This document shows positions 1-64,000 of a DNA stretch of 64,000 nt, one piece after another (the first letter of the stretch is position 1; each line of letters opens with the position of its first letter). Source of the stretch: Candidatus Palauibacter polyketidifaciens (GTDB taxonomy: Bacteria; Gemmatimonadota; Gemmatimonadetes; Palauibacterales; Palauibacteraceae); the NCBI RefSeq assembly GCF_947581785.1, contig NZ_CANPVO010000039.1, forward strand, positions 1 to 64,000, read 5' to 3'. Both the position numbers and the translations under genes were made by a program. The notes beneath the pieces were generated by a model, which had not been told where the DNA came from, ran no database searches, and saw only the letters and a list, made by a program, of their open reading frames with translations.

Positions 1-629
1 TACGACGCCGTCACCCCGCCCGTGGTCGGGTTCGTGAGGACGCTCACGTAGGGGATGCCGGCCCTCGCGAGTTGCTCGAGCGCGGCCGCCGTCTTTCCCA
101 TCTGCATGAGGGAGAGGATCCCTTCCTGCATCCGCGCTCCGCCCGAAGCGGAGATGATGATGAGCGGGACTCGCCGCTCGAGGGATCGGTCGGCGAGGCG
201 ACGGATCTTCTCACCCACCACCGAACCCATCGACCCGCCGATGAAGCGGAAATCCATGGTCCCGAGGTGGACTTCCCTGCCCCCGATCTCACCCCGCCCG
301 GTCCGAATGGCATCCTGGTCGCCGCCTCGCTGCTCCGCCTGCACGATGCGTTCGGCATAGCTGCGGGAATCGACGAACCCGAGCGGGTCGGCGGAGCGCA
401 GGTGCCCATCGTGGAGTTCGGTGAGACCTTCGCCGTCGAGCAGCATCGCCTCGTAGGACTCCGCAGTAATGCGAAAATGATGGCCGCAGTGAGGACAGAC
501 GTGGAGATTCTCCTCCAGCCGTCCGCTGTAGAGGATCTCGCCGCATCCCGCGCACCGATCCCACACGTCGCCCGGAAGCTCACGCTTCTGTGAGACCAGC
601 TTGCGCTTTGGTTTGCTGAACCAGGACAC
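1..629 (-). CDS. accD: acetyl-CoA carboxylase carboxyltransferase subunit beta (partial, C-terminus outside window)
   Basis: Beta subunit of the carboxyltransferase that moves the carboxyl group from carboxybiotin to acetyl-CoA, giving malonyl-CoA for fatty-acid synthesis in the cytoplasm. The 209 residues present match the family N-terminus: a four-cysteine zinc ribbon (C26, C29, C45, C48), then the conserved carboxyltransferase core ending in a NPTTGGVTAS stretch at the window edge. Full AccD proteins are about 300 residues, so roughly a third lies outside. The start is GTG, placed directly after the rodA TGA with no base between them, and it fits the usual distance to the zinc ribbon. It is the last visible gene of the rodA-mrdA-mreDCB strand, so membrane lipid and cell-wall elongation genes appear co-transcribed. 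Confidence 0.95.
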   Translation of the reverse strand, partial: MSWFSKPKRKLVSQKRELPGDVWDRCAGCGEILYSGRLEENLHVCPHCGHHFRITAESYEAMLLDGEGLTELHDGHLRSADPLGFVDSRSYAERIVQAEQRGGDQDAIRTGRGEIGGREVHLGTMDFRFIGGSMGSVVGEKIRRLADRSLERRVPLIIISASGGARMQEGILSLMQMGKTAAALEQLARAGIPYVSVLTNPTTGGVTAS

Positions 630-1844
630 TCAGGCCTCCCAGGCCACGCGCTGTACGATCCCGAAGCCCGCGTAAAGCACGAGCAGGAAGCTCCCCCCGT
701 AGCTCAGGAGCGGCAAGGGCAGTCCGATCACCGGCATCATGCCGACCGCCATCCCCAGGTTCACCACGATGTGCGTCAGAAGGACCGCAAAGAGGCAGAA
801 TGCGATGAGGCTTCCGAACCGGTCGTCCATCGAGGCTGCGACCTGAAGCACGCGCCAGAGGAGGAAGGCGAAGAGCACCAGGAACAGCGTCACGCCGATG
901 AATCCGAACTCCTCGCCCACGACGGAGAAGATGAAGTCCGTATGCTGCTCCGGGAGGAAGGCGAGCCGCTTCTGGGGGCCGTTTGCGAAGCCGGCGCCGA
1001 TGAATCCGCCGGAGCCGATCGCGACCTTCGACTGGATGAGGTGCCAGCCGGCGCCGAGGGGATCGATATCCGGATCCAGGAAGACGAGGAGCCGGTTCCG
1101 CTGATAGTCGGCGAGCGAATCCCATATGCGGAGCGTGAGCGCGCCCGTGAAGACGTTCGCGAGGAGCACGCCCACCGCCTCCAGGATGAAGAGGCGGTGC
1201 ACGTACAGGCCGGCGGCGACGACGAGGAACCCGAGACCCCACGCGATCCAGTTGAAGCCGAGCAGGAGACTGAGTCCCGGCGACGCGAGCAGGAAGATCT
1301 TGAACAGCGGGATGCCGCTCCAGTACAGCGCGGCGAGCAGGAGCGCTCCGAAGATCATCGCACTCCCGAGGTCCGGTTGCAGCAGCACGAGCGCGAACGG
1401 GACGAGCGTGATGACGGCGGGCTTCAGAAGTTCCAACAGCCGCTCGTACGGTCCCGGCGCCCCCCCCATCACGCGCGCCAGCATGAGGATCGTCCCCAGT
1501 TTCGCGACCTCCGCCGGCTGCAGCCGCCCGGGGCCGAGTTCGAGCCAGCTCCCGTTCGGACCCGTCCCGATGAACAGCACGAGGATGAGGAGGAGTACGC
1601 TGATCCCGTAGGCCCACGGCGCCAGCCACTCGAGGAAACGGAGCGAGAAGCGGGAGGTCACGGCGAGCGCGACGATCGCCACACCGAACCAGTAGAGCTG
1701 GCGAACCCAGATCCCGGTGGCCAGCGACGGCACGTCGACGAGGCCGGCCGAGTAGATCATCGCGATCCCGAGTCCGGTCATGAACAGCACCAGCGCGAGG
1801 AGCGTCGGGTCTCCCACGCCCGGGATTCGCAGCCGGGCGATCAT
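630..1844 (-). CDS. rodA: rod shape-determining protein RodA (SEDS glycosyltransferase)
   Basis: Integral membrane peptidoglycan polymerase of the SEDS family that works with PBP2 during lateral wall growth. The 404-residue product has about ten hydrophobic segments. Family signatures are visible near residues 250-310: the segment FLDPDIDPLGAGWH, then a glycine-rich stretch, then PEQHTDFIFSVVGEEFG, which is diagnostic for the RodA/FtsW group. Length is normal. Its ATG overlaps the TGA of the upstream PBP2 gene in an ATGA, so translation is probably coupled. RodA rather than FtsW is chosen because the neighbours are the PBP2 and mreDCB genes. Confidence 0.96.
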   Translation of the reverse strand: MIARLRIPGVGDPTLLALVLFMTGLGIAMIYSAGLVDVPSLATGIWVRQLYWFGVAIVALAVTSRFSLRFLEWLAPWAYGISVLLLILVLFIGTGPNGSWLELGPGRLQPAEVAKLGTILMLARVMGGAPGPYERLLELLKPAVITLVPFALVLLQPDLGSAMIFGALLLAALYWSGIPLFKIFLLASPGLSLLLGFNWIAWGLGFLVVAAGLYVHRLFILEAVGVLLANVFTGALTLRIWDSLADYQRNRLLVFLDPDIDPLGAGWHLIQSKVAIGSGGFIGAGFANGPQKRLAFLPEQHTDFIFSVVGEEFGFIGVTLFLVLFAFLLWRVLQVAASMDDRFGSLIAFCLFAVLLTHIVVNLGMAVGMMPVIGLPLPLLSYGGSFLLVLYAGFGIVQRVAWEA

Positions 1845-3679
1845 CCGCCCGCCCGCGTCGGAAGCGCTTCCGCCGGACGGACGCCGGGCGAGTCCTCCGG
1901 CGGCAGCCCGAGCGTCTGGAGGTGACGGTCCACGATCCCGGCCGCGAGAGGCACGGCGAGCGACGGGGCCCCGTCGGGGTGCCCGTGCTCCACGACCGCC
2001 GCGATGACGATTCGCGGGTCGTAGGCCGGTGCGAACCCCACGAACCAGGAATGGGGCTCGCCGTGCGGGTTCTGGGCCGTGCCGGTCTTCCCGGCCAGGG
2101 TCCAGCGGGCCAGGCGGTTGCCGTACGCGGTGCCGCCGGGCTCGTTCACGACCCGCGCCAGCGCGTCGACGAGCTCGCGCCGCTGGACCTCCGGGAGATC
2201 GAGCGTCCAGTCCGCGCGCTGCTGCGCGAGCATCTCATCCCGTACGAGGTGGGGTATGACGGGCGCCCTCCCCGTCGCCAGCGCCGCGTAGAACTGGGCC
2301 ATGGCGAGCAGCGTCTGCTCGTTTTCTCCCTGCCCGATCGAGAGGTTCCACACGACGGCTTCGGTCCACCTGCCGCGCCCCAGCCGGTCGTCGTACCACT
2401 GTCGGGAGTCGGGGAAGAGGCCCGACCTTTCGGAAGGAAGGTCGATCCCCGTCGTGCGCCCGAAACCGAACTCCCCCACCCCCGCGAGGAGCGGGTCGAG
2501 GCCGATCCGCTGCCCCGCCTGGTAGAACCAGACGTTGCACGAGTGCTTGATCGCTTCGGAGAGGTTCAGGCGACCGTGTCCCCTCGACAGCCAGCAACGG
2601 AAGTAGCGGGTGTGATACCAGAGCCCGCCATCGCATGTGTCGGCGTGGTAGGTCTCGATCGCGAGGTCGGCCGTCTTCATCCCGATGGTCGACATGACGA
2701 GCTTCCATGTGGATCCCGGAGGGTAGGAAGCCATGGAGACCCGGTCCAGCAGTGGCTCGTCCGGGTGTTCGCGAAGCGCGTTCCACAGGTCCAGGGGGAT
2801 GCCGCCGATGAACGCGTTGGGGTCGAAGGTGGGGTGGCTGTAGAGCAGGAGCACCTCTCCGGTGACCGGGTCCAGCGCCACGACGCCGCCCCGCATCCCT
2901 TCGGGAAACACCGAATCCGCGTACATCTGCAGGTCGAGATCGATGCCGAGATGCAGGTCATCTCCGGGCACCGGAGGCTGCGCCTGCGCGACCCCCAGAT
3001 CCCGCACGACGGAACCCAGGGCGTTCACTTCCGCGTAGCGGATCCCGTCACGCCCGGCCAGCCTGTGCTCGTACTGCTGCTCGAGCCCCGCCTTTCCGAC
3101 CGACTGGCCGGATTCGTAGCCGGCGTACTCGGTTCGAGCCAGCTCTTCCTGACTGATCTCCCCCACGTAACCGATCATGTGCGCGACCGCGGGCCCCGCC
3201 GGATAGCGCCGGTGCGGCCTCTGATCCACCACGACGCGCCGAAACCGGGGTCGGCGCTCCTCGATGAACGCGACCTGCTCGAAGTTCGCGTTCTCGCGCA
3301 CGACGAGCGCCTCGCCCGGACGGTCCCGATTGCGCGACAGCAACGCGGCGCGCCGCTCGGGCGACAGTTCCAGCCGCTCCGCGAGGCGATCGAGTCCGGC
3401 GGAGATGGAATCGCGGGGACCGGGCAGCATCGACACATCGTACCCGGGCACGTTGTCCGCGATGGCCCGTCCGTGGCGGTCGTAGATGGTCCCGCGCGGC
3501 GCCGGAACCGTGATGGTCCGCAGCCGGTTCTCGCTCGAACGGAGCGTGTACAGATCGCTGCTGAAGATCTGGAGATTGATGAACCCGGCGGCGACGATCG
3601 AAAGGCAGAAGAAGATCGCGCGCGCCGCCCAGCGGCCTCGCTGTTTTCGGATCGAGCGGTGTTCGTTGTCCCCCTTCAC
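1841..3679 (-). CDS. mrdA: penicillin-binding protein 2 (elongasome transpeptidase)
   Basis: Class B PBP that cross-links new peptidoglycan made by RodA in the periplasm. The 612-residue protein has a single N-terminal membrane anchor (about residues 19-40), a dimerisation/pedestal region, then the transpeptidase domain with all three catalytic motifs: S323-T-W-K326 (SxxK), S380-C-N382 (SxN) and K531-T-G533 (KTG). Length is typical for PBP2. The gene lies 10 bases downstream of mreD and overlaps rodA by 4 bases, the standard mre-mrd arrangement. All three motifs are intact, so it should be catalytically active and beta-lactam sensitive in principle. Confidence 0.96.
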   Translation of the reverse strand: MKGDNEHRSIRKQRGRWAARAIFFCLSIVAAGFINLQIFSSDLYTLRSSENRLRTITVPAPRGTIYDRHGRAIADNVPGYDVSMLPGPRDSISAGLDRLAERLELSPERRAALLSRNRDRPGEALVVRENANFEQVAFIEERRPRFRRVVVDQRPHRRYPAGPAVAHMIGYVGEISQEELARTEYAGYESGQSVGKAGLEQQYEHRLAGRDGIRYAEVNALGSVVRDLGVAQAQPPVPGDDLHLGIDLDLQMYADSVFPEGMRGGVVALDPVTGEVLLLYSHPTFDPNAFIGGIPLDLWNALREHPDEPLLDRVSMASYPPGSTWKLVMSTIGMKTADLAIETYHADTCDGGLWYHTRYFRCWLSRGHGRLNLSEAIKHSCNVWFYQAGQRIGLDPLLAGVGEFGFGRTTGIDLPSERSGLFPDSRQWYDDRLGRGRWTEAVVWNLSIGQGENEQTLLAMAQFYAALATGRAPVIPHLVRDEMLAQQRADWTLDLPEVQRRELVDALARVVNEPGGTAYGNRLARWTLAGKTGTAQNPHGEPHSWFVGFAPAYDPRIVIAAVVEHGHPDGAPSLAVPLAAGIVDRHLQTLGLPPEDSPGVRPAEALPTRAGG

Positions 3680-3689
3680 ATCCTCCCCT

Positions 3690-4151
3690 TCACCTCGTGG
3701 CGGCCGAAACCAGCCTTTCCGCGACCCAGCACCCCGCCGTTGTCAGCGCGGCCGATCCGACACTGTCGACGAGCAGGGCGCCTGCCGACCAGTCTCCGAC
3801 GACGATGATCGCGACCGCAGACCGCAGGAGCCACGTCCCGACGAAGACGAAGACCGGCGTGACCCTGTCCGAGTCCGAATAGATCAGGTGTCGCACCCAG
3901 CCGACGAGCGCCCCGGTCAACGAGAAGAGTAACATCGTGAGGCCCATCGGTCCCAGCGAGATCGATGCTTCCATGAGGCCGATCACGCACCCGAAACCCG
4001 CGGCCCGTCCCCATCGGAGTTGCAACGAGCCCAGTATCAGGCCGCCGGCGACGAGGTCGGGCACCACCGGCCAGCGGCTCCAGAGCGGATGCAGGGCGAA
4101 GTGCAGAAGCAGCAGGAGCGCGGCGACAAACCACTTTCCGGCCGGACTCAT
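3690..4151 (-). CDS. mreD: rod shape-determining protein MreD
   Basis: Small integral membrane component of the elongasome that links MreC to the wall-synthesis complex. The 153-residue product starting MSPAGKWFVA is almost wholly hydrophobic with about five predicted membrane segments, as expected for MreD; sequence conservation in this family is low, so the call leans on topology and position between mreC and mrdA. The reading frame is open further upstream, but the ATG at 4151 overlaps the mreC stop in an ATGA and gives the normal size, so it is preferred. Confidence 0.88.
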   Translation of the reverse strand: MSPAGKWFVAALLLLLHFALHPLWSRWPVVPDLVAGGLILGSLQLRWGRAAGFGCVIGLMEASISLGPMGLTMLLFSLTGALVGWVRHLIYSDSDRVTPVFVFVGTWLLRSAVAIIVVGDWSAGALLVDSVGSAALTTAGCWVAERLVSAATR

Positions 4152-5062
4152 CGACGGACCGAAGCGGTGTCGGTTGGCGCGGGCTCGGGTTCCGTCGGCG
4201 CAGAGTCGAGCTCGGTCAGTGCAGACGCCGTGTCCGCCTCGACGTTGGCCGGCAATGCCGGCCGATTCCACACGAACACGTCCCTGACCTCTTCCGGACG
4301 CACGGAGGGCTCCACGAAATAGCGCTTCATCCAACCCGCTTCCGCCTCCGCGGGTTCGCGGATGTGCCCGACAGGCACGCCCGGCGGATAGACGCCGGAG
4401 AGCCCCGTCGTGACGAGCAGGGTCCCCGCCGGGATGTCCGCCTGGAAGGGCGCCCCCTCGAGGAGGAGCACCGGCTGCCCCCCGTCCGCGCGCTCCGGCC
4501 GCACGAGCCCCGTTACGCCTTCGCCTTCGGCCAGAACGCTGACCCGGAAGTCGGGATGGCTCCAGAACTCGCCCCGCCCCCCGCGGCCGTGAGGGGCCCT
4601 GACGACGCCGACCAGCCCGATCCCGGTGAAGACGGCGACAGGAAACTCGCGACCTCGAAAATCAGGTCCCGACAACACGAACAGGTCCGGATTGCCGACG
4701 TTGGGGCGTCCCGGGTAGACGACCGCCGCCTCGACCGAGCCCGCGGGAAGCGCCGCGAGAACCTGCGCCGAAGACTCTTCCCCGACCGGCGCCGCCCGGT
4801 CCCGGTAGCGCAGCAGGAGTTCCGTGAGGGAGTCCCGCTCCGCCAGCAGGCCCTCGACGCGGCGCTCCATCTGTCCCCGCTCGGCGGCGAGGCGATGGAG
4901 CAAAAGGAACGGGTAAAGAGCGGTAGCGCGGACTGCGGATTCCACCTGGCTCTCGAGTGCGCTGGACAAACCCGCGGCGATGCCGCTGAGGCTGAGGGCG
5001 AGGGAGAAGAAGACCACATCGAGCAGCTTGCGGCCCCGCGGCCGGACGCCCTGGTAACTCAC
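4148..5062 (-). CDS. mreC: rod shape-determining protein MreC
   Basis: Periplasmic elongasome scaffold that activates PBP2. The 304-residue protein has a short cytoplasmic start, one membrane segment (about residues 15-33), a coiled-coil stretch (about 45-90) and the beta-barrel MreC domain with typical glycine-rich turns (VAVFTGIGLVGVV, about residue 145; LVTTGLSGVYPPGVPVG, about 215-235). It is followed by a low-complexity Glu/Ser/Thr/Pro tail of about 30 residues that is not part of the domain. It lies 27 bases after mreB and its stop overlaps the mreD start. Confidence 0.94.
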   Translation of the reverse strand: MSYQGVRPRGRKLLDVVFFSLALSLSGIAAGLSSALESQVESAVRATALYPFLLLHRLAAERGQMERRVEGLLAERDSLTELLLRYRDRAAPVGEESSAQVLAALPAGSVEAAVVYPGRPNVGNPDLFVLSGPDFRGREFPVAVFTGIGLVGVVRAPHGRGGRGEFWSHPDFRVSVLAEGEGVTGLVRPERADGGQPVLLLEGAPFQADIPAGTLLVTTGLSGVYPPGVPVGHIREPAEAEAGWMKRYFVEPSVRPEEVRDVFVWNRPALPANVEADTASALTELDSAPTEPEPAPTDTASVRR

Positions 5063-5089
5063 AGGGGGCGATTCAGAACGGGCTCGGCG

Positions 5090-6124
5090 TCAACTCGTGA
5101 GAACTCCACGATACCGTCCAAATTCCTCGAGGATTTTCCCGCAACCCCGAACGACACACGTAAGCGGTTCCGCATCGACGTGGATGGGGAGTCCCGTCTC
5201 CTCGCCCAGCAACGTATCCAGCCCCCGCACGAGGGCGCCCCCCCCCGTCATGACGACCCCCCGATCCACGATATCGGAGGCGAGTTCCGGCGGCGTGATC
5301 TCCAGCGCCCGCCGCACCGCCGCCACGATCTGCTGGATCGGCTCCTGCAGACACTCGCGGACTTCGGCCGAATGGATCCGCACGGTCTTCGGAATGCCGG
5401 AGACGAGATCCCGCCCCTTGACCAGCATCTCCTTGTCGTCGTCCGTGGGATAGGCCGAGCCGATCTGGATCTTCACGGCTTCCGCCGTCGGCTCGCCTAT
5501 GAGGAGGTTGTAGTTCTTGCGGAGGAAGGAGACGATCGTCGAGTCCAGTTCGTCCCCGCCGACCCGGATCGACGTGTCCGCGACCGATCCCGAAAGCGCG
5601 ATCACGGCGATTTCGCTCGTCCCGCCGCCGACATCGATGATCATGTTGCCCGTCGGCGTCTCCACCGGCAGTCCGACGCCGACGGCCGCCGCCATCGGTT
5701 CCGCCACCATGTAGACTTCCTTGGCGCCGGCGGCGTGCGCGCTGGACCGGACGGCCCGGCGTTCGAGTTCCGTGATCCCGGACGGTACGCCGACCACGAC
5801 GAGCGGTCGAATCTTGAAGAACCGCGTGGTTATCACTTCCTTGAGGAAGTAGCGGATCATCATTTCCGTGATGTCCACGTCGGCAATGACGCCGTCCTTC
5901 AGCGGTCGGACCGCTTCGATCCCGCTCGGCGTGCGGCCGAGCATGCGCTTGGCCGCGAGGCCGATCCCTTCAATGCGTCCGGTTTCCTTTCGAACCGCGA
6001 CGACCGACGGTTCGTTGAGGACGATACCCTCGCCTTCAACGTGAACGAGGGTGTTCGCGGTCCCCAGATCCACTCCGATCTTGCTGATCGGCAGGAAGTT
6101 ACCCCGCAGCGACCACGTTGCCAT
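5090..6124 (-). CDS. mreB: rod shape-determining protein MreB
   Basis: Bacterial actin that forms membrane-bound filaments and positions the elongasome. The 344-residue protein shows the actin-fold nucleotide-binding motifs: phosphate 1 (VDLGTANTLV, about residues 18-27), phosphate 2 (IIDVGGGTSEIAVI, about 160) and the adenosine motif (VVMTGGGALVRGLD, about 285). Length is normal and it is first in the mreBCD-mrdA-rodA-accD run. The start ATG has a purine-rich stretch, GGAAGGG, about 11 bases upstream. The 242 bases before it carry a candidate promoter. Confidence 0.98.
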   Translation of the reverse strand: MATWSLRGNFLPISKIGVDLGTANTLVHVEGEGIVLNEPSVVAVRKETGRIEGIGLAAKRMLGRTPSGIEAVRPLKDGVIADVDITEMMIRYFLKEVITTRFFKIRPLVVVGVPSGITELERRAVRSSAHAAGAKEVYMVAEPMAAAVGVGLPVETPTGNMIIDVGGGTSEIAVIALSGSVADTSIRVGGDELDSTIVSFLRKNYNLLIGEPTAEAVKIQIGSAYPTDDDKEMLVKGRDLVSGIPKTVRIHSAEVRECLQEPIQQIVAAVRRALEITPPELASDIVDRGVVMTGGGALVRGLDTLLGEETGLPIHVDAEPLTCVVRGCGKILEEFGRYRGVLTS

Positions 6125-6239
6125 CTAGAAGGCCGCCCTTCCGGGCCGGCGCAAGATCGGTGGGCTGAAGGACACGGGTGGGACCCCTCCAAAGCGGCGA
6201 ATCTTCCCGGAGACAGCCAGTCCGGGTGAAGGACGCCGA

Positions 6240-6268
6240 AATGTAAACGGACTTTCGAATGCAGGAAA
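6240..6268 (-). promoter_or_regulatory. candidate promoter of the mreB operon
   Basis: On the minus strand TTTCCT (6268-6263) and TACATT (6245-6240) are 17 bases apart, in an A+T-richer island of an otherwise GC-rich gap. A perfect inverted repeat, GACTTTC/GAAAGTC (6250-6256 and 6265-6271), spans the -35 and spacer. Start of transcription would be about 110 bases before mreB. The -35 matches the consensus poorly, so this is tentative. I see no other gene or terminator in 6125-6366. Confidence 0.4.
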
Positions 6269-6366
6269 GTCGCCGCGCGGCTCCTCAGGCGGCCCGTGGC
6301 ACAACCTGGCGCCGGCGCCGGGAGCGGTGCGGGGTTCGCCCGATAAGCCCCCCCGGCGGACGGGAC

Positions 6367-7482
6367 TCACGCGGCGGGCACCTCGAGGGGCGTGTATTCG
6401 AGATCGAACGCCTGCGCGACCGCCTCGTACGTGACCCGCCCTCCCGCGATATTGACTCCCAGGGCAAGGTCCGGGTCCTCGTCGCATGCAGCCTTCCACC
6501 CGCGATTCGCCAGGTTCAGCACGTAGGGGAACGTCGCGTTCGTCAGGGCCAGAGTGGAGGTTCTCGGGACGGCCCCCGGCATGTTCGCCACGCAGTAATG
6601 GATGACTCCGTGGACGGTGTAGATGGGGTCGTTGTGGGTCGTCGGGCGGGCGGATTCGACACAGCCGCCCTGATCCACGGCCACGTCGACGATGACGGAA
6701 CCGTCCTTCATCCGCCGCAGGTCGTCGTGTCGCACGAGCTTCGGCGCCTTTCCGCCCGGGACGAGCACGGCGCCGATCACGACATCCGCGCGTTCGATCT
6801 GCTCCAGGATCGAGTGGCGATTCGAGTACAGCGTGTCCACGTTGGCCGGCATGACCTCCGCCAGGTATCTGAGGCGCGGGAGATTGACGTCGAGAACCGT
6901 CACGTGGGCGCCGAAACCCGCCGCGATCGTCGCTGCGTTCGCGCCGACGACGCCTCCTCCGAGGATGACGACTTCGGCCGGGAGGACCCCCGGCACGCCG
7001 CCGAGAAGGATCCCGTACCCGCCCGCGATCCGCTCCAGGTTCTTGGCTGCCTGCTGGATCGCCATGCGCCCCGCCACCTCGGACATCGGCGTGAGAAGGG
7101 GGAGTTCGCCGGTCGGAAGCTGGACCGTCTCGTAGGCGATCGCGACGCAGCCGCTCTCCAGCGTACGGTGCGTAAGGCGTTCGTCCGCCGCGAAGTGGAA
7201 GTAGGTGAAGATGACCTGGCCGACCCGCATCCGGTCGTATTCGGATTCGATGGGCTCCTTGACCTTCACGACGAGTTCGGCCCGGTTCCATACCTCGTCC
7301 GCCGTCCCCAGCACCTGCGCCCCCGCGGCGACGTACATGTCGTCCGGAAAGCCGCTGCGCAGCCCCGCGTCACGTTCGACGCACACCTCGTGGCCGGCCG
7401 CGACGAGGGCGGTCGCGCCGGCCGGAACGAGGGCGACGCGGTTTTCGTCCGTCTTTATCTCCTTTGGTACGCCAACAATCAT
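6367..7482 (-). CDS. ald: alanine dehydrogenase
   Basis: NAD-dependent enzyme converting L-alanine to pyruvate and ammonium (reversible), linking amino-acid catabolism and nitrogen assimilation. The 371-residue protein begins MIVGVPKEIKTDENRVAL, the family hallmark, and contains the Rossmann motif GGGVVGANAATIAAGFGAHV near residue 175, the usual conserved lysine region and the C-terminal NAD-domain segment. Length equals the typical 370. The ATG overlaps the stop of the M16 peptidase gene (ATGA), so it is the last gene of the rpsO-pnp-M16-ald strand. Pyridine nucleotide transhydrogenase alpha subunit is related but is longer with a different N-terminus. Confidence 0.96.
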   Translation of the reverse strand: MIVGVPKEIKTDENRVALVPAGATALVAAGHEVCVERDAGLRSGFPDDMYVAAGAQVLGTADEVWNRAELVVKVKEPIESEYDRMRVGQVIFTYFHFAADERLTHRTLESGCVAIAYETVQLPTGELPLLTPMSEVAGRMAIQQAAKNLERIAGGYGILLGGVPGVLPAEVVILGGGVVGANAATIAAGFGAHVTVLDVNLPRLRYLAEVMPANVDTLYSNRHSILEQIERADVVIGAVLVPGGKAPKLVRHDDLRRMKDGSVIVDVAVDQGGCVESARPTTHNDPIYTVHGVIHYCVANMPGAVPRTSTLALTNATFPYVLNLANRGWKAACDEDPDLALGVNIAGGRVTYEAVAQAFDLEYTPLEVPAA

Positions 7483-8708
7483 CTTCGCTCCCTCCCAGGC
7501 GCCAACTCGAGCGTCGCGAGCCGTTCGGGTGAAAAATATGCGGCGGCCTCGAGACATTGCGCACGGTCCACCGCGTCGATTCTCGCCGCCACCTCGTCCA
7601 GGGTGCGATACTCGTGGCCGTACAGGGCAACCCCGGCAAGCCGGTTCATTCGGCTTGCCGGCGATTCGAGCGAGATCAGGACCTGTCCCTTCAGCTGACT
7701 GCGGGTGTCGTCCAGCTCCTGACGCGTCAATCCCTCCCGCGCGAGAAGGGCCAGTTCCTCATCCAGCGCCTCGCGCGCATCCTTCGCGGTCTCGGGCCGG
7801 GTCCCGACGTAGGCGCCGACGTGGCCCGCCTGCTCGTGGAAGCCGTGGAAGCTGTACACGGCGTAGGCGAGGCCGCGCGTTTCCCGGATTCTCTGGAAGA
7901 GCCGCGAACTCATTCCGCCGCCGAGAGCGGTCGCCGTCACATGGATGGCGTAGCGAAGAGGATCGCGGTACGGCACCGAGAGTCCTCCCGTCACGATGTG
8001 CGTCTGTCGGCCGCCCTCGCGCCGCATGCGCCGGAAGCCCGATTCGCCGACCGGCGACGGCGGGTCGGGCGGTCCGGGGGCGGCGGCGCGGTCGGGGACC
8101 CAGCGGGCGAGTCCCTCCACGAGATCCTCGTGCTCCACCGCTCCCGCCGCCGCCACGACGACGTTCCCCGGCCGGTACGCGCGTTCGTGCACCTCGGCCA
8201 CCGCGGACACGGTGAGTCCCCCCACCGACTCGCGGGTGCCGAGGATCGGTTCGCCATACGGATGTCCGCCATAGAGAGAGCGCGCGTGCGCCTCGAAGGC
8301 GATGTCCTCAGGCACCTCCGCCGCGGAGGCGATCTCTTCCAGCACGACCTCCCGCTCCACGTCCAGGTCCCGTTCCGAGAGCCGTGGAAAGAAGCAGAGA
8401 TCGCACAGCACGTCGAGCGCGGCATGGAGAGCCCCCGCGGGCACGCGCGCCTGGAATGCGGTGAACTCGTGGGTCGTATAGGCGTCGAGCGCGCCGCCGA
8501 GGCGTTCCAGCTCCCAGGCAAGATCGCGCGCGGACCGCCGGCGCGTCCCCTTGAAGACCATGTGCTCCAGCAGATGGGACACGCCGCCGTGCGCGGCCCC
8601 CTCGTGAACGCGACCCTGTCGCACCCAGAGGCCGATGGCGACGGAGCGCACGGAATCCATGCGCTCGCTGAGCACGACAGGGCCATCCGGGAGACAGGTT
8701 CGGTACAC
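7479..8708 (-). CDS. M16 family zinc metallopeptidase (pitrilysin-like)
   Basis: Zinc protease of the processing-peptidase type. The 409-residue protein carries the inverted zinc motif HLLEH (about residues 46-50) followed by MVFKGT, and the second metal-ligand region EVVLEE (about 125). The C-terminal half is the inactive M16 domain with SRLFQRIRETRGLAYAV near 280. This size corresponds to the short, dimerising bacterial class that is commonly encoded beside pnp. The start used is GTG, because the product then begins at the usual place (YRTCLPDGPVV); a GGGAGG abuts it. The gene lies 92 bases after pnp. No signal peptide is seen, so it is probably cytoplasmic. Confidence 0.92.
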   Translation of the reverse strand: MYRTCLPDGPVVLSERMDSVRSVAIGLWVRQGRVHEGAAHGGVSHLLEHMVFKGTRRRSARDLAWELERLGGALDAYTTHEFTAFQARVPAGALHAALDVLCDLCFFPRLSERDLDVEREVVLEEIASAAEVPEDIAFEAHARSLYGGHPYGEPILGTRESVGGLTVSAVAEVHERAYRPGNVVVAAAGAVEHEDLVEGLARWVPDRAAAPGPPDPPSPVGESGFRRMRREGGRQTHIVTGGLSVPYRDPLRYAIHVTATALGGGMSSRLFQRIRETRGLAYAVYSFHGFHEQAGHVGAYVGTRPETAKDAREALDEELALLAREGLTRQELDDTRSQLKGQVLISLESPASRMNRLAGVALYGHEYRTLDEVAARIDAVDRAQCLEAAAYFSPERLATLELAPGRERR

Positions 8709-8800
8709 CTCCCGGTCGAGCCGCCCTCCCGTGCCGGCGAGCAGTCGCAGTTCCCGAGCCGGCCCGCGCGCAGGCGGGCCGGGACGTGACGTGGTCAGGC

Positions 8801-10891
8801 CTACTCGGCGGGGGCGAGGGCCGCGCGCCGGGAGAGCTTGAGACGGCCGCGGTCATCCACGGCGAGCAGCTTCACCTTCACCTCGTCGCCGGGGCTCACC
8901 ACATCCTCCGTTTTGGCGGTGCGACCCTCCTCGAGTTCCGAGATGTGGCACAGACCCTCGACACCGGGGATGATCTCGACGAAGGCGCCGAAGTCCGTGG
9001 TGTTCTTTACGACGCCTCGGTAGACCCGCCCGACCTCCGGCTCCTGAACGATGCCCTCCACCATCTCGCGCGCATGCTGCGCACCCGCGCCCGAGGGCGC
9101 CGCGATGGTGACCGTGCCCGAGTCGTCGATGTTGACCTCGGTCCCCGTCTCCTCCTGGATCATCCGGATCGTCTTCCCCTTCGGCCCGATGACCTCGCCG
9201 ATCTTCTGCGGGTTGATCTGCAGGGTGACGATCCGCGGCGCGTGCGGCGACATCTCTTCGCGGGCCGCCTCGAGCGTCTCGTTCATCGCCTCGAGGATCC
9301 GCAGCCGGGCTTCGCGCGCCCGGGCCAACGCCTCCCGCAGCGTGTCGACGGAGAGCCCGTCGGCCTTGATGTCCATCTGGACGGCCGTGATCCCGCGCTG
9401 GGTGCCGGCGATCTTGAAGTCCATGTCGCCGAGGGCATCCTCCACGCCGAGGATGTCGGTCAGCACCTCGACCTTGTCACCCTCCTTGACGAGCCCCATC
9501 GCGATCCCCGCGCACGGAGCCCGCATCGGAACGCCGGCGTCCATGAGGGAGAGCGATCCGCCGCAGACCGAAGCCATCGAACTCGACCCGTTCGACTCCA
9601 GGATATCGGAGACGACCCTGATCGTGTACGGAAAGTCCTCGTACGCCGGAAGCAGGGCCTGGAGCGCGCGCTCGGCGAGCATGCCGTGGCCCGTCTCGCG
9701 GCGGCTCGTGCCCCGGAACATCCGCACTTCGCCGGTGGAAAAGCCGGGGAAGTTGTAGTGGAGCATGAAGGACTTCGACGTCTCTTCGCGCACATCGACG
9801 GAATCGATCCGCTGCTCGTCCCTCACCGTTCCGAGCGTCGTCACTGCAAGCGCCTGCGTCTGGCCGCGCGTGAAGAGCGCCGAACCGTGCGTTCGCGGCA
9901 GGAGGCCGACGTCGCAGGTGATGTCGCGGACGTCGTTCATGCCGCGACCGTCGATCCGTTCGCCGTCTTCGAGAATGCGGCGGCGCATGATCCCCTTCTC
10001 CAGCTTGCGCAGGGCTGCGCCGACATCGCCGGAGCAGTCGGGGTGGTCCGCCTCGAGCCGCTCGGTGAGAGCCTGGCGCAGCGCCGACAGGACGCGCCCG
10101 CGCTCTTCCTTGTCCGCGATCCTCAGCGCATCCCCGACCTGTCCGGCCGCCTGCTCCGTGACCTTGCTCACGACCTCCGGATCGGGTCCGACGGGCTCGT
10201 ACTCGAACGTGTCCGGGGCTCCGGCCATCCGAACCAGCTCGCGCTGAAGCCCGATCAGCTCGACGATCGCCTTCTGCCCCACCTGCATCGCCTCGAGGAA
10301 TTCGTCCTCGGTGGCTTCGAGGCAGGCGCCCTCGACCATCACGATCGAGTCCTCGGATCCGGCGACCACGATCTCCAGGTCGCACATCTCGAGGTCGTCG
10401 AAGGTCGGGTTGACGAGCCAGTCGCCGTCGCGGCGCGCGACGCGGACGCCGGCGATGGGCCCGCCCCACGGGATCGGAGACAGGAGGAGCGCGGTCGAGG
10501 CGCCCAGCATGCCGATGACATCGGCGTCGTTCTCCTGGTCGGCCGAGATGATGAAACAGACGACCTGCGTGTCGTTCCGGTAATCCTCCGGGAAGAGCGG
10601 CCTGAGCGGCCGGTCGATCTGCCGTGCCGAGATCGTTTCCTTCTCGCCGGGCCGGGTTTCCCGCTTGATGAACCCGCCGGGGAACTTGCCCGCGGCGTAA
10701 GTCTTCTCGCGGTACTCGACCGTGAGGGGGAAGAAGGGGAGATGCGTCGGCTTGCGGTCCGCCGTGGCGGTGACGAGCACTGCGGTCTCCCCGTACTGCA
10801 CATAGACGGCGCCATCGGCCTGCCGGGCCATTCTGCCCGTCTCCAGGATCAGGGGCCGTCCGTGGAATTCAGTTTCGATTCGGTGTGTCAT
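8801..10891 (-). CDS. pnp: polyribonucleotide nucleotidyltransferase (PNPase)
   Basis: Phosphorolytic 3'-5' exoribonuclease of RNA turnover. The 696-residue protein has two RNase PH domains (about 1-210 and 310-540) around an alpha-helical linker, a KH domain with [15 protein letters not shown] (about 565) and an S1 domain (about 620-690, [19 protein letters not shown]). Order and length match bacterial PNPase. ATG at 10891 is chosen because it has a purine-rich GAAGAGAAG just upstream and gives the standard N-terminus. It follows rpsO with a 221-base gap that holds a GC hairpin near the start, a setting reminiscent of pnp autoregulation in enterobacteria. Confidence 0.98.
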
Positions 10892-10919
10892 TCTGTTCTT
10901 CTCTTCTTCTTTCGAGTGT

Positions 10920-10942
10920 GGCGCCGCGGGATTCCGCGCGCC
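10920..10942 (-). promoter_or_regulatory. GC-rich hairpin in the pnp 5' leader
   Basis: The sequence GGCGCCGCGGG...CCGCGCGCC on the plus strand can fold with one bulged base into a stem of about nine pairs around a short loop. It sits 28 bases before the pnp start codon. E. coli pnp is autoregulated through a leader stem-loop cut by RNase III; a similar role here is only a suggestion. No T-run follows, so it is not an intrinsic terminator. The remaining bases of the 221-base rpsO-pnp gap show no gene. Confidence 0.35.
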
Positions 10943-11112
10943 GCGCCGGCCTCTCATCGGACCGGACGTTCATGGTTTCTTTTCGACTCTGGCTTCTTCG
11001 ATTCAGCACCCCGGCTGGGGGGATCCGGCGCGGTACGAGGGAAGGAAAGCGGGGGCCCGACGATGCGGGCCGGCGGAAGCGGAGGCGGAAGTCTGCGGAG
11101 CGGGCCGGCGCC

Positions 11113-11376
11113 TCAATGGCGTAGCCCGAGCTCCTCGATGACCGCTCGGTAGCGGTCGAGATCCGTCCGGCGGAGGTAATTCAGCAATCGACGGCGCCGG
11201 CCTACCATCTTCAGTAGTCCGCGACGGCTGTGATGATCCTTCGGATGATCCCGGAAATGCCCGGTCAACTCCTCGATGCGAGCCGTGAGCAGTGCGATCT
11301 GCACCGGAGCCGACCCCTGGTCGTTCTCGCGCCGCGAGAACCCTTCTATGATTTCCTGCTTCTTTGTCTTTTCCAC
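11113..11376 (-). CDS. rpsO: 30S ribosomal protein S15
   Basis: Primary 16S rRNA-binding protein of the small-subunit platform. The 87-residue product matches S15 throughout, including [21 protein letters not shown] and the C-terminal [20 protein letters not shown] block that contacts rRNA. The start codon is GTG with AGAGAG a few bases upstream. It is first in the strand rpsO-pnp-M16-ald, the conserved pairing of S15 with PNPase. Confidence 0.98.
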
Positions 11377-11401
11377 GTCTCTCTATTATCCCTCGATCCG
11401 C

Positions 11402-11425
11402 CGCTCCGCTTTAGCCCGCGGAGCG
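11402..11425 (-). promoter_or_regulatory. perfect inverted repeat in the rpsO leader
   Basis: CGCTCCGC (11402-11409) and GCGGAGCG (11418-11425) form a perfect 8-pair stem with an 8-base loop, 25 bases before the rpsO GTG. There is no T-run after it on either strand, so a terminator is unlikely. S15 represses its own mRNA through leader structures in several phyla, with unrelated folds; this is a candidate for such an element. Confidence 0.4.
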
Positions 11426-11474
11426 ACCGGCAAGATGGCGGTGCTCCGCCGTGCCGCTTCACATACAGTCCATA

Positions 11475-11503
11475 AAACTAGAATCTACACGCGTCTCTGT
11501 AAA
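11475..11503 (-). promoter_or_regulatory. candidate rpsO promoter
   Basis: On the minus strand TTTACA (11503-11498) and TAGTTT (11480-11475) are separated by 17 bases within a conspicuously A+T-rich patch of 11464-11505. Transcription would start near 11468 and give a leader of about 92 bases containing the inverted repeat at 11402-11425. The -10 element is a weak match. Confidence 0.4.
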
Positions 11504-11518
11504 GGTAAGCTCGTGCGC

Positions 11519-12640
11519 TCACCTGCCGGACGGGTTCGTCACCGGGCAATCGGGACCGGCGAGGGCGGGCTCGAAGATCACGGCGCGGGCGATCCCGCCT
11601 TCTTCCCGCACACCGAACAGGAGCTGATCATCTCCCGAGCCCCTGAGCGCCTCATCACGCCGGGTACGCGCGATGAGTGCACCGCTCGCGGGATCGATCA
11701 CATCCAGGATGGTGTCGAGGAGCCGGTCGAGGTCGAGCGGCGACGGCGCGGCGGCGGCGTTCGCCTCCCGGTTCTCGTCGGCGACCCAGGTGCCCGCCCA
11801 CAGCAGGCCGCGGTCGACACGAAGACTGATGACGATGGAGGGGGCCGGCGCCGTCACGGGCGCCCCGGGCTGCGGCGGTCCGGGGTCGAACCACTGCGGG
11901 TCCCCGCCCAGACGTATGACCGGCTCGCTCCCGCCTTCCGGATCCCACGCCTCGAACCCGTATTCCCCGGCCCGGGTCGTCCACACCCTGCCCTGCCCGT
12001 CCAGGGCGATGGGGGCGCGAAAGAAGTTCACGACCCACGACGCGACGGGCACGGCACCGAGGCTCGCAAGTCGGACTCCATCGCTGCCGACGATTTCCGT
12101 CGTCGCACTCAGTCGATCGTCGATCTGGCCGAACCCCGAGATGGCGTGACGTTCCCCGGCTGCGAGGGCCACGAAATCGAGCCCGTGAAGGCTTCGGATA
12201 TCCGTCGTTTCGAGCAGTCCCCCCTCCTGGGACACCTGCGTGATGCGGCGGTTGACGAGGTCCAGAACCCACAGGCTTCCGTCCGGCCCGACACGGATCC
12301 GGCCGGGCACGCGGAATTCGCCCGGACCATCGCCTCCCCGGCCGAAACGATCGCGGAACCCACCCTCCTCGTCGAACACAAGCAGTTGTCCGCGGTTCTC
12401 GACGCTCGCCACGATGTATTCGCCCGCCGCTGTGCGCGTGATTTCCGGACGGCTGCCGATCGTTCCCGGATCGCCGGGTCCGCCGAGTCGAAGGACTTCG
12501 CGGAGTTCAACGGCACATGCCCCCGGACCTTCGACCATCGGGATGAGCGACTGGGCAAGCGTCGGCGACGGCATGGCCGCGCAGGCCGCGAGCGCCAGGC
12601 GCCACGGGTTTCCCGGTCGAACCATCGGCGTCCGCCTCAT
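11519..12640 (-). CDS. exported 6-bladed beta-propeller protein
   Basis: A secreted protein of unknown substrate. The 373-residue product has an N-terminal signal peptide (basic start, hydrophobic LALAACAAM, probable cleavage near PTLAQ, about residue 30). Repeats of the NHL/6-bladed propeller type follow, for example GGDGPGEFRVPGRIRVGPDG then LWVLDLVNRRITQV (about 105-140), the usual blade pattern of a glycine-rich loop, DGSLWVLD and a strand. Such proteins are abundant in Gemmatimonadota and Bacteroidetes genomes. ATG 12640 is preferred because it overlaps the ribF stop (ATGA) and starts the signal peptide. Its function in this ribosome-biogenesis strand is not evident. Confidence 0.82.
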   Translation of the reverse strand: MRRTPMVRPGNPWRLALAACAAMPSPTLAQSLIPMVEGPGACAVELREVLRLGGPGDPGTIGSRPEITRTAAGEYIVASVENRGQLLVFDEEGGFRDRFGRGGDGPGEFRVPGRIRVGPDGSLWVLDLVNRRITQVSQEGGLLETTDIRSLHGLDFVALAAGERHAISGFGQIDDRLSATTEIVGSDGVRLASLGAVPVASWVVNFFRAPIALDGQGRVWTTRAGEYGFEAWDPEGGSEPVIRLGGDPQWFDPGPPQPGAPVTAPAPSIVISLRVDRGLLWAGTWVADENREANAAAAPSPLDLDRLLDTILDVIDPASGALIARTRRDEALRGSGDDQLLFGVREEGGIARAVIFEPALAGPDCPVTNPSGR

Positions 12641-13557
12641 GACCGCCGCCTCCTGAAGTACTCGAGGCCGTCCGCGAGGTCCCGGCGCATCTGCGCGGCG
12701 AGATCGTCTCCCGACGCGAAGGTCCGCACCTCGCGCAGCCGGTGTAGGACGTCGACGATCACGCACTCTCCGTAGATGTCACGCTCGAAATCGATGAGAA
12801 AGAGTTCGATGGCCGGTGGAGAGCCCGCAAAGGTCGGCCGGGCGCCGAGGTGCAGCAGTCCATCGGCGACTCCGGAGCCGAGCGTGGCGCGCACCGTGTA
12901 GATGCCCTCGGCAGGAAGGAGTTTGTCGGGAGGGGGATGCGTGAGATTGGCGGTCGGAAAACCGAGCGTCCTGCCCCGTCCCAACCCCCGGATCACGGTG
13001 CCGCGGAACGAATACGGACGACCGAGGCCCGCGGCCGCGCCCTCCATGTCGCCCGCCGACACCGCCTCCCGAACCCGGGTGGATGAGGCGGGGGATCCGC
13101 CCGCCTCGACGCCTCCGACGACGGAGACCTCGAACCCGTGGACTCTACCCAGCCGCTCGAGCACGGAGACGTCCCCGGCGCGCCCGCGCCCGAACCCGTG
13201 GTCGTACCCGATCACGATCTCCGCCGGGCGAAACCGCGGCACGATGAGGTCCTCCACGAACGCTTCGGGAGAGTAACGGGAGAACTCGCGCGTGAAGGAG
13301 ATGAAGGCGGCGTAGTCGAGGCCGAGCTGGGCGAGAATGTCCTTCTTCTCGTCCGGTAGCGTGAGGAGGGCAGGGGCGACTTCGGGACGCACGATGCTCA
13401 ATGGGTGCGGGTCGAACGTGAGGAGCACGGCATGACCATTTCGTGCGCGTGCGCGCCTCCGAACGTCGCTCAGGATCGCCTGGTGTCCGAGATGGACCCC
13501 GTCGAAGGTCCCCACGGAGACGACGGTGCCCCGAACGTACGGAGGGAGCCCGCTCAC
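12637..13557 (-). CDS. ribF: bifunctional riboflavin kinase / FAD synthetase
   Basis: Makes FMN from riboflavin and then FAD. The 306-residue protein has the N-terminal FMN-adenylyltransferase domain with the nucleotidyltransferase signature VGTFDGVHLGHQAI (about residues 15-28) and the C-terminal riboflavin kinase domain with GLGRGRTLGFPTANL (about 200). Size is standard. The frame is open upstream inside truB, but the GTG at 13557 overlaps the truB stop (GTGA) and gives the family N-terminus. Placement after truB and rbfA is common in bacteria. Confidence 0.96.
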   Translation of the reverse strand: MSGLPPYVRGTVVSVGTFDGVHLGHQAILSDVRRRARARNGHAVLLTFDPHPLSIVRPEVAPALLTLPDEKKDILAQLGLDYAAFISFTREFSRYSPEAFVEDLIVPRFRPAEIVIGYDHGFGRGRAGDVSVLERLGRVHGFEVSVVGGVEAGGSPASSTRVREAVSAGDMEGAAAGLGRPYSFRGTVIRGLGRGRTLGFPTANLTHPPPDKLLPAEGIYTVRATLGSGVADGLLHLGARPTFAGSPPAIELFLIDFERDIYGECVIVDVLHRLREVRTFASGDDLAAQMRRDLADGLEYFRRRRS

Positions 13558-14468
13558 GCGGGGAACACCTTCTTCGGATGGAGGCGACCGCCGCGCTCCT
13601 CGGCGATGGCCAGGAGGTCGTCGGAGGCGTACAGCGCGACCGGGTTCGCGGTGCCCTCTCCCGAGTTGCGCGCGCTCCCCGGCGGGGGCAGCACCTCTCC
13701 GCGCTCGACCGATCGTCCGTGCCGGACCTCGTCCCGCTCTCCGCCGTTCAATTCGCGCCGCCACAGCCACGGCAGCGCGGCCATCCCGGAGCGCCAGGCC
13801 GTGGACGCCGCGGCCACGGCTTCCGCCGCCGCATTGGGAGAGGTCGCCTCGCCCACCCCGAAGGGGCCGATCGCGGTGCGGCGCAACTCCGTCAGGTGCG
13901 CCCCCGGCCCGAGATCTCTCCCGATGTCGCGGGCCAGCGCACGCACGTAGGTGCCGGTGGACACGCTCGCGCGGAAGCGAACCCGGGGCAGATCGATCTC
14001 CGTCACCGCGATCTCGTGGACCGTCACCTCGCGTGCTTCGAGCCGGGGACGCTCCCCGCGGCGGGCCACCGCGTAGGCGCGCTCACCACCCGCACGGCGC
14101 GCGGAGTAGGCCGAGGGCACCTGTCGTCCGACGCCCTCGCGAGCCGCCAGGGAAGCCAGGATCGCCTCCGCATCCAGCTCCTGCCAGGCGGCGTCTTCCG
14201 ATACGGTTTTTCCCGTGAGATCGTCCGTGTCCGTCTCCCGCCCGAGCGCCATCGTCGCATCGTAGGACTTCGGGAGTTCGTGGTAGAGATCGGCGAGTCG
14301 AGTGAAGGATCCGACGAGCGACAGGAGGAGCCCCGTCGCGAAGGGGTCGAGCGTCCCGGTGTGGCCGACCCGGCGCACGCCCAGCCTCCGGCGGACCCGA
14401 AGGACGATGTCGTGTGAGGTAGCTCCCGCCGGCTTGTCGACGAGGAGCAGACCGGCTTCATTCGTCAC
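13554..14468 (-). CDS. truB: tRNA pseudouridine(55) synthase TruB
   Basis: Converts U55 to pseudouridine in the T loop of tRNAs. The 304-residue product begins VTNEAGLLLVDKPAGATSHD and contains the catalytic motif GHTGTLDPFATGLL (catalytic Asp in TLDP, about residue 43), plus the RCSTGTYVRAL-like segment VSTGTYVRALARDIG near 165. The GTG start overlaps the end of rbfA by 11 bases; an ATG in the overlap is in another frame. Gene order rbfA-truB-ribF is the classical one. Confidence 0.96.
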   Translation of the reverse strand: MTNEAGLLLVDKPAGATSHDIVLRVRRRLGVRRVGHTGTLDPFATGLLLSLVGSFTRLADLYHELPKSYDATMALGRETDTDDLTGKTVSEDAAWQELDAEAILASLAAREGVGRQVPSAYSARRAGGERAYAVARRGERPRLEAREVTVHEIAVTEIDLPRVRFRASVSTGTYVRALARDIGRDLGPGAHLTELRRTAIGPFGVGEATSPNAAAEAVAAASTAWRSGMAALPWLWRRELNGGERDEVRHGRSVERGEVLPPPGSARNSGEGTANPVALYASDDLLAIAEERGGRLHPKKVFPA

Positions 14469-14814
14469 GCGATCCCTCGTCCCCGCGAGCCTGGCGCAGC
14501 AGTTCCTCGATCCGGCTCGCGTGCTCGGGCGTTTCGTCGGGCAGGAAGCGAAATTCGGGGATCTTCCGCAACCGGAGCGACCGGCCGAGTTCCCGTCGTA
14601 TGAACCCCACCGCGTGTTCCAGACCCTCGATGCCTTCCGATACGTCCTCGTCGGAGCGAATGTAGACGGTGGCGAAAGAGAGATCCTTCGTCGCCCGCAC
14701 ATCGGTCACGACCACGCCGTCGAGACGCGGGTCCTTGAGCGACCCGAGAAGGAGGCGCGTGAGTTCTCGCCGGAACAGTTCGCCCAGCCGTTCGCTCCGG
14801 TGACGATGGGTCAC
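14458..14814 (-). CDS. rbfA: 30S ribosome-binding factor RbfA
   Basis: Cold-shock ribosome maturation factor that binds the 30S subunit late in assembly. The 118-residue protein has the KH-like fold pattern with SERLGELFRRELTRLLLG at the start, VVTDVRATKDLSFATVYI in the middle and the RIPELRF-like segment KIPEFRFLPDET near the end. Length is normal. It lies 28 bases after the DUF503 gene and overlaps truB. Confidence 0.95.
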   Translation of the reverse strand: MTHRHRSERLGELFRRELTRLLLGSLKDPRLDGVVVTDVRATKDLSFATVYIRSDEDVSEGIEGLEHAVGFIRRELGRSLRLRKIPEFRFLPDETPEHASRIEELLRQARGDEGSRDE

Positions 14815-14842
14815 GCGCTCCCCCGCGCCGGGCAGCCGGCCT

Positions 14843-15127
14843 TCACAGGAACTCTGTCTCGGACTCGACGACGTGCGCCCGCGGGTCGGACCTCAGAAAA
14901 AGGTCGACGCGTCCGAGAACGGACTCGGCGTGCCGACGTTCGCCCGATACGACGCAGGCCGTGATCTCGGCCATCGAGGCCCGGTCGCGAAGCCCGGTCT
15001 CGGCGGCGGAAACCCGGAACTTCAGGATCGTGCGCTCACGCAGACCGCGGATCACCGAACGCTTCGCCTTGAGCGACCGGCAGCCCGGGAGGTGAAATAC
15101 CCAGCGGCGCACCCCGATGACGGCCAT
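14843..15127 (-). CDS. ylxP: DUF503 family protein (YlxP-like)
   Basis: Small conserved protein of uncertain function, almost always encoded between infB and rbfA in Gram-positive and related bacteria, which suggests a role in ribosome assembly or translation. The 94-residue product shows the family pattern: FHLPGCRSLKAKRSVIRGLRER at the N-terminus, then AAETGLRDRASMAEITACVVS. The gene starts 15 bases after infB. I follow the B. subtilis name for position and family; the role is not established. Confidence 0.85.
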   Translation of the reverse strand: MAVIGVRRWVFHLPGCRSLKAKRSVIRGLRERTILKFRVSAAETGLRDRASMAEITACVVSGERRHAESVLGRVDLFLRSDPRAHVVESETEFL

Positions 15128-15143
15128 AACGCCCCGCGGAAGG

Positions 15144-17861
15144 TCAGCCCGCCGGTGCTCCGGAGAGGGTGCGCGCGACCTCCACCACCTCGTAGCACTC
15201 GATCACATCGCCGACCTTGATGTCGTTGTAGTTCTCGATCGAGATGCCGCACTCGTACCCGTCCTTCACCTCGCGCACATCCTCCTTGAACCGCCGCAGG
15301 CTGTCGATCCGACCCTGGTAGATCTGGATCTGGTCGCGCAGGAGGCGGATCGGAAGGTTGCGGCGCATCGTGCCGGACTGGACGTAGCAGCCGGCGATCG
15401 TCCCCGCCTTCGGGACGCGGAAGAGCTCACGGATCTCGGCCATGCCGACCGTGATCTCGCGCTGCTCGGGCGCGAGCAGGCCTTCGAGCGCGAGACGGAT
15501 CTCCTCGACTGCTTCGTAGATCACGTTATAGATCCGGATCTCGATCGACTCCCGTTCCGCGGCGACCACCGCTCCGGCGTCGGGCCGGACGTGGAAGCCG
15601 ACGATGATCGCCTCCGAAGTCGAGGCCAGAAGAATGTCGGACTCGTTGATGCCGCCGACCGCCCGGTGGATGACCTCGACCGAAACCTCGTCGGTGGACA
15701 GCCGCTCGAGGCTGTCGGAGAGCGCCTGGACCGACCCATCCGTATCGCCCTTGATGACGACGTTCAGGCGCGCGCCCTTGCCCGCCTTGACCGCGGCGAA
15801 GACATCCTCGAGCCGCGTCCCGGTCGCCCGGCGGCGGATGTCCTTCTCCCGCTCGAGTTGCTGGCGCCGCGAGACGATCTCGCGAACTCTCGCCGCGGAA
15901 AGGGCGACGAGCGAATCCCCAGCCTGCGGTACGCCCTCCATCCCGAGCACCCGCACGGGGATCCCCGGGCCGGCGCTCGTGACTTTTCGGCCCCGCTCAT
16001 CGAGGAGCGCGCGGACACGCCCGCCGTAGAGTCCGCAGACGAAGTCGGCGCCGACCTCCAGCGTCCCCCGCTCCACGAGCACGGTCGCAACCGGACCCAT
16101 GCCGCGGTCGAGCTGCGCCTCGACGACGGTCCCGCGGGCCTCTCTCTCCGGGTTCGCCTTCAGCTCGAGGATCTCCGCCTGCAGAAGGACCTTCTCCAGA
16201 AGGTCGTCCAGCCCTTCGCCCGTCTTCGCCGAGACCTCCGCGCCGAGGATCTCGCCGCCGAAGTCCTCGAGGACGACTTCGCGCGCCAGGAGTTCCCGCT
16301 TGACGCGATCGACGTCCGCCGACGGGAGGTCGACCTTGTTCACCGCGACGACGATCGGCACCGACGCGTTCCGGGCGTGGCTGATCGCTTCGATCGTCTG
16401 AGGCATCACGGAGTCGTCGGCAGCCACCACGAGGATCACGATGTCCGTGACTTCCGCGCCGCGCGCCCGCATCGCCGTGAACGCCTCGTGGCCTGGCGTG
16501 TCGAGGAAGGTGATCGTCCGGCCCCCGGCGAGGACCACGTGGTACGCGCCGATGTGCTGGGTGATGCCTCCCGCCTCTCCCGCGATCACGTTCGTGCTCC
16601 GGATACGGTCGAGCAGCGAGGTCTTTCCATGGTCGACGTGGCCCATCACGGTCACGATCGGCGGCCGGGACACCAACTGGCTCTCGTCCTCGGGCACGTC
16701 TTCGTCGTCGCTCGCGAGGTCCGCCTCGAAGCCCTCCTCCCGGATCGCCGTGAAGCCGGCCTCTTCGCAGATCAGTTCGATCTGGCCGAAGTCGAGCCGC
16801 TGATTGATCGTCACCATGAGGCCGAGGTTCTTGAACGCCGAAGTGATGATGGCCTGCGGCGGGACCTCGATCAGGTCGGCGAGTTCGGACACGGTGAGGA
16901 ACTCGTTGACCCGAACCGTCGCCTTCTCCGTGCGCTGTTCGAGTTCGCGCTGCTCGCGCTCCGCCTCGCGCTGCTGTTGCTGCGTTTCGCGCCGCCGCTT
17001 CCGCGGCGAGGACTGCCCCATCGCGGCGAGCGTCTTGCGGAAATTCTGCTGGACGGCGTTTCGATCCACGCGCCGCCGCTTCTTCCCGTCTCCGCCGCGC
17101 GATTTCTTGCGACCGTCGACGGTGTAGCCTTCGGCCGAGATTCGCACCTTGCCGCCGGGACCCGCCGAAGCTCTTGGGCCGGAGGGCGCGGAGGGAGCCG
17201 CGGGCGACGGCATGTCACGGCGGACCGGCTTCGGCCGACGCGCGGGGCGCGCCGGAGCGTCCGGCTCCTCCGCTGCCGCTTCCGTCTCCGCCGGTTCCGC
17301 TTCGGGTTCGGCGATTTCCGTCTCCGCCGACTCCGCCGTCTCGACGGGCGCTTCGGCCGCCGCCGGCTCGTCCGCCTCCGGAGCCGGCGCCTCGGGTTCA
17401 TCGGCGAGCTCCCGAGCGATTTCGGCTTCAGGCTCGACTTCGGGCTCAGGCTGCGGCGTCTCGGTCACAACATCGGGCTCGGGCCCGATCTCGGTCCCGA
17501 CCGCGGTCTCGGCCTCCGCCGGAGATTCGATTTCCGGCACATCGGTGGCCGCAGCAGCCTCCTCTTCCGCAATCTCGGGGGGCGGCTGGACCTCTTCTTC
17601 AGCCTCGATCTCCGTGGTCGCGGTCGTGAGCGACGCGGGAGCGGCCCTCCGCCGGCGACGGCGTCGCCGCACGGGAGCCGCGGTACCGGTAACGGCCTCA
17701 CCCCGCCGCTCGCGCTCGAGCCGCGCATGGAGACGCGCCACACTCGCGGAGTCCACGCTCGACATGTGGCTTCGCACGGGCACATCCATCTCACGCAGCA
17801 ACTGGATGAGGTGACTCGTATCGAGTCTCAGTTCCTCTGCGACCTCGAAGACACGCTTCAT
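15144..17861 (-). CDS. infB: translation initiation factor IF-2
   Basis: GTPase that brings initiator fMet-tRNA to the 30S subunit and promotes subunit joining. In the 905-residue protein, residues 1-50 form an IF2N helical domain, about 60-235 is a long Glu/Pro/Ala/Arg-rich linker, and a second IF2N-type domain ends near 375. The G domain has GHVDHGKT (407-414), DTPGHEAF and NKVD. Domains II-IV follow. The linker is low complexity and probably disordered, as in many high-GC bacteria. The ATG overlaps the ylxQ stop (ATGA). Confidence 0.98.
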
Positions 17862-18241
17862 TGTCCAGGCACCTGCCCTTCCGGATCTCCTTGCGACCCG
17901 GAGCTCTCGTCACGCCGCGAGGGCGCGCGCTCCCCTTCGAGAATCCGCTGCGCCAGCGCCGAATCCGTGACGCCGACCACAGCTACGTCGTTCCGTCCGA
18001 GCGCCCGTCCGAGCGCTCTGCGGCTCGCGACCGTTACACGCGACGCCCGCCGCGCCTGTGGAGTCAGGCGGCCCAGCGCATGCCTCGATGCGTCGCCCGC
18101 AACCACGAGCAGGGCGAGCCTTCCCCTGCGCGCCGCGATATCCACGGCCCGCGTTCCGAGAGCGACCCGGCCCGCGCGCGTCGCGATCCCGAGCAGGCTC
18201 AGCGTACCCCCGGCCCGAGCCCGACCTCCGCCGCGCTTCAG
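17858..18241 (-). CDS. ylxQ: L7Ae/L30e-family RNA-binding protein (YlxQ-like), probable CTG start
   Basis: Small kink-turn RNA-binding protein usually encoded between nusA and infB. The recognisable family region is LSLLGIATRAGRVALGTRAV (about residues 15-34), followed by VVAGDAS, then NDVAVVGVTDSALAQRIL near the end. No ATG, GTG or TTG in frame lies far enough upstream; the first usual codon is a GTG at 18145, which would remove the conserved N-terminal helix. A CTG at 18241 overlaps the nusA stop as CTGA and has GAGGGG five bases before it, so I take it as the start (127 residues). The companion ylxR gene, often found here, is absent. Confidence 0.8.
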   Translation of the reverse strand: MKRGGGRARAGGTLSLLGIATRAGRVALGTRAVDIAARRGRLALLVVAGDASRHALGRLTPQARRASRVTVASRRALGRALGRNDVAVVGVTDSALAQRILEGERAPSRRDESSGSQGDPEGQVPGQ

Positions 18242-19695
18242 GAGGTCCCCTCGCCCGAGGCCGCCGCGCTCATCGCGTCGGCCGCTTCCGCGGATGCCGC
18301 CTCCGCAGGCGCGTCCGGTACCGCCGCCTCCGAGGGTGCATCCGGCGCCTCCGCCTCCGCGGACGCCTCGACAGCCGTCTTCGCAGCCGCGGCGACCTCG
18401 GCCTGCGCCTCGTCCACGACGGTGAGTTCGTCGATGAGCGATTCCAGTGTGTCCGCCTCATCGGGCCCGATCCCCGGGACCTGAAGGAAATCGCTTCGAT
18501 CCATGTCGAGGAGTCCGTAAAAGCTGCTGACCCCGGCCGCCTCGAGCGCCGCGAGCGTCGCCGGGGCGATCCCCTCGAGCTCGGAGAGCGGGAAGTCGGA
18601 CATTTCGTACTCGTCGTCGCCTCCGAACAGGCCGGCCTCTCCGCCGCGCTCCATCCAGTCACGGCTGGAATACAGATCGATCTGCCAACCGATGAGCTGT
18701 GACGCCAACCGCACGTTCTGCCCGTTCCGTCCGATCGCCAGCGACAGCTGGTCCTCGTCCACGATCGCCGTAATGACGTGCCGCTCCTGATCCGAGATCA
18801 CCTTGGCGACCCGGGCCGGAGCCAGGGCTCGGCGCGCGAAGATCTCAGGGTCCGGGTGCCACGGCACGATGTCGATGCGTTCCCCGCTCAACTCCGACAC
18901 GACCGCCTGCACGCGCGACCCTTTGAGACCGACGCAGGCCCCGACCGGGTCGACCGACTCATCGCGGGATGCGACGGCCACCTTGGTGCGTCCGCCCGCT
19001 TCACGGACGATCTCCTTGATGTCAACGATATTCTGGTAGATCTCCGGCACTTCGAGCGCGAACAACGAAGCGACGAACTGGGGATCCGCCCGCGACAGGA
19101 TGAGCCGCGGGCCGCGCGGCGTCTCCTCCAGCAGCTTCAACACGGCGCGGATCGGCTCGCCCTGGCGGAAGCGTTCCCGCGGGTTCTGTTCCCGCCACGG
19201 GATGATCGCCTCGGCCTCACGGGACCGGTTCAGCATGACGACGAGTTTTCCGCGCTCGCTCGCCTGCACTTCGCCGGAAACGAGGTCTCCCACCCGGTCG
19301 TTGAATTCCATGCGGATCCGGTCGCGTTCCCCCTCGCGGATGCGCTGGATGATCCTCTGCTTCGCGGCCATGACCGCGCTGCGCCCGAAATCCCTGAAGT
19401 CGACGGGGATCTCCATGAGGTCGCCCACCTGGAAATCGGGGTCATCCCAGCGGGCCTGCTCGAGCGTCACTTCCCGGGCCGGATCCTCGACTTCCTCGAC
19501 GACTTCCTTGAGGACGACGATCGAGATGTCGCCCTCCTCGGTGACGTCGATTTCCGCTTCGACCGGACCGCCGAAACGACGGGCGAGCGCCGCATGGATC
19601 CCTTCGCGGATGAGATCATGCAACTCCAGCTCCGTCAGCGACTTGTTCGCCGCCATCATGCGGAATGCTTCAACGATCGGGATCTGATCGCTCAT
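18238..19695 (-). CDS. nusA: transcription termination/antitermination factor NusA
   Basis: RNA polymerase-associated factor that modulates pausing, intrinsic termination and antitermination. The 485-residue protein has the N-terminal RNAP-binding domain (about 1-130), an S1 domain (about 135-200, GDLVSGEVQA) and tandem KH domains with CVGLKGSRVQAVVSEL and SLAIGRNGQNVRLASQL. A helix-hairpin-helix-like C-terminal region follows (about 375-430). The last 50 residues are an Ala/Glu/Pro-rich tail of EAPDAPSEAA-type repeats. It lies 9 bases after rimP. A possible leader attenuator precedes the rimP-nusA operon. Confidence 0.98.
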   Translation of the reverse strand: MSDQIPIVEAFRMMAANKSLTELELHDLIREGIHAALARRFGGPVEAEIDVTEEGDISIVVLKEVVEEVEDPAREVTLEQARWDDPDFQVGDLMEIPVDFRDFGRSAVMAAKQRIIQRIREGERDRIRMEFNDRVGDLVSGEVQASERGKLVVMLNRSREAEAIIPWREQNPRERFRQGEPIRAVLKLLEETPRGPRLILSRADPQFVASLFALEVPEIYQNIVDIKEIVREAGGRTKVAVASRDESVDPVGACVGLKGSRVQAVVSELSGERIDIVPWHPDPEIFARRALAPARVAKVISDQERHVITAIVDEDQLSLAIGRNGQNVRLASQLIGWQIDLYSSRDWMERGGEAGLFGGDDEYEMSDFPLSELEGIAPATLAALEAAGVSSFYGLLDMDRSDFLQVPGIGPDEADTLESLIDELTVVDEAQAEVAAAAKTAVEASAEAEAPDAPSEAAVPDAPAEAASAEAADAMSAAASGEGTS

Positions 19696-19704
19696 TGCGT
19701 CTCT

Positions 19705-20196
19705 CTATCTCCCACCCACGCCCCGAGCCGCGTCCCAGTCGTAGACCAGGCGGGCGGAGGCCACGAGCTCCAGCGGGATCTCCACACGATCCCCTTCGAT
19801 CTCCAGCGCGAACGTCCCGGGAAGTCCGTCCACCGTCCCGAGCAGCGTCCCTTCCAGTTTTCGGCCGCGATCGGCCAGGGGGCCGTAACCCCTGACGCGG
19901 ATCCGCGCCCCGGCGAAGCGGTCGTAGTCCGCGGCCCTGACCAGCGGCCGGTCCACTCCGGGCGACGACACTTCGAGCACCCAGTCGTCGGCCGCCCCAT
20001 CTTCAAGTGCGCCACGCAGTTCCCTCGTCACCGCGACGCAATCGTCGACGGTGACGCCCGACCGCGCGGACGACGGACCCGGCCGATCGATCCGGAGCCT
20101 GAGCAACGGCCGGCGACGGCCTCCGCCCCGCTCCATCTGCACGACCTCGAAGCCGAGGGCTTCGACGGCGCGTTCGATGTCCGCCGAGTCCAGCAT
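19705..20196 (-). CDS. rimP: ribosome maturation factor RimP
   Basis: 30S assembly factor needed for proper S12 incorporation. The 163-residue product matches RimP: an N-terminal alpha/beta domain starting IERAVEALGFEVVQMERG, the conserved block VTVDDCVAVTRELRGALE, then EVSSPGVDRPLVRAADYDRF, the family signature (about residues 75-95), and a C-terminal SH3-like domain. It is the first gene of the rimP-nusA-ylxQ-infB strand. Confidence 0.95.
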   Translation of the reverse strand: MLDSADIERAVEALGFEVVQMERGGGRRRPLLRLRIDRPGPSSARSGVTVDDCVAVTRELRGALEDGAADDWVLEVSSPGVDRPLVRAADYDRFAGARIRVRGYGPLADRGRKLEGTLLGTVDGLPGTFALEIEGDRVEIPLELVASARLVYDWDAARGVGGR

Positions 20197-20232
20197 GACC
20201 GACCCTTTCGGCGAATCCGGTTCGCCCTACTG

Positions 20233-20268
20233 CAAAAAAAAGTGGGGCCCGTACAGCTTCCCCACTTC
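20233..20268 (-). terminator. intrinsic terminator between pgeF and rimP (possible attenuator)
   Basis: On the minus strand AAGTGGGG (20267-20260) pairs perfectly with CCCCACTT (20247-20240), with a 12-base loop, and the stem runs into a block of eight Ts (20241-20234). This is a textbook Rho-independent terminator. It ends 37 bases before the rimP start. It could close the murA-pgeF unit, or, because a promoter-like sequence lies upstream of it, act as an attenuator in the rimP-nusA-infB leader. Confidence 0.88.
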
Positions 20269-20300
20269 GAGTAACGCAATCGCCCGCCGGCCCGCGCGGA

Positions 20301-20330
20301 CGTATGTGGACATGCGACCCGGAACATACG
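20301..20330 (-). repeat. inverted repeat CGTATGT/ACATACG in the rimP leader
   Basis: CGTATGT (20301-20307) and ACATACG (20324-20330) are perfect inverted repeats with a 16-base spacer. The right arm coincides with the candidate -10 element. It could be an operator or a leader RNA stem. Confidence 0.4.
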
Positions 20331-20351
20331 GCGGGGGCCGACCGGCGGCAA
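20323..20351 (-). promoter_or_regulatory. candidate promoter of the rimP-nusA-infB operon
   Basis: On the minus strand TTGCCG (20351-20346) and TATGTT (20328-20323) are 17 bases apart. Each matches four of six consensus bases. Transcription would start near 20316, upstream of the intrinsic terminator at 20233-20268, leaving a leader of about 120 bases before rimP. The window 20197-20381 holds no gene. Confidence 0.45.
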
Positions 20352-20381
20352 CAGCCCGGACCGCTTGTCGACACCTCGGGC

Positions 20382-21143
20382 TCAGCCGCTCCGCAGCCCG
20401 AGGAAGGCGGCCATCCGTCCCGCCGCCCCGCCGCTCGCGCGGTGCGAATGGAGGTCGCCGGGACCGCAGGAGGTGCAGTAGCGGGAACTCGAGAGGGCGT
20501 CGGGTGCGACGCCAGCCGTCGCGGCCTGGGCGGCGAGGATCTCCCTCAGATCGAGCCGCGCGCGCGTGCCGCCGAGGCCGAAAGCGGAAAGCACTGGGGT
20601 GTCGACCTCGTAGCAGCGCCCGCAGATCGCGGGCCCGAGATGGACGCGGAGATCCCCGATGGCGCCGGATGGACGGCGGTCGAGGCCGCGAACGAGCCGG
20701 GAGATCGCGCGCGGCAGGATGCCGGCCGCGGCCCCGCGCCACCCGGCGTGGATCAGCCCGATGCGCCCGAGTTCGCGCGACCACAGGTAGACGGGCACGC
20801 AATCGGCGGCCGTCGCGGCGAGGAGCCAGCCGGGCCCGTCGACGAGCTGGCCGTCCACGCGACCCGGCCGGTCGACGGTGCAGACCGCCGGGTCCGCGGC
20901 GGGCGCGCCTCTGATCTCCCGGAGATCCGTGCCGTGGACCTGAGTCGGTACCGATACCCGGCGGAAGCCGAGTTCCCGGGCGAGATCCGCGTAGACCGCG
21001 GCCACGCGCTCCGGTGGGACATCCGCGACCGCGAGATCCCCGCGCTCCGCCGTCGTGATCCCGCACACGACGGTCGGATCGAGCGATTCCCACTGCGACA
21101 ACCGCAGCAGGCCATCCTTCGGGGTCTCCGCGACCTCCGTCAT
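20382..21143 (-). CDS. pgeF: PgeF/YfiH-family laccase-domain protein
   Basis: Cytoplasmic enzyme of the laccase-domain family (YfiH). E. coli PgeF removes non-canonical UDP-MurNAc precursors that carry Ser instead of Ala; other members show purine nucleosidase/phosphorylase activity. The 253-residue protein has the metal-site motifs in order: TQVHGTDL (about residue 60), TAADCVPVYL (about 105), IHAGWRGAAAGIL (about 125) and HLGPAICGRCYEV (about 165). ATG 21143 overlaps the murA stop (ATGA). Being the partner of murA supports a peptidoglycan-precursor role. An intrinsic terminator follows about 110 bases downstream. Confidence 0.9.
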   Translation of the reverse strand: MTEVAETPKDGLLRLSQWESLDPTVVCGITTAERGDLAVADVPPERVAAVYADLARELGFRRVSVPTQVHGTDLREIRGAPAADPAVCTVDRPGRVDGQLVDGPGWLLAATAADCVPVYLWSRELGRIGLIHAGWRGAAAGILPRAISRLVRGLDRRPSGAIGDLRVHLGPAICGRCYEVDTPVLSAFGLGGTRARLDLREILAAQAATAGVAPDALSSSRYCTSCGPGDLHSHRASGGAAGRMAAFLGLRSG

Positions 21144-22429
21144 GCCCCTTCCGGCCCGACGCGTTCGATGCGGGCCCCCAGCGACGCGAGACGCTCGTGG
21201 ATGCGCTCGTAGCCACGCTCGATCTGCCCGATGTTGTGCACGCGACTCGTGCCTTCCGCCGCAAGCGCCGCGATGAGGAGCGCCATGCCGGCCCGGATGT
21301 CGGGGCTCTCGAGGATGGCCGCGCGGAGCGGCGAAGGCCCCACGACGACGGCCCTGTGCGGATCGCAGAGGACGATGCGTGCGCCCATCGCGATCACCTT
21401 GTCGACGAAGAACATCCGCGACTCGAACATCTTCTCGTGGATGAGGACGGTGCCGCGGCACTGGGTCGCGGCCACCAGCGCGATGCTGATCAGATCCGCG
21501 GGGAACGCCGGCCAGGGCCCGTCGTCGATCTTCGGGATCTGGCCGCCGAGGTCGGGCTGGATCTCGAGTTCTCCCGCTCCGCGCACGACGAGCCGGTCAT
21601 CGCGCCACGCGAATTCGAGACCGAGGCGCTGGAATCCGACGCGCAGCGGGTCGAAGTGGATCTGGTCCACTCCGGCGATCCCGAGCGTCGAGCCCGTCGC
21701 CGCCGTCAGGCCGATCACGCTTCCGATCTCGATGTGATCCGGTCCGATCCGGAACGTCCCGCCTCCAAGATCCTCCACGCCTTCGATGACGAGCCGCGAG
21801 GTCCCGATGCCGTCGATGCGGGCGCCGAGCGCGACGAGAAAGCGGCACAGATCCTGCACGTGGGGTTCCGTGGCGGCGTTGCGGAGCTCCGTCGTCCCCA
21901 TCGCCGTCGCCGCCGCGAGCACGGCGTTCTCCGTACCCGTCACGGACGGCTCATCCAGAAAGATGGAAGCGCCGCGGAGACGCGGAGCGCGCAGGAAGTA
22001 GCGGTCTCCGACGTCGACGGTCGCGCCGAGCGCCCGCAATGCGAGCATGTGGGTGTCCAGACGGCGGCGCCCGATGAAATCCCCTCCGGGGTGCGGGAGT
22101 TGGCACGTCCCCAGCCGGGCGAGCATGGGGCCCGCGAGCAGTACCGATCCGCGGATCCGGCCGGCCAGATCCGCGTCCGGGTTCGCCTCCGGGTTCACGC
22201 CGGCGGCGTCGAGTTCGAGCACGCCCGGCGACGTCCAGCCGCCCTCAACGCCGAGACTGCGGAGGAGGTCGAGCAACGTCTCCACATCGGTGATGCGCGG
22301 GACGTTCTCGAGTCGCACCGGCTCGCGCGCGAGGAGCGTGGCGGCGAGGATCGGGAGGGCGGCGTTCTTGTTTCCGGCCGGCGTGAACACGCCGCTCAGC
22401 TCGTTTCCACCCTCGATCCGATAGTGCAT
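21140..22429 (-). CDS. murA: UDP-N-acetylglucosamine 1-carboxyvinyltransferase with Cys-to-Asp active-site change
   Basis: First committed step of peptidoglycan synthesis: transfer of enolpyruvate from PEP to UDP-GlcNAc. The 429-residue protein starts MHYRIEGGNELSGVFTPAGN with the conserved GGNxLxG and NKNAALPI motifs, has EPSVTGTENAVLAAA in the middle and a normal length. In the mobile active-site loop the usual PGGCxIGxRPxDLH reads PGGDFIGRRRLDTH, so the catalytic/fosfomycin-target Cys is Asp117 (codon GAT). The same substitution occurs in naturally fosfomycin-resistant MurA of mycobacteria and chlamydiae. ATG 22429 is chosen by family N-terminus. The next gene, pgeF, overlaps it. Confidence 0.94.
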   Translation of the reverse strand: MHYRIEGGNELSGVFTPAGNKNAALPILAATLLAREPVRLENVPRITDVETLLDLLRSLGVEGGWTSPGVLELDAAGVNPEANPDADLAGRIRGSVLLAGPMLARLGTCQLPHPGGDFIGRRRLDTHMLALRALGATVDVGDRYFLRAPRLRGASIFLDEPSVTGTENAVLAAATAMGTTELRNAATEPHVQDLCRFLVALGARIDGIGTSRLVIEGVEDLGGGTFRIGPDHIEIGSVIGLTAATGSTLGIAGVDQIHFDPLRVGFQRLGLEFAWRDDRLVVRGAGELEIQPDLGGQIPKIDDGPWPAFPADLISIALVAATQCRGTVLIHEKMFESRMFFVDKVIAMGARIVLCDPHRAVVVGPSPLRAAILESPDIRAGMALLIAALAAEGTSRVHNIGQIERGYERIHERLASLGARIERVGPEGA

Positions 22430-22464
22430 CGCGCCTCCTCCCGCCCGTTCCCGCATCCGGCCTT

Positions 22465-22529
22465 GCAGCCCGTGGCAAACCCGCTGCTGCGTTCGAGCGG
22501 CGGTGACGCAGGGTTTTGCCACGGACTGC
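22465..22529. repeat. palindromic repeat, short copy
   Basis: The arms GCAGCCCGTGGCAAACCC (22465-22482) and GGGTTTTGCCACGGACTGC (22511-22529) are near-perfect inverted repeats around a 28-base centre. The same ends, in inverse orientation and with a longer centre, recur at 61769-61906, and a half copy lies at 31878-31904. It sits in the 235-base gap upstream of murA and DUF948. Confidence 0.75.
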
Positions 22530-22593
22530 CAGCCGGCACCGCGCGCCAAAGTAGCCGGCGGGCCGAGGGCGGCAAACGTCGCGGCAAACGCGG

Positions 22594-22622
22594 TTGAGCC
22601 CCACGGGAACCAGACCTATACT
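22594..22622 (+). promoter_or_regulatory. promoter of the DUF948 gene
   Basis: TTGAGC (22594-22599) and TATACT (22617-22622) are 17 bases apart, a good sigma-70-type match. Transcription would begin near 22629, giving a leader of about 36 bases with an AAGGAG ribosome-binding site before the GTG start. Confidence 0.65.
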
Positions 22623-22664
22623 CTCCTCCCGTAGTCCTTCCGACCGTCCTCCGAAGGAGCCGCA

Positions 22665-23132
22665 GTGACCACATTCGAGATCGCGGTCGTCGCCGGGATG
22701 GCGGTCTGGCTCGTCGTCGCGCTGGCGATTCTCATCGTCCTTCTGCACGCGATCCGCCTGTTGCGGGAGACCCGGCAGCCGCTGGGACAGATCTCGGGCA
22801 CGGTCAGCGACCTGAGCGACCGCCTCAAACCGGTGCTGCACAACGTCGAACAGGCGAGCGACCAGGCTCGACGCATCGCGAGCCGGCTCCGGGACGACGC
22901 GGACGGCGTGGGAGAGGCGCTGAAGAGCGCGAGCGAAGCCACCGGCCGCATGGTGGATCTGGTCGAGGAGCGGGTCGTGGAGGTCGCGGCGCTGCTCGCG
23001 GTCGTCCAGGAGGAGGCCGAGGAGACCTTCCTCACGACGGCCTCTCTGCTGCGCGGATTCCGGCGCGGCAAGGACAACGTCTCGACGGCGAAGCGGGTGG
23101 CTCGAGCCCTGGGAGACCGCGGCGGAGAGTGA
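22665..23132 (+). CDS. DUF948 membrane protein
   Basis: Conserved protein of unknown function. The 155-residue product has one N-terminal membrane segment (about residues 8-29), then a long amphipathic, coiled-coil-like region (about 35-125) with LGQISGTVSDLSDRLKPVL, the DUF948 pattern, and a basic tail. The GTG start follows AAGGAG at a good distance and a recognisable promoter lies upstream. It is transcribed alone and convergently to uvrD, with a single base between the two stop codons. Confidence 0.75.
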   Translation: MTTFEIAVVAGMAVWLVVALAILIVLLHAIRLLRETRQPLGQISGTVSDLSDRLKPVLHNVEQASDQARRIASRLRDDADGVGEALKSASEATGRMVDLVEERVVEVAALLAVVQEEAEETFLTTASLLRGFRRGKDNVSTAKRVARALGDRGGE

Positions 23133-23133
23133 C

Positions 23134-25425
23134 CTAGGCCGGGCGCAACCCGGCGTACGCCACGACGACCTTCTTCCGGCCGACCTCCTCGAAGGCGATG
23201 TCGGCCTTGGCCTCTCTCCCGAAGCCGTAGACCTGCAGCACCTCGCCGGCCCCGAAGCGCGGATGTATCACACGCACACCCGGCGTGAGCGCGAGCGGCA
23301 CCTGTGAATCTTCGTAGTCATACTCGAGTTCGCCCGGAGGTGCCGACCTTCCATCCCCGGCGGAGCCCCCGGGACCGCCGACGCGGCCGGATCCACGCTC
23401 CACCCTCCTCTGCCAGGCGAAGGTCCGGTCGGGTTCCACCGCGCCCGCCCGGCGGGCGCGACGCCGCCTCCAATGCGGCGCGGCGAGGCGCGGGAGTACG
23501 TGTTCCTCCGGGAGTTCATCGATGAAGCTCGATGGGGCCGAGCGGCTCGCCATCCCCGCGCGCCAGCGGTGGTCCGCGTACGTCAGGCTCAGCCGGTCCA
23601 TCGCGCGCGTGACTCCGACGTAGAACAGACGCCGTTCCTCCTCCAGCCCGCCCGGCGCCTCCATTGCCCGCGAGAGGGGAAAGAGCCCCTCCTCCAGCCC
23701 GCCCAGGAAGATCACGGGGAACTCGAGTCCCTTCGCGTTGTGCAGCGTGATCATCGTCACCGCTTCGCCATCGAAGTCGGCCTCATCCAGATCGGAACGC
23801 AGCGAAACGGATTGCAGAAACAACTCGAGATCCGTGGCCTCGTCATCGGGGTCCTCCACATCGTCGCGCTCGAACGCCTCCGCCGCCGCGAACAGCTCGC
23901 TCACGTTCTCGAGCCGGTCTGCGCCGTCCTCCTCCTCCGCCAGCGCCGTGGCCAGGCCGAAGGTCGCGACGCACGCCTCGAGCGCTTCCCGGGCGCTGCA
24001 GGCGGGGAGCGAGGCCCGCACGGCGGCGAGCCCGTCGGCGAACCGCCTCAGGCCGCGCGCCGCCATCTTCGGGATGCCGTCTTCGTGCCGCGCCCGCGCC
24101 GCGACGAGTGCAAGGGGTTCGACGGTCTCTCCCGCGTCGCCGGCCGAGCGGGCGAGTTCCTCCAGCCGCTCCAGACTCTTCGCCCCGACCCCGCGCCTCG
24201 GCCACCCCACGGTACGCAGGAAGGCGACGTCGTCCGCCGGATTCACGAGAAGGCGCAGGTAGGCGATGACATCCTTCACCTCGCGACGTTCGTAGAACGG
24301 GACGCCTCCGACGATCCGGTACGGAATGCCGGACCGCCGGAACGCCTCCTCGAACGCCCGCGACTGGGCGTTGGTCCGGTAGAGCACCGCGAACTCGTTC
24401 AGGCCGCGCGTGCCGCGGCCGGCCTCGATCTGCGACGACACCCACGCCGCCTCGGCCCGCTCGTCATCGCAGCGGACGACCTCGATCGGATCGCCGGCCT
24501 CCCGCTCCGTGTGCAGCCGCTTCGGTTTCCTCGCGAGGTTCCGGGAGATGACGGAGTTCGCGACCTCGAGGATCGACGCCGTCGAACGATAGTTGCGCTC
24601 CAGCCGCACGACGTGCGCGCCCTGGAAGTCGGCCTCGAAGTCGAGGATGTTCCGGATGTCCGCTCCGCGCCATCCGTACACCGCCTGATCGTCATCCCCC
24701 ACGACGCACAGGTTCCCGTGTTTCGAGGCCAGCGCCTTCACCATCCGGTACTGGGCGTGGTTCGTGTCCTGGTATTCGTCCACGAGCACGTACGCGAAGC
24801 GGGCGGCGTAGCGATCCCGCACGCCGTCCACGGTCTCGAGCAGGCGCACCGTCTCGAAGAGGAGGTCGTCGAAGTCGTAGGCGTTGCGCCGCGCAAGTTC
24901 GCGCTGGTACGCGGGATAGACCTTCGCCACGACCTCGGCGAGCAGGTCGAAGGCCTCGGACTCGTACTCGGCGGGCCCCATGAGCGCGTTCTTCGCGCCG
25001 GAGATCCGGCCGCGCAGGGCTCGGGGCGCCCAACGTTTGGGGTCGTAGCCCGCCGACTCCATCACGTCCTTCAGCGTGCGGATGGAATCATCCTCATCAT
25101 AGATCGTGAAGGCGCGCGTGCGCGACGTGTGCGGAGCCTCGATGCGAAGGATGCGGGCGGCGACCGAGTGGAAGGTGCCGATCCACAGGCCCCGCGTGGA
25201 ACGGCCGATGAGCCCCTCGATCCGCTCCCGCATCTCGCCGGCGGCCTTGTTCGTGAAGGTGACGGCGAGAAGGCGCGTCGGCTCCAGCCCTTCCTCGATG
25301 AGGCGGGCGGCCCGGGCCGTGAGCACCCGCGTCTTGCCGGAGCCCGCGCCGGCGAGGACGAGCAGCGGCCCTTCGCCGTGTTCGACCGCGTCCCGCTGCT
25401 CCGGGTTGAGGCGGAGTCCCCTCAC
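23134..25425 (-). CDS. uvrD: UvrD/PcrA/Rep-type superfamily 1 DNA helicase
   Basis: ATP-dependent 3'-5' DNA helicase of repair and replication-fork maintenance. The 763-residue protein carries the SF1A motifs: AGAGSGKT (Walker A, about 25-32), TFTNKAAGEMRERI, DDLL, LVDEYQDTNHAQ (Walker B), GDDDQAVYGWRGAD, LERNYRS, TLHNAKGLEFPVIFLGG and FYVGVTRAMD. The C-terminus ends with the PcrA-type RFGAGEVLQVYG Tudor-like segment, so PcrA is the closer match. Length is normal. Its GTG start overlaps the stop of the histidine kinase gene. Confidence 0.96.
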   Translation of the reverse strand: MRGLRLNPEQRDAVEHGEGPLLVLAGAGSGKTRVLTARAARLIEEGLEPTRLLAVTFTNKAAGEMRERIEGLIGRSTRGLWIGTFHSVAARILRIEAPHTSRTRAFTIYDEDDSIRTLKDVMESAGYDPKRWAPRALRGRISGAKNALMGPAEYESEAFDLLAEVVAKVYPAYQRELARRNAYDFDDLLFETVRLLETVDGVRDRYAARFAYVLVDEYQDTNHAQYRMVKALASKHGNLCVVGDDDQAVYGWRGADIRNILDFEADFQGAHVVRLERNYRSTASILEVANSVISRNLARKPKRLHTEREAGDPIEVVRCDDERAEAAWVSSQIEAGRGTRGLNEFAVLYRTNAQSRAFEEAFRRSGIPYRIVGGVPFYERREVKDVIAYLRLLVNPADDVAFLRTVGWPRRGVGAKSLERLEELARSAGDAGETVEPLALVAARARHEDGIPKMAARGLRRFADGLAAVRASLPACSAREALEACVATFGLATALAEEEDGADRLENVSELFAAAEAFERDDVEDPDDEATDLELFLQSVSLRSDLDEADFDGEAVTMITLHNAKGLEFPVIFLGGLEEGLFPLSRAMEAPGGLEEERRLFYVGVTRAMDRLSLTYADHRWRAGMASRSAPSSFIDELPEEHVLPRLAAPHWRRRRARRAGAVEPDRTFAWQRRVERGSGRVGGPGGSAGDGRSAPPGELEYDYEDSQVPLALTPGVRVIHPRFGAGEVLQVYGFGREAKADIAFEEVGRKKVVVAYAGLRPA

Positions 25426-26651
25426 GTCCCCCGTTTCCCGGGACGGTAGCGCGGGAGTTCGATTCGGAAGCTCGCGCCCCGCCCCGTGTCCTCAAGGCGG
25501 ATGGAGCCATCGTGCATGTCTTCGATGATGCGCCGCACGAGGGAGAGGCCGACGCCCCAGCCACGCTTCTTCGTCGTGACGCCGATGTTGAAGATCTTGT
25601 CCCGGAGCGCGGGAGGGATCCCCGGCCCGGTGTCGAGCACCCGGAACACGGAACGCTTGCCGTTCGGTCCGAGATGGGAGATCACGATCCGGCCGCCCTC
25701 CGGGGCCAGCGCGTCGATCGCGTTCTTGATCAGATTCTCGAACGCCCACTCCAGGAGCGTCGCGTTGCCCAGCACCTCCGGCGGTTCGGGTTCCATCTCC
25801 ACCGCGATCTCGATCTTGCCGGTGCGGGAGAGCGTGGGCAGGCGGGCCTCGAAGTACTGTCGGAGATGGACGACCGTGGCGCGCACGGACATGGGCTCCA
25901 GCTTCGGCTTGTGGCCGATGAGTTCGAAGCGGCGCGAGACCTTCTGCAGGCGTGTCACATCCGCCGCCATCTCGTCGATGAGGTCGGGCTCCCCGACTTC
26001 CGATCCGCGGGGGCGCGGCCGGGCCTCGAGCACCTCCAGCCAGCCGACAAGCGAGCTGAGCGGGGTCCCCATCTGATGGGCCGATTCCCTGGCCATGGCG
26101 GACCAGATGCGCTCCCGCTCGCTCCGGAAGGAGAGGAAGAGGAGCCAGCCACCGCTGCCGAGGATCGCGAGGAGCGACGCCGCCTGCAGCCAGGGGATCA
26201 GACGGAGGCGGCTCGTGAATTCGGGATCGCCGAAGTGGACCTGGAGGCCGGACGCCTCGAAGGGCGGCCTCAACGCGTCGAGTTCGGCCACGAATTCGCG
26301 CAGCGCCTGGTCGTCCGGGTCGCCGGTCGGGCCGAGCGGGAAGTCGTCGGGCAGGTGCGCGGAGCTGCTCGGATTGCCGAGGGTGTCCGTGATCACGATG
26401 GGGATGCGCAGGCGCCGGACCTGGGCGCCCACCTGCTGCGAGGCCTGATTCCAGAGCTCGTTCTGTTCCTCGACCGTGAGATTGCCCGCCGCGGCCGCCG
26501 TGCTCACCGCCATCAACTGCCCGAGGACCGCAGCGTCGAGGCGGCGCTCCTCGGCCTGCTGACGCGAGAAGATGGCGGACCAGACGAGGACACCCGTGGA
26601 CAGCACCGCGAGCAGAAGCGCGCCGCCGCGCCGGTTCCAGAGCCGGATCAC
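25422..26651 (-). CDS. orphan sensor histidine kinase
   Basis: Membrane-bound histidine kinase. The 409-residue protein has two membrane segments (about 10-29 and 153-175) enclosing a periplasmic domain of about 120 residues with no family I recognise. The cytoplasmic kinase follows: H-box ARESAHQMGTPLSSLVGW (His192), N-box FENLIKNAIDAL, G1 box DTGPGIPP and F/G2 boxes IFNIGVTTKKRGWGVGLSL. There is no response regulator gene nearby, so its partner is elsewhere. The GTG start overlaps the serS stop and its own stop overlaps uvrD, so it is expressed with housekeeping genes rather than as a two-component pair. Confidence 0.92.
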   Translation of the reverse strand: MIRLWNRRGGALLLAVLSTGVLVWSAIFSRQQAEERRLDAAVLGQLMAVSTAAAAGNLTVEEQNELWNQASQQVGAQVRRLRIPIVITDTLGNPSSSAHLPDDFPLGPTGDPDDQALREFVAELDALRPPFEASGLQVHFGDPEFTSRLRLIPWLQAASLLAILGSGGWLLFLSFRSERERIWSAMARESAHQMGTPLSSLVGWLEVLEARPRPRGSEVGEPDLIDEMAADVTRLQKVSRRFELIGHKPKLEPMSVRATVVHLRQYFEARLPTLSRTGKIEIAVEMEPEPPEVLGNATLLEWAFENLIKNAIDALAPEGGRIVISHLGPNGKRSVFRVLDTGPGIPPALRDKIFNIGVTTKKRGWGVGLSLVRRIIEDMHDGSIRLEDTGRGASFRIELPRYRPGKRGT

Positions 26652-27970
26652 CGGCAGAACTCGAGCCGCTCGAACCCGAGGTAGGGGTGGAGAACCTCCG
26701 GCAGCAGGATCCCCTCGCCGTCGCGGAAGCCGGTCTCGAGCAGCACCACGATGAGCCGGGCGAGGGCAAGCGCCGAACCGTTCAGCGTATGCACGTGGGC
26801 GGGGCGTCCGCCGCCCTCTGGCCGGAAGCGGATATCGGCGCGGCGCGCCTGAAAGTCCCCGTACGATGAACAGCTGGACACCTCGAGCCATGCCTCGACG
26901 CCGGGAGCCCAGATCTCCAGGTCGTACGTGATCGCGTTCGCGAAGCCGAGATCCCCCAGCGGAAGCAGGACCCGCCGGTACGGGACCTCCAGCAGCTCGA
27001 GCACGCGCTCCGCATGGCGGGTCAGGAGTTCCAGCTGCGCCTCCGACTCCTCGGGCCGACAGATGCGGACGACCTCGACCTTGTCGAACTGATGGACCCG
27101 CAGGAGCCCGCGCGTATCGCGGCCCGCCGCCCCGGCTTCCCGCCGGAAGCAGGGGGTGTGCGCGACGTACGCGAGCGGCAGGTCGCCCGCGGCCAGCATC
27201 TCTCCGCGGTGCAGATTCGTGAGTGGCACCTCGGCCGTGGGCACGAGGAAGAGGTCGTCGGGGTCCGTCCGGTAGGCGTCGTCCTCGAACTTCGGGATGT
27301 GCCCCGTCCCCGTCATCGAATCCCGGGAGACGACGAAGGGGGGCAGGACCTCCAGGTATCCGTGCTCGCGCACGTGAAGGTCCAGCATGAACTGGACGAG
27401 CGCGCGGCTGAGCCGGGCGCCGCCCCCGACGAGGAGGGGAAAGCCGGAGCCCGCGATCTTCGCCCCACGCTCGATATCCAGCGCCGGCGTCCGCCCTCCG
27501 GGGAGTGCGGAACCGCCGGGTTCCGAATGGCCGTGCGTCGCCCCGAGGTCCCAGTGCGGCGGCACTTCGTCCTTCTGCGGGGTGCCCCATTCCGCGACCG
27601 TCGGCCCTTCCCCTTCCTCGCCGGGCGGGACGCGGGGATCCGGGATGTTCGGGATCTGCAGGAGGTGATCGCGCAGCTCCGCCTCGGTGCGCGCGAGGTC
27701 GGCGTCGAGGACCTTGATCCGCGCGGCCACGCGGCGCATCGCGTCGATCTCCGCCGACGCGTCCTCGCCCCTGCCCTTCGCGGCGCCGATCGCCTTCGAT
27801 GCGGTGTTCCGCTCGGCCTTGAGGACTTCCACTTCCCGGATCAGGCGGCGGCGGACTTCATCCGCCCTCAACGTCTCCTCGACGAGACCCGCCGCGTGCT
27901 CGTCGCCACGTTTCCGCATGGCATCGCGGACGAGGTCGGCGTCGTCGCGGAGGGTTCTGAGGTCAAGCAT
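26648..27970 (-). CDS. serS: seryl-tRNA synthetase
   Basis: Class II aminoacyl-tRNA synthetase charging tRNA-Ser. The 440-residue protein begins MLDLRTLRDDADLVRDAMRK and has the long antiparallel coiled-coil arm (about 25-110), motif 2 with CFRREAGAAGRDTRGLLRVH (about 275-295) and motif 3 NGSALALARLIVVLLE near the end. All active-site motifs appear intact and length is typical. It lies 33 bases after the lipoprotein gene. Confidence 0.97.
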   Translation of the reverse strand: MLDLRTLRDDADLVRDAMRKRGDEHAAGLVEETLRADEVRRRLIREVEVLKAERNTASKAIGAAKGRGEDASAEIDAMRRVAARIKVLDADLARTEAELRDHLLQIPNIPDPRVPPGEEGEGPTVAEWGTPQKDEVPPHWDLGATHGHSEPGGSALPGGRTPALDIERGAKIAGSGFPLLVGGGARLSRALVQFMLDLHVREHGYLEVLPPFVVSRDSMTGTGHIPKFEDDAYRTDPDDLFLVPTAEVPLTNLHRGEMLAAGDLPLAYVAHTPCFRREAGAAGRDTRGLLRVHQFDKVEVVRICRPEESEAQLELLTRHAERVLELLEVPYRRVLLPLGDLGFANAITYDLEIWAPGVEAWLEVSSCSSYGDFQARRADIRFRPEGGGRPAHVHTLNGSALALARLIVVLLETGFRDGEGILLPEVLHPYLGFERLEFCR

Positions 27971-28003
27971 GTCGCTGCGGGGCGTAACCGGCCGGACAGG
28001 ACG

Positions 28004-28576
28004 TCACAGGGAACCGTGCGTTCCCGCTTCGAGAACGATGTCTCCGCAGTTCGGGTTGACCAGATGGCGGAAGGTGATCGTTCCCGCTTCGGGATCGATG
28101 GAGAGAACCTGCAGCTTCGCATAGCGGCTGCAGGCGAGAAAATTGTTCGGGTCGACGCGACTGCGGGCGATGAGCACGTCCCCCGGCTGGACGGCGAGGG
28201 GCGCGTTCAGGGTGTACCCGTCCTCCGGAGCTTCGAGCACGGCGTCGAAGCGCTCGCCGGTGAGCTGCAGGCCTGAGTCCGTCACGCTGTCCGCGACCGC
28301 CGAGAACGGGACGAGTTCCGGCGCTCCGTCCCGGATCTGGAAGAGGAAGTCCCAGTTCAGCGTCTGGTCCACCCGGGCCGGAACCGCGAGTACGATATCG
28401 AAAGCCGGAGGATCTTCGAGGCGAGCCGTGACGTAGTCATACAGCGTGACCTCCGTCGGCGTGAGCGGAACATCGCCGAGGAAGGCATCGAACGGATCGT
28501 CGCAGGCGGTCGCCGCGAGCGCGAGGATCAGCGCTCCGAGCCGTGCGGGCGTACGGATTCGGTGTCGGGAGAGCAT
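28004..28576 (-). CDS. predicted lipoprotein of unknown function
   Basis: I do not recognise a family. The 190-residue product starts with a basic region and a hydrophobic stretch ending in LAATAC (Cys25), a plausible lipobox, so it is probably exported and lipid-anchored. The mature part is acidic with several beta-strand-like segments and two further cysteines (in FLACSRYAKL and NPNCGDIV) that could form a disulphide. No clear ribosome-binding site precedes the ATG; a TTGCCC and a weak CAGTTT 17 bases apart just upstream would give a nearly leaderless transcript. It is upstream of serS on the same strand. Confidence 0.7.
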   Translation of the reverse strand: MLSRHRIRTPARLGALILALAATACDDPFDAFLGDVPLTPTEVTLYDYVTARLEDPPAFDIVLAVPARVDQTLNWDFLFQIRDGAPELVPFSAVADSVTDSGLQLTGERFDAVLEAPEDGYTLNAPLAVQPGDVLIARSRVDPNNFLACSRYAKLQVLSIDPEAGTITFRHLVNPNCGDIVLEAGTHGSL

Positions 28577-28591
28577 GGCGCGAAAACTGTC

Positions 28592-28610
28592 GCCCGAGCG
28601 GGACTCGGGC
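28592..28610. repeat. perfect inverted repeat upstream of the lipoprotein gene
   Basis: GCCCGAG (28592-28598) and CTCGGGC (28604-28610) form a perfect 7-pair stem with a 5-base loop, 15 bases before the lipoprotein ATG in the divergent gap between it and manC. A T-rich run lies on the upstream side on the minus strand, so it is not a terminator in either direction; an operator or leader stem is possible. The rest of 28577-28769 shows no gene. Confidence 0.4.
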
Positions 28611-28769
28611 AAGAAAAAACACCCGGACGAAGGGGGATCGAGCGGCCGGAGCGGCAACGTGGCGCGGCACCCGCGGCGTCCGTAGCTTGGCCGCGTCGCG
28701 GCCGGCCCGCGGCGGGAAGATCCCGCGCATGCAACGGGCGGTTCGGAGGACGGGAGGGAGGCTCTGTCG

Positions 28770-29816
28770 GTGCACCTCGAGGCGTACTGCGCGGTCCTCG
28801 CAGGCGGGATCGGCCGCCGGTTCTGGCCCGCTTCGACCCCGGCCCGTCCCAAGCAACTCCTGCCCCTCGCGGGCCCGGACCCGCTCATCGACGATACGCT
28901 CGCCCGTGCCGTCGCGCTGGTGGGCGCCCCGCGCGTCCGGGTCGTCGCAGCCGAACCCCTGGTGGAACTCATGCGCCCGAGTCTGGATGCGGCGGGTGTC
29001 GATGCGCTTGTCGAACCGAAGGCGCGGGGAACGGGCCCGGCCCTCGTCTGGGCGGCCTCCGAGATCGAGCGGGCTCAGCCGGGGGCCCTGATGATCTCCA
29101 TGCACGCGGACCACCGCATCGAGCCCGTGGAGGCCCTCGAAGAGACGCTGCAGCCAGCGCTCCGGGCGGCCCGGGAAGGATACCTGTGCTGCGTCGGCGT
29201 GCGGCCGGACCGCGCGGAGACCGGATTCGGATACCTGGAGACCGGGCGAGAGGCGACCTCCGGCGCACGGGAGGTGCGGCGTTTCGTGGAGAAGCCGGGA
29301 CCCGCGCGAGCCCGGGAATACCTGAAATCGGGACGCTTCCTGTGGAACTCCGGCATCTTCGCGTGGCGGGCGACCGATCTGATCGAGGCCGCCCGACGCT
29401 GCGCGCGCGAACTCGCGGGGGCGTGGCCGGCCCTCGAGCGCGGCGATGCGGAGGAGTTCTTCGCGCGTGCCGAGCCGGTCGCGATCGACGTCTGCGTAAT
29501 GGAGCGAGCCGAACACGTGGCCGCCGTCGAGGCCCGGTTCGCCTGGGACGATCTCGGCGTGTGGAGCGCGCTCCTGCGCGCCCGGCAGGTGGACGAGGCC
29601 GGGAACGCCTCGGTCGGCTCTACGCGTCTCCTCGACGCGGCGAACAACGTCGTGTGGACGGAGTCCCGCCGGGCCACGGTCATCGGGGTGTCGGGCCTCG
29701 TCATCGTGGAGGCGAACGGAGAACTCCTCGTGATGCCGCGCGAAGAGGCCGCGGGACTCGACGCTCGCCTGCGAAAGATCGACACGGACGCATCCTCCGC
29801 CGAACCGCCGCGTTGA
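28770..29816 (+). CDS. manC: mannose-1-phosphate guanylyltransferase
   Basis: Makes GDP-mannose from GTP and mannose-1-phosphate for surface glycans. The 348-residue protein has the nucleotide-binding signature VLAGGIGRRFWPAST followed by RPKQLLPL (about residues 9-32), HADHRI (about 111), and RRFVEKP, the sugar-phosphate lysine motif (about 170). It lacks the C-terminal isomerase domain, so it is the single-function form. The GTG start is preceded by GGGAGGGAGG at a rather long distance. First gene of the plus-strand set manC, alternative glmU, MBL hydrolase, all joined by 4-base overlaps. Confidence 0.93.
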   Translation: MHLEAYCAVLAGGIGRRFWPASTPARPKQLLPLAGPDPLIDDTLARAVALVGAPRVRVVAAEPLVELMRPSLDAAGVDALVEPKARGTGPALVWAASEIERAQPGALMISMHADHRIEPVEALEETLQPALRAAREGYLCCVGVRPDRAETGFGYLETGREATSGAREVRRFVEKPGPARAREYLKSGRFLWNSGIFAWRATDLIEAARRCARELAGAWPALERGDAEEFFARAEPVAIDVCVMERAEHVAAVEARFAWDDLGVWSALLRARQVDEAGNASVGSTRLLDAANNVVWTESRRATVIGVSGLVIVEANGELLVMPREEAAGLDARLRKIDTDASSAEPPR

Positions 29817-31009
29817 CGACGCTGGTCATGTTCGACGACGAGCGGGCGAACGGATGGGCTCCTTTCGCGCTCACCCGGCCGTGCGGCGAACTCGTCTTCG
29901 GCCGCTGGACGTTGCGCGAGCGGCTGGAGCGGGTCGCGCGAATGCGCGTCGCCGGTCACGTGACGCGCCCCTGGCTGCGCCGGTATGCGGAGCCCGGAGC
30001 GCCGGGTTGCCTGGACGCGGGCGGGCTGGACGCGCCGTGCACCGTATGGAACGCCCGGGCCGTGCCGTCACTCGAAACGGCGTGGAACGACGCGCCCGCG
30101 AACCTCTGGGTCGCCGGCGAACTGGCGGGCGTCCGCTTGGGCTCCGGCGCGGAGCCGCCGCGAGCGGACTGGTTCGCCGCTCCGCGCCCGCGGCCCGGGC
30201 TGCCGGACCGCGAGGTGCCCGGCGGGTGGCTGCGGAACCCGTGGGACCTCGTGTCGGCGGGGCCCGACCGGCTGGCCGCCGACCTGGCGGCCGGCTCGGG
30301 CCCGGAAGCGGCGGCGCTACCGAGCGGTTGCTGGCGCCTTGGCGACGCCCCGATCCGCCTCGGCAAGGGGGCGCTCGTCGAACCCGGCGTGCTATTCGAT
30401 GCGCGCGAAGGCCCGGTCGAACTCGGTCCCGGAGTCGAGGTCCGCGCCGGCACCCGCCTCGGCGGGCCGCTCTACGCGGGGGCCGACTCACAGCTCCTCG
30501 GCGGCCACATCTCGCGCTTTTGGGGGGGACCCGCCTCCCGCGTGCGGGGCGAAGTCGACCGCGTGACGATGCTGGGCCACTCGAACAAGGCGCACGACGG
30601 GTTCCTCGGACATGCGTACCTCGGCTCCTGGGTCAACCTCGGCGCGGCCACGGTAAACAGCGATCTCAAACACACCTACGGCTCGATCCGGGTGGGACCG
30701 CCGGGCGCACGGCGGGATACCGGACTCATGAAGTTCGGCTGTCTGCTCGGCGATCACGTGAAGACCGGCATCGGCACTCGACTCGAGACCGGCACGGTCG
30801 TCGGCGCCGGCTCGAGCCTGTTCGGAGCGGAGCCGCCACCTCGGTGGGTGGAACCCTTCTCGTGGGGAGGAGGCCGGAGCCCCGAGCTCCACCGCCGCGG
30901 CGATTTCCTCTCCACCGCCGTCCGGGTTGTCGAGCGCCGGGGCCTCGAAGGGACCCCGGAACTCCGGGACTGGCTGGGCGACGTCTGGGACGAGGCCCGC
31001 CGCTCGTGA
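29813..31009 (+). CDS. alternative GlmU: putative sugar nucleotidyltransferase with left-handed beta-helix
   Basis: Probable UDP-N-acetylglucosamine diphosphorylase / glucosamine-1-phosphate acetyltransferase of the alternative type known from Bacteroidetes. The N-terminus has LVMFDDE and FALTRPCGELVFGRWTLRER instead of the classical GlmU LAAGxGTRM loop. The C-terminal half is a left-handed beta-helix with MLGHSNKAHDGFLGHAYLG, then WVNLGAATVNSDLKHTYG, the diagnostic block of this group. The TTG start at 29813 overlaps the manC stop (TTGA) and retains the first beta strand; an ATG at 29828 is the alternative. Length with the TTG is 398 residues. Confidence 0.85.
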   Translation: MTTLVMFDDERANGWAPFALTRPCGELVFGRWTLRERLERVARMRVAGHVTRPWLRRYAEPGAPGCLDAGGLDAPCTVWNARAVPSLETAWNDAPANLWVAGELAGVRLGSGAEPPRADWFAAPRPRPGLPDREVPGGWLRNPWDLVSAGPDRLAADLAAGSGPEAAALPSGCWRLGDAPIRLGKGALVEPGVLFDAREGPVELGPGVEVRAGTRLGGPLYAGADSQLLGGHISRFWGGPASRVRGEVDRVTMLGHSNKAHDGFLGHAYLGSWVNLGAATVNSDLKHTYGSIRVGPPGARRDTGLMKFGCLLGDHVKTGIGTRLETGTVVGAGSSLFGAEPPPRWVEPFSWGGGRSPELHRRGDFLSTAVRVVERRGLEGTPELRDWLGDVWDEARRS

Positions 31010-31836
31010 GCCTGACCGTCGCGTCGCTGGGCTCGGGGAGCCGCGGCAACGCTTTTCTCGTGGAGAGCGACCGCGCCCGCGTGCTCGTCGATGCGGGGTT
31101 CTCCGGGGTTCAACTTGCCCGCCGACTCGCCGAACTCGATGTGGAGCCGGAAGCCGTCGACCTCGTCGTGGTCACGCACGAGCACCGGGATCACTCCGCG
31201 GGCGCCGGCATCGGAGCACGCCGCTGGGGCTGGCGTCTCGCCATGAACGCGCCTACCCGCCGCGCCTGCGCTCCGCTACTGCGCGGGCAGGAGCAATGCG
31301 AGGACCTGCCGCGCACGGGACTCGAGGTCGGCGACCTCGCGATCGAGGCCGCCCCCACCGCGCACGACGCCGCGAAACCCGTCGCCGTCACGGTGCTGCA
31401 CGGAGCCACGGGCCTGCGGGTGGGGATCGCGACGGACCTCGGGAGACCGACGACACCCGTCCGCGCGGCGCTCCAGGAGTGCGCCTTTCTCGTCATGGAA
31501 GCGAACCACGATGAACACCGTCTTCGGGCGGCGTCCTATCCCTGGCGGGTCAAGCAGCGGATCGGAGGCAGTCGAGGACACCTCTCCAACCGCCACGCGG
31601 CCGAGTTCGCGCGCGAACTCGCGCACCCCGGGCTGGGCGGGATTCTGCTTGCCCACCTGAGCCAGGAGTGCAACGACCGGGAACTCGCTCTGGAAAGAGT
31701 CGCGGAAGGCCTCGCGCCGACGGCGTACGATGGGCTGTTGGACGTCGCCGCGCAGGAGGAGCCCGGCCCCCGCTATGACGTCGTCGCGCTCGCGAGGACC
31801 CGCGCCGCCGCCGAACAACTCTCTCTCCCCATCTGA
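31006..31836 (+). CDS. MBL-fold metallo-hydrolase (WalJ/YycJ-like)
   Basis: Beta-lactamase-fold metal hydrolase, probably cytoplasmic. The 276-residue product has the N-terminal LGSGSRGNAFLVES typical of the WalJ (VicX/YycJ) group, the metal motif THEHRDHSAG (about residues 57-66), and the later ligand regions ATDLGRPT and EANHDEH. It ends with AHLSQECND, also typical. WalJ proteins are thought to act in DNA or wall-related processes; the substrate is unknown. The GTG start overlaps the previous stop (GTGA). It converges on rseP. Confidence 0.88.
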   Translation: MSLTVASLGSGSRGNAFLVESDRARVLVDAGFSGVQLARRLAELDVEPEAVDLVVVTHEHRDHSAGAGIGARRWGWRLAMNAPTRRACAPLLRGQEQCEDLPRTGLEVGDLAIEAAPTAHDAAKPVAVTVLHGATGLRVGIATDLGRPTTPVRAALQECAFLVMEANHDEHRLRAASYPWRVKQRIGGSRGHLSNRHAAEFARELAHPGLGGILLAHLSQECNDRELALERVAEGLAPTAYDGLLDVAAQEEPGPRYDVVALARTRAAAEQLSLPI

Positions 31837-31877
31837 TCCCGGCCCGGCACGCGGTCCGCGCGTCGCCACTCTCGGCG

Positions 31878-31904
31878 CTGACGCAGGGTCTTGCCACGGA
31901 CTGC
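31878..31904. repeat. half copy of the palindromic repeat
   Basis: CTGACGCAGGGTCTTGCCACGGACTGC matches the right half of the element at 22465-22529 with two or three differences and abuts the rseP stop codon, in the convergent gap after the MBL gene. The left arm is missing. No gene or T-run terminator is seen in 31837-31903. Confidence 0.6.
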
Positions 31905-33013
31905 TATCTGAGGATCACCCTGAGCACGTCGTTTCCCACGGCCCACACCATGAGGGCGAGGACAAAAACCATCCCCACCGTCGTGAACCGCATGCGCGCC
32001 TGGACGCTGAGCGCCCGGCCGCGGACCGCCTCGATCCCCAGGAAGAGGAGGTGTCCCCCATCGAGGACGGGAATCGGCAGCAGATTGAAGATGGCGAGAT
32101 TGATGCTGATGATCGCCATGAAACTCAGGAGTTCCCAGAATCCCGCACGCGCCGCGCGTCCGGAGATCTCCCCGATCAGAATCGGGCCGCCGACCTCTCG
32201 CGCCGAACTCCGTCCCGTGACGAGGTCTCCGAGGAACTGAAGGACGGCGCCGCCCCAGTAGGCCGCGTTCGACCAGCCGCGCCCCAGGGCGGCGATGGGG
32301 TCCGCTCGACCTCCATCGGCGCCGACGGAGATCCCGATGCGCCCGACCGTCCTCGATTCTCCCGTGAGATCCGAGTATTGCTCGACCGCGTCGGGCGTCG
32401 CGACGAAGGTGAGCTGCTCCCCTCCCCGCTCCACGACGATGTCGACGGGCTCGCCGGCCCGGCGCTCGATCCGCATCGTCACCTGGGCGGGGTCGTGCAC
32501 CGCGCCGCCGTCCACGCGCAGGACCAGATCGTCGCTCCGAAGTCCCGCCTCCGCAGCGGGTGACCCGGGCGCGACCTCGGCGATCCGCGGCTCGAACACG
32601 CCGCGCCCCATCGCGATCGCGGCGAAGGCGACGACCGCGAACATCCAGTTCATGATGACGCCGGCCGAGATGGCGAAGAAGCGGGCCCAGAGCGGCTTCC
32701 CGTCGAAGTCTCCGGGCCCCGGACGCGCTTCGCTCCGTGCCGTGTGCTCGGGGGCACGCCCGCCGCCGCCCTCGAGCGTCGACGTCACCTCCTCGTCCGC
32801 CATCCCGGCCATCTTGACGTAGCCGCCGAGGGGGATCCAAGAGAGGACATACTCCGTTTCACCGCGCCGAAACCCCACCATCTTCGGGCCCAGGCCGATC
32901 GAAAACCGCGGCACGTCGATCCCGACGCTCTTCGCGGCAGCAAAATGCCCCAGCTCGTGCACGAAGATGAGCACGCCCAGGACAATGAGGGTTACCAGAA
33001 TCGTTACGATCAC
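31904..33013 (-). CDS. rseP: site-2 protease RseP (RIP metalloprotease)
   Basis: Intramembrane zinc protease that releases sigma factors by cutting anti-sigma proteins, and clears signal peptides. The 369-residue protein has the zinc motif HELGH at residues 19-23 in the first membrane segment, a PDZ domain (about 140-215), and the second metal motif in NLLPIPVLDGGH (about 305-320). Membrane segments surround these. The order uppS-cdsA-dxr-rseP is a classical cluster. The GTG start overlaps the dxr stop. Confidence 0.96.
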   Translation of the reverse strand: MIVTILVTLIVLGVLIFVHELGHFAAAKSVGIDVPRFSIGLGPKMVGFRRGETEYVLSWIPLGGYVKMAGMADEEVTSTLEGGGGRAPEHTARSEARPGPGDFDGKPLWARFFAISAGVIMNWMFAVVAFAAIAMGRGVFEPRIAEVAPGSPAAEAGLRSDDLVLRVDGGAVHDPAQVTMRIERRAGEPVDIVVERGGEQLTFVATPDAVEQYSDLTGESRTVGRIGISVGADGGRADPIAALGRGWSNAAYWGGAVLQFLGDLVTGRSSAREVGGPILIGEISGRAARAGFWELLSFMAIISINLAIFNLLPIPVLDGGHLLFLGIEAVRGRALSVQARMRFTTVGMVFVLALMVWAVGNDVLRVILR

Positions 33014-34176
33014 TCAGCGTCTCCCGACTTGGACTCCCCGTATGGACCGCGGGCGATGGCGCGCGCCCCCGCGTCGACGCGCCGCGCATCCTCCACCGAT
33101 TCGATGGCGCGCGACGAGAACCGTTCAAGTGTACGAAGCACGACGTCGGCGAGTTCCCTGAAGCCGACGCCCCCGGAGAGAAACCTCTCGACGGCGACCT
33201 CGTTGGCCGCGTTGAAGGCCACCGGAAACTCGCCTCCCGCCCTTCCCGCCGCGACCCCCGCGCGGAAGAGGGGAAAATCGTCCTCCCGCACCGGTTCGAA
33301 CTCCAGAGGACCATCCCGCACAGGGTCGAACCCCGCCTCCTGCCGCTGGTCGTCCAGCCGGTCGGGGTAGCCGAGAGCCCACAGGATCGGGATCTCCATC
33401 GAGGGTCGGCCCAATTGCGCAAGCGAGGAGCCGTCCCTGAATTCGACGAGGGAATGAACGATCGATGTGGGATGCACGACGACCTCGATCCGCTCGTAGG
33501 GGAGGTCGAACAGCGTGTGCGCCTCGATGACCTCGAGCGCCTTGTTCGCCAGCGTGGCGGAGTCAATTGTGATCTTGGCTCCCATCGACCACGTGGGATG
33601 ACGCAGGGCATCGGCCGGCTTGACGGTGGCGAGCCGATCCGCCGGCCACTCGCGGAAGGGACCGCCCGAGGCCGTGAGGGTGACGCGCGCCACCTCCGAC
33701 ACCGGACGCCCGGCCAGACACTGGTGGACCGCGGAGTGCTCGCTGTCCACCGGCAGGAGTTCACCGCCTCCACGGCGCAGCGCACGCATCACGAGCTCTC
33801 CGCCCGCCACGAGCGACTCCTTGTTGGCGAGTGCCAGCCGCTTCCCCGCTCCAAGCGCCGCCAGCGTCGCATCGAGCCCTGCGAACCCGACGATCGCATT
33901 GAGAACGACGTCGATCCCCGGCGATCCGGCCGCCTCCGCGAGCGCATCGGCGCCAAACCGCCACTCGCCGGCCCATCGCGGCGCGAAGTCGTCCGGGGGC
34001 GGGGTCCCGAGCACGACGAAATCGGGATCCCGGTCGAGCGCGAGCGCGTCGAGCGCCTCCCAGCTGCGGTTCGCCGTCAGGACGGCCGCACGAAACTGCG
34101 CCGGGTGGCGGCGGATCACTTCGAGCGTGCCCGCGCCGACGGATCCCGTGGCGCCGAGGACGGCGACGCGCTTCAC
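33010..34176 (-). CDS. dxr: 1-deoxy-D-xylulose-5-phosphate reductoisomerase
   Basis: Second step of the MEP pathway, giving 2-C-methyl-D-erythritol 4-phosphate for isoprenoids. The 388-residue protein begins VKRVAVLGATGSVG (NADPH site), then LALANKESLVAGGELV (about 110), LLPVDSEHSAVHQ with the metal/substrate residues (about 135) and MGAKITIDSATLANKALEVIEA (about 200). Length is standard. Its product feeds the undecaprenyl synthesis encoded by uppS two genes upstream. The GTG start overlaps the cdsA stop; fosmidomycin is the known inhibitor of the family. Confidence 0.97.
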   Translation of the reverse strand: MKRVAVLGATGSVGAGTLEVIRRHPAQFRAAVLTANRSWEALDALALDRDPDFVVLGTPPPDDFAPRWAGEWRFGADALAEAAGSPGIDVVLNAIVGFAGLDATLAALGAGKRLALANKESLVAGGELVMRALRRGGGELLPVDSEHSAVHQCLAGRPVSEVARVTLTASGGPFREWPADRLATVKPADALRHPTWSMGAKITIDSATLANKALEVIEAHTLFDLPYERIEVVVHPTSIVHSLVEFRDGSSLAQLGRPSMEIPILWALGYPDRLDDQRQEAGFDPVRDGPLEFEPVREDDFPLFRAGVAAGRAGGEFPVAFNAANEVAVERFLSGGVGFRELADVVLRTLERFSSRAIESVEDARRVDAGARAIARGPYGESKSGDAE

Positions 34177-35027
34177 GCGAAGAGGAAGAGGAAGAGGAAC
34201 GCGGCCGGGACCGCCCACAGGATGGAATCGAGCCGATCCAGCATCCCGCCGTGCCCCGGAAGCAGACGCGATGAGTCCTTTACGCCGCACTCGCGCTTGA
34301 GGGCGGATTCCACGAGATCGCCGACGATCGCCAATGCCGTCACGACGAATCCGAAGGCCAGCGTGGGCGCCAGCTCCAGCGTCCAGAGCTCCCGAAGGAG
34401 GAATCGCGGATAGAGGACAGCGGTGGCGAGGCCCGCCAGCAGCGCACTCACGGCGCCCGCTACCGTCTTGTTCGGGCTTATGCGCGGGGCGAGCGGGCGC
34501 TTCCCGAGAGTGCGTCCGCCGAGGTACGCCGCGGTGTCGGCGAGCCAGGTGATGACGACCGGGAAGAAGAAGAGGAGCGTACCGGCCATCCGCCCGGCGC
34601 TCGCATCGGCGCCGGCCGGCAGCAGGAGTTCGCCTTCGCGCAGGGGGAGCCCCAGGGCGAGCAGCCCCCCGACGTAGAAGACTCCGAACGCCGTGCAGGC
34701 GGCGGCCCGGATCGGCCGCTCCGAGAGGTCCGCGGTCGTGAGCGCGAGCACGGGGAAGAGGAGCATCAGGCCCACCGCATAGAATCCACCGCTCTCGAGA
34801 CCGCCCGCGAAGACGGCGAAGGGGAAGAGAAACGCGGCCACCGCTCCCGACAGGCCGAGGACCCGTGTCCCGGTACCGCGCATCATCGCGGCGAATTCCC
34901 GGTAACCGAGCGCGGCCGCAACCCCCAGCCCGGTGACGAAGACCACCCCGCCGGCGTAGGTCGCCAGCGCGCAGAGGGGGACTCCGACACCCGCGACCGC
35001 GAGTCTCTTGTGGAGGTTGGAACTCAT
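34173..35027 (-). CDS. cdsA: phosphatidate cytidylyltransferase
   Basis: Makes CDP-diacylglycerol from phosphatidate and CTP, the branch point of phospholipid synthesis, in the inner membrane. The 284-residue protein has about eight membrane segments and the family signature near the C-terminus: SALKRECGVKDSSRLLPGHG followed by GMLDRLDS. Length is normal. It lies 16 bases after uppS and overlaps dxr. Confidence 0.95.
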   Translation of the reverse strand: MSSNLHKRLAVAGVGVPLCALATYAGGVVFVTGLGVAAALGYREFAAMMRGTGTRVLGLSGAVAAFLFPFAVFAGGLESGGFYAVGLMLLFPVLALTTADLSERPIRAAACTAFGVFYVGGLLALGLPLREGELLLPAGADASAGRMAGTLLFFFPVVITWLADTAAYLGGRTLGKRPLAPRISPNKTVAGAVSALLAGLATAVLYPRFLLRELWTLELAPTLAFGFVVTALAIVGDLVESALKRECGVKDSSRLLPGHGGMLDRLDSILWAVPAAFLFLFLFA

Positions 35028-35043
35028 GTCGGACCCGGTCCCC

Positions 35044-35778
35044 TCACGTCTTCACCAGCCCGAATCTCCGCTCGCGGCGCCGGTAGTCGACGAGCGCGCC
35101 GAAGAGGTGCTCCCGGGTGAAGTCGGGCCACAGGACGTCCGTCACGAAGAGTTCCGCGTACGCTAGCTGCCAGAGGAGGAAGTTGGAGATGCGCTGCTCC
35201 CCCGAGGTCCGGATCAGGAGGTCGGGATCCGGCCAGTCCCTCGTCAGGAGTTCCGACGCGAAGAGTTCGGCGTCGATCTCCTCCGGAGCCAGGTCGCCTT
35301 CCAGGCAACGCTGTGCGAGCGTTCGCGCCACACCCGCGAGCTCCGCCCGCGATCCGTAGCTGATCGCGAGGTGCACTTCCAGTGCCGTTCCGCCCTCCGT
35401 CGAGGCCTCGAGTTCGGAGATCGCCCGGCGGGCCTCGCCGGGAAGCCGCAGCCGGTCACCGAACACGGTGACGCGGACTCCGTGCCTGACCAGAGCTTCG
35501 CGCTGACTACGCACATACTCCTGGAGGAGCGTCATCAACGCTTCCACCTCCATCGAAGGCCGGAACCAGTTTTCGTCCGAGAAGGCGTACAGGGTGAGGT
35601 GGGCCACGCCGGCCTCCACCGACCCTTCGATGATCTCGCGCACCGCCGTCATGCCCGCGCGGTGCCCCTCCCATCTCGGCAGGCCACGCAGTCTCGCCCA
35701 GCGGCCGTTCCCGTCCATGATGACGGCGACATGGGTCGGCACTTCCCCCTGCCGGACGGTTTCCAGGGCCGCCGTCAT
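35044..35778 (-). CDS. uppS: undecaprenyl diphosphate synthase (isoprenyl transferase)
   Basis: Condenses isopentenyl diphosphate units onto farnesyl diphosphate to give the lipid carrier for peptidoglycan. The 244-residue product has HVAVIMDGNGRWARLRGLPR with the catalytic Asp (about residue 22), then LTLYAFSDENWFRP and the C-terminal DLLIRTSGEQRISNFLLWQ. ATG 35778 is preferred because GGGGAG lies nine bases upstream; an in-frame ATG at 35799 and a TTG at 35808 are alternatives. It heads the uppS-cdsA-dxr-rseP operon. Confidence 0.95.
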   Translation of the reverse strand: MTAALETVRQGEVPTHVAVIMDGNGRWARLRGLPRWEGHRAGMTAVREIIEGSVEAGVAHLTLYAFSDENWFRPSMEVEALMTLLQEYVRSQREALVRHGVRVTVFGDRLRLPGEARRAISELEASTEGGTALEVHLAISYGSRAELAGVARTLAQRCLEGDLAPEEIDAELFASELLTRDWPDPDLLIRTSGEQRISNFLLWQLAYAELFVTDVLWPDFTREHLFGALVDYRRRERRFGLVKT

Positions 35779-35807
35779 GCCGTTCTTCTCCCCGCTCATG
35801 CGGCCCA

Positions 35808-35836
35808 AGCTCGCCCCGCACGGGCGAGGGTGTCAA
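35808..35836 (-). promoter_or_regulatory. candidate uppS operon promoter with a hairpin in the spacer
   Basis: A perfect TTGACA (35836-35831 on the minus strand) lies between thiI and uppS. The expected -10 position, 17 bases on, reads CGAGCT, a poor match. The spacer holds a perfect inverted repeat, CTCGCCC/GGGCGAG (35810-35816 and 35822-35828). Either the -10 is atypical or the hairpin has another function. Confidence 0.35.
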
Positions 35837-35848
35837 AACGGGCGGCGA

Positions 35849-37336
35849 TCAGTCGATCTCCGCCCCGCCTCGCGCGACGCGCCGCATGCGGGGCGCCCCA
35901 CCGAGGAAGGAATAGGCCTCGTATCCCGCGCGCTGCATGACCTCGGCCAGGTAGGCCGTTCGCACACCCTCCGTACAGCAGAGCACGTAGGTCGCGTCGC
36001 GATCGAGTTCGCCGAAATCCCGCTCGAGTTGCGGGAGATCGCGGCGGGTCGCGCCCGGCCAGTGCCAGGCCTCGAAGGCGTCGCAGGCGCGGGTGTCGAG
36101 GATGACCGCGCCGTCGGGCACCTCGACCACGTACAGGGACGCTCCGACCATGGACTCCGGACGCAGGGCCCGCACATCGTGCACGGACGCGCCGGCGACC
36201 GCCTCGCCCAGTTCCTCGAAACCCACGGCCGACTCCTGCGCCTCGGCGGCCTCCGGCGACGATGCGGTGACCGGCCGCTGCGGCACGAGGTCGCAGTACT
36301 CGCGCACACGGGCGGACAGATCGTACGTGCCGATCTCCCGCGCCCGGTCGAGAATCTCCTCCTTGTGGAATCCGAGCAGGGGTCGGAGCACCGGGAGCGA
36401 CGAGGCATTCTCGATCGCGCGGAGATTGCGGAGCGTCTGCGAGGAGACCTGCCCGACCGACTCGCCCGTGACGATCGCGTCGGCACCGATGCGTTCCCCG
36501 ATCCTCGCGGCGGCGCGGTACATCATCCGCTTGAGGACGACCTGCAGGTATGCGGGCTTGGCGCGGGCCCGCATGGCCTCGACGACCGGACCGAACTCGA
36601 GGACGTGCAGCCGGGGCCGCGTTCCGTAGCTCCAGCGATCCGCCAGCACCTTCGTCACCTCCACGACCATCCGCTCGTACGCGCTTCCGCCGAGGTTGCA
36701 GAAGGCGTAGTCGAGGCGAATCCCCCGGCGCAGCGCCATCCAGGCGGCCACGGCCGAATCGAAACCGCCGGAGATGAGGGCGAGCGCATGTCCTTGAACT
36801 CCGAGCGGCAGGCCGGACGGTCCCCGCACCCTGTCCTCGTGAAAGAACACCCGGTCATCGCGGACCTCGACGAACACGGTGATGTCCGGATCCCCGAGGT
36901 CCACGGTGGCGCCGGGATTGAGGGCCGCCCCGAGACGCTGCTGGATATCCGAGGACGAGAAGCCATGTGAACCGGAACGGCGCGCCCGCACCGCATAGCT
37001 CCGGCCCCGCACGGACTCGGAGAAGAGGGCCGTGCCCGTGGCAACGATCATGTCGAGATCCGCCTCGCACTCGCCGGCAAGCAGGGAACAACTGGACACG
37101 CCGAAGGTGCGCAGCAGGGGGTCGAGAAAGGCCGTGTTCGGGCCTTCAATATGGAAACGGCTCCAGCCTGGCTCGAGGACGGCGTCGATCCCTTCGGACT
37201 CGAACGCGTCACGCAGGTTCGTCGCGAGCCGGTTCTGGAAGCGCGACCGCGTCCGGCGCGCCTTCGTCGAGAGCTCGCCGGAGAATCGTACGAGGACCCG
37301 AACGGGCCCGTCTCCGAGTTCGTGTTGCGCCGCCAT
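35849..37336 (-). CDS. thiI: tRNA 4-thiouridine synthetase ThiI with rhodanese domain
   Basis: Transfers sulphur to U8 of tRNAs and, in species with the long form, to ThiS for thiamine thiazole. The 495-residue protein has a ferredoxin-like/THUMP region (about 1-175), a PP-loop ATP pyrophosphatase with SGGFDS (189-194), and a C-terminal rhodanese domain (about 385-495) whose active loop YVLCCTEGVRTAYL supplies Cys453/Cys454. This is the long, enterobacterial-type form. The ATG is only 6 bases after the 3' end of a tRNA gene on the same strand and has no Shine-Dalgarno sequence of its own. Confidence 0.95.
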   Translation of the reverse strand: MAAQHELGDGPVRVLVRFSGELSTKARRTRSRFQNRLATNLRDAFESEGIDAVLEPGWSRFHIEGPNTAFLDPLLRTFGVSSCSLLAGECEADLDMIVATGTALFSESVRGRSYAVRARRSGSHGFSSSDIQQRLGAALNPGATVDLGDPDITVFVEVRDDRVFFHEDRVRGPSGLPLGVQGHALALISGGFDSAVAAWMALRRGIRLDYAFCNLGGSAYERMVVEVTKVLADRWSYGTRPRLHVLEFGPVVEAMRARAKPAYLQVVLKRMMYRAAARIGERIGADAIVTGESVGQVSSQTLRNLRAIENASSLPVLRPLLGFHKEEILDRAREIGTYDLSARVREYCDLVPQRPVTASSPEAAEAQESAVGFEELGEAVAGASVHDVRALRPESMVGASLYVVEVPDGAVILDTRACDAFEAWHWPGATRRDLPQLERDFGELDRDATYVLCCTEGVRTAYLAEVMQRAGYEAYSFLGGAPRMRRVARGGAEID

Positions 37337-37342
37337 AACGAG

Positions 37343-37416
37343 TGGCAGGGGGGGGATTTGAACCCCCGACCCAGGGCTTATGAGTCCCTTGCTCTACCAG
37401 GCTGAGCTACCCTGCC
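37343..37416 (-). tRNA. tRNA-Met (CAU), elongator type; tRNA-Ile2 not excluded
   Basis: The minus strand folds as a full cloverleaf: acceptor GGCAGGG/CCCTGCC with discriminator A, U8, D arm GCTC/GAGC, anticodon loop CTCATAA, and T arm GGGGG-TTCAAAT-CCCCC. The anticodon is CAT. The last pair of the anticodon stem is an A-G mismatch. CCA is not encoded. A CAU anticodon can also belong to tRNA-Ile with lysidine; the loop alone does not decide. It is not an initiator, since position 1 pairs and the three GC pairs of fMet stems are absent. Confidence 0.93.
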
Positions 37417-37591
37417 GGTGTCGTGTCCCGGAAATTCGCGAGCTACCGAGAGTGCCGAGGCGCCGGATTCCGCAAGGCGCTCCGACGAGTAATGGTAGCG
37501 CCATTTCGAGGAGGAGCAACGTCGCGGAGCCGGATGCACCGGCGCTCGAATAGCCGTGGTATTTCCGGGAAACGACCCAAATAGGTCCGCT

Positions 37592-37619
37592 ATCCTACAC
37601 GTCGTGGCGCGCGGGGCAA
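37592..37619 (-). promoter_or_regulatory. candidate promoter for tRNA-Met and thiI
   Basis: On the minus strand TTGCCC (37619-37614) and TAGGAT (37597-37592) are 16 bases apart. The transcript would start near 37585, about 170 bases before the tRNA. The gap 37417-37665 has no gene that I can support. Confidence 0.45.
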
Positions 37620-37665
37620 GCCGCCGGCCCCGGGTGCGTCCGGGCGTTACGGGTCTTGCCACATC

Positions 37666-38009
37666 TCAGGGTACGTTCACATGCGGGGGCGTCGCGGAGC
37701 CGGGGGGCTCCCGGTCTCCGAGGTCGACGAACCGCACCAGGATCTCTTGCGGCCGGACGAAGCCGTACCGTTCCCGAGCGACGCGCTCGATCGCCCAGGC
37801 GTTCGACACGAGACTGTCGGCCCAGGCTCGGATCGACGCGAGTTCATCGTTGCGGGCCGTCATCTCCGCTTCCCTCGACTCGATTTCACCCTCCAGTCGG
37901 ACCAGATCGGCTCTCGTGTATTCTCCACCCACCATCCAGTAGTACCCCGCTCCGATGAGGGCGATGAAGGTGATGGCGCGCGTGAGCCGACGGTTGGCCG
38001 CCTCCGCCA

Positions 38010-38010
<1 letters not shown>
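37666..38010 (-). CDS. ftsB: FtsB/DivIC-like septum formation initiator
   Basis: Small bitopic cell-division protein of the FtsB/DivIC type. The 114-residue product has one N-terminal membrane segment (about residues 10-28), a coiled coil (about 34-70) with ADLVRLEGEIESREAEMTAR, and the following conserved region AIERVARERYGFVRPQEIL, characteristic for FtsB. The gene sits directly after eno, as ftsB does in many bacteria; the stop of eno and this ATG share one base (TGATG). A GTG one codon upstream is possible. Confidence 0.87.
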
Positions 38011-40181
<2,171 letters not shown>

Positions 40182-40185
<4 letters not shown>

Positions 40186-41195
40186 CGCCCGGCCCCGAAA
40201 TGATCGAACCCCGCGGGCAGCGTCGGATTCAACCGCCCGCTCACGGTCAGCCCCTCCCCTTCGCGCGCCCTCCCGACCCGCGTGAGCGGGTGGTCGAAGG
40301 CGACGGCGAACGCCCGCTCCGTCCCCCGCATGGCGCCAGCCGGCACGGCGAAGAGCAGTTCGTAGTCCTCACCGCCGGCAAGGAGGAGTTGTTCCGCCGC
40401 CGGCGTCTGACGAAATCCCTCGAGGGCGGGGGCGGACGGGAGGCGATCCGCCTCGATTTCCAGGGCGACGCCGGAAGCCGCCGCGAGGTTGCGCGCATCC
40501 CGCATCATACCGTCCGAAAGATCGATCGCCGCGTGGATCCGGACCCGGTCCCGCAGCCACAGCATTTCCTCGATCCTGGGGCGGGGGCGGTCGAAGGCCC
40601 GGCGGGCCCGTGGGTCCGGCTCCAGCCCCCGCTCCAGATCGCGCAGGGCGGCCGCGGCCGCCCCGAGTTCGCCGGTCACCCATAACTCGTCGCCCGGGCG
40701 CACCCCGCCCCGCGTCGTCGGTGCCGCCGCACAGCCGAGGACGGTGATGTCGAGAAAGGCGGGGCCCGGCGACGCGACCAGGTCGCCGCCGAGGATCTGC
40801 GCGCCGACGCGCCCGACGATCTCTCCCACGCCTCGTCCCAGGGCCGCGGCGATCCCGACGTCCAGTTCGGGGGGCAGCGCCGCCGCCACGACGAGGCCGA
40901 TGGGAGTCGCGGCCATGGCCGCGAGATCGCTCAGCGCCGACGCAGCCGCACGGTACCCGATCGTCTCCCACGTCATCCATTCGCGGCGAAAGTGGACCCC
41001 CTCCACGCTCGCGTCGCAGCTCACCACGACCTGAGTATCATCCGGAGGACGAAAGGCCGCGGCGTCATCCCCCACCGGCAACGTGATGGTGACCGCGGGG
41101 TCCCCGCGGGCGGCAGGCGCGCCCGCTCCGTCCAGGAAGGCCCGAATGCGCGCGGTTTCGGGCCCCTCGGCGAGCGCCGGACCGGTGACGTTCAT
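40182..41195 (-). CDS. thiL: thiamine-monophosphate kinase
   Basis: Last step of thiamine diphosphate synthesis. The 337-residue protein has VGDDAAAFRPP (about residue 42) for metal and substrate binding, ASALSDLAAMAATPIG (about 87), GGDLVASPG (about 138) and the C-terminal LAGGEDYELLFAVP signature (about 275). Length is standard. The ATG overlaps the nnrD stop and the plsC start overlaps its own stop, so three genes are tightly coupled. Confidence 0.95.
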
Positions 41196-42742
41196 CCGAC
41201 CCGGTCCCCGGTCGCAACCGAGGGCAACGCGGGGAGGGCGAGGTTGACGCCCGGCCAGGCTCCGGATCGCAATCTTCCCAGCACCCGGCGCGCCTCCGGC
41301 AGCGCCTCCGGCACGTCCGCCGCGGACCCGCCGATCTCGTCCACGCCGCGCAGAATGGCAAGCGCCGTGAGCGTCAGGGCGGCAGACGCCGCGTCGGCGG
41401 GGCCGAGGCCCGACGCGAGGCAGGCGCCGCAGACGCCGGTCAGCACGTCCCCCATGCCGCCGCTCGCGAACGCCGGACTCACGAGCGTCGTCGCACGCAG
41501 TTCACCGCCGGGCCGCGCCACCCAGGTCGGGGCGCCCTTGAGCAGCACGGTCGCCTGCGTCGCGTCGGCCAGCCGCCGGGACGCAGCCGGCGCATCCTCG
41601 CGTACCTCTTCGACGGATGTTCCGAGCAAGCGGGCCATCTCGCCGGGATGCGGCGTCAGGAGGACGGATCGCAGCGGAGCCGGCGGACCGAGCGGCGCCC
41701 CTGTCTCCGCCGCCTCAGCCGAAAGCACGTTCAGAGCGTCCGCATCGATGACCAGCGGAACGGACCCTTCCTCCAGCACGCGTTGCATCAACTCCGTGCG
41801 CTCCGGCCCCGTTCCCAGACCCGGTCCGACCGCGACCGCGCCGGCCCAGCTCAGCGCCGACCGCACCGCCTCGGACGCGGACCAGTCCACGAATACGGCC
41901 TCCGGCACGCTGGTCTGCACGACCTCCCGGTTCTCCGGGGCGCTCACGACGCGCACAATGCCGACTCCCCCCCGGATCGCCGCGCGGGCCGCGAGCACCA
42001 CGGCCCCGGCCATGCCCCGCTCCCCGCCCACGATCGCGAGATAGCCCGCGTCGCCCTTGTGGCCGTCCGCGGGCCGCACTCCGAGCAGGCCGGCCACCCA
42101 CGCCGCCGTCACTGCCCGCGCCGTCGGCGCCGCCGCGGGTGGCGGAAAGCCGATTTCCACGGAGACCAGGTCGCCGATGCGTTCGCGAGCCGGGAACCTC
42201 AGGAGACCCATCTTCGGCCACCCGAAGGTGACGGTCAGGTCGGCCCGGATCGCGGCACCCGGCACGCGGCCCGTGGTAAAGTCCACGCCGCTGGGACCAT
42301 CCGCGGAGACCACGGCGGCCCGGGCGGCGTTCACGCGCTCGATCATCCTCGCCTGGGGCGGGCGGGGCGCCGTCGTCAGGCCCGTCCCCAGGATGCCATC
42401 GATGACGATGTCCGCTGCCGCGAGTTCCCGCTCCAGCGCTTCCGACGGCTCGAGCGTCAGCTTCCAGCCCGCGAGGACATCCGGATCCGGGGCGCGGCTC
42501 CCGCATTGGACGAACCCGACGGATCGCCCCCAGGCGGAAAGAGTCCGTCCGGCCACGAGGGCGTCCGCGCCGTTGTGGCCGCTTCCCGCAAGCACCGCGA
42601 CCCGGCCGGCCGGGAACCGTTCGTGCACGTGCCGCGCCAGGGCTCGACCCGCGTTTTCGATCAGCGCGCGTTCGGGTATCGCCCCCGATTCGACGGCGAC
42701 GCGATCGATCTCCGCCATCTCGACCGCGGTGGGCAGCCACAC
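41192..42742 (-). CDS. nnrD: bifunctional NAD(P)H-hydrate epimerase / ADP-dependent dehydratase
   Basis: Repairs hydrated NADH and NADPH. The 516-residue protein has the YjeF N-terminal epimerase domain (about 1-220) with ALIENAGRALARHVHERF and AGSGHNGADALVAGR, and the C-terminal kinase-like dehydratase domain (about 225-500) with DGHKGDAGYLAIVGG, LLTPHPGEMARLLG and SPAFASGGMGDVLTG. The epimerase phosphate loop is usually GNNGGDG; here it reads HNGADA. GTG 42742 gives the family N-terminus and length; further upstream the frame runs into the preceding gene, and ATG 42718 is an alternative. Confidence 0.93.
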   Translation of the reverse strand: MWLPTAVEMAEIDRVAVESGAIPERALIENAGRALARHVHERFPAGRVAVLAGSGHNGADALVAGRTLSAWGRSVGFVQCGSRAPDPDVLAGWKLTLEPSEALERELAAADIVIDGILGTGLTTAPRPPQARMIERVNAARAAVVSADGPSGVDFTTGRVPGAAIRADLTVTFGWPKMGLLRFPARERIGDLVSVEIGFPPPAAAPTARAVTAAWVAGLLGVRPADGHKGDAGYLAIVGGERGMAGAVVLAARAAIRGGVGIVRVVSAPENREVVQTSVPEAVFVDWSASEAVRSALSWAGAVAVGPGLGTGPERTELMQRVLEEGSVPLVIDADALNVLSAEAAETGAPLGPPAPLRSVLLTPHPGEMARLLGTSVEEVREDAPAASRRLADATQATVLLKGAPTWVARPGGELRATTLVSPAFASGGMGDVLTGVCGACLASGLGPADAASAALTLTALAILRGVDEIGGSAADVPEALPEARRVLGRLRSGAWPGVNLALPALPSVATGDRVG

Positions 42743-42839
42743 CTCGCGCGCGGCAAAGCGCCACCAGTCCGCTGGCGAGAAGGTGGGAACCCGGCTGGCG
42801 GAACTCCGCGCGATATCGACGGAGCTTTCGCCGGGGAGG

Positions 42840-43037
42840 TTACTTGTAGGACTGCTGGACGTTGCGCCCGAAGCTGATCTCACCGTTGTCGATCCGGATG
42901 TTGAACCCGCAGTCGGGGTTCGAGCAGACCCATGCCTTGTACCGGATCGGCGCCCCGTCGCGTCCGTAGTCCGAAAGCGGGAGCAGGACCCCCTTCGTGC
43001 AACTCAAGCACTCCGTGAACGACCCCGAATCGGCCAC
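42840..43037 (-). CDS. small zinc-ribbon protein of unknown function
   Basis: The 65-residue product has two cysteine pairs, CLSC (near residue 10) and CSNPDC (near 38), consistent with one zinc ribbon, and a C-terminal NIRIDNGEISFGRNVQQSYK-like strand region. I do not recognise a named family. GTG 43037 is chosen because GGAGGGGG lies a few bases upstream; the frame is open 20 codons further. It follows the Minf_1886-family gene by 31 bases and precedes nnrD, so it likely shares their promoter. Confidence 0.7.
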   Translation of the reverse strand: MADSGSFTECLSCTKGVLLPLSDYGRDGAPIRYKAWVCSNPDCGFNIRIDNGEISFGRNVQQSYK

Positions 43038-43068
43038 GCGTTCACCCCCTCCCCTTCCAGTTCCTCCC

Positions 43069-43431
43069 CTACGCGCTCCAGGGGTAGCTGTCCTCAAAAG
43101 CTTCGTCGAAGCTGAAGAGCCCCTCGAAGTCCTCTCGCGAATCGTCGGGTTGTTTGATCAGCACTCCACATTCAACCAGCGCGAAGACGATCTCGCCGAT
43201 GTCCGTTGTGCCGTGCACACCCCAGTGTTCGAGTACGGTCCGCGCCAGAGGGCCGAACCGCTCCAGGGCGAGTTCCCGGACCGCGTCGGCCACTTCGGCG
43301 CCGCTGATGTGACGAGGCAGCTCGAGGCTGGACAGCCGGCGCTGGAGAGCGGAGAGCAAAAACAGGTATGCGGCTTCCGTATACCTGGGGTTGCCCTTCC
43401 TGATGCCCGTCAGAACCCCCGCTGTGTCCAC
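43069..43431 (-). CDS. Minf_1886 family protein (conserved, function unknown)
   Basis: The 120-residue product matches the pattern of the small conserved Minf_1886 family: AYLFLLSALQRRL near the start, RHISGAEVADAVRELALERFG in the middle, then LARTVLEHWGV, TTDIGEIVFALVECGVL and an acidic DSREDFEGLFSFDEAFED tail. These motifs are known, the function is not. The GTG start has GACGAG just upstream. It is the first gene after a promoter-like site, followed by the zinc-ribbon gene, nnrD, thiL and plsC. Confidence 0.8.
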   Translation of the reverse strand: MDTAGVLTGIRKGNPRYTEAAYLFLLSALQRRLSSLELPRHISGAEVADAVRELALERFGPLARTVLEHWGVHGTTDIGEIVFALVECGVLIKQPDDSREDFEGLFSFDEAFEDSYPWSA

Positions 43432-43501
43432 CTCGTCTCACCTCGTCACAGGCCCCTTTTTCCGGCCCTGGTGCGCACTGCCCGCAAGGACATGAAGGGC
43501 A

Positions 43502-43531
43502 AAGTTAGACGGGGGAAAAAGTTGGCGTCAA
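43502..43531 (-). promoter_or_regulatory. candidate promoter of the Minf_1886-nnrD-thiL-plsC operon
   Basis: On the minus strand TTGACG (43531-43526) overlaps the glyA stop codon, and TAACTT (43507-43502) follows after 18 bases in an A+T-rich patch. A leader of about 65 bases would result. The gap 43432-43527 has no gene. Confidence 0.45.
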
Positions 43532-44838
43532 GCTAGGCTCTCGCCGCGAACGCGGTCATCCTGCGGATAAAGCGGGAAATCCGCGCACAACGCGCGGACC
43601 TCGGAGTCCACCGCCGAAAGCGTCGCATCATCACCTTCGGAGCGCAGCGCGCGGTGCATGAGGTCGGCGATTCTCTCCATTTCGTTCTCGCCCATGGAGC
43701 GGGTCGACACCGCCGCCGTCCCGATCCTTATGCCGGACGCCACGAAGGGCGACCGGGTCTCGAACGGCACGGTGTTCTTGTTGACGGTGATGCCCGCCCG
43801 ACCCAGGAGAGCCTCCGCATCCCTGCCGGTGAGATCCGTCGTCCGGAGGTCCACGAGGAGGAGGTGCGTGTCCGTCCCTCCCGCCACGAGGTCATAGCCG
43901 TGTTCAGCGAGCCGCCGTCCCAGAGCGCGGGCGTTGCGCACGACGAGATCCGAGTACTCGCCGAACTCGGGACGCAAGGCCTCCCCGAGAGCGACCGCCT
44001 TTGCGGCGATCACATGCATCAGGGGACCGCCCTGGAGTCCGGGGAACACGGCCTTGTCGACCGCCTTCGCGTGCTCCTCGCGGCACAGGATGAGTCCGCC
44101 CCGCGGCCCGCGCAGCGTCTTGTGCGTCGTCGTCGTCACGACATCCGCGTGCGGCACCGGGGACGGATGGTGTCCCGTCGCCACGAGACCCGCGATGTGC
44201 GCCATGTCCACGAGGACGCGGGCGCCGCATTCCTCGGCGATTTCCGCGAAACGCCCGAAATCGATCCGTCGCGGGTAGGCGCTGGCGCCCGCAATGATGA
44301 CGGAAGGACGCACCTCCAGCGCGGTCGCCCGGAGCGCGTCGTAGTCGATCGTCCGATCCGAGGCGCGCACTCCATAGGGGACGACGCGGTACCAGAGACC
44401 CGAGAAGTTGACGTGCGAACCGTGCGTCAGGTGCCCCCCGTGCGAGAGATCCATCCCGAGGAGCGTCGCCCCGGGTTCGGTGAGCGCCTGAAGCGCCGTC
44501 ATGTTCGCACCGGAGCCGCTGTGCGTCTGGACGTTGCTGTGGTCCGCCCCGAACAGCCGGTGCGCTCGCTCGCGGGCGAGATTCTCGACCTCGTCCACGA
44601 ACTCGCAGCCGCCGTAGTAGCGGCGCCCGGGATAGCCCTCCGCGTACTTGTTCGTCAGCACGCAGCCGGTCGCCTCGAGCACCCCCCGGGACACGAAGTT
44701 CTCGCTCGCGATCAACTCGAGACCCGTGCGCTGTCTCTCGAGCTCCCGGTCGATCGAAGCGGCCACCGCGGGGTCCGTCTCGCGGAGCGGGCGTGGGTCC
44801 AGGGCGCCGATGGCTCTGCGTTCGGCCGTCGCACTCAC
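43528..44838 (-). CDS. glyA: serine hydroxymethyltransferase
   Basis: PLP enzyme interconverting serine and glycine with tetrahydrofolate, the main source of one-carbon units. The 436-residue protein has [33 protein letters not shown], the PLP-lysine motif [14 protein letters not shown] (Lys near residue 243) and the C-terminal TSGIRIGT-type [14 protein letters not shown]. Length is slightly above average because of an N-terminal extension. The GTG start overlaps the stop of the acyl-CoA dehydrogenase, so it appears to be the distal gene of the rex operon. Confidence 0.97.
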
Positions 44839-46028
44839 ACGTATCCCCTCTCTCTGTAGAGTTGCCGCGCGATCAGGCTGCGGTGCATTTCGTTGGCTCC
44901 CTCGTAGATCTCGGTGACCTTCGCGTCCCGGAAGAGACGTTCCACGGGGTATTCCCGCGAGTATCCGTAGCCCCCGAACACCTGGACGGCGTCGCGGGCG
45001 TTCGTCATCGCGGTCTCGCTCGCGAACAATTTGGCCACGCTGGAGAGACGGCGCGCCCGCGGGTCGCCCAATGTGTGCGCGGCGGCCGCACGCTCGAGCA
45101 GCCCCCGCGCGGCCTCGAGCCGGGTCACCATGTCGCCGAGCTTGAACTCCATCCCCTGAAACTCCCGCAGTGAGCGCCCGAACTGGCGTCGAGTATCCGC
45201 GTATTCGAACGCCGCGTCCACCGCGGCCGAGGCGATCCCGAGCGCCTGTGCCGCGATCCCGAGCCGGCCCGCCTCGAGGCCTTCGAGCGCGTAGCTGAAG
45301 CCCCGGTTTACCTCTCCAACCATAAGGTCTTGCGACAAAAAGACATCCTTCAGCGACAAAGCGACCGTTTCCGAACCTCGCTGTCCCATCTTTCGCTCTT
45401 TCCTGCCGACGGACAATCCCTCCGTCCCGGCCGGCAGGAGAAAGGCGCTGATGCCGCGCGATCCACGCCGGTCATTCACCGTATCCGTCCTCGCGAAGAT
45501 CAACACGACATCCGCGGACGCGCCGTTCGTCACCCACATCTTCTCGCCGTTGATGATCCAGCCGCCGTCGACGGGCGTGGCCTGCGTCCGAAGCGCCGCG
45601 GCATCCGTACCGGCGCCGGCTTCGGAGAGAGAGAAGGCGCCGAGCACCTGCCCGCTGGCCATCCTGGGGAGCCACTCCTCCCGCTGTGTCTCGCTCCCGT
45701 GGCGCAGCAGAATCGCAGCGGCGAGCGAATTGTGAATGCTGACGGAGACCGCGACCCCGGCATCGCCCCACGCGAGTTCCTCCAGCACGTAGAGGTACGT
45801 GACGAGATCGAGCCCGAGACCGTCGTACCGCTTCGGCACCCGCATGGCGAGGAAGCCGAGCTCGCCCAGTTCCCGATGGATCGCGGCATCGAAGCGGTCC
45901 TCGTTCGCGTCCCGGGCTTCCGCCGTGGGCTGAAGCCGCTCTTCGGCGAACTGGCGAGCGAGCGTGAGAATCTGTTCCGCCTCGGAGGAGAGTTCGAGGG
46001 CAGACCAGGAGCGGCGGCCGGTCATCAT
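44835..46028 (-). CDS. acyl-CoA dehydrogenase, short-chain/butyryl type
   Basis: FAD enzyme oxidising acyl-CoA to enoyl-CoA, or reducing crotonyl-CoA in fermenters with an Etf partner. The 397-residue protein has the three acyl-CoA dehydrogenase domains, with [15 protein letters not shown] (about residue 125), [35 protein letters not shown] (about 270) and [22 protein letters not shown]. It ends with [12 protein letters not shown], whose Glu is the catalytic-base position of short-chain and butyryl-CoA dehydrogenases. ATG 46028 overlaps the hbd stop (ATGA); a second ATG follows immediately. Electron-transfer flavoprotein genes are not in this window. Confidence 0.92.
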
Positions 46029-46891
46029 GCCGCGGTGTAGTCGTAGAAGCCGCGACCGGACTTCCGGCCCAGCCGTCCGGCGGCGACGTACTTCGCGAGC
46101 AGCGGACAGGGGCGGTACTTGGAGTCGCCGAGTTCCGCGTGCAGGACCCGCATGATCGCGAGGCACGTGTCCAGTCCGATGAGGTCGGCGAGCGCAAGCG
46201 GTCCCATGGGATGGTTCATGCCGAGCTTCATCACGGTGTCCACCGCCTCGGCCTCCGCCACTCCCTCCATGAGACAGTACACGGCTTCGTTGATCATCGG
46301 CATCAGAATCCGGTTCGCGACGAAACCGGGATAGTCGTTCACCAGGACCGCCGTCTTCGAGAGCCGCGCACAGAGGCCGAGGGTGAGGTCGGCCGTGTCG
46401 TCGGTGGTCTCGAGCCCCCGAATGACCTCGACGAGGCGCATGACGGGCACGGGGTTCATGAAGTGCATCCCGATCACGCGCCCCGGGTCGGCGGCGTGCG
46501 AGGCGATGAGGGTGATGGAGATCGAACTCGTGTTCGACGCGAGCAGCGTTTCCGGACTCACGACGGCGGACAACTCCTCGAAGAGCCTGAACTTGAGCGT
46601 CGGGTCCTCACTGGCGGCCTCCACGACGACTTCCGCGTCCTCGAGCGCCGTCAGCGACCGCTCCGTCGCGACCCGGTCGAGCGCCGCTTCGGCCTCTTCC
46701 GTGGAGATTCGCTCCCGGCGGGTCTGGCGCGCGAGGTCTCGCTCGATGGAGGCCCGCGCCCGGCCGAGCGCTTCCGGCGCCACGTCCACGAGGCGGACCT
46801 CGATGCCGGCGAGCGCGAAGACGTGGGCGATGCCGCTTCCCATCGTCCCCGCACCGACGACGCCGACCCGCGACACCTCACCCGCTCGCAT
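46025..46891 (-). CDS. hbd: 3-hydroxybutyryl-CoA dehydrogenase
   Basis: NAD(P)-dependent interconversion of acetoacetyl-CoA and 3-hydroxybutyryl-CoA. The 288-residue protein has the Rossmann motif [18 protein letters not shown] (about residues 9-26), [10 protein letters not shown], the catalytic region [15 protein letters not shown] (about 140) and [19 protein letters not shown]. Length is typical of the single-function enzyme. ATG 46891 is preferred since GGGAG lies five bases upstream; tandem ATGs at 46906/46903 are alternatives. It lies between the CPBP gene and the acyl-CoA dehydrogenase in the rex operon. Confidence 0.94.
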
Positions 46892-47783
46892 CGAGGCTCC
46901 CATCATTATCGTCGGGGCTTCCCGTCGTCGTCGACAACCGGGAACCGGATGGGCTTCGCGACCCCGCGACCCGCCACAGCCACGCGGTCCCGAGTACGGT
47001 CACGAAGGTGATCATCAGCGCCCCCTCCGGCCCGAAGGCACCGCCCGTCCACAGTACCGGGCCCGTGACGGCGGCTTCGAGGCCGGAGACCGACACGTCG
47101 AGCCCGCTCACGGGCAGACCGCTCGCGGCCATCACCCAATTCCAGCCGAAGTGGAGCCCCGTGACGAACCACAGGCTGCCCGAACGCCAGTACGCCACGC
47201 CGAGCAACACGCCTGCAAGCGTCAGGTTGACGAGCGCGAGCGGCGTCACCCCCGGGTTGGCGCCGTGCACGAGGCCGAACGCCACCGAGGTCGCGACCAC
47301 GGCGGGAACGGGCCCGAACCGGACGTGGAGGACGCGGAAGGGATACCCCCGAAAAAGGAGTTCCTCCGTGAACGCAGCCACCAGCAGGAGGGCCGAGACC
47401 TGCACCCCCTCGAGGACCGGTGCGGGCGACACGGTCCACGAGACCCAGCCCGGTGCGACCAGAGCGAGAATGGCGGCGCCGATGATCGCAACTCCCGCCA
47501 GCACGCCGGAACCGAGTTCCGCGAGGCCCGGAGGTCCGGGCCTCAACCCGAGCGCGGACAGCGGACGCCTGTCGACGCCGACCGCCAGCAGCCAAGTGGC
47601 CGCACACGCCGCGAGCAGCACGGGCGTGACGGTCCGCCAGTCGACGGACTCCGCCGCCTCGGCACCCGGAAGGCCCGCGATGAGCGCGGTCGCGAACCCG
47701 AACACGAGTCCGAAGGCGATGAAGAAACCGGCGAATGCCGCCAGCCGTCCGGCCCAGGCCCAGCCTTCGGGCTTCACGTTCAT
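46878..47783 (-). CDS. CPBP family intramembrane metalloprotease
   Basis: Membrane protein of the CPBP (CAAX protease / bacteriocin-processing) family. The 301-residue product has about eight membrane segments and the catalytic motifs E140-E141-LLF-R145, H173 in VHGANPG, and a later HFGWNW. The C-terminus is a polar tail with [14 protein letters not shown]. The substrate is unknown. ATG 47783 overlaps the thiolase stop (ATGA), and the stop overlaps the hbd start region by 14 bases, so it is embedded between two beta-oxidation-type genes, an unusual position. Confidence 0.88.
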
Positions 47784-48991
47784 CGCCGCTCCACGCTCAG
47801 CGCGACGGCGTTGCCTCCGCCAAGACACAGGGTGGCCATCCCCTGCTCGATGTCGCGGTCCCGCATCGCATGGAGGAGCGTCGTGAGGATCTTCGCGCCC
47901 GAAGCCCCGATCGGGTGGCCGAGGGCGATCGCCCCGCCGCGGACGTTCACGCGATCGAGATCCAGCCCCAGTTCGCGGGCGTCCGCGAGACACTGCACGG
48001 CGAACGCCTCGTTCATCTCCACGAGTCCGTAATCGGCGACCACCGTCCCATCGAGGGTCATGAGCCTCCGCACGGCATCGACGGGCGCGAAGAAGAGGTC
48101 GCGGGGCGCCATCGCACCCACGGAGTAGGCCCGGATCCGCCCGAGAACCGGAAGGCCGTGCGCCGCGGCGTACGCCTCGGACGTGACGAGCGTGGCCGCC
48201 CCCCCGTCGTTGAGGCCGGGCGCGTTTCCGGCCGTGACGCTGGGCTCGGTGACCTCCGGTGGAGCATCGCCCGCGAAGGCGGGCTTCAGCTTTGCGAGCG
48301 CCTCGAGCGACGTGCCGCGACGCGGAGGCTCGTCCGTCTCGATCGTCACGGTCCCCTTGCGCGTCTCGATGTGGACGGGGACGACTTCTTCGGCGAATTC
48401 CCCCCCATCGATCGCGCGGATGGCCTTCTCGTGGCTACCGAGCGCGAAGGCGTCCTGGTCCTCGCGGTTCACGCCCGCCTTGTGGGCCGTGTACTCGGCG
48501 TGGCCGCCCATGTGACAGGTACCGAAGGCGCACCACAGACCGTCGTGTATGAGACCATCGACGAGCGACCGGTCCCCGAACTTCACTCCCTCGCGGTGTC
48601 CCCGGAGGAGATAGGGGGCGTTCGACATCGACTCCATCCCCCCGGCGACGACGACCCGGGCGTCGCCGGCCTTTATCGCCTGCGCCGCCAGCATGACGGC
48701 TTTCAGGCCGGAACCGCAGACCTTGTTCACGGTCACCGCCGGAACCGTCACGGGTACTCCGCCCCGGATCGCCGCCTGGCGGGCGGGCGCCTGTCCGACC
48801 CCCGCCTGCACGACATTCCCCATGATCACGTCGTCGATCTCCTCCGGGTCGACTCCGGCCCGATCGACCGCCGCCGAGATCGCGAGACCGCCGAGGTCCG
48901 GGGCCGCGAGGGACGAGAGTCCGCCCATGAAGCGACCCGTGGGGAGCCGCGCGGCGGAGACGATCACCGGGGTTCTTTCGCTATCGCTCAT
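47780..48991 (-). CDS. acetyl-CoA acetyltransferase (thiolase)
   Basis: Condenses two acetyl-CoA to acetoacetyl-CoA, or the reverse. The 403-residue protein has the active nucleophile in [12 protein letters not shown] (Cys92), [15 protein letters not shown] (about 115), NEAFAVQ, the His motif [15 protein letters not shown] (about 355) and the second Cys in [11 protein letters not shown] near the end. Length is normal. ATG 48991 gives the usual distance to [14 protein letters not shown] 49006 would overlap the exonuclease stop by 8 bases. It is the third gene of the rex operon and the first of its butyryl-CoA-type set. Confidence 0.95.
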
Positions 48992-48998
48992 TGTTCCA

Positions 48999-49892
48999 TC
49001 ACTCATGCAGTCGTTCGTGTGGTTCAACCCGTTCGGAAGGCCGATCCCGCCGCCTGGCGCGCCCGCGTCGCGGAACCGGCCCGAGAGCTTTTCGGAGCGC
49101 GGACCACGTCGTCCAGCCCCGCCGTTCCGCATCCTCGAGCATGCGGACGAGGATACGCGCCGTCGCGACCGCGTCGCCCCGAGCCCGGTGCCGTTCGCGG
49201 ATCTCGATCCCATAATAGTCGGCGACCGAGTCCAGGCCTCGACGCTCGAGTCCCGGCAGCAGTCGGCGCGCCATGTGAACCGTGCACAGCCGAGGTCCCC
49301 TTGGGAGGCCGGCCCCTGCCCGCCGCATCTCGGCACGCACGAAGCCCCAATCGTAGGCCGCGTTATGTGCGACGAAAACCCGGCCGCGGAGGTGCTCGCG
49401 CACCGGATCGCAGATCTGGGAGAAGCTCGGTGCTCCGTGCGTCATCTCCGTGCGGATGCCGGTGAGGCGCGTGATCCACGGCGGAATCGCCACGCCGGCA
49501 TCCACGAGCGTCGAATAGCATCCGCCGATGGCGCCACGATCCACGTTCACGATCGCGATCTCCACCACCCGGCCGTGCCCCCCCGCGACACCGCCGTTGG
49601 TCTCGACGTCCACGACCGCGTATCGGAGGTCCCGGAGCCCCCTGGCCGCCGGATTGCGGGTCCGCCGGCTTCCCCCGGCAAGCCGCCAGGCATCGCCGTC
49701 CTCCCCGTCGCGGGCGACCTCGGGAATCCCTTCGAGCAACTGTGCGACGAGCCGCCCGGCCATGGTCGGCGGACACCCGTGCATGCCGAAAACCTCGGCG
49801 GCGAGATCCACGGACGAGCGGGGACCGTCCTCGAGCCGGCGCAGCGCCTTGCGCACCAGCACCCCGTCGGGCGCGAAGTGCATGCCCGTCAT
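48999..49892 (-). CDS. DEDDh 3'-5' exonuclease (DnaQ-like) with N-terminal extension
   Basis: Exonuclease of the DNA polymerase III epsilon type. In the 297-residue protein about 75 N-terminal residues look like a small helical (winged-helix-like) domain. The exonuclease follows: VVDVETNG (Asp95, Glu97), VAHNAAYDWGFV (Asp of Exo II, about 180), and HRARGDAVATARIL (His/Asp of Exo III, about 240). A basic tail of about 30 residues ends the protein. The ATG overlaps the rex stop. It may act in proofreading or DNA/RNA trimming; the stand-alone form does not decide. Confidence 0.88.
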   Translation of the reverse strand: MTGMHFAPDGVLVRKALRRLEDGPRSSVDLAAEVFGMHGCPPTMAGRLVAQLLEGIPEVARDGEDGDAWRLAGGSRRTRNPAARGLRDLRYAVVDVETNGGVAGGHGRVVEIAIVNVDRGAIGGCYSTLVDAGVAIPPWITRLTGIRTEMTHGAPSFSQICDPVREHLRGRVFVAHNAAYDWGFVRAEMRRAGAGLPRGPRLCTVHMARRLLPGLERRGLDSVADYYGIEIRERHRARGDAVATARILVRMLEDAERRGWTTWSALRKALGPVPRRGRARRRDRPSERVEPHERLHE

Positions 49893-50536
49893 GCATCGCT
49901 CCCGGTACGCCGACCCGCCTCGGACATCAGATAGCTCAAGCCTTCCAGTTCGAGCACGATGTCCACGGTCCGGATCGGCACGCCGTTCACCTCGGAGAGT
50001 TCGATCGGCGCGAAGTTGAGGATCGCGCCCACGCCCGAGCGCTCGAGTTCCGCGGCGACCTCGGCGGCGACCTCCGTGGGGGTCGCGACGACCCCGATCT
50101 CCGCTCCGCACTCGGCGATGACCGGCCGGAGTTCCCTCATGGGGCGAATCCTGAGCCCGTGCGCCCGCGTCCCGATCTTCGCCTCGTCGACGTCGAAGGC
50201 CGCGACGACATCGAATCCGCGCGCCGCAAGCCCGCCATACCCGAGGAGCGCGGACCCGATCTTGCCGACACCCACCAGCGCGAGCCGCCAACTGCGTGAA
50301 AGCCCGAGGATGTTCTCCAGCGCCCGCACGAGCCCGTCGACCGAGTATCCGCGCCCGCGTTTGCCGAACGAGCCGAAGTGGCTCAGATCCTTCCGGACCT
50401 GGGCCGAGGTGGCCCCTGAAGGTTCGGCAAGCTGCGAACTGGACACGAACTCCACGCCGGCTCGCTCGAGGTCGCGCAACATGCGGAGATACAGGGAGAG
50501 GCGCCGAACCGTCGAATCGGAAATTCTGCCGCTCAT
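49889..50536 (-). CDS. rex: redox-sensing transcriptional repressor Rex
   Basis: Dimeric repressor that senses the NADH/NAD+ ratio and controls fermentation and respiration genes. The 215-residue protein has an N-terminal winged helix with TVRRLSLYLRMLRDLERAGV and SGATSAQVRKDLSHFGSFGKRG, typical of Rex, and a Rossmann domain with ALVGVGKIGSALLGYGG (about residue 92). Length is normal. ATG 50536 is chosen since AAGGGCAGG precedes it; a longer start at 50560 would lie within the operator. A perfect palindrome TTGTGAAAGGTTTCACAA at 50545-50562 implies autoregulation. Confidence 0.95.
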   Translation of the reverse strand: MSGRISDSTVRRLSLYLRMLRDLERAGVEFVSSSQLAEPSGATSAQVRKDLSHFGSFGKRGRGYSVDGLVRALENILGLSRSWRLALVGVGKIGSALLGYGGLAARGFDVVAAFDVDEAKIGTRAHGLRIRPMRELRPVIAECGAEIGVVATPTEVAAEVAAELERSGVGAILNFAPIELSEVNGVPIRTVDIVLELEGLSYLMSEAGRRTGSDA

Positions 50537-50544
50537 GCCTGCCC

Positions 50545-50562
50545 TTGTGAAAGGTTTCACAA
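50545..50562. promoter_or_regulatory. Rex operator (perfect 18-bp palindrome)
   Basis: TTGTGAAAGGTTTCACAA is a perfect inverted repeat with 8-base arms and agrees with known Rex-box sequences (TTGTGAA...TTCACAA). It lies 8 bases before the rex ATG and covers the predicted transcription start, so NAD+-bound Rex should block the rex operon and NADH should release it. Confidence 0.85.
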
Positions 50563-50565
50563 ACC

Positions 50566-50594
50566 AAGATAGGGCCGGCCCGTGCTCAACTCAA
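50566..50594 (-). promoter_or_regulatory. rex operon promoter
   Basis: On the minus strand TTGAGT (50594-50589) and TATCTT (50571-50566) are 17 bases apart. The expected start, about 50559, is inside the Rex palindrome. The -35 lies within the last codons of rsmA, so transcription from the upstream operon can also enter. Confidence 0.65.
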
Positions 50595-51427
50595 CGCGAC
50601 GCGCCCCCTTCCTTTCCCGCCCGAAGCGCCGCCGCGAGGCGCACGAAAGTCGGAGGATCCAGCATCTCGGGCCGCACCGCGGGATCGATCGAGAGTCGCC
50701 CCAATACCGCCTCCACATCTCCGGCGAAACTCAGCTCCGGAGCCGTGCGCAGCGTCTTCTGCAGTTGCTTCCGGCGGCGGTTGAAGCACGCCCGCGTCAG
50801 CGTCCTGAGCGACGCGCGGTCCACGCCGGCGGCGTCCGGCCGCGGCTCCAGCCGAACCACCGCCGAATCGACCGCGGGGACGGGACGGAACGCCTGGCGG
50901 CCCACGCGGAAGGCAACCGAGGCGACGGCGATCGCCTGCACCCCGACGGAGAGCGCGCCGTACGCCTTGATGCCCGGCGGCGCGACGATGCGTTCCGCCA
51001 CCTCTCTCTGCACCGTGAGCACGATCCGGCTGGCCGCCGGCTCGAGTTCGAGAAAGGCGAAGACGAGGGGCGACGTGATGTTGTAGGGGACGTTCGACAC
51101 CACGCGCACCGTAGCGGCATCCCGCACGAACTCCGAGAGTCCGATGCGAAGTGCGTCGCCCTCCACGACATCCACATCCGCCCGGTCCCCCCAGCGGGCG
51201 CGGAGCCCACCCGCAAGATCGCGATCCTTCTCGACGAGGACGAGGCGACGGCAACGGCCGACGAGGTATTGGCTGAGCTCTCCGTGCCCCGGTCCAACCT
51301 CGAGCACGACATCCCTGGGCCGCGGGTCGAGTTCCCGCACGATCTTGCGCTGGATGTTCGGGTCGACCAGGAAGTTCTGGCCGAGCGCACGCTTCGGCCG
51401 GGTGCGTTCGGCCTTCCCGGCGCTCAC
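50591..51427 (-). CDS. rsmA: 16S rRNA adenine dimethyltransferase KsgA
   Basis: Dimethylates the two adjacent adenosines near the 3' end of 16S rRNA. The 278-residue protein has KRALGQNFLVDPNIQRKIV at the start, the SAM motif LEVGPGHGELSQYL (about residue 42), the catalytic NVPYNITSPLVF (about 112) and the C-terminal SVFRPVPAVDSAVVRLEP-like segment. Length is typical. The GTG start overlaps the stop of the SpoIIE-fusion gene (GTGA). Confidence 0.96.
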   Translation of the reverse strand: MSAGKAERTRPKRALGQNFLVDPNIQRKIVRELDPRPRDVVLEVGPGHGELSQYLVGRCRRLVLVEKDRDLAGGLRARWGDRADVDVVEGDALRIGLSEFVRDAATVRVVSNVPYNITSPLVFAFLELEPAASRIVLTVQREVAERIVAPPGIKAYGALSVGVQAIAVASVAFRVGRQAFRPVPAVDSAVVRLEPRPDAAGVDRASLRTLTRACFNRRRKQLQKTLRTAPELSFAGDVEAVLGRLSIDPAVRPEMLDPPTFVRLAAALRAGKEGGASR

Positions 51428-53229
51428 AGGGAAGCCGCGACGGCCGTCCGATCGTCCAGCCTCATCTCGTCATCGCTATCCGCGAAGAGAGCCGTCACGA
51501 GGAGTTCGGGGTCGAGGTCCCCGCGGTCGATACACCTCCGCACCCGGGCATCCGGCGTCTCGAGAGGATCGCTGAGCTCGGCGAGGCCATCGGTGAACGC
51601 CAGCAGCGTTTCTCCGGCAGACGGCACCCGTGCCTGCCGGTACGACCGGACCGTGGCCACGCCGACAGGGGGATCCAGGGCGGCGAGACGGCGCGTCCCG
51701 TCCGATCCGAGCAGGTACGCATACGGGTGACCGGCGTTCGCGTAGCGCAGTTCTCCGCGCTCGGGATCGATGACTCCGTAGAAGAGCGTCATGTACATCT
51801 CGGTCGCGTCGAGCGCCGCCCGGAGCTGCCCGTGCATGGCGTCCAGGACGGCCGCGGGTTCGGCCTCCACGCGCGTCGCCAGGACCACGGCACTCAGCGT
51901 ACGGGCCATGATGAGCGCGGCGGAGGGGCCGTGCGAGCTCACGTCGCCGAGCATGACTCCCAGGCAGCCGTCCGCGAGGCGGACGAGATAGTAGAAGTCG
52001 CCGCCCAGAGAGAGCGCCGGATCGCAGCGGGCCGCTATCCGTCCGAGATCGCGAAAGTCCTCGGGGGGCGGCAGGAGTTTCAGTTGCAGATCCCGGGCGA
52101 TCTCCAATTCGGCCAGCACGCGCTCCCGGCGCAACCGTCGTGCGAGGAGCCGCTCCCGCGAATGTTCGCCCTCGGCCACGGCGCCGATCCAGCCCGCGAG
52201 CAGCGTCGCGGCAGCATCGCCGCTGCTCGCCGGATCGTGGACGAGCCGCAGCCGTCCCGCATCGCCCAGCGGCCACGCCTCCCGAACCTCACGCGGGCCG
52301 TTCGACTCCTCGTCGTTCGCCCAGCTGTCGAACAGCACCTGCGAGCCGTCCTCGAACCGCCGGTCGAGGCGAAATCTGAGACCGGTGACATCGGCGAAAC
52401 GCCGCAGGAGAGGTTCGATCCTCACAAGGGGATCCGGCGCGCCCCGGAACGAGAGCGTGACCCTGTTTCCGGTCTCGTTGAACGTCACGTCGTCGGCCAG
52501 CTGCCTCAGAAGAAAGAGGCCGCGCCCGCGGGGCCGCCCGATGCCCTCCGCCGAGATCGGGTCCGGCACGGCATCGGGATCGAAACCGCTCCCCTCGTCC
52601 GAGACCTTCACGCGCAGGCCGTCCGCGTGTGTTTTCGCGGAAACCCGCACGACGGCGCCGGGACGGTCGCCGCCCCCCCACAGGATCGCGTTGGCCACGG
52701 CCTCGCCGAGCGCGACCCGGAGTCGGAACGCCGTCTCGCCATCCAGATCGGCGAGGTGCCGGCATGCCACGACGACCCGCTCCACCACGGCGCGCTGGTA
52801 GCGCACGCTCGAGGGAAACACGACGCGTATGTGCCCCGACTCATCGACGTCCAGGTTCAGGTCGGGCGCCTCCGCGGGCGAGGTGTGTTTCTGCCACACG
52901 AGCCCGAGTTCGGCCGCGTTGAGCGGATAGAAGAGGTAGTCCGTCCAGTCTTCTGCCAGCGCCGAGCCCAGACGGTCGATCCATGCGCCATCGACGAGCG
53001 CCACGAGGGCCGACGCAGCGCCGAAGCGGCGGTGCAGGTACGGCATCGTCGCGCGCGGTTCGGCGATGTCCACCAGGATGAGATCCGTCGGGAGCACCGT
53101 CAGAGGGCGCCCGAAGAGCCCTCTCACTTCGGGAGGCGGATCGATCTCGGCGGCGGCGTCCGCGACGGCCTGGAGGATGTCCGGCCGGCTGGAGAGGACC
53201 AGGATGCGGGCCGCGTCTCCGTCCTTCAT
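51424..53229 (-). CDS. fusion of receiver-like, HATPase (RsbW-like) and SpoIIE phosphatase domains
   Basis: Partner-switching regulator. In the 601-residue protein, residues about 8-115 resemble a receiver domain with Asp in LILVDIAEP but lacking the conserved Lys before the Pro (YLFYPLN). Residues about 120-260 are an anti-sigma-type HATPase with GEAVANAILWGGG, VKVSDEGSGFDP and GRGLFLLRQLAD. Then follows about 110 residues of unknown fold, and residues about 380-601 are a PP2C/SpoIIE phosphatase with GGDFYYLVRLADG, MLGDVSSHGPSAAL, AFTDGLAEL and the final DDRTAVA. The adjacent STAS protein is the likely substrate. Kinase-like and phosphatase domains in one chain suggest self-contained control of that STAS protein. 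Confidence 0.9.
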   Translation of the reverse strand: MKDGDAARILVLSSRPDILQAVADAAAEIDPPPEVRGLFGRPLTVLPTDLILVDIAEPRATMPYLHRRFGAASALVALVDGAWIDRLGSALAEDWTDYLFYPLNAAELGLVWQKHTSPAEAPDLNLDVDESGHIRVVFPSSVRYQRAVVERVVVACRHLADLDGETAFRLRVALGEAVANAILWGGGDRPGAVVRVSAKTHADGLRVKVSDEGSGFDPDAVPDPISAEGIGRPRGRGLFLLRQLADDVTFNETGNRVTLSFRGAPDPLVRIEPLLRRFADVTGLRFRLDRRFEDGSQVLFDSWANDEESNGPREVREAWPLGDAGRLRLVHDPASSGDAAATLLAGWIGAVAEGEHSRERLLARRLRRERVLAELEIARDLQLKLLPPPEDFRDLGRIAARCDPALSLGGDFYYLVRLADGCLGVMLGDVSSHGPSAALIMARTLSAVVLATRVEAEPAAVLDAMHGQLRAALDATEMYMTLFYGVIDPERGELRYANAGHPYAYLLGSDGTRRLAALDPPVGVATVRSYRQARVPSAGETLLAFTDGLAELSDPLETPDARVRRCIDRGDLDPELLVTALFADSDDEMRLDDRTAVAASL

Positions 53230-53248
53230 TCCGGAGCTGGGGCTCCGG

Positions 53249-53581
53249 TCAGGATTCGCCGAGCGCCGCTGCCCGGGATTCGGCGATCTCGAACAGCGAG
53301 TCCAGCCTGGTCAGGGCGAAGAGCCGCTGAAGATCCTCGTTCAGCCCGGCCAGCGTCAGGCGGCCGCCCGCGTCGCGGATGTGCTTGGAGAGGCTGACGA
53401 GTACCCCGAGGCCGGAGGAGTCGATGTAGTCGGCCTCGGTGAAATCGATGACGAAATCGGCGTCCCCGTCCGCCAGGCGCGCGAGCACGCGCTCCTTGAA
53501 TTCGCCGCGGTTGTTGATCGTGAGCTGTCCGCCCACGGCGACGAGGGTAGTGGCTCCCGCCGTTTCGATCGAAAACGTCAT
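53249..53581 (-). CDS. STAS-domain anti-sigma factor antagonist
   Basis: The 110-residue protein is a single STAS domain, with GQLTINNRGEFKERVLARL and the phosphorylation loop FTEADYIDSSGLGVLVSLS (Ser55/Ser56), the SpoIIAA/RsbV pattern. It is expected to bind an anti-sigma kinase when unphosphorylated. It lies 19 bases upstream of the HATPase-SpoIIE fusion, which could phosphorylate and dephosphorylate it. No sigma factor gene is close, so the output is unknown. ATG 53581 overlaps the pta stop (ATGA). Confidence 0.92.
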   Translation of the reverse strand: MTFSIETAGATTLVAVGGQLTINNRGEFKERVLARLADGDADFVIDFTEADYIDSSGLGVLVSLSKHIRDAGGRLTLAGLNEDLQRLFALTRLDSLFEIAESRAAALGES

Positions 53582-54435
53582 CCTTCGCTCCCGGGTGACA
53601 TGAGGGCTGTAATGCAAGCGACATCCACGATATCGGAGACGGAGGCGCCGCGGGAGAGGTCGTTCAGCGGTCGCCGCAGCCCCTGAAGGATCGGCCCCAG
53701 CGCGCGCGCCCCGGCGAGTCGCTCGAGCAGTTTGTACGCGATGTTCGCGGCGTCGAGGCCGGGGAAGACGAGCAGGTTCGCGCGCCCGGCCACCGGAGAC
53801 CCGGGAGCCTTCAGCGCGGCGACGTCCGATACGAGCGCCGCGTCGGCCTGCAGTTCACCGTCCGCCGCGACTTCGGGGCGAAGGCGGCGGAAGATGTCCA
53901 GCGCCTCCCGCACACGCTCGACCGCCGGCCCCGCGGCCGAGCCAAGCGTGGAATACGAGAGAAACGCAACGACCGGTTCTTCCCCCGCAACGGCTCTGTG
54001 CGCGTCGCAGGCCGCCGAAGCACTCTCCGCCATCTGGGCCGGGGTCGGCGCCGGGACGACCGCGGCGTCCGTAAGCGTGAGCACCCGCTCGGCGGGAGCG
54101 GGAAAGATCATGTGGAAGGCGGCCGAGACGGTCTCCACGCCATCGGCGAGACCGACGACCCGCAGACCGGCCCGGATGACGTCCGCCGTCGCATGCACGG
54201 CCCCCGCCACGACCCCGTCCAGTTCCCCGGCCGCGAGGCGTTGCGCGGCCTTCGCGAGGCCATCCGCGCCGGCGCGGATCTCGACGGGGCGTACCCACTC
54301 TTCCTCCCGCAACCGGCGAATCGCCCGCGCGGTGCGGGTCTCGTCCGCCTCCGGAAAACCGATGCGCCGCTCGAGGGCGCCGGCCCGCGTCCTCAGTCGG
54401 TCGATGAAGCCGGATGGGATCGGCTGAGACGTCAC
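53578..54435 (-). CDS. phosphate acetyl/butyryltransferase family protein
   Basis: Acyl-CoA:phosphate acyltransferase family, making acetyl (or butyryl) phosphate from acyl-CoA. The 285-residue product has GELDGVVAGAVHATADVIRAG (split: about residues 72-90), VVAFLSYSTLGSAAGPAVERV and the C-terminal signature FPGLDAANIAYKLLERLAGA then GPILQGLRRPLNDLSRGASV, strongly conserved in Pta. It is about 40 residues shorter than typical Pta (about 325), mainly before residue 75, so substrate preference is uncertain. No acetate kinase gene is near. Start is GTG, 16 bases after coaD. Confidence 0.85.
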   Translation of the reverse strand: MTSQPIPSGFIDRLRTRAGALERRIGFPEADETRTARAIRRLREEEWVRPVEIRAGADGLAKAAQRLAAGELDGVVAGAVHATADVIRAGLRVVGLADGVETVSAAFHMIFPAPAERVLTLTDAAVVPAPTPAQMAESASAACDAHRAVAGEEPVVAFLSYSTLGSAAGPAVERVREALDIFRRLRPEVAADGELQADAALVSDVAALKAPGSPVAGRANLLVFPGLDAANIAYKLLERLAGARALGPILQGLRRPLNDLSRGASVSDIVDVACITALMSPGSEG

Positions 54436-54451
54436 CTTGCAGTCCCGGTTG

Positions 54452-54943
54452 CTAGCGCTCGAACGCGAGGTCCATGCGGGCCTTCACGACCGGGCTCACG
54501 AAGTCCGTCACATCTCCGCCCAGACGTCCGACTTCGCGCACGAGCGAGGAGCTCAGGAACGTGTGACGCGTGGCGGGCGCCATGAAGAGAACCTCGACTT
54601 CGGGCCAGAGGGAGCGGTTCATGAGCGCCATCTGAAACTCGTACTCGAAGTCGCTCACGGCCCGCAGCCCGCGGACGATGATCCGGGCCTCGCGCGACCG
54701 CGCGAAGTTCACGAGCAGGCCGGAGAACGACGTCGCCTCGACCCTCGGTTCGTCCGCAAACACCTCGCGGATCAGATCGACGCGATCGTCGATCCCGAAC
54801 AGTCCCGACTTCGCCTGCGTGGCCGTCTCCGCCACGGCGACGATCAGCCGGTCCACGATCCGCAGGCTCCTGCGTACGATGTCCTCGTGTCCGACCGTCA
54901 ACGGGTCGAAGGACCCGGGATACACGGCGACGGCGTTGTTCAT
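54452..54943 (-). CDS. coaD: pantetheine-phosphate adenylyltransferase
   Basis: Penultimate step of coenzyme A synthesis, adding AMP to 4'-phosphopantetheine. The 163-residue protein has VYPGSFDPLTVGHEDIVRRS (the nucleotidyltransferase TxGH motif), VRGLRAVSDFEYEFQMALMN and the C-terminal TFLSSSLVREVGRLGGDV. Length is normal. The pairing rsmD-coaD is conserved in many bacteria; here it starts 11 bases after rsmD. Confidence 0.97.
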   Translation of the reverse strand: MNNAVAVYPGSFDPLTVGHEDIVRRSLRIVDRLIVAVAETATQAKSGLFGIDDRVDLIREVFADEPRVEATSFSGLLVNFARSREARIIVRGLRAVSDFEYEFQMALMNRSLWPEVEVLFMAPATRHTFLSSSLVREVGRLGGDVTDFVSPVVKARMDLAFER

Positions 54944-54954
54944 CGAGTTCCCCG

Positions 54955-55536
54955 TCAGAGTGTTCGGGTTGACGCGTCGGCCGGAGCCCGGAACCGGCTG
55001 ACGCAGGTGTCACCGTATTCCCTCGTCCAGTCGGCCGCCGTCGCCCACTCGGCGTCCGGGCGGTGCTCGACCCACAGTTGTGAGGCGAACGGACGGATCC
55101 GGAAGCGCTCGACGAGCTGCGCGCCGCCGGCGGACGCGTACGGTGGATCCGCGAAGACCAGATCGAAGAGCGCGCCCGGACCGGCCATATCGTGCGGTGC
55201 GTCCTGACCGTCGACCCATGCGATGGCATCGTCCCGCACCACCCGCGATCGGTCTTCGAGATCGAGCATGGCGACATTGCGGCGCAGCAGCGCAACCGCC
55301 CGGCGATCCGACTCGACAAAATGGACGTGCGCCGCGCCCCGCGACAGCGCTTCGATCCCCAGCGCTCCGGAGCCGGCGTAGAGATCGGCGACCCTGGCGC
55401 CGTCGACATCCCCCGCGAGCGCGGAAAACCAGGCCTCCCGCACCCGCCCCGCCGTCGGACGCGTGCGCCGTCCACGGGGGGCCTCGATGAAGCGGCCGCC
55501 CAGGTCCCCGGCGATGATGCGAAGCCTGCGCGTCAG
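54955..55536 (-). CDS. rsmD: 16S rRNA (guanine(966)-N2)-methyltransferase RsmD, probable CTG start
   Basis: Methylates G966 of 16S rRNA during assembly. Family motifs are RLRIIAGDLGGRFIEAPRG, then RPTAGRVREAWFSAL, the SAM loop DLYAGSGALGIEALSRGA and the catalytic FADPPYASAG. In RsmD proteins the RIIAG motif lies within a few residues of the start. Here no ATG, GTG or TTG occurs at that place: a CTG at 55536 overlaps the stop of the zinc-ribbon gene as CTGA, and gives 193 residues, close to the E. coli length. The nearest conventional start would add about 38 residues inside the preceding gene. Starts of the NTGA type are the rule in this window, so CTG is preferred. Confidence 0.9.
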   Translation of the reverse strand: MTRRLRIIAGDLGGRFIEAPRGRRTRPTAGRVREAWFSALAGDVDGARVADLYAGSGALGIEALSRGAAHVHFVESDRRAVALLRRNVAMLDLEDRSRVVRDDAIAWVDGQDAPHDMAGPGALFDLVFADPPYASAGGAQLVERFRIRPFASQLWVEHRPDAEWATAADWTREYGDTCVSRFRAPADASTRTL

Positions 55537-56270
55537 GCGAGAGATCCCGGGTAGAGGATGATCCCGCAACCCTCGCAGATGGCGAGATGCCGCCGCGCCC
55601 GAATCTCGGTCTGCTGCTGCTTCGGTATCGCCGTATAGCAGCGGCCGCATACCCCATCGACGGTGAGTTCGGCGAGCGCGGCCTGACGCCCACCTCCGCC
55701 CGCCGTGCGGTACAACTGCAGCGCCCGGCGGTCCAGCCGGCTCTCCTGCGTCCTCCGACTCACGCCGCAGTGCTGGAGATCCCCCTCGAGCGTCGCCCGC
55801 AGCCCTTCCACGGCGGTGCTCCGCTCCGCCAATTGCGCGGTCGCCTCCCCGAGCTCCGCTTCCGCGGCCTTCAACGCCCCGCGCGCGGTCTCCACATCCT
55901 GCATCGCGTCGAGCTGGTCATCTTCCGCCGCACGCAGGTTGCGCCGGGCCGTGTCCGTTTCGCTCCGAACCGCGAGATGCTGCTGCATGTTCGCGACTGC
56001 GACGGATCGCGCCTCCAGACGTTTGAGCGTCGCTCTGCCCGCCTCCACGGCTCGATGGAACTGCCTGACGCGCCCTTCCGCCTCCTCCACCTCCGCCCGG
56101 ATCCGCGCGACCCGGGCTTCCAGCGTCTCCACGGTTTCCCGGAGTCCGGCCACCTCTCCGCCGAGACTCTCGAGTTCATCTTCTATCTTCAGGATCCTGT
56201 GATCGATTTCCTGAAGGGTGAGTAACTCCTCGACGATATCAGTCCCTTGCATACTCTCCCCGGCTGTCAT
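55533..56270 (-). CDS. coiled-coil protein with C-terminal C4-type zinc ribbon
   Basis: Conserved bacterial protein of the C4 zinc-ribbon coiled-coil type (YbeZ-unrelated; often described as zinc ribbon domain protein). The 245-residue product has a long antiparallel coiled coil (about residues 10-175) rich in Glu, Arg and Ala, then a linker, and the zinc ribbon with VCGRCYTAIP and CEGCGIILYP near the C-terminus. Function is unclear; a role in nucleic-acid or ribosome processes has been suggested for relatives. ATG 56270 overlaps the dnaG stop (ATGA); an ATG at 56252 is an alternative. Confidence 0.85.
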   Translation of the reverse strand: MTAGESMQGTDIVEELLTLQEIDHRILKIEDELESLGGEVAGLRETVETLEARVARIRAEVEEAEGRVRQFHRAVEAGRATLKRLEARSVAVANMQQHLAVRSETDTARRNLRAAEDDQLDAMQDVETARGALKAAEAELGEATAQLAERSTAVEGLRATLEGDLQHCGVSRRTQESRLDRRALQLYRTAGGGGRQAALAELTVDGVCGRCYTAIPKQQQTEIRARRHLAICEGCGIILYPGSLA

Positions 56271-58072
56271 CGCTGCGTGGCCGTAGTCCGCCCTGCTTCA
56301 GCGGCCGGCATGAACGCTCCCGACTCGCCCGCGGCCCGAAGTTCGCGCACGAGTTCCTGTTTCTCGTCCAACAATCGACGTTGCTGCTCCGGCTCCGCAA
56401 GCTCGATCGCGCGGCCGATCTCCTCGATCCGTTCACGATGCCGCCGGTAGAGGAGGCGACGCACCACGGCGTCGAAGACCCGGGCGGCGTCCGGGAGCTC
56501 CCGATCGGACTCTCGCAGCGTCTTCGCCAGTTCCCCGGCGGCGGCGGAGGCGGACGCCCAGTCGGGAGAATCGACCCCCTCGTCCGATGCCGCCGCCAGG
56601 ATCTCGAACAGCTCGCGCGACCGCGGGTCGGACATGTGACCGGGCGCGAGCCCGACGCGCACGGCCTGCCGCGTGAGCGTCGGGTCACGAACGAGCAGGA
56701 GGAGGAAATCGTACTCCGTGCGCGAGGCCGGCGAGGGTCCACGCCGGGCGCGTCCCGGTTCGGCGGCCGGGGAACGGCGTCGAGGTGGGGAACGCTCGAG
56801 GCGCGCGATCTCGTCCACGAGCGTCTCGCGCCGTATCCCCAGGCCTTCCACCGCCCGGTCCACGTAAATGTCGCGGAGCGCCGGATCGGAGACCGCCCGC
56901 AGCGTACTGAGCAGGCCATCCACCGCCCGACGCCGTCCCTCCACCCGATCCAGGTATCCCTCGCGGCGAAGGATCTGGAGCTTGCGCTCGAGAAGATCCA
57001 CCGCATCGTCCAGAAGCTGCCGGATGGCGGACGGACCGTCCCGGCGGATGAGGGAGTCGGGATCTTCCCCGGACGGGAGCGACACGACCATCGGGTGAAC
57101 CCCCGCGGCCAACAGGATGTCCCCGGTCCTGAACGTCGCGCGCAGCCCGGCGAGATCGCTGTCGTAGAGCAGGTAGGCCCGTTTCGTGTATCGGCCGATG
57201 CGGCGAGCCTGGTCCGCCGTGAAGGATGTCCCCAGCCCGGCGACCGCAAAGCCGAGGCCGGCCCGGTGCAGTGCGATGACATCGGTGAACCCCTCCGCGA
57301 CCGCGGCGTGGCCCTCGCGTCGCATGGCGTGCCGCGCCCGGTTGAGTCCGTACAGCTCTTTTCCCTTGTGGAAGACGGGCGATTCGGGCGAATTGATGTA
57401 TTTGGGCGCATCGGAGGCGGCATCGAGGATGCGGCCACCGAAGCCGATCGGGCGGTCGCGCAGATCATGGATCGTGAACATGAGACGCCCGCGAAAACGG
57501 TCGTACGGCTCTTCCGCTCTCTCGCTCGTCGCAAGAAGCCCGAGCTCGAGCAGCGCCCGCTCCTCGATCCCGTGCCGGGCCGCGGCGGTGCGGAGCGCAC
57601 GCCATTCGTCGTCTGCGTAGCCCAGCCCGAAGTCGAGCGCCTCCTCCAGCGAAAGTCCGCGCCCCTGGAGATAGGCGCGTGCGCCGGCGCCGGCCGGTTC
57701 GCGCAGCCGGTCCCGGAACCACTCGGCCGCGAAGGCGAGCACTCCGCGAAGCGGCGCATACGGATCCTCGCGTCGCTCCTCCCGGTCGGGAACCTCGATC
57801 CCGACTCTCGCGCCCACGAAGCGCACCGCCTCCGGGAAATCGAACCCGAGGTGCTTCATGATGAAGCCGAAGACGTCCCCGCCCTCCCCGCAGACGAAGC
57901 ACTTGAAGATCTGGCGCTGCGGGTCGACGGCGAAGTTCGGACCGTCTCCGCCGTGCAGCGGGCAGGGTCCGCGATAGCTCTTCCCCGATCGTCGAAGCTG
58001 AACGTACTCTCCCACGATCTCGAGGATGTCGGCCCGTGCGCGGATGTCCTCTACGAGGCTGTCGCTCACCAC
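56267..58072 (-). CDS. dnaG: DNA primase
   Basis: Makes RNA primers for DNA replication. The 601-residue protein has the CHC2 zinc finger (Cys37, His40, Cys58, Cys61), the RNA polymerase core with VFHKGKELYGLNRARHA, the TOPRIM motifs AVAEGFTDVIALHRAG and LLYDSDLAGLRA, and a C-terminal helical domain that would bind DnaB (about 440-590). Length is normal. The usual TOPRIM EGYMD here reads EGFTD, a conservative variant. The start is GTG with GGGGTGGA just upstream; a second GTG follows. It lies 30 bases after mutS2. Confidence 0.97.
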   Translation of the reverse strand: MVSDSLVEDIRARADILEIVGEYVQLRRSGKSYRGPCPLHGGDGPNFAVDPQRQIFKCFVCGEGGDVFGFIMKHLGFDFPEAVRFVGARVGIEVPDREERREDPYAPLRGVLAFAAEWFRDRLREPAGAGARAYLQGRGLSLEEALDFGLGYADDEWRALRTAAARHGIEERALLELGLLATSERAEEPYDRFRGRLMFTIHDLRDRPIGFGGRILDAASDAPKYINSPESPVFHKGKELYGLNRARHAMRREGHAAVAEGFTDVIALHRAGLGFAVAGLGTSFTADQARRIGRYTKRAYLLYDSDLAGLRATFRTGDILLAAGVHPMVVSLPSGEDPDSLIRRDGPSAIRQLLDDAVDLLERKLQILRREGYLDRVEGRRRAVDGLLSTLRAVSDPALRDIYVDRAVEGLGIRRETLVDEIARLERSPPRRRSPAAEPGRARRGPSPASRTEYDFLLLLVRDPTLTRQAVRVGLAPGHMSDPRSRELFEILAAASDEGVDSPDWASASAAAGELAKTLRESDRELPDAARVFDAVVRRLLYRRHRERIEEIGRAIELAEPEQQRRLLDEKQELVRELRAAGESGAFMPAAEAGRTTATQR

Positions 58073-58102
58073 GATTCCACCCCTACCGCCCGCAAGTCTC
58101 GC

Positions 58103-60487
58103 TCACTCGAACTCCACGACCGTGACGCCTGTTCCCCCTTCGTTCGATTCGCCGGCCCTGAGGATCCGGATCCGGGGATCCCCGGCGAGCAGCTGCCCGA
58201 CCCGCTCCCTCAGCGCGCCCGTTCCCTTGCCGTGAATGATTTTTAGCCACGGGAGATCGCCGACCACCGCCGCATCGACGGCCGGGTTGAGCATTCCCTC
58301 GACCTCGTCGACGCGCAGGCCCCTCAGGTCGACCTCCGTGGCGGCGGTGAAATCCGGTCGGCGCTGCGCGGAGCCCGCGGCTTCGTGCAGCCGGGCCGGG
58401 CCGGACGAACGGGTCTCCGGTGCAGAATGGGGAGTCAGGTCCCGCAGCGGTACCGTCAGCCGCAGTTCACCGACCTCGATGACGCCGCGATCCTGCCGGA
58501 TTTCAACGAGGCGCGCCGGCCGGTCGGACGCGTTCCACCGCACGGCATCGCCGACTCGCACCGCTCGCGCCACCGATGGAGGCTCGGACTCGCCCAGGGC
58601 ACGAAGAGCGCGGGAAGACGTCCGGAGCGCCCGCTCCACCTCCCCCCGCGCGGCCCGCTTCGACTCCCGGCGGCGCACCTCATCCCCCGTGGCGAATTCG
58701 GACTCGAGGCGTGAGATCGCCGCTTCCACCTGCTTTCGCGCCTCGCGAAGAACCGCAAGCCGCTCCGCCTCCCGTTCAAGAGCGGCGGCGCGCTCCGAGT
58801 CGGCCAGGGCAGTCTCCCGGGACGCGAGATCGCGTTCACGGTCGGCCGTCTCTCCGGCCCGGCGCTCAAGCTGCGTACGAAGGTCTTCGACCTCGCTCCG
58901 TTCGGTCTCGAGCCGGGCGAGGAGCGTGTCCAGCGACACGTGCTCGGGTCCGAGCCGGTCGCGCGCAGCGGCGAGTACGTCTTCGGGGACGCCCAGCCGC
59001 GCCGCGATCACCAGCGCGTAACTGCGTCCGGGCCGGTCCCTTACGAGACGGTACGTCGGTTCGAGCCGTGTTCCATCGAATTCCAGCGAGGCGTTCACGG
59101 CAGCGGCCTTCTCGTCGCCGAGGCGCTTGAGGTCGCCGAGGTGCGTCGTGGCGACCGTGAGACGTGCCTGTCGAGCCAGCCGCCGCAACGATGCCGCCGC
59201 AAGCGCGCCCCCCTCGGCCGGGTCCGTGGCGCTGCCGATCTCGTCGAAGAGGACGATGTCCCGGTCGCCGGCCTCGTGCAGGATCTCGGCCAGGTTGCGC
59301 GCCTGCGCACCGAAGGTGGAGAGCGAAGCCTCGATCGACTGTTCGTCCCCGATGACCGCGAAGAAGCGACGGAAGAAGGGGATCCGGCTCCCGTCGCCGA
59401 GCGGCGGCAGGACCCCGCTCTGCGCGAGCGCGGACAGCAGGCCGAGCGTCTTGAGAAACACCGTCTTCCCCCCCGCGTTCGGGCCCGAAACGAGGAGGAC
59501 GCGCTCGCCCGCCGAGAGATCGAGGTCGAACGGGACCGCTCCGCCGGCATCGAGGACGAGGAGAGGATGACGGGCGCCGCGGATGCGGATCCCCTCCGAA
59601 GGCCCCTCGCTGAAGGCCGGGGGCGATGCGTCCATCTCGCCCGCAAAGAGCGCGCGGGCGCGAAGCGAGTCCAGTTCTACTAGGGCGGTGTACGAGACGG
59701 CGAGTTCCGACGCGCGAGCGCGCGCGGCAGAGGACAGGTCGCGCAGAATCCGGTCCACCTCGCGGGCCTCGCGGAGTTCCAGCTCGCGGATCTCGTTCAT
59801 CGCCTCGATCGCGCGCGATGGCTCGACAAACAGGGTCCGGCGGCTGGCGGAAGCGTCGTGCACGAGACCGCCCGCGATTCCCTTCCCCTCGCGGCGTACC
59901 GGGATGCAGTAGCGGCCGTTTCGGACGGTGACCGAGGCGTCGGGCACGCGAACGCGCTCCGGAAGCTCGCGGGCGTAGCGCGTAAGCTCGTCGACGAGCC
60001 GGCCACGTCGCGTCGCGAGCGCGCGACGGATGCGCCCAAGTTCCGGAGAGGCCCCATCCGCGACCGCTCCCGTCGCGTCGAAGGTGCGCGCAATCCGTTT
60101 CTCGAGGGCCGCCTCACCCCACAACCGGCTCACATGCTCCGCGGGGAGGCCGTCGGGATCGAGACGCGCGTCCAGTCGCCGCACGGCGCGTGCGACCGCC
60201 ATGACCTGCGCGCATGCAAGCAACTGAGGCGGCTCCAGCGGCGCGTCTTCGATCGCGAGCCGCCGGAGGGCCCCGTCCAGCGGCGCGATCGTGTCCAGCG
60301 CCCAACCATCTCCGCTCTCGATGAGCCGCCGAAGCTCGTGCACCGCCGCGAGCGAGCGGACCGCGGAAGACGCGTCCGCAAGCGGCCGGAGTGCGTGTAC
60401 CGCGGCGCAGCCCGCTTCCGACACGGCGCGTTCGCCGATCGCCGCCAGCACGCGGTCGAACTCGATGACTCGGAGCGCGTGATCCAC
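58103..60487 (-). CDS. mutS2: MutS2 family endonuclease/ATPase
   Basis: ATPase related to MutS but lacking mismatch-recognition domains; acts against homologous recombination and, in Bacillus, in rescue of collided ribosomes. The 794-residue protein has a core domain, the ATPase with GPNAGGKTVFLKTLGLL (Walker A, about 345) and DIVLFDEIGSATDPAEGGAL (Walker B, split), a coiled-coil clamp region (about 500-620), and a C-terminal Smr domain with VDLRGLRVDEVEGM and IIHGKGTGALRE. The GTG start gives the typical length; five bases separate it from the HIT gene stop. Confidence 0.95.
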   Translation of the reverse strand: MDHALRVIEFDRVLAAIGERAVSEAGCAAVHALRPLADASSAVRSLAAVHELRRLIESGDGWALDTIAPLDGALRRLAIEDAPLEPPQLLACAQVMAVARAVRRLDARLDPDGLPAEHVSRLWGEAALEKRIARTFDATGAVADGASPELGRIRRALATRRGRLVDELTRYARELPERVRVPDASVTVRNGRYCIPVRREGKGIAGGLVHDASASRRTLFVEPSRAIEAMNEIRELELREAREVDRILRDLSSAARARASELAVSYTALVELDSLRARALFAGEMDASPPAFSEGPSEGIRIRGARHPLLVLDAGGAVPFDLDLSAGERVLLVSGPNAGGKTVFLKTLGLLSALAQSGVLPPLGDGSRIPFFRRFFAVIGDEQSIEASLSTFGAQARNLAEILHEAGDRDIVLFDEIGSATDPAEGGALAAASLRRLARQARLTVATTHLGDLKRLGDEKAAAVNASLEFDGTRLEPTYRLVRDRPGRSYALVIAARLGVPEDVLAAARDRLGPEHVSLDTLLARLETERSEVEDLRTQLERRAGETADRERDLASRETALADSERAAALEREAERLAVLREARKQVEAAISRLESEFATGDEVRRRESKRAARGEVERALRTSSRALRALGESEPPSVARAVRVGDAVRWNASDRPARLVEIRQDRGVIEVGELRLTVPLRDLTPHSAPETRSSGPARLHEAAGSAQRRPDFTAATEVDLRGLRVDEVEGMLNPAVDAAVVGDLPWLKIIHGKGTGALRERVGQLLAGDPRIRILRAGESNEGGTGVTVVEFE

Positions 60488-60492
60488 GGCGG

Positions 60493-60828
60493 CTACCCCG
60501 GCGGCCAACCCATGCGGCGGGCACCCAGCACGTGGAAGTGCAGGTGAGGCACGGCCTGGCCACCGTCTTCGCCGACATTCGTGACAACGCGGTATCCGTC
60601 CTCCAGCCCCTCCGAGCCGGCGACGGCTGCGCACGCGAGAAGGAGTTGCGTTCCGAGCGGCCCGTCCGACAGAGCCGAGAGGCTCGACACGTGCGCCCGC
60701 GGAATGACGAGCACATGCACCGGCGCCTGGGGTTCGAGATCCCGGAACGCCACCCAGTCGCTCGTCTCGGCAACCACGTCCGCCGGGATCGCCCCCGAAG
60801 CAATGCCGCAGAACACGCAGTCCGTCAT
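60493..60828 (-). CDS. HIT family nucleotide-binding protein (HinT-like)
   Basis: Histidine-triad phosphoramidase. The 111-residue protein starts DCVFCGIASGAIPADVV (a CxxC pair as in many HinT proteins) and ends with the active triad PHLHFHVLGARRMGWPPG. Length matches HinT. Physiological substrate is unknown. ATG 60828 overlaps the rsmE stop; the pairing HIT-mutS2 may be coincidental. Confidence 0.93.
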   Translation of the reverse strand: MTDCVFCGIASGAIPADVVAETSDWVAFRDLEPQAPVHVLVIPRAHVSSLSALSDGPLGTQLLLACAAVAGSEGLEDGYRVVTNVGEDGGQAVPHLHFHVLGARRMGWPPG

Positions 60829-61598
60829 GTCGACCTCTCGTCGTCCGCCTCGTTTTCGTCGTCCGCCAGAAGGGCCGCGGCCGCGGCGACGACGACCACT
60901 GCCGCCGTTTCGAACCTCAGTGTCGCCGAGTTCAGGGAAACGAGCCTGAAGCCCGCTTCCAGGCAGCGACGCCGCTCGGGACCCGTCAGGCCGCCCTCCG
61001 GCCCGACCGCGACGGTCAACGGGCGTCCGGCACCTCCGCCCTCCGAGCCACGGGGGATCGCGCCACGGAGCCCTTGCCGCCCCTCCGCGTCCGCGAGCCA
61101 CCCGTCCCCCCCATGGCGCCGGAAGGCCTCCCGGGGTTCCACGGGGCCTTCCAGCCGAGTGAGCCAACCTCGGCCCGATTGCTTCAGCGCAGCCCTCGCG
61201 CGGGCCTCCGCCCGCCGCAGAAAGCCCTCGGCGCGGCCGGCATCGGCCACGGAGCGCGACCGCTCCCACTCGATCCACGTGATCGTGGCGGCGCCGAGTT
61301 CCACGACCTTCTCCACGAGCCAGAGGGAGCGATCGCGATTCGCCACGGGAGCCCAGAGGTGAAGCGGGAGTGCGGGTACAGGCGGGCGCGGGGCGAGCAG
61401 CCGGCAGCTTGCGCCGCGCCGGTCCAGTGTAACGAGTTCCGCCTCCCAGCGGCGTCCGGCGCCGTCGATGACCTGGAGACGGCAGCCGGGGCGAATCCGG
61501 GCGGCGCGGAGATGGCCCACCTCGTCGCTCGCGAGTTCGGCCCGCGCGCCGACCGCCAGGCCCGCAAGACCGTCGGCGAAGAACGTTGGATCGCTCAC
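60825..61598 (-). CDS. rsmE: 16S rRNA (uracil(1498)-N3)-methyltransferase RsmE
   Basis: Methylates U1498 of 16S rRNA. The 257-residue protein has the PUA-like N-terminus (about 1-70), ELGAATITWIEWERS, and the SPOUT-fold knot with VAVGPEGGLTGPERR (about 200) and LNSATLRFETAAVV (about 225). A polar tail of DDENEADDERST ends it. GTG 61598 is taken as the start by comparison with the family; a TTG at 61607 is equally possible, since neither has a clear ribosome-binding site. It is the first gene of the long minus strand to rsmA. Confidence 0.92.
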   Translation of the reverse strand: MSDPTFFADGLAGLAVGARAELASDEVGHLRAARIRPGCRLQVIDGAGRRWEAELVTLDRRGASCRLLAPRPPVPALPLHLWAPVANRDRSLWLVEKVVELGAATITWIEWERSRSVADAGRAEGFLRRAEARARAALKQSGRGWLTRLEGPVEPREAFRRHGGDGWLADAEGRQGLRGAIPRGSEGGGAGRPLTVAVGPEGGLTGPERRRCLEAGFRLVSLNSATLRFETAAVVVVAAAAALLADDENEADDERST

Positions 61599-61938
61599 GA
61601 AGGGCAACGTATCCGCCGCCGACGGGCCATCGCCACCAGCCCTCGCGCGCTTCCGCGACGGAGCCTTTTCCGGTGGCGCCTCGAACCCTTATGTTCGCTC
61701 CGCCGAAGCGGCCCGCCCAGCACGAGTTGTCTCGCGCGGCCTCCGGCTTCCCGGCGTTGGGCCAGCTAGCAGCCCGTGGCAGGACCCTGCGTCAGCGGCG
61801 AGAGCGGTGAAGCGCTTGCCTGACAAGGAGCGACGAGAGAGCATAGCCGTTGCTATGTGATCGAGGAGCGCCGCTCGAACGCAGCAGGGCTTTTGCCACT
61901 GGCTGCCCAGGGCGATTCAAACTCGTGCGAGGGGGCGA
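61599..61938. other. 340-base divergent intergenic region between rsmE and tkt
   Basis: No protein or RNA gene is supported here. 61769-61906 is a long palindromic repeat (separate entry). 61608-61768 should hold the rsmE promoter; I see no convincing -35/-10 pair, only an A+T patch around CCCTTATG near 61690. The tkt leader has GAGGGGG three bases before its TTG start. Open frames crossing the region are shadows. Confidence 0.6.
61769..61906. repeat. palindromic repeat, long copy
   Basis: The outer arms GCAGCCCGTGGCAGGACCC (61769-61787) and GGGCTTTTGCCACTGGCTGC (61887-61906) are imperfect inverted repeats. An inner perfect hairpin CATAGC-CGTT-GCTATG is at 61842-61857. The ends match the short copy at 22465-22529 in inverse orientation; the long copy has about 73 extra central bases. 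No open reading frame of note is inside, so it looks like a non-autonomous MITE- or REP-like element. Confidence 0.75.
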
Positions 61939-63999
61939 TTGAACGAGACAAGGACCGCCGAAGCCAATTACGGGTCCGCTGCTCCGAGCGCGGATCCCCT
62001 CGTAGAATCCCAGTCCATCGACACGATCCGCACGCTCGCCATGGACGCTGTCCAGCGAGCCCGCTCCGGGCATCCCGGCACGGCGATGGCGCTCGCCCCC
62101 GTGGCATACGCCCTCTGGATGCGCCACATGCGGTACAGCCCGCGAGACCCCGCCTGGTTCGGCCGGGACCGGTTCGTGCTCTCCGCCGGCCACGCGGCGA
62201 TCCTCCAGTACGCCGTCCTCCACCTCACCGGGTTCGACCTGCCCCTGCGGGAGATCCGCAACTTCCGGCGAGCGGGGAGCTGCACGGCGGGGCACCCCGA
62301 GTACGGCCACGTCCCGGGCGTCGAGACGACGACCGGTCCCCTGGGCCAGGGCGTCGCGAACTCCGTGGGGATGGCGATCGCCGAAGCGCATCTCGCGGCG
62401 GTGTTCAATCGGCCGGGCCACTCGATCGTCGATCACCGGACCTACGTCATCTGCAGCGACGGCGACCTCATGGAGGGCGTCTCCTACGAAGCCGCCTCGC
62501 TGGCCGGACACCTGGGACTCGGCAAGCTCGCCTGGCTCTACGACGACAACAGGATCACGATCGATGGCGACGTCAACCTCGCCTTTTCCGAGGACGTGAG
62601 CGGGCGATTCGAGTCTTTGGGGTGGCACGTGCAGTCCGTCGGGGACGCGAACGACCTGGCGGCGCTCGACGCGGCCCTCGAAGGCGCGCGGAGCGTGGAG
62701 GACCGCCCGTCCCTGATCATCGTCCGCTCGCACATCGGCTACGGCGCCCCCAACAAGCAGGACACGGCCGCGGCGCACGGCGCGCCGCTGGGCGAGGAGG
62801 AGGTCCGGCTCACCAAGGCCGTGTACGGCTGGCCGACCGAGCCGCCGTTCCTCGTGCCGGACGCCGTCCGGAGCCACATGGGTGGGCAGGTCGCACGCGG
62901 CGAAGCGCTCGCCGCCGAATGGAGGGAGCGCTTCGAACGATACCGCGCGGAGCACCCGAAGCTTGCGACGGAACTCGAACGCCGCATCCGGTCGGAACTG
63001 CCGGCGGCGTGGGATGAGGAACTGCCGGATTTCGGCCCCGACGACGATCCGATCGCTACGAGGGCCGCCTCCGGCCGGGCTCTGACCGCGCTCGCGCCGC
63101 GCCTCCCCGAACTCATCGGCGGAAGCGCCGACCTGTCGGGCTCGAACAACACGTTGATCGACTCGCCGAACTTTTCCAGGGACGCGCCCGAGGGCCGCAA
63201 CCTCCGGTGGGGCATCCGCGAGCACGCGATGGCTTCCATCGCGAACGGACTTGTCCTCCACGGAGGCATCCGGCCATACATCGCCACCTTCTTCACGTTC
63301 ACGGACTACGCCCGGCCGTCGATGCGGCTCGCCGCCCTGATGGGACTGCCCAACATCTACGTGATGACGCACGACTCCATCGGCCTCGGGGCCGACGGGC
63401 CGACGCACCAGCCGATCGAGCACCTCGCCTCCTTCCGCGCGATGCCCGGCGTCGTCGTGCTGCGCCCCGCAGACCCGGAGGAGACCGCTCAGGCGTGGCG
63501 CGTGGCGATCGAGCGAGGCTCGGGGCCCACGATTCTCGTGCTCACGCGCCAGAAGGTTCCCCATCTCGCCCGCACCGCCGGCGCTGCCCGCGAGGGGGTG
63601 GGGCGCGGCGCCTACGTCCTCAGACCGGAGCCGGGCCCCCTTCAGGTCGTCCTCATCGGTACCGGTTCTGAACTGCAGGTGGCGGTCGAAGCGGCGGAAG
63701 CCCTCGAGGCCCGTAGCATATCGGCGCGTGTGGTCTCGTTTCCGAGTTGGGAACTGTTCCGGGCGCAGCCGCCGGCCTACCGGGAAGAGGTCCTTCCCCC
63801 CGGGATTCCGCGGGTCGCGATCGAAGCCGGCGCCACCCTCGGGTGGACGGAATGGGTGGGGCGGGATGGCGCCGTGATCGGAATCGACCGCTTCGGACAG
63901 TCCGCGTCGGCGGCGGACAACTTTGCCCGCTTCGGATTCACTGCAGAGGCCCTCGTCACGCAGGTTCTGGAGGCGCTCGCGGCGGAGCGACCGGCGTGA
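61939..63999 (+). CDS. tkt: transketolase
   Basis: Thiamine-diphosphate enzyme of the pentose phosphate pathway and, where present, the Calvin cycle. The 686-residue protein has the first domain with [19 protein letters not shown] (about residue 41), [20 protein letters not shown] (about 130), the ThDP motif [20 protein letters not shown] then [10 protein letters not shown], the pyrimidine domain with [16 protein letters not shown] (catalytic Glu) and [20 protein letters not shown], and the C-terminal domain. The gene is complete, ending one base before the window edge. The TTG start is supported by an upstream GAGGGGG and by family length. Unlike its neighbours it is on the plus strand and divergent from rsmE. 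Confidence 0.97.
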
Positions 64000-64000
64000 G

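Follow-up and report, generated by a model that had tools for sequence, protein, structure and literature searches.

The locus lies on the minus strand of the window, by which we mean the whole 64-kb stretch (64,000 nucleotides) analyzed here, in the order murA-pgeF-gap-rimP-nusA-infB. The gap between pgeF and rimP is 185 nt long and contains one promoter-like site and one terminator (Table 1). The NusA protein of the window is 98% identical to that of several MAGs, and 91-95% identical to that of relatives labelled Candidatus Palauibacter.

Table 1. Features of the rimP-nusA-infB locus and of the gap upstream of rimP (window coordinates)
Feature	Coordinates	Strand	Remarks
infB	15144..17861	minus	operon gene downstream
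nusA	18238..19695	minus	proposed effector and target
rimP	19705..20196	minus	first gene of the operon; ATG at 20196
Terminator-rimP interval, 37 nt	20197..20233	minus	holds the rimP ribosome-binding region; promoter-like sites: none
Intrinsic terminator	20234..20267	minus	34/34 positions invariant in the genus
Leader before terminator, ~48 nt	20268..20315	minus	43/48 positions invariant, 10 genomes
Predicted transcription start	20315 (about 20317-20313)	minus	inferred from -10 spacing; pairwise difference drops there
-10-like hexamer TATGTT	20323..20328	minus	17-nt spacer to -35; 6/6 positions invariant, 10 genomes
-35-like hexamer TTGCCG	20346..20351	minus	genus form TTGC[CA]G; 5/6 positions invariant, 10 Palauibacter-type genomes
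pgeF	20382..21143	minus	upstream neighbour; place not constant among relatives

The terminator is formed by a stem (AAGTGGGG, 20267-20260, paired with CCCCACTT, 20247-20240), a 12-nt loop (20259-20248) and a T-run to 20234 on the minus strand. The base of the stem consists of two A-U pairs, so that the element can be counted as an 8-bp stem with 6 T or as 6 bp with 8 T. The first-pass annotation had described a perfect 8-bp stem with 8 Ts; the terminator held up, but the T count did not, as two of the Ts sit inside the stem. In 74/80 leaders, the tail has a non-T within positions 3-9, a count that covers these leaders and no comparison set of factor-independent terminators. Its position 37 nt before rimP agrees with the coordinates (20234 versus an ATG at 20196), and lies within the 4-130 nt before rimP of rimP-nusA-infB that serve as the distance criterion for a rimP-leader. 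The fold has a predicted energy of -12.7 kcal/mol (z -2.2). A strict terminator rule matched a single place in the 64-kb window and none in each of 40 dinucleotide shuffles, the only T8/A8 run of the window falls in this terminator, and the terminator pattern was found once in the 3.2-Mb genome. A hairpin scan overlooked the element because its maximal loop length was 8. A small hairpin (GGCGAACCGGATTCGCC, 20226-20210, minus strand) directly precedes the rimP ribosome-binding region; in a relative (L007) it shows a single change that retains a G-U pair.

A terminator stood in front of rimP in every Gemmatimonadota leader examined. Among 62 loci gathered by similarity of NusA and not of the leader, rimP was present in 61, and all 61 had a hairpin with T-run at most 80 nt before rimP, as does the window. 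Nearly all 61 hairpins are built on GTGGGG/CCCC[A/G]C. The 62nd locus (L063) belongs to Omnitrophota, and its genome has rimP and nusA with the motif before neither. A second terminator rule was passed by 81/81 Gemmatimonadota leaders (60 of the rimP-bearing loci, the window and 20 genomes missed by an RNA model) and by 44 of 1620 shuffled regions. The strict rule, applied to 544 kb of loci, found 44 terminators before rimP and 3 elsewhere. The upstream neighbour in relatives is pgeF, murA or neither, and the terminator persists in each case; in L007, about 1 kb separates pgeF from an intact promoter-terminator unit.

The RNA model just mentioned, a covariance model of 35 leaders, matches 143 of 249 phylum genomes (E<=0.01), and RimP_N was detected in 219 of the 249. 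Of the 106 genomes without a model match, 20 for which a RimP_N place was listed supplied regions upstream of rimP, and all 20 have a terminator with altered flanks (for example ATGTGGGG/CCCCACAT, GTGTGGGG/CCCCACAC or GCGGGC/GCCCGC). The flanking pairs thus covary, while the GGG/CCC core is constant. The first-pass annotation had suggested looking for covariation of the gap in related genomes, and the 35-row alignment does contain two pairs that change on both sides, with a score reached by 3 of 500 shuffles. This alignment and a table of the 30 best model matches used GTGGG or GGG...CCC as anchor, which makes the core invariance there partly a product of construction; neither the hairpin search in the 61 loci nor the rule for the 81 leaders required GGG/CCC letters, and the letter-free hairpin search still yielded GTGGG stems in relatives. 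All 30 best matches (in a table from which duplicates and entries whose T tail was weak had been dropped) stand before rimP and nusA; beyond them, the individually checked matches are the 20 regions examined for the rimP-less arrangement described below.

The sigma70-like promoter of the window is weak, and near chance when taken alone. It scores 8/12, and when the 185-nt gap was shuffled 500 times, 46 of the shuffled versions held a site as good. It becomes credible because its position is conserved in relatives: the window site coincides in place with their clear consensus promoters, in which the homologous -10 site reads TATAAT, TATATT or TATCAT. In the 130 nt before the terminator, promoters of at least 9/12 were found in 45/81 and of at least 10/12 in 20/81 Gemmatimonadota leaders, two of which (L013 and L043) begin too close to a contig end to be scored and were entered as misses. 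The corresponding controls were 0.85 and 0 (shuffle means) and 3 and 0 (reverse complement). The distance from the end of the -10 to the stem is 35-52 nt in the middle half of the leaders and 57 nt in the window. In the intervals between terminator and rimP, sites of at least 9/12 were found in 0/81 leaders and sites of at least 8/12 in 2/81. The claim made at the outset, that the promoter lies upstream and not downstream of the terminator, thus fits the only site of at least 8/12 in the gap of the window, and the reading of the order promoter-terminator-rimP as an attenuator is strongly supported by conservation.

Sequence constraint within the genus follows the predicted transcript. Pairwise comparison of 10 Palauibacter-type genomes gives mean differences of 0.243 for the part ahead of the -35, 0.000 for the -10, 0.225 from the -10 to the assumed start, 0.032 for the leader and 0.000 for the terminator with its loop; the fourfold sites of rimP give 0.145. 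The onset of conservation coincides with the transcription start predicted from the sequence.

An inverted repeat (CGTATGT, 20330-20324, and ACATACG, 20307-20301, minus strand, with a 16-nt gap) is indeed present at the promoter, as the first reading had it. The further suggestion that it forms a competing RNA structure had to be given up: the 5' arm overlaps the -10 hexamer and a neighbouring stretch, all before the predicted start, and therefore cannot pair in the mRNA of this promoter. The dyad spans the -10 and the predicted start, and its arms are invariant in 10 genus members, while letters just past the -10 vary in the genus. It could be a DNA operator.

A conserved first hairpin was considered and rejected as not general, with a mean z of -0.56 over 58 distinct leaders, 7 of them below -2. 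Three leaders (L034, L053, L059) show a tandem arrangement, in which another hairpin, followed by a T-run of its own, is located directly upstream of the leader terminator.

In a number of genomes that lack rimP, the promoter-terminator unit directly precedes nusA. Among Gemmatimonadota, this is the case in 12 genomes for which no RimP_N match is listed, and in which the unit lies at most ~160 nt before nusA and leaves no room for rimP. They come from 20 inspected regions, the remainder having the unit before rimP (3), before neither gene (4, all second or weak model matches) or at a short contig end (1). Promoters of at least 9/12 were found in 4/12 and of at least 10/12 in 0/12 of these nusA-first leaders (shuffles, 0 and 0).

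Omnitrophota show the same arrangement. We found nusA in 38/38 genomes, 22 without and 16 with rimP in front. A GTGGG hairpin with T-run stands directly before nusA in 15 of the 22, and before rimP in 9 of the 16; between rimP and nusA it was found in 0/16. The motif was absent within the search range in 7/22 rimP-less and 7/16 rimP-bearing operons, the latter including G314, where a hairpin lies ~230 nt upstream; as the search pattern was [AG]TGGG...CCC[AG][CT], a terminator of another form in front of either gene does not enter these counts. A promoter of at least 10/12 was present in 13 of the 15 nusA-first leaders (shuffle mean 0.13), three of them at 12/12, and most of these promoters lie 21-36 nt before the stem. 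In three Omnitrophota (L220, L236 and L246, about 0.9-1.3 Mb), a terminator-like hairpin of reversed polarity precedes nusA, with a C-rich 5' arm, a G-rich 3' arm and a T-run.

RimP_N was not found in 30/249 Gemmatimonadota and 21/38 Omnitrophota genomes, a pattern that points to repeated losses of rimP in the two phyla; judging from family labels, there were likely at least two or three separate losses in Gemmatimonadota. By its distribution in these genomes, the element goes with nusA(-infB) and not with rimP; this speaks for NusA feedback. The 15 hairpin-bearing Omnitrophota operons without rimP all have infB after nusA; the element is not separated from infB, and association therefore cannot tell NusA from IF2.

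The element of the window belongs to the known rimP-leader of Naville and Gautheret (2010, PMC2965389). As in that family, the terminator stands directly before rimP-nusA-infB at a distance within 4-130 nt, with a G-rich 5' arm, a C-rich 3' arm, conserved sequence, a T stretch and no antiterminator. Of the consensus GGGc(...)gCCC, the window keeps GGG/CCC, but its next inner pair is G-C and not C-G. The 5' arm also has a longer core here, GUGGGG, whose U faces A or G. The 2010 survey left undecided whether RimP or NusA reads the hairpin, and its main text does not name Gemmatimonadota. The present case differs from that account in the phylum, in the documented position of the promoter, and in the units that immediately precede nusA in genomes lacking rimP. 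For the rimP-less arrangement, no paper was found among the open-licence papers searched, which says nothing of the wider literature.

Several operons of this type have been studied experimentally. In B. subtilis, NusA is autoregulated through NusA-stimulated termination in the leader (PMC12288461); a leader terminator governs transcription into the nusA operon there as well, but that work used a NusA depletion strain, whereas the evidence for the window comes from sequence. The rimP-nusA-infB operon of Streptococcus agalactiae likewise has a predicted intrinsic terminator in its leader, and one start gives rise to a short and a long RNA, for which NusA feedback was proposed (PMC4448216). The short RNA ends 31 nt past the start in that species, compared with ~82 nt predicted for the window. 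In E. coli, terminators are also located upstream of rimP and NusA affects the operon transcripts, which go up in mutants with reduced NusA termination (PMC6511841); the E. coli operon differs in that metY, a tRNA gene, lies ahead of rimP together with several promoters and two terminators. The passages of a pneumococcal paper matched in the literature search concern CiaR alone.

Searches with Rfam did not reveal the element. The RF01770 covariance model had no match in the genome (E<=0.001) or in the window (gathering score), and no Rfam cis-regulatory family was found in the window at gathering score. At loose thresholds, the gap matched only a microRNA model and others that scored well under their cut-offs; these were discarded as noise from a GC-rich hairpin.

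NusA is essential in E. coli and B. subtilis, where it acts in termination and pausing, and its amount has to be controlled. We interpret the locus as a transcription attenuator of the rimP-leader type that would exert NusA negative feedback on rimP-nusA-infB, and assign this reading a probability of roughly 0.7. In silico, a promoter lies upstream of the terminator and none between the terminator and the first gene. RNA polymerase would start near 20315, make a leader of ~48 nt and then meet the terminator at 20267-20234, where polymerase-bound NusA would aid hairpin formation and pausing. With abundant NusA, mostly a short RNA of ~82 nt would be produced; when free NusA is scarce, readthrough into rimP-nusA-infB would increase and close a negative feedback loop. 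Judging from the comparative data and from other bacteria, NusA probably limits its own production through such a leader switch. The exact start, the fraction terminated and the role of NusA, rather than another factor, as the setter are the parts that we infer. The distance from the assumed start to the stem is small (median 35 nt; at most 12 nt in 8/77 leaders) and leaves little room for a ligand-binding domain. Sensing therefore most likely takes place at the complex of hairpin and polymerase, for which NusA is the natural candidate by analogy with other bacteria.

A terminator of fixed efficiency, which would end the murA-pgeF transcript, damp the rimP promoter by a constant factor and sense nothing, is an unlikely alternative that has some points on its side. 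We found no alternative structure: pairing of the terminator 5' arm with the leader (0.38) shows no excess over shuffled leaders (0.46), and the whole leader of the window is no more stably folded than shuffles (z -0.08 and 0.08). The shortness of the leaders fits as well, and a fairly strong 8-bp stem with a T-run could terminate without NusA. Against a fixed efficiency, the unit stays with nusA whatever the upstream gene and whether rimP is present or absent, intrinsic terminators are otherwise almost absent from the loci, and feedback has been reported for B. subtilis (PMC12288461).

An attenuator under the control of a different factor (RimP, IF2, NusG or cold-shock proteins) is, in our estimate, rather improbable. 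Feedback by RimP was raised as a possibility by Naville and Gautheret (PMC2965389), but the element persists where RimP_N was not found. A proposal of antitermination by Csp proteins in the E. coli operon is cited in PMC6511841, where the authors' own data are inconsistent with it. Within this group, IF2 and NusG are still candidates.

There is little to recommend the idea that the terminator belongs to murA-pgeF only, with the rimP promoter downstream of it. The end of pgeF lies ~115 nt upstream of the stem, where a terminator would be unremarkable; this arrangement is nevertheless at odds with the location of the only site of at least 8/12 in the gap, with the lack of any downstream promoter of at least 9/12 in the 81 leaders, and with terminators that persist beside murA or neither gene. 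Least probable of all, a 28-codon frame (MSTYVRAGRRAIALLEVGKLYGPHFFLQ, 20313-20227, minus strand), which begins at the predicted transcription start and crosses the terminator, would couple readthrough to translation in the genus: it is reported in 9/10 genus genomes (L006 shows an earlier start instead), but by our reading the few leader changes include three that affect the peptide sequence and two silent ones, and no such frame is reported in L009, L011 and L012, with a different one in L010.

Related leaders occur in other bacteria. In Zixibacteriota, 13/30 leaders passed the terminator rule and 17/30 failed it, several of the latter having a GTGGG or similar hairpin near the start codon without a good T-run. 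In five cases (L146, L152, L153, L154, L155), a hairpin before rimP is close to the start codon and its T-run is very short or missing, as if it had a role other than termination. Enterococcus and Listeria leaders read GAGTGAG...CTCACTC, the Pseudomonas leader ATGGGCG...CGCCCAT, and the Salmonella leader has a shorter GGG/CCC hairpin. Mimicry of 16S rRNA (a segment containing AGUGGGG) was considered and dropped, as the GAGTGAG leaders of Enterococcus and Listeria do not fit. Leaders in Staphylococcus phage and gut phage records have GAGTGGG...CCCGCTC, with U opposite G as in some Gemmatimonadota, and are probably host DNA. Several phage-labelled records carry rimP (and nusA where annotated) and resemble host chromosome.

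The preferred reading, NusA feedback through a rimP-leader attenuator, can tentatively be extended. The letters of the stem are conserved and not the pairing alone, and it is possible, if doubtful, that the GUGGG/CCCRC hairpin is nusA's own sensor of NusA, ancient and sequence-specific, and was kept with its promoter across phyla despite the loss of rimP. Such a sensor would be spread over at least Gemmatimonadota, Omnitrophota, Zixibacteriota and some Bacillota, with some Zixibacteriota keeping the hairpin just before the start codon without a good U-tract. The nusA-first units in rimP-less genomes of two phyla amount to natural genetic evidence against RimP as the reader of the hairpin, and also explain the failure of Rfam-based annotation to see the element in these bacteria. 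If the sensor interpretation is true, the hairpin would be recognized directly by NusA or by NusA-bound polymerase, and not act as just any terminator.
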